Shown here: positions 1-9,505 of the stretch, in pieces
Layout: the number at the start of each line of letters is the position of its first letter
How positions within the stretch are numbered: position 1 is the stretch's first letter
Source: Saprospiraceae bacterium
GTDB taxonomy: Bacteria; Bacteroidota; Bacteroidia; Chitinophagales; Saprospiraceae
Reading direction: 5' to 3'
DNA: 9,505 nucleotides
NCBI GenBank assembly: GCA_013042795.1
Contig: JABDPK010000003.1
Span: 1 to 9,505 of the forward strand
The notes under the pieces: model-generated
What the model was told of the DNA's origin: nothing
The model's input: the letters and a program-made list of their open reading frames with translations, nothing else
Databases searched by the model: none
Position numbers and translations under genes: made by a program

Positions 1-335
1 ACCGAATATTTAAGAGGAGTAGATCAATCTAAATCCAATATTTGTGCCATATATTGATAAATCGAAGAATTAAAATGTTAAAATTCAACCCGTCGTATTG
101 AAGGTCAAAAGGCATTTCGTCACAAAATGATAAATCATGGGTTTACAGGAATTTCCTTTTAAAGGATAAAAGCAGGAATAGTTTTAGAAATGCAGGAGAG
201 TGGTATCCTTTAGGACACTCAAGAAGCCTGGCAATGATTTATTGCCAAGCTTATTTAAGAGTATTAGAAGTGTTTCTTAGTTTAGAATACTTCAAAAGTG
301 TTATTACAAATATAGGTATAATTAAAACATATTAA
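1..335 (+). pseudogene. Possible decayed 3' end of an unrecognised gene
   Basis: No intact gene is present, but protein-like stretches lie in two frames. From base 1, one frame encodes about 18 residues (TEYLRGVDQ...), then stops at 55-60 and 79-81, then about 26 more residues (RRIEGQKAFRHK...) to a stop at 160-162. A shift of -1 at the run of Ts near 156-160 enters another frame, open from 102 to the stop at 333-335. That frame contains NAGEWYPLGHSRSLAM followed by a hydrophobic tail. Such a pattern suits a gene broken by several stops and a frameshift and running in from outside the window. I do not recognise the family. Chance open frames in AT-rich DNA are the main alternative. Confidence 0.28.
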
Positions 336-424
336 TATTTTTTATAATATGTTATATACACCTATTATCACCACTGTTGGATTCTAGAATAACCTTGATA
401 TATTCAATTTATATTGACTGTCAA

Positions 425-515
425 AACAAAAAAAACAGAAGGACGATGCCTTCATGGCGGAATGAATACCCTAAATGGGTATTCAAGAGAGGGAATCCCG
501 ATAACAATCAGGGAT
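425..515 (-). ncRNA. Candidate small minus-strand RNA, three hairpins and a U tract
   Basis: Read on the minus strand, three hairpins follow one another: 515-495 (8 bp with one bulge), 484-464 (8 bp perfect, 5-nt loop) and 453-438 (5 bp, 6-nt loop). The last is directly followed by a U-rich tail complementary to the A run at 428-435, which is the layout of an intrinsic terminator. The terminal hairpin shares a 17-nt sequence with the terminator of the tRNA gene at 2374-2406, which is also used on the minus strand. This could be the 3' end of a small RNA or the terminator of a lost gene. No promoter was recognised, so the 5' end is unknown. Confidence 0.3.
428..453 (-). terminator. Probable rho-independent terminator, minus direction
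   Basis: On the minus strand the stem GAAGG/CCTTC with loop CATCGT (453-438) is followed by UGUUUUUUUUG. The stem is short (5 bp), but its sequence is the same as the apical part of the tRNA terminator at 2381-2406, which supports a real terminator role. Confidence 0.45.
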
Positions 516-726
516 GGGTAACGTCCTTTTTAGACCATATATCAATGATCTTTTCTAAGAAAAAGGTTTGACTTTGCTTTAAAAGGCTCATAATTATTGT
601 CAACTACTAGCGTTAAAGCAGATATGTGAAATTGTAAATCACTCATTTCTAGCTATTTACTTATTTTTAACATACCCATCATAGCTTATTGGAAACTTTG
701 ATAAATAGTTAACATTTAATTTTAAA

Positions 727-2199
727 ATGGAAACTTTTAAAAATCAATCCAAGAATCAAATCACCTTCATATCTTTTCTTAGGCAAAGGACGCAATTCAT
801 TGAACTCACTATTCTTTCATCGTTTTATATCATTGTATATATTCTTACATTAAAGGCATATCCTTATCCTGACGTAACCCCTGACAGTGGCACATATATC
901 CTGAGTGCCAAGAGAATGTTAATATCTGGATATCGCCCTTTTGGTTATTCATGGTTCCTTAACTATATCCATGAAATTTCTAACGGAGTAAATCTTCTTT
1001 TCTTTAGCCAATATTTGCTAAATGCCCTAGCAAGTTTATTCTTTCTCTTTACAATCAAATATTTTTTTCCTCCTGTCAAGGGGATTGTATTTATTCTACT
1101 TGCATTATTCCTGGTTCTTGAGCCTCATACTCTTTACCTGACCCGGATGATCATGAGTGATACATTATTCACAACAATGACAATCCTTTTTTTAACCAGT
1201 CTTTTCTGGATAAACCAAAACAACAAATTATTAGTTAATATCGTATTACTTGTCTTCCATTTACTGGTATTATATGCCACCTTTAATATCAGATATACCG
1301 CGCTCTTTTATCCTGCGATATCAATCATATATTTTGTTGGGGTTCTCAAGAACAAAATCCTAGGAATTTGCATTGGCTTTCTAGCTGTTTTTGTTGTAGC
1401 TTTCTCCTACAACAAGACGAAAAATGAAATGAAAGAACATTATTCTGTCTATACCTTTTCGGGCTTCGGAGGTTGGGTTCTGGCTAATAATGCTGTTTCT
1501 GTTTTGCCTTACATTGATTTGAATCCTAAGGAATTTACTCATGGAGATTTAAGATTTATACATTCAAAACTGATCACCTATCCTGATTCATTCTACCATA
1601 AAAAGCATATTATCAATACATCATTTATCTGGCTGAATGACTTTCCAGGTAAAAAGGTGTTTTATCAACTTCAGAAGAGCAATAATATGTCCTATGTACA
1701 AGGCTGGAATTATACCGGGGATCGAATGAAGAAATATGCGAAAACCCTCATAAAGAAATACCCCATAAAGTATTTCAGACATTTCATTCTGGTAAACATG
1801 AAACAACTCTTTAAATACTTTGAGATACCCAAACAGGCTAGTTACAAACCGGACGATCTACAAAAAGAATGGTTTGACCTGAAAATTGAAAACCATATAT
1901 TTAAAACCCAGGCTTTCTTTGCTATGAACCCATTATTAAAATGCATTCATTTCATTAGGTGGATACTTTTATTTATTTCAATATTGCTATTATCACTTAA
2001 ATTTCGGACCATCAAGTTTAATTCAAGTCAAAAGAAAATACTTGTGGCCTTATTCACCTTCCTTCTTTTATTTCTTGGTTTTTCTGTAATTGCAAGTCCT
2101 GTGAATAATTTTAGATACCTCACTCCATCTTATATTTATATGCTATCCTTGATTTACATCATTACAAACCAATATCTGTTAAAAAGGAAAAAACTTTGA
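727..2199 (+). CDS. Polytopic membrane protein, GT-C glycosyltransferase-like
   Basis: The 490-residue protein has a short cytoplasmic N-terminus, a first membrane segment at about 26-46, then roughly eight to ten further hydrophobic segments. A soluble central stretch lies at about 235-395, and two or three membrane segments precede a basic tail (KRKKL). The first external loop carries acidic residues (D49 and D53 in PDVTPDSGTY) and RPFGYSWF. A later loop has R140 and SD at 144-145 (TRMIMSD). This arrangement resembles GT-C (ArnT/PMT-like) enzymes, which move sugars from polyprenyl-phosphate donors onto lipids or proteins outside the membrane. The family is inferred from architecture; the substrate cannot be told. 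It stands alone, with no operon partner in the window. The ATG at 727 follows an A/T-rich leader without a Shine-Dalgarno site. An alternative is an uncharacterised polytopic protein of surface-polysaccharide metabolism. Confidence 0.62.
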   Translation: METFKNQSKNQITFISFLRQRTQFIELTILSSFYIIVYILTLKAYPYPDVTPDSGTYILSAKRMLISGYRPFGYSWFLNYIHEISNGVNLLFFSQYLLNALASLFFLFTIKYFFPPVKGIVFILLALFLVLEPHTLYLTRMIMSDTLFTTMTILFLTSLFWINQNNKLLVNIVLLVFHLLVLYATFNIRYTALFYPAISIIYFVGVLKNKILGICIGFLAVFVVAFSYNKTKNEMKEHYSVYTFSGFGGWVLANNAVSVLPYIDLNPKEFTHGDLRFIHSKLITYPDSFYHKKHIINTSFIWLNDFPGKKVFYQLQKSNNMSYVQGWNYTGDRMKKYAKTLIKKYPIKYFRHFILVNMKQLFKYFEIPKQASYKPDDLQKEWFDLKIENHIFKTQAFFAMNPLLKCIHFIRWILLFISILLLSLKFRTIKFNSSQKKILVALFTFLLLFLGFSVIASPVNNFRYLTPSYIYMLSLIYIITNQYLLKRKKL

Positions 2200-2343
2200 T
2201 TCAAATGATAGTTTTGTCTGATAGATGCATTATATCCTTTTTTCTCTTTTTTTAGAAAACATTGGAGATTCTAAGGAATCGTGAGGAAACTACAAATAAG
2301 ATAAGGGATACCTGGCTCCTATCAATTTATTGCTAGATGATAT

Positions 2344-2369
2344 ACCCTAAAAGACGGTGCCTTTTGGGT
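2344..2369. terminator. Weak hairpin after the membrane-protein gene
   Basis: ACCC-(bulged T)-AAAAG pairs with CTTTTGGGT around the loop ACGGTGC. The hairpin lies about 145 bp past the stop of the 727-2199 gene. On the plus strand it is followed by only three Ts, so it is a poor intrinsic terminator. Its loop (GACGGTGCC) resembles those at 438-453 and 2386-2402 (GACGATGCC), which suggests a common hairpin type in this genome. Confidence 0.3.
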
Positions 2370-2373
2370 TTAC

Positions 2374-2406
2374 AAAAAAAGCCCCGAAGGACGATGCCTT
2401 CAGGGC
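2374..2406 (-). terminator. Rho-independent terminator of the tRNA-fMet gene
   Basis: On the minus strand, GCCCTGAAGG (2406-2397), loop CATCGT and CCTTCGGGGC (2390-2381) form a 10-bp stem with one U.G wobble, followed by seven Us (2380-2374). The wobble pairs only in minus-strand RNA; the plus-strand version would have a C.A mismatch. That fixes the direction. It begins 7 nt after the discriminator base of the tRNA. Confidence 0.88.
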
Positions 2407-2412
2407 CTCTAG

Positions 2413-2485
<73 letters not shown>

Positions 2486-2498
2486 ATATATTTTTTTA

Positions 2499-2542
2499 GA
2501 GTAACCAACTGTGGAATTTATCTGCCAGTGGTAGACTCCGCG
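2499..2542 (-). repeat. tRNA-fMet 5'-half-like repeat, copy 1
   Basis: On the minus strand this 44-nt unit starts CGCGGAGT, like tRNA positions 1-8, and ends CAGTTGGTTACTC, matching tRNA positions 13-25 with two changes. Between them it has a longer insert where the real tRNA has only GGAG. Its 5' end is exactly 57 nt from the 5' end of the tRNA. The unit can fold on itself (GAGT..ACCA.CTG with CAG.TGGT.ACTC). It has no anticodon or T arm, so it is not a functional tRNA. Confidence 0.85.
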
Positions 2543-2555
2543 ATGTTTATTTTAA

Positions 2556-2599
2556 GAGTTACCAACTGTGGAATTTATCCGCCTTTGGTGGACTCCGCG
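2556..2599 (-). repeat. tRNA-fMet 5'-half-like repeat, copy 2
   Basis: This second 44-nt unit matches copy 1 at about 39 of 44 positions, and its 5' end is again exactly 57 nt upstream on the minus strand. It begins CGCGGAGT and ends CAGTTGGTAACTC. The two copies are separated by 13-nt A/T-rich spacers, with a similar spacer between copy 1 and the tRNA. Both lie in the predicted precursor leader of the tRNA. Confidence 0.85.
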
Positions 2600-2631
2600 T
2601 TTTATTTTTTTACTGATCTTAAGCGTCAGGA

Positions 2632-2650
2632 CCACTTTCTTTTAAAGTGG
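2632..2650 (-). other. Leader hairpin upstream of the tRNA repeats
   Basis: CCACTTT and AAAGTGG form a perfect 7-bp stem around a 5-nt loop. On the minus strand it lies just after the TATATTTG element, so it would sit at or near the 5' end of the tRNA precursor. It could protect the transcript or guide processing; it has no U tract and is not a terminator. Confidence 0.5.
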
Positions 2651-2654
2651 GTTG

Positions 2655-2662
2655 CAAATATA
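2655..2662 (-). promoter_or_regulatory. Putative promoter -7 element for the tRNA-fMet locus
   Basis: TATATTTG on the minus strand matches the Bacteroidota consensus TAnnTTTG. A TTG lies 13 nt further upstream, closer than the usual 19 or so for a -33 element, so only the -7 box is convincing. Predicted transcription starts near 2648-2651, giving a leader of about 165 nt before the tRNA. Confidence 0.5.
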
Positions 2663-2886
2663 TAATATAAATTGACAAGAAAAAATTCCCGGAAAAGCGA
2701 TTTTTTTTATTCCAGCCTAAAACTAGTGTCATCCAGGAAATAGTTGATTTGTTAATCCCGAAAATGTAACACTGATACAAAACTATATTGCTTTCCCTTC
2801 GAGAAAATCATGAGAATATAAGGACATGAATTCCTTGAGCCCTTAAATGGAAGTGATGATTTATAAGTTAATAAGTAATGGAGTCC

Positions 2887-2924
2887 AATGAGTGAATATT
2901 GGAATAGTAGAATATTCATTCATT
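2887..2924. repeat. 14-bp inverted repeat (intergenic hairpin)
   Basis: AATGAGTGAATATT (2887-2900) pairs with AATATTCATTCATT (2911-2924) over 14 positions. The only non-Watson-Crick position is a G.T wobble in plus-strand RNA. The loop is 10 nt. No T tract follows on either strand, so it is not a typical terminator. Confidence 0.7.
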
Positions 2925-3004
2925 ATCCTGTGAATGACTGGCTATATCTCTCCATTTCAGTCGAGATGTAAAAATTATTGTAAGTCAAAATATCAGGTAA
3001 ATAA

Positions 3005-3034
3005 GGATGGATTACATCCGTTTTTAAGAACGGA
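3005..3034. repeat. Two overlapping, mutually exclusive small hairpins
   Basis: GGATG/CATCC (3005-3019) and TCCGTT/AACGGA (3017-3034) share bases 3017-3019, so only one can form at a time. They lie about 45 nt past the stop codon of the response-regulator gene on the minus strand. A weak termination or attenuation role is possible, but no U run follows. Confidence 0.35.
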
Positions 3035-3042
3035 CACATTAA

Positions 3043-3073
3043 GGCATTCAATCATTGTGGCATTCAATCATTG
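3043..3073. repeat. Tandem duplication, 15-nt unit with 16-nt period
   Basis: GGCATTCAATCATTG occurs at 3043-3057 and again, identically, at 3059-3073. Within the second copy TTCAAT-C-ATTGAA is a short palindrome. It lies just downstream of the regulator stop codon and looks like a recent slippage duplication. Confidence 0.85.
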
Positions 3074-3079
3074 AACCCC

Positions 3080-4141
3080 CTACTGCGGCATGGCTTTCAA
3101 AGACTTATAATCAATAATAACAATTGTTGATCCATCGATCTCAATCAATTTTTCTTCTTTAAAATCAGATAAGGTACGGATGAGCGTTTCTTTTGCTGTT
3201 CCGGCAGTTGAAGCAAGGTCATCTCTTGTCGCACTGATAGACAGGACACTTTCTTCGTCCTCTGTATTGACAGCACTCGCAAATTCAAGGATTGCATTGG
3301 CTACCTTACGGCGGACTGAAGAATACGCCAATTCTATCAGTTTCTGTTCAGTCGTATTGACTTCGTTGGCAAGCATCTTGATGAACTGAGCTGAAAAATC
3401 ACGATTATTGAATAATAGTAACTTGAAGTCATCCTTGGGGATTAACCTGACTTCAGCTGCTTCCAGGGCAATCGCATTATCGATATAGGGGCTGTCATCC
3501 AGGAGAGGAAAGTAACCGAAAAAATCTCCTTCGGAATAGATATGTGTAATCAGATCCTTCCCGAATTCATTGGATTTATAGGTTTTTACTTTACCGCTGA
3601 TAATAAAAAACAACCACCTTGCGACGCCAGTCTCTTCATATATCTTGTCTTTCTTGTTGTATTTCCTGATTTCCCGATTGACTGATAATTTTTCAAGTTC
3701 TTCACGGGCTCGGGCTTCAGAGAAGAAGCGTTGAAGACCTGTTTCCGTTTTATCAAAACTTTGCTTGATCATGGAACTCTTCTTGATACGCATATCAATA
3801 GCCTCCAGAAGTTCAGTATCATCGAAAGGTTTGGTAATGTAGTCATCTGCTCCCAGGCCCATCCCTTTCCTGAAATCGGTTTTTTCAGCTTTGGCAGTCA
3901 GAAACACAAATGGAATACCATTGGTTTCCGGTTTCTTGTTCAGGATCTTAAGTACGCCAAAACCGTCAAGTTCGGGCATCATAACATCACACAGTATAAG
4001 ATCAGGGTCTTCATTCATCGCCATTTCTACACCTTCTTTCCCGTTCACTGCTGATACGACTTCATAATCTGATAGCTCGAGAATCTCGCAGATGTTTTCC
4101 CTAACTTCAACATTGTCTTCTATGACTAATATTTTCTTCAT
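3080..4141 (-). CDS. Response regulator: receiver fused to CRP/FNR-type DNA-binding protein
   Basis: This 353-residue cytoplasmic transcription factor has three parts. Residues 1-125 are a CheY-like receiver with acidic pocket E8/D9, phospho-acceptor D52, T82 and K104 (TKPF). Residues about 140-265 are a cyclic-nucleotide-binding-type beta barrel and dimer helix. Residues about 270-350 are a CRP-type winged helix with recognition helix TAKETLIRTL. That helix keeps the Glu and Arg used by CRP (E181, R185) and FNR (E209, R213) to read the GA of TGTGA/TTGAT half-sites. The cAMP-contacting RS pair of CRP is absent (PYIDNAIA instead). Only two cysteines exist, both in the receiver, so an FNR-type Fe-S cluster is excluded. 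Control is therefore expected through phosphorylation. It starts 7 nt after the kinase stop codon, in one operon. It is in effect FixJ and FixK in one chain, and its likely sites lie at 5385-5420. Confidence 0.93.
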   Translation of the reverse strand: MKKILVIEDNVEVRENICEILELSDYEVVSAVNGKEGVEMAMNEDPDLILCDVMMPELDGFGVLKILNKKPETNGIPFVFLTAKAEKTDFRKGMGLGADDYITKPFDDTELLEAIDMRIKKSSMIKQSFDKTETGLQRFFSEARAREELEKLSVNREIRKYNKKDKIYEETGVARWLFFIISGKVKTYKSNEFGKDLITHIYSEGDFFGYFPLLDDSPYIDNAIALEAAEVRLIPKDDFKLLLFNNRDFSAQFIKMLANEVNTTEQKLIELAYSSVRRKVANAILEFASAVNTEDEESVLSISATRDDLASTAGTAKETLIRTLSDFKEEKLIEIDGSTIVIIDYKSLKAMPQ

Positions 4142-4148
4142 TGCAATT

Positions 4149-5372
4149 TTATTGGATCGGTATTCTTACTCTAAAGTTACTTCCTTTTTTAGGAGCACTT
4201 GTAAAAGTAATGTTACCATTTAACAAATCTAAATACCTTTTAACAATATTTAAACCCAGGCCTGTTCCCTGAATATTCTCAACATTAGACGCCCTGAAAA
4301 AACGTTCGAACATATATTTCTGTTCATTTTCAGGTATTCCTATCCCCTCATCGATGATTTCAATGATCAATGCTTCTTTTAGATAGGTCGCATGACATCT
4401 TATCGTCGTATTTTCAGGACTATATTTTATAGCATTTGAAACCAGGTTGAACAACACATTCTTAAGAATCCGTATATCGGTTTTAACCGGCCTGGAATCA
4501 CCTGTTGTCATTTGCACAATTTGCTGACCATCTTTTAACAATCCCCTGATTTCATCTGCAACCGTATCGATCAATTCCACAAAATTCATATCCTTCAAGA
4601 CCAGGTCAACTTTGTTTTCTTCAAGCTTGCTTAAAGATAGAAAGTCGTTGAGTATGCCGGTTAGATTTGATACTGCCGACTTGATTCTTTCAACATGCTT
4701 TTGTCTTTTGTCATTACTTTGCTCATCTGTATATTTACTAATTATGGAAGCAGAAGACATCACTGTACTTAAAGGTGTTCTGAATTCATGTGAAGCCATT
4801 GATACAAACCTGGACTTAAGTTCATTGAGTATTCTTTCTTTCTCCAGCGCTTCTTTAAGTTTGCCCTGGCTCCTTTCCAATTGTTTATTGGTAAATAATA
4901 ATTTATTGACAACACTTTCCAGTTCATTGGTTCTTTCTTCAACTTTTTCCTCCAGTCTTTCATTGGACTCGCGAAGTTCTTCCTCTATGCCTTTTATCTC
5001 AGAAAGGTCATGAACGATCCCGGTGTATATAACACGGTCATTCAGTTTGACTTCACTGACGGCCAACCTTATAGGAAAAACCTCCCCCGACTTCTTGCAT
5101 CCTTCGACTTCACGACCAATACCAATAATTTTTGGATGTCGTGTTTTTGTATAATTTTCCAGGTAATCATCATGCTCTCTTTTGTATGGCTGAGGCATTA
5201 ACATCTTGATGTTATTACCCAGCATTTCTTCCCTGGAAAAGCCAAACATATTTAAAACAGCACTATTCACAGACTCTATATTACCGTATTTATCGATCGT
5301 AATAATCCCGTCAATAGCTGTCTCGATAATCGCTTCCAGGCGTTGCGCCAGTTCTTTTAGTTCTTTTTTCAA
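4149..5372 (-). CDS. FixL-like soluble PAS sensor histidine kinase
   Basis: This 407-residue kinase has no membrane segment. A PAS domain covers about 12-125, a coiled coil about 125-185, a dimerisation/phospho-acceptor domain with H195 (MASHEFRTPL), and a catalytic domain with N313 (N box), DEGIG (341-345), FERFFR (355-360) and GTGLGL (369-374). The PAS strongly resembles the heme PAS of FixL. Aligned by eye to Bradyrhizobium FixL, the proximal heme ligand His200 is H67 and the O2-contacting Arg220 is R87, in an identical IIGIGR block. Ile215 is kept (I82), while Arg206 is N73, His214 is K81 and Ile238 is V105. O2, NO or CO sensing is thus likely but inferred. The start is TTG, preceded by AAAAGGA with no spacing; an in-frame ATT upstream is another possibility. 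It heads the kinase-regulator operon. Confidence 0.92.
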   Translation of the reverse strand: MKKELKELAQRLEAIIETAIDGIITIDKYGNIESVNSAVLNMFGFSREEMLGNNIKMLMPQPYKREHDDYLENYTKTRHPKIIGIGREVEGCKKSGEVFPIRLAVSEVKLNDRVIYTGIVHDLSEIKGIEEELRESNERLEEKVEERTNELESVVNKLLFTNKQLERSQGKLKEALEKERILNELKSRFVSMASHEFRTPLSTVMSSASIISKYTDEQSNDKRQKHVERIKSAVSNLTGILNDFLSLSKLEENKVDLVLKDMNFVELIDTVADEIRGLLKDGQQIVQMTTGDSRPVKTDIRILKNVLFNLVSNAIKYSPENTTIRCHATYLKEALIIEIIDEGIGIPENEQKYMFERFFRASNVENIQGTGLGLNIVKRYLDLLNGNITFTSAPKKGSNFRVRIPIQ

Positions 5373-5384
5373 TCCTTTTCTTAG

Positions 5385-5398
5385 TTGATAATTATCAA
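5385..5398. promoter_or_regulatory. Perfect FNR/FixK-type palindrome (box 1)
   Basis: TTGAT-AATT-ATCAA is an exact match to the FNR/FixK consensus TTGAT-N4-ATCAA and is fully palindromic. It lies in the divergent region between the kinase operon and the CBS/USP operon. The receiver-CRP protein encoded next door is the obvious candidate to bind it. It is centred at 5391.5, about 64 bp upstream of the predicted + strand start and inside the predicted leader of the minus-strand operon. Confidence 0.75.
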
Positions 5399-5406
5399 TT
5401 TATCGC

Positions 5407-5420
5407 ATGATATGTATCAT
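5407..5420. promoter_or_regulatory. Second CRP/FNR-like palindrome (box 2)
   Basis: ATGAT-ATGT-ATCAT keeps the TGAT-N4-ATCA core and differs from box 1 only in the outermost base of each arm. It is centred at 5413.5, exactly 22 bp (two helical turns) from box 1. It is about 41-42 bp upstream of the start predicted from TAAATTTG, the class II activator position. Confidence 0.65.
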
Positions 5421-5436
5421 TAATAACCGCAAGGTA

Positions 5437-5444
5437 CAAAGCTA
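5437..5444 (-). promoter_or_regulatory. Putative -7 element for the kinase-regulator operon
   Basis: TAGCTTTG on the minus strand fits TAnnTTTG. No TTG -33 element was found upstream. It overlaps the + strand -7 element by two bases, so polymerase could not occupy both. Predicted transcription would start near 5432, placing both palindromes within the leader, where bound protein would block it. Confidence 0.4.
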
Positions 5445-5450
5445 AATTTG
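5443..5450 (+). promoter_or_regulatory. Putative -7 element for the CBS/USP operon
   Basis: TAAATTTG matches the Bacteroidota -7 consensus and ends 16 bp before the ATG of the CBS gene, giving a very short A-rich leader. No TTG -33 element is present at the usual distance, as expected for an activator-dependent promoter. Box 2 lies where that element would be. Confidence 0.62.
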
Positions 5451-5466
5451 AATAAAAATATAGACT

Positions 5467-5910
5467 ATGAATATATTAGATCCTGTTTCTACCATCATGA
5501 CAACTAATGTGACTTCAGTATCTCCGGAAGATACAATGAAAAAGGTAGAAGAAATTTTCCAGAATGAAAGATTTCACCACTTACCTGTTGTTTGGGAAGG
5601 ACACTTAGTTGGCATGGTGAGCAAATCGGATTACTTGTTTTTCAAGAGAGGTTTCAATGATGACACGACAGACGCTCGTGTGGACTTGCTGCGGCTAAAG
5701 ACAAGGAAAGTCAAAGAATTTATGACATCAGGATTGGCACATCTTGAACCAGAAGACAAAATCAATGTCGCCCTGGAAGTTTTCAAAGAAAATATTTTCC
5801 ATGCTATCCCGGTTGTCAAAGAAGGCAAACTGGTAGGCATTGTGACAACACTTGATGTAATAAGACAATTAGCGGAAACAGGAGAAAAAACATACAGACT
5901 AAAGGAATAA
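5467..5910 (+). CDS. CBS-domain pair protein
   Basis: This 147-residue soluble protein consists almost wholly of two CBS domains. The first (about 8-60) has FHHLPVV and VGMVSKSD (48-55); the second (about 83-137) has FHAIPVV and VGIVTTLD (123-130). CBS pairs form a Bateman module that usually binds adenine nucleotides such as AMP, ATP or SAM and reports energy state; here no enzyme or channel domain is attached. It is the first gene of the operon, 1 nt ahead of the first USP gene, and sits behind the TAAATTTG promoter and the paired palindromes. Stand-alone CBS proteins of this size include mycobacterial HRP1 (Rv2626c), which belongs to the hypoxia-induced DosR regulon. The parallel is functional context, not proven orthology. 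The ligand is unknown. Confidence 0.93.
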   Translation: MNILDPVSTIMTTNVTSVSPEDTMKKVEEIFQNERFHHLPVVWEGHLVGMVSKSDYLFFKRGFNDDTTDARVDLLRLKTRKVKEFMTSGLAHLEPEDKINVALEVFKENIFHAIPVVKEGKLVGIVTTLDVIRQLAETGEKTYRLKE

Positions 5911-5911
5911 T

Positions 5912-6997
5912 ATGATCAACCTTAAAATGTATGGACAGCCTTCATCTGTATACGAGTATGTAAAGATGATGATGATCAAGCAGGCAGAGAAGGCCGGGCT
6001 GGAATTGAATATTGAAGAAATAAATGACCTTGACATAATTATTTCAGAGGAAATCGAGTCCATACCGACGATTAAGGTGAATAATCATATTGATATGAGA
6101 TATCAGAAAGATGAAGATATCAATGAATTTGTTAGAGAACTGAATTCCAAAATCCTGAAAGAAGAAAATTATGGCAATATGAAAAAGATTCTTGTCCCTA
6201 TAGATTTCTCTGAAACTTCAGAAAATGCATGTGCATTTGCAATGGGTCTTTCAAAAGATGTTAATGGAATTTTAAAAGTAGTTCATAGTTATATTCCCAA
6301 AGCGCTAAACATGGAGGGCGCTGTATATATTGATCCTGAAATAGAGAACCTGAGACGAGAACAACTCGATTCATTTGTAGACAAGCTAAATTCCAGCTGG
6401 ATCGGTGAAACTGTCACTACCCCATTAATTGAAAAAGATTTTGTTACCGGATTTGCAGGCAAGGAAATTCCGGAACTTGCATCAAAGGACGGACAATGCA
6501 TGATCGTTATTGGCAGTACCGGAAGTAGTGGTTCTCTAAAAACGATTTTTGGTTCTGTGTCAACAATGATTGCAAAAGATGCGACTTGTCCTGTTTTTGT
6601 TGTGCCACCAAACACCAATTATGGTCCTATCAATAAAATTGCTTATGCTGCAGATGATTTTGATATCGACAGCAGTGTTGTGGAAGATCTGATATACTAC
6701 ACCAGTATTTTTGGCGCTGAACTTCATTTAGCCCATGTAGATGATGAAAAGACGTCTGAACTTAACAAATTGCAAAGCAGACTTTTACTGGAAAATCCAG
6801 AACTGAAAATTTACATGCATGTAATAAATGCTGATGGAATAGTTGAAGGCCTCAACGAATTTGTCGAAGAGCAAGGTATTCAATTGCTGGCAATGACCAA
6901 GCAAAAAAGAACTTTCCTCGACAGTTTGTTCCATTCAAGTATAACCAAAAGGATGACAATCAATACCAAAATACCATTATTAGTGTTGCACAGATAA
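5912..6997 (+). CDS. Tandem universal stress protein with N-terminal cysteine-less thioredoxin-like domain
   Basis: The 361-residue protein has three parts. Residues 1-85 look like a small thioredoxin-fold domain (MINLKMYGQPSSVY... and SIPTIKVN with the cis-Pro site at P52). Where CxxC is expected it has S11 and Y14 (PSSVY), so it cannot do dithiol chemistry. Residues 90-237 are a UspA domain with D98 and a complete ATP motif G201-x2-G204-x9-G214-S215. Residues about 240-361 are a second USP domain without that motif. The ATG at 6179 (residue 90) could allow internal initiation giving a protein without the first domain, but the full frame is open, tightly spaced after the CBS gene and protein-like throughout. 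USPs are cytoplasmic nucleotide-binding proteins of starvation, oxygen and redox stress; the target is unknown. The thioredoxin assignment is by eye and less sure than the USP part. Confidence 0.9.
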   Translation: MINLKMYGQPSSVYEYVKMMMIKQAEKAGLELNIEEINDLDIIISEEIESIPTIKVNNHIDMRYQKDEDINEFVRELNSKILKEENYGNMKKILVPIDFSETSENACAFAMGLSKDVNGILKVVHSYIPKALNMEGAVYIDPEIENLRREQLDSFVDKLNSSWIGETVTTPLIEKDFVTGFAGKEIPELASKDGQCMIVIGSTGSSGSLKTIFGSVSTMIAKDATCPVFVVPPNTNYGPINKIAYAADDFDIDSSVVEDLIYYTSIFGAELHLAHVDDEKTSELNKLQSRLLLENPELKIYMHVINADGIVEGLNEFVEEQGIQLLAMTKQKRTFLDSLFHSSITKRMTINTKIPLLVLHR

Positions 6998-7006
6998 AAA
7001 GACGTT

Positions 7007-7834
7007 ATGATGAAGATTCTGATTCCGGTCGATTTTACAGAAGTAGCTTTCAATGCATTGAAATTTGCGATAAGGCGATACGGTATGGATGCTGAATATC
7101 ATGTTGTACATGTGTATTCAGGACTGGCAACTGCAGACAATCCATTACCCACTGACAGCAGTATTCAAATCACAGAATCTACTGAAGCACAAATTGAAAA
7201 AATCATTCTTGATTCACTGGAATTAGAAAAACTTCCAGAAAACATAATTATCAGGACTGTCAGTGGTGAAACAATATCAAGCCTGGTATCAATATCAAAA
7301 GAAGAAGATTTCAACCAGGCCATCCTGGGTACCAGGGATAATTATGACATGCTTGACAGATGGTTTGGCACCACTTCTCTTGGCCTTGTCAAAAAACTTG
7401 ATCTGCCTGTACTGCTTATACCGAGATATTCATCGTACAACAAATACAAGAAAGTAGTCATCGCCAGTGATCATCATTTGAAAGATGAAAAATTAATCTC
7501 GAAAATCAAAGATTGGAATCAAACGCATAAAGCATATCTCAAATTTCTTCATGTTAGATCAGATGCTGAAGAAGGGTTTGTGGAAGAAAGTGAACAACTT
7601 GTAAAAACACTTTTTGAAGAAGACGATCCGGAATATGGATTTGAGATCACTGCTATCAAAAGTAAAAAAGTAACGGAATCATTACTGGCATCTGCCTATA
7701 ATTTCAAAGCAGATCTTTTGATTATTCTTGCAGAAAAACATTCGTACCTACATACCCTTGTTTTTCAAAGTGTATCAAAAGAGATTATATTGAAATCTTC
7801 GATACCGGTTTTATTCCTGCATACAGAAAGTTAA
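7007..7834 (+). CDS. Tandem universal stress protein, degenerate ATP motif
   Basis: The 275-residue protein has two USP domains. Domain 1 (about 1-140) starts MMKILIPVDFTE with D9. It carries the phosphate-binding loop G108-T-R-D111-x9-G121-T122, in which the second Gly of the G-x2-G-x9-G(S/T) motif is Asp, so ATP binding may be weakened or lost. Domain 2 (about 145-275, KKVVIASDHH... to SIPVLFLH) lacks the loop. It lies 9 nt after the previous gene and 3 nt before the next, clearly co-transcribed. Two consecutive ATGs (7007 and 7010) could start it. With its neighbours it may form mixed USP dimers in which binding and non-binding domains are paired; that is inference. Confidence 0.93.
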   Translation: MMKILIPVDFTEVAFNALKFAIRRYGMDAEYHVVHVYSGLATADNPLPTDSSIQITESTEAQIEKIILDSLELEKLPENIIIRTVSGETISSLVSISKEEDFNQAILGTRDNYDMLDRWFGTTSLGLVKKLDLPVLLIPRYSSYNKYKKVVIASDHHLKDEKLISKIKDWNQTHKAYLKFLHVRSDAEEGFVEESEQLVKTLFEEDDPEYGFEITAIKSKKVTESLLASAYNFKADLLIILAEKHSYLHTLVFQSVSKEIILKSSIPVLFLHTES

Positions 7835-7837
7835 AAA

Positions 7838-8644
7838 ATGAAAATACTTTGTCCCATAGATTTCTCTCAGGCTTCAGTCAATGCTGTGAAATGGATCGTT
7901 CAGTTCCTTGACTACTTGGGTGAAGGTGAAGTTCATCTTTTACATACTGTCAATGCCCAACGAAGATCCGGGTTATTTGTCCCCCTGGATGAAATGTTCA
8001 TGGAAAAAGCCAATGTTGATGTTGCACAACTGATAGAATCCATGCGCAAGATCAGCGATAAAGTCAAATTTTCCAGTGAAGTGGTCGTTGCCGATCCCAA
8101 GAGATATATTGTTGCACTCAGCAAGAGAAAAATATATGACTGGATTGTTACCGGCACAAAGGGTTTGACCGCTCTTAAAAATATAACTGTTGGTTCGGTC
8201 ACTGAATATATCATTGAACACTCGGATAATATCATCCTGGCAATACCTGAAGAAGCCTCTTTTGATGAATTCAAAGTAATGGTATTGGGAGTGGATGACC
8301 AAATTCTCGATGATGGACAAATTCTTGACCCGGTCAAAAATTTATGCAATCTATTTGATGCAAGACTTTATATGGTACATGTTCGTCGGAAAGATGATTC
8401 CGTTTTCGAATATGACCCTGCACTGGATATTTATCTTGAAGATGTCAACTATGAATATAAGGCTCTTGAATATGAAAATTCAGTCGCAGAAACGATAACC
8501 GAGTATTGTGAATATGTGAAAGCTGATATGTTGATTATGATTCACAGGAAGAAAAATTGGCTTGAAAGACTATTTGTAAGGAGTATAACAAAATCTGAAT
8601 TATTTGAAATAAAGACGCCGTTGCTAATACTCCATTCAGATTAA
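7838..8644 (+). CDS. Tandem universal stress protein, intact ATP motif
   Basis: The 268-residue protein has two USP domains. Domain 1 (about 1-138) starts MKILCPIDFSQ with D8 and has a complete motif G106-T-K-G109-x9-G119-S120, predicting ATP binding. Domain 2 (about 144-268, KVMVLGVDD... to KTPLLILH) has no glycine motif. It retains the typical last strand, as in the other two USPs of the operon. It is the last gene: its stop is followed by about 48 bp and a strong terminator. The start ATG lies 3 nt past the previous stop, behind an A run and with no Shine-Dalgarno site, suggesting translational coupling. Confidence 0.93.
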   Translation: MKILCPIDFSQASVNAVKWIVQFLDYLGEGEVHLLHTVNAQRRSGLFVPLDEMFMEKANVDVAQLIESMRKISDKVKFSSEVVVADPKRYIVALSKRKIYDWIVTGTKGLTALKNITVGSVTEYIIEHSDNIILAIPEEASFDEFKVMVLGVDDQILDDGQILDPVKNLCNLFDARLYMVHVRRKDDSVFEYDPALDIYLEDVNYEYKALEYENSVAETITEYCEYVKADMLIMIHRKKNWLERLFVRSITKSELFEIKTPLLILHSD

Positions 8645-8692
8645 AATTATCAAAAGATAACTTTATTAACTCTAGATAAGTGTTTTGTAATA

Positions 8693-8725
8693 CGCCCGCC
8701 GAGAAAGTTTCGGTGGGTGTTTTTT
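8693..8725 (+). terminator. Rho-independent terminator of the CBS/USP operon
   Basis: CGCCCGCCGA (8693-8702) pairs with TCGGTGGGTG (8710-8719) over 10 bp with two G.U wobbles, around a 7-nt loop. TTTTTT follows on the plus strand. The T run reaches the stop codon of the convergent permease gene. No U run follows in the minus direction, so it serves the plus-strand operon. Confidence 0.9.
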
Positions 8726-9505
8726 ATTTTAGCAATCGGGGTATGGCTCCTGCCATACCTGCATTGTAGACAAACAATGTCAGTTCATTCTTGTCTGACA
8801 TATTAATTATCCATTCAGTAAATATATTCTCCTGAATTCTACCAGACAGTTTTAATCCCAGCATCACTACCCTATTTTTTTCACTTTCAGTTTTAATGAT
8901 TTCCATGGCATCATTTTCATCTATATAAAGTTTTACCTTACCCTTTATCCTGGCCTTGTTCAGTTGCTGATATATTTTGGCTTTGAATTCTTGAGCCTTT
9001 TCCTGGCTTCGTACGACCGATGCAATTTCAATTTCATAGTTCCTGTAATCTTGATTAAGTCTCATCAAATGTGCCAGTAACAGCATCAGGTCTGCATTAT
9101 TATCCTTCCCTCCCCACCAAATCAAAATCTTATCTTCGGCATTCTCTTTTCTTGGCCCAAATCTTGAGTAGATGATATTCTTTCCTGATTCAGCCATTGA
9201 TATAAGTTTTCGAAATTGGTCTTTTCTGGATTCCTCTTTTTCAGAAACACCCTCCATAATAGTGTTGGATTTTAATCCTGCAATTCCATGTGCCCTGGCT
9301 ATTTCCAATGATCCGTTACGATAATTCCTGACAACATTGACTTCACAAAATGCTTCTATCCCAGATTCAGTCAGGTCTTCATGCATCTGTTCGAGTCTTT
9401 GACCTATATCTTCCTGGCTTTCGAACGCATCCAAATCTACCATCTGACAGAGTGTGAGGACACCTTTTGATTCAGCGATCGCTGCGCCCAGTTTAACCTG
9501 TTCTA
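8724..9505 (-). CDS. SLC12/cation-chloride-cotransporter-like permease, C-terminal part (5' end cut)
   Basis: The frame is open from the window edge to a TAA at 8724-8726, so only the last 260 or so residues are seen; the ATG at 9443 is internal. No membrane segment occurs in this part. The block KILIWWGGKDNNADLMLLLA, followed by RLNQDYRNYEIEI and a C-terminal MSDKNELTLFVYN, resembles the cytoplasmic C-terminal domain of SLC12-type (APC superfamily) transporters, where WW or PWGG then DNNADLMLLL-like motifs are typical. That domain has a USP-like fold in a structurally studied archaeal homologue (from memory). The missing N-terminal part should carry about 12 membrane helices. Substrate (K+, Cl- or amino acids) cannot be told. 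The gene converges on the USP operon. The family call rests on motif recognition by eye. Confidence 0.7.
   Translation of the reverse strand, partial: EQVKLGAAIAESKGVLTLCQMVDLDAFESQEDIGQRLEQMHEDLTESGIEAFCEVNVVRNYRNGSLEIARAHGIAGLKSNTIMEGVSEKEESRKDQFRKLISMAESGKNIIYSRFGPRKENAEDKILIWWGGKDNNADLMLLLAHLMRLNQDYRNYEIEIASVVRSQEKAQEFKAKIYQQLNKARIKGKVKLYIDENDAMEIIKTESEKNRVVMLGLKLSGRIQENIFTEWIINMSDKNELTLFVYNAGMAGAIPRLLK

What the first reader, a model, noticed from the sequence alone, without database searches (positions are those of the whole stretch)
3080..8644. Predicted heme-sensor/receiver-CRP circuit controlling a CBS and triple-USP operon
A FixL-like heme-PAS kinase and a response regulator that merges receiver and CRP/FNR-type DNA-binding parts are divergent from a compact operon of one CBS-pair protein and three double USPs. 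FNR/FixK-type sites lie between them. This combines in one 5.6-kb locus what other bacteria spread over FixL, FixJ and FixK, and its output (USPs plus a CBS protein) parallels the DosR hypoxia regulon of mycobacteria and the Anr/FNR-controlled USPs of proteobacteria. A Bacteroidota oxygen-limitation or dormancy switch is a coherent hypothesis.
Basis: partly seen in the sequence, partly recalled or inferred. Interest (0 to 1): 0.78.

Follow-up and report, generated by a model that had tools for sequence, protein, structure and literature searches.

The report
Low-oxygen switch of Bacteroidota
A predicted oxygen-sensing kinase and a regulator that joins a signal receiver directly to a CRP/FNR-type DNA-binding part sit next to the stress genes they probably switch on when oxygen runs low, and the same DNA control site turns up in front of respiration and dormancy genes in related bacteria.

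Summary
The window encodes a kinase whose PAS domain is closest to FixL (His67 and Arg87 match the FixL heme ligand and oxygen-binding Arg), a receiver-cNMP-HTH_Crp regulator, and divergently a CBS-pair protein and three double-Usp proteins; the first carries an extra thioredoxin-like domain. In 52 of 80 fetched relatives a CBS/Usp gene lies divergently within 1.5 kb of the regulator's operon. Between them is a conserved operator: two ATGAY-N4-RTCAT palindromes 22 bp apart, with a -7 box 29.5-30.5 bp from the proximal centre (class II activator geometry, inferred). In 20 relatives' genomes this tandem arrangement occurs 87 times (0 in reversed-pattern controls), before usp, cbs, hsp20, hemN and a cbb3-associated-type ATPase, and in single genomes nosZ, pyruvate:ferredoxin oxidoreductase and others. 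In 295 genomes of the class it tracks the regulator (118 of 143 with, 46 of 152 without; kinship uncorrected). Of the 46, 30 carry a stand-alone FNR-like protein with nearly the same recognition helix. Best reading: FixL-FixJ-FixK shortened to two proteins, on an operator shared with an FNR-type regulator. Heme, oxygen response and DNA binding are untested. New variant of a known kind.

The parts
3080..4141 (-). Response regulator: receiver (phospho-acceptor Asp52), cNMP-binding fold, Crp-type HTH; recognition helix GTAKETLIRTLSDFK
   Evidence: Pfam PF00072, PF00027, PF13545; Asp52 and residues 314-322 invariant in 16 of 16 aligned homologues
4149..5372 (-). Sensor histidine kinase; PAS from about residue 11, then HisKA (phospho-His195) and HATPase_c; TTG start
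5004..5342 (-). FixL-like PAS domain (residues 11-123); His67 (codon 5172-5174) and Arg87 (codon 5112-5114) match the FixL proximal His and oxygen-binding Arg
   Evidence: ungapped phmmer alignments to FixL PDB chains, 7e-27 to 6e-23; conservation in relatives; roles of the FixL residues recalled
5385..5398 (.). Distal operator palindrome TTGATAATTATCAA
5407..5420 (.). Proximal operator palindrome ATGATATGTATCAT, 22 bp from the distal site
5443..5450 (+). Bacteroidota -7 promoter box TAAATTTG (TAnnTTTG), 29.5 bp from the proximal operator centre
   Evidence: the name of the box is recalled knowledge
5467..5910 (+). CBS-pair protein, first gene of the target operon
   Evidence: PF00571, two stretches
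5912..6997 (+). Thioredoxin-fold plus double-Usp protein; first Usp keeps the G-2x-G-9x-G-S ATP motif (Gly201, Gly204, Gly214, Ser215; motif named from passages of PMC11841059 and recall)
   Evidence: PF00582 two stretches; PF13192 in 36 of 37 homologues at E up to 1; AlphaFold model mean pLDDT 87.5; Gly214 invariant, the others in 90% or more
5912..6175 (+). N-terminal thioredoxin-like domain without the CxxC motif, with an invariant Pro52 at the presumed cis-Pro position
7007..7834 (+). Double-Usp protein 2 (ATP motif degenerate in the first domain, read by eye)
7838..8644 (+). Double-Usp protein 3 (ATP motif kept in the first domain, read by eye)

Best explanation
An oxygen-limitation switch of Bacteroidota. 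Inferred: a FixL-type heme-PAS kinase is silenced by oxygen bound to its heme; when oxygen falls it phosphorylates the receiver of a REC-CRP fusion. The CRP half has neither FNR cysteines nor the cAMP-contact residues of CRP, so phosphorylation is the likely input. The active dimer binds two tandem ATGAY-N4-RTCAT operators 22 bp apart; the proximal one lies near -41.5, where a CRP/FNR protein contacts RNA polymerase (class II), and activates the CBS/Usp operon. Shown by sequence: the gene set, the recurring synteny, the conserved tandem operator at fixed distance from a -7 box, its recurrence before oxygen-limitation and dormancy genes in relatives, and its co-occurrence with this regulator family. 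Inferred: heme, oxygen response, phosphotransfer, binding, transcription start and direction of control.
For: PAS: best PDB matches are FixL; His67 and Arg87 align ungapped with the FixL residues; 33 of 47 adjacent kinases keep both in FixL-like sequence. Synteny: divergent CBS/Usp gene in 52 of 80 loci. Operator found de novo: TGAT-N4-ATCA in 26 of 46 divergent regions (expected 0.8; highest count of any pair in 20 shuffled sets 8), 22-bp tandem half-sites in 16 (expected 0.6). TAnnTTTG with at most 1 mismatch at offset 29 in 28 and at offset 30 in 8 other regions, together 36 of 53; at most 3 at any other offset. Given one site plus -7 box, a second site exactly 22 bp upstream in 28 of 78, at most 3 at the other upstream offsets. 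Whole genomes: 87 tandem operators in 20 of 20 relatives, 0 in controls. Downstream: usp, cbs, hsp20, hemN, P-type ATPase in several genomes; nosZ, PFOR, rnfC, hypA-like, clp, ftsH in one each. ccoNO, ccoP and ccoG homologues beside the regulator in 8 of 80 loci. Co-occurrence: 118 of 143 genomes with the regulator against 46 of 152 without.
Against: No heme, oxygen, phosphotransfer, binding or expression data. 18 of 52 divergent loci have no kinase next to the regulator. 14 of 47 adjacent kinases show no FixL-like PAS by my alignment (at least L001 and L009 are cut or split reading frames), so the signal may vary. 28 of 80 loci lack the divergent arrangement and 22 have neither CBS nor Usp genes in the fetched flank. 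25 of 143 genomes with the regulator show no tandem operator. 46 of 152 without it do; 30 of these have the stand-alone FNR-like protein, 16 have neither at my thresholds. The co-occurrence test is not corrected for kinship. The targets were examined in 20 genomes chosen for having the locus; the window's own genome is not held. The window's distal site has T/A outer bases instead of A/T. In the window no mirrored -7 box serves the kinase operon, so how that operon is controlled is open.
Confidence: 0.8

Rival explanations
1. The operators are read mainly by a stand-alone FNR-type regulator; the REC-CRP protein is a minor or local regulator that happens to sit beside one target operon.
For: Stand-alone CRP/FNR proteins with an FNR-like cysteine pattern and nearly the same recognition helix exist in the class; tandem operators occur in 30 of 35 genomes that have this protein without REC-CRP (19 of 24 without the genomes that supplied the profile).
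Against: 97 of 120 genomes with REC-CRP but without the strong FNR-like match still have tandem operators, against 16 of 117 with neither; the operator lies in the regulator's own divergent region in 46 of 53 regions by score.
Confidence: 0.12
2. The kinase senses something other than oxygen (redox, NO or CO) through this PAS domain or its variants, and the circuit is a general respiratory or redox switch.
For: PAS type varies: 14 of 47 adjacent kinases show no FixL-like PAS; nosZ and a sulfide:quinone-reductase-like gene are among the predicted targets, one genome each; heme PAS domains can bind NO and CO (recalled).
Against: In the window the His and Arg equivalents of FixL are kept, and the targets include hemN in 4 and the cbb3-associated-type ATPase in 5 of 20 genomes, a classical low-oxygen set.
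Confidence: 0.15
3. The kinase-regulator pair and the CBS/Usp operon are neighbours by chance or linkage only, and the palindromes are unrelated repeats.
For: Generic gene families; single TGA-N6-TCA sites in the window are at chance level.
Against: Recurrent synteny, the 22-bp tandem and the fixed -7 distance in many loci, and 87 against 0 genome-wide hits.
Confidence: 0.02

Closest known systems
FixL-FixJ-FixK cascade with the parallel FnrN regulator (Alphaproteobacteria; passages of PMC4999443 seen)
   Same: Heme kinase; two-component input that controls a CRP/FNR protein lacking an Fe-S cluster; the passages name cco and nos among FnrN/FixK targets and propose that FixK arose from fnrN and that transferred FixK bound existing FnrN sites.
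   Different: Here receiver and CRP/FNR DNA-binding parts are one protein, so there is no FixJ-to-FixK transcription step; the operator is ATGAY-N4-RTCAT in tandem; the output beside the regulator is CBS plus Usp.
NmpRSTU oxygen-utilisation regulon of Myxococcus xanthus (PMC11841059: abstract, passages and section 17 seen)
   Same: Heme sensor kinase, hypoxia, and targets that include a CBS protein, a Usp, a P-type ATPase with cbb3 oxidase, and HemN.
   Different: Nmp uses a protoglobin-type sensor, a hybrid-kinase relay and an NtrC-like sigma-54 regulator.
DosR dormancy regulon of mycobacteria (recalled; touched on in the passages of PMC11841059)
   Same: Hypoxia two-component system with Usp, CBS and Hsp20-type outputs; the best fold match of the first Usp protein is Rv2623.
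   Different: DosS/DosT use GAF heme domains and DosR has a NarL-type output (recalled).
FNR of enterobacteria (recalled) and the stand-alone FNR-like proteins found here
   Same: CRP/FNR fold; the stand-alone protein has nearly the same recognition helix and its genomes carry the same tandem operator.
   Different: The window protein has no cysteine in its CRP half and carries a receiver instead.

Membership tests
FixL (oxygen-sensing kinase) | PAS domain with proximal His and distal Arg of the heme pocket | tested here: met
   His67 and Arg87 align ungapped with FixL PDB chains
FixL (oxygen-sensing kinase) | Passes the NCBIfam equivalog cut-off for rhizobial FixL | tested here: not met
   NF041777 scores 133 bits, cut-off 850
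FixL (oxygen-sensing kinase) | Binds heme and is switched off by oxygen | not testable with these tools
   needs purified protein
FixJ | Receiver plus LuxR-type HTH (recalled) | tested here: not met
   output is cNMP_binding plus HTH_Crp_2
FNR | Fe-S cluster cysteines (three N-terminal plus one further on; recalled) | tested here: not met
   no cysteine in the window protein's CRP half (alignment A3)
FixK | CRP/FNR fold without Fe-S cluster, controlled through a FixL-type system | tested here: inconclusive
   fold and missing cysteines met; control is predicted by phosphorylation of a fused receiver, which FixK lacks (recalled)
CRP (cAMP receptor) | cAMP-contact residues Glu72 and Arg82 (numbers recalled) | tested here: not met
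   alignment to a CRP chain shows Tyr and Ile at these columns (read by eye)
Class II CRP/FNR-activated promoter | Palindrome at a fixed distance from the promoter, near -41.5 | tested here: met
   distance to the -7 box fixed at offset 29 or 30 in 36 of 53 regions; the transcription start itself is inferred, so -41.5 is not measured
DosR system | GAF-heme kinase and NarL-type regulator (recalled) | tested here: not met
   PAS and HTH_Crp instead; only the regulon content is parallel
Universal stress proteins | Usp domain | tested here: met
   PF00582, two stretches in each of three proteins

The most novel reading that the evidence does not exclude
Across much of the class one tandem operator (two ATGAY-N4-RTCAT sites 22 bp apart, fixed to the -7 box) defines an oxygen-limitation and dormancy regulon that is read by two interchangeable regulators with nearly the same recognition helix: an FNR-like protein with Fe-S-type cysteines that would sense oxygen directly, and a REC-CRP fusion that would receive the signal by phosphorylation from a FixL-like or other kinase. 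The fusion is a one-protein counterpart of FixJ plus FixK that took over FNR operators.
Probability: 0.6. Interest if true: 0.78.

Novelty: new variant of a known kind. Interest (0 to 1): 0.64.

Why it matters
If true, it gives a large class of Bacteroidota a defined oxygen-limitation regulator with a readable operator, so that respiration (cbb3, nosZ), fermentation and dormancy genes can be assigned to one switch from sequence alone. It would also be an independent case of two-component control taking over an FNR-type regulon, by direct fusion of receiver and CRP/FNR parts. The thioredoxin-Usp-CBS module becomes testable as an output of oxygen limitation.

Tried and rejected
FNR consensus TTGAT-N4-ATCAA as the motif: found with at most one mismatch in only 16 of 53 divergent regions; a de novo palindrome search gave the better ATGAY-N4-RTCAT. 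cAMP or Fe-S sensing by the regulator: rejected on residues. Operator exclusive to REC-CRP: rejected, because tandem operators occur in 46 of 152 genomes without it, 30 of them with the FNR-like protein. The threshold for that protein was set at 1e-89 because the profile A4 also matches at about 1e-50 to 1e-66 in genomes that have REC-CRP, presumably through its CRP half; genomes with weaker stand-alone matches between these values count as 'neither'. 11 of the 35 FNR-only genomes supplied the profile and had been picked for having at least 3 operators; the count without them is 19 of 24. One of the 19 genomes picked (G142) had no CRP match, and the best matches of two others lack the cysteines (G163) or the helix (G269). 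Downstream genes could be assigned for 78 of 87 tandem sites; 9 had none by my simple gene caller. In one search, 46 of 53 regions passed the score cut, 7 did not. Profile naming covered 28 different regulon proteins, not all. Literature: ten searches listed no paper whose title or abstract start describes a REC-CRP regulator or this operator in Bacteroidota; I opened only two papers, and the library holds open-licence PMC papers only. Autoregulation: mirrored -7 boxes for the kinase operon exist in 21 of 53 regions (offset 29 in 13, offset 30 in 8) but not in the window.
Full report
What is there. The window holds, on the minus strand, a kinase (4149-5372) followed 7 bp on by a regulator (3080-4141), and divergently a CBS-pair protein (5467-5910) and three double-Usp proteins (5912-6997, 7007-7834, 7838-8644). 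The regulator is receiver, cNMP-binding fold and Crp-type HTH, one of a large family (7999 candidates were scored, a capped number, and 7999 passed; the best 120 were listed). Its closest matches among the genome contigs are Saprospiraceae and Lewinellaceae, 67% identity at best, so the window is most likely from that group.

Sensor. The PAS domain of the kinase matches FixL chains best in the PDB (7e-27 to 6e-23; the next group, Dos/DosP, about 1e-13). The alignments are ungapped over the heme pocket: His67 falls on the FixL proximal His, Arg87 on the Arg that binds oxygen; a FixL chain with Ala at that column (1y28) is in the same table (the residue roles are recalled). By my adjacency rule 47 kinases (window included) lie next to the regulator; 39 have an alignable PAS and 33 keep His and Arg in FixL-like sequence; one more (L008) has both letters in an unlike PAS; 5 have other letters; 8 gave no alignment, among them the cut or split frames L001 and L009. 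So the FixL type is the commonest but the sensor seems exchangeable. The kinase does not reach NCBIfam's FixL cut-off (133 of 850 bits): it is FixL-like in its PAS, not a FixL orthologue by that test.

Regulator input. The CRP half aligns with CRP (1e-17) and best with a Crp/Fnr-family regulator, 2gau (6e-26), but has Tyr and Ile where CRP has its cAMP-contact Glu and Arg (read by eye), and no cysteine. Asp52 is invariant in 16 of 16 homologues. Phosphorylation is therefore the likely input (inference).

Synteny. 47 of 80 have both CBS and Usp genes in the fetched flank, 11 have one of the two, 22 have neither; some flanks are short. Eight loci also hold homologues of ccoNO, ccoP and ccoG together, and 13 hold one of these or of the P-type ATPase; in the one locus named by profile (L029) ccoNO and ccoG pass their cut-offs and ccoP does not.

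Operator. Searching the divergent regions for palindromes without a preset motif gave TGAT-N4-ATCA in 26 of 46 regions (expected 0.8; highest count of any pair in 20 shuffled sets 8) and the half-site pair ATCA-N10-TGAT in 16 (expected 0.6), that is, two sites 22 bp apart. Anchoring 53 regions on the best site pair (46 pass the score cut) shows ATGAY-N4-RTCAT twice and, without having been selected for, a -7 box downstream. TAnnTTTG with at most one mismatch occurs at offset 29 in 28 and at offset 30 in 8 further regions, 36 of 53 in all, and at most 3 times at any other offset; mirrored towards the kinase operon it occurs in 21 of 53. In the window the sites are at 5385-5398 and 5407-5420 and the box at 5443-5450; the whole arrangement occurs once and in none of 200 shuffles. 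With the start about 12 bp from the TA of the box (recalled for Bacteroidota), the proximal site sits near -41.5, the class II activator position. In the window no mirrored box serves the kinase operon.

Regulon in relatives. One site plus box: 78 hits in 18 of 20 genomes, 2 in reversed-pattern controls; in 28 of the 78 a second site lies exactly 22 bp upstream, at most 3 at the other upstream offsets tested and at most 4 downstream. Tandem plus relaxed box: 87 hits in 20 of 20 genomes, 0 in controls. The 20 genomes were chosen because they have the locus. Downstream operons (78 of 87 sites) contain Usp proteins (34 proteins, 15 genomes), CBS proteins (30, 13), a small membrane-like protein with no Pfam hit at 0.001 (8, 7), Hsp20 (5, 5), a heavy-metal P-type ATPase (5, 5) and HemN (4, 4) (one member of each of the last four groups was scanned). 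Named by profile in single genomes: clade II NosZ and RnfC above their cut-offs, pyruvate:ferredoxin oxidoreductase below its cut-off, HypA just below, a Clp ATPase, FtsH, a second Crp/Fnr regulator; an S30AE ribosome-hibernation protein in a group of 2 genomes. HemN is above its cut-off. Other proteins behind the sites have no clear link to oxygen (YceI, cupin, decarboxylase-like, ABC1 kinase-like, or no hit). On the whole this is an oxygen-limitation and dormancy set.

Spread and the second regulator. In 295 genomes of the class the tandem pattern occurs in 164 (control 1) and the REC-CRP regulator in 143 (E at most 1e-55). Pattern present in 118 of 143 with and 46 of 152 without the regulator (Fisher p 3e-20, kinship not corrected). 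Of 19 genomes without REC-CRP but with at least 3 operators, 18 have a CRP/FNR homologue. Of 23 proteins that a helix pattern picked from the 30 loci of that search, 22 have CxxC near the N-terminus and most have a third cysteine 8 to 11 residues on and one near position 111; in 12 aligned, cysteines 9, 12, 37, 58 and 111 are invariant, while the third N-terminal one is shifted in L228 and missing in L237. This recalls the FNR cluster pattern (recalled, not tested). They share about 30 to 35% identity with the window's CRP half but the recognition helix is nearly the same (GTATETxIRLLSEFK against GTAKETLIRTLSDFK; Gly, Thr, Ala, Glu, Ile, Arg and Leu invariant in 14 of 14). Split by both regulators: REC-CRP only 97 of 120 with operators, both 21 of 23, FNR-like only 30 of 35 (19 of 24 without the genomes that supplied the profile), neither 16 of 117 (FNR-like means a match to A4 at 1e-89 or better).

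Output proteins. The first Usp protein has an N-terminal domain that hits Thioredoxin_3 in 36 of 37 homologues at E up to 1 (best 1.5e-13; window 0.097, below the curated cut-off), with an invariant Pro52 and no CxxC in the window protein; the model (mean pLDDT 87.5) shows strand-helix-strand-helix-strand-strand-helix, the thioredoxin order. The best fold match of the whole model is Rv2623, a mycobacterial Usp (its place in the DosR regulon is recalled); that search gave no thioredoxin match among the rows listed, so the thioredoxin call rests on Pfam and strand order.

Relation to what is known. It works like FixL-FixJ-FixK beside FnrN: in Alphaproteobacteria FixK lacks the Fe-S cluster, takes its input from FixLJ and is proposed to have bound existing FnrN sites (passages, PMC4999443). 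Here the two steps are one protein. The regulon content is close to that of NmpRSTU of Myxococcus, which uses a protoglobin sensor and an NtrC-like regulator (PMC11841059: abstract, passages, section 17). Ten literature searches listed no description of a REC-CRP regulator or of this operator in Bacteroidota (titles and abstract starts; open-licence PMC papers only).

Limits. Nothing was measured; the regulon is from relatives; transcription starts are inferred; the kinship correction was not run.

Noticed in passing
window 8724-9503 (-): C-terminal part of a cation-chloride cotransporter (SLC12) protein, running off the window end (Pfam SLC12 5e-07, TIGR00930 5e-10).
   Followed up: no
window 727-2199 (+): 490-aa protein, membrane-like by eye, with no Pfam hit at 0.01.
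   Followed up: no
window 2413-2600 (-): A tRNA gene at 2413-2485 (CAT anticodon read by eye) with two imperfect repeats beside it that resemble pieces of its 5' end; possibly decayed tRNA copies (by eye).
   Followed up: no
L040, L044, L049, L054, L056 (Usp proteins): In five homologues the thioredoxin-Usp protein has an extra N-terminal cysteine cluster of the kind CxxxCxxC before the thioredoxin-like domain.
   Followed up: no
L204:1187-1519 and relatives: A family of about 111-126 aa without Pfam hit recurs behind tandem operators (6 proteins in 5 genomes), in some operons next to a ribosome-hibernation or Usp gene.
   Followed up: partly
L003:11051-11296 and relatives: A small membrane-like protein of about 80 aa without Pfam hit at 0.001 recurs behind tandem operators (8 proteins in 7 genomes).
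   Followed up: partly
L221-L242: Stand-alone CRP/FNR proteins with an FNR-like cysteine pattern, apparently a direct oxygen-sensing counterpart on the same operator.
   Followed up: partly
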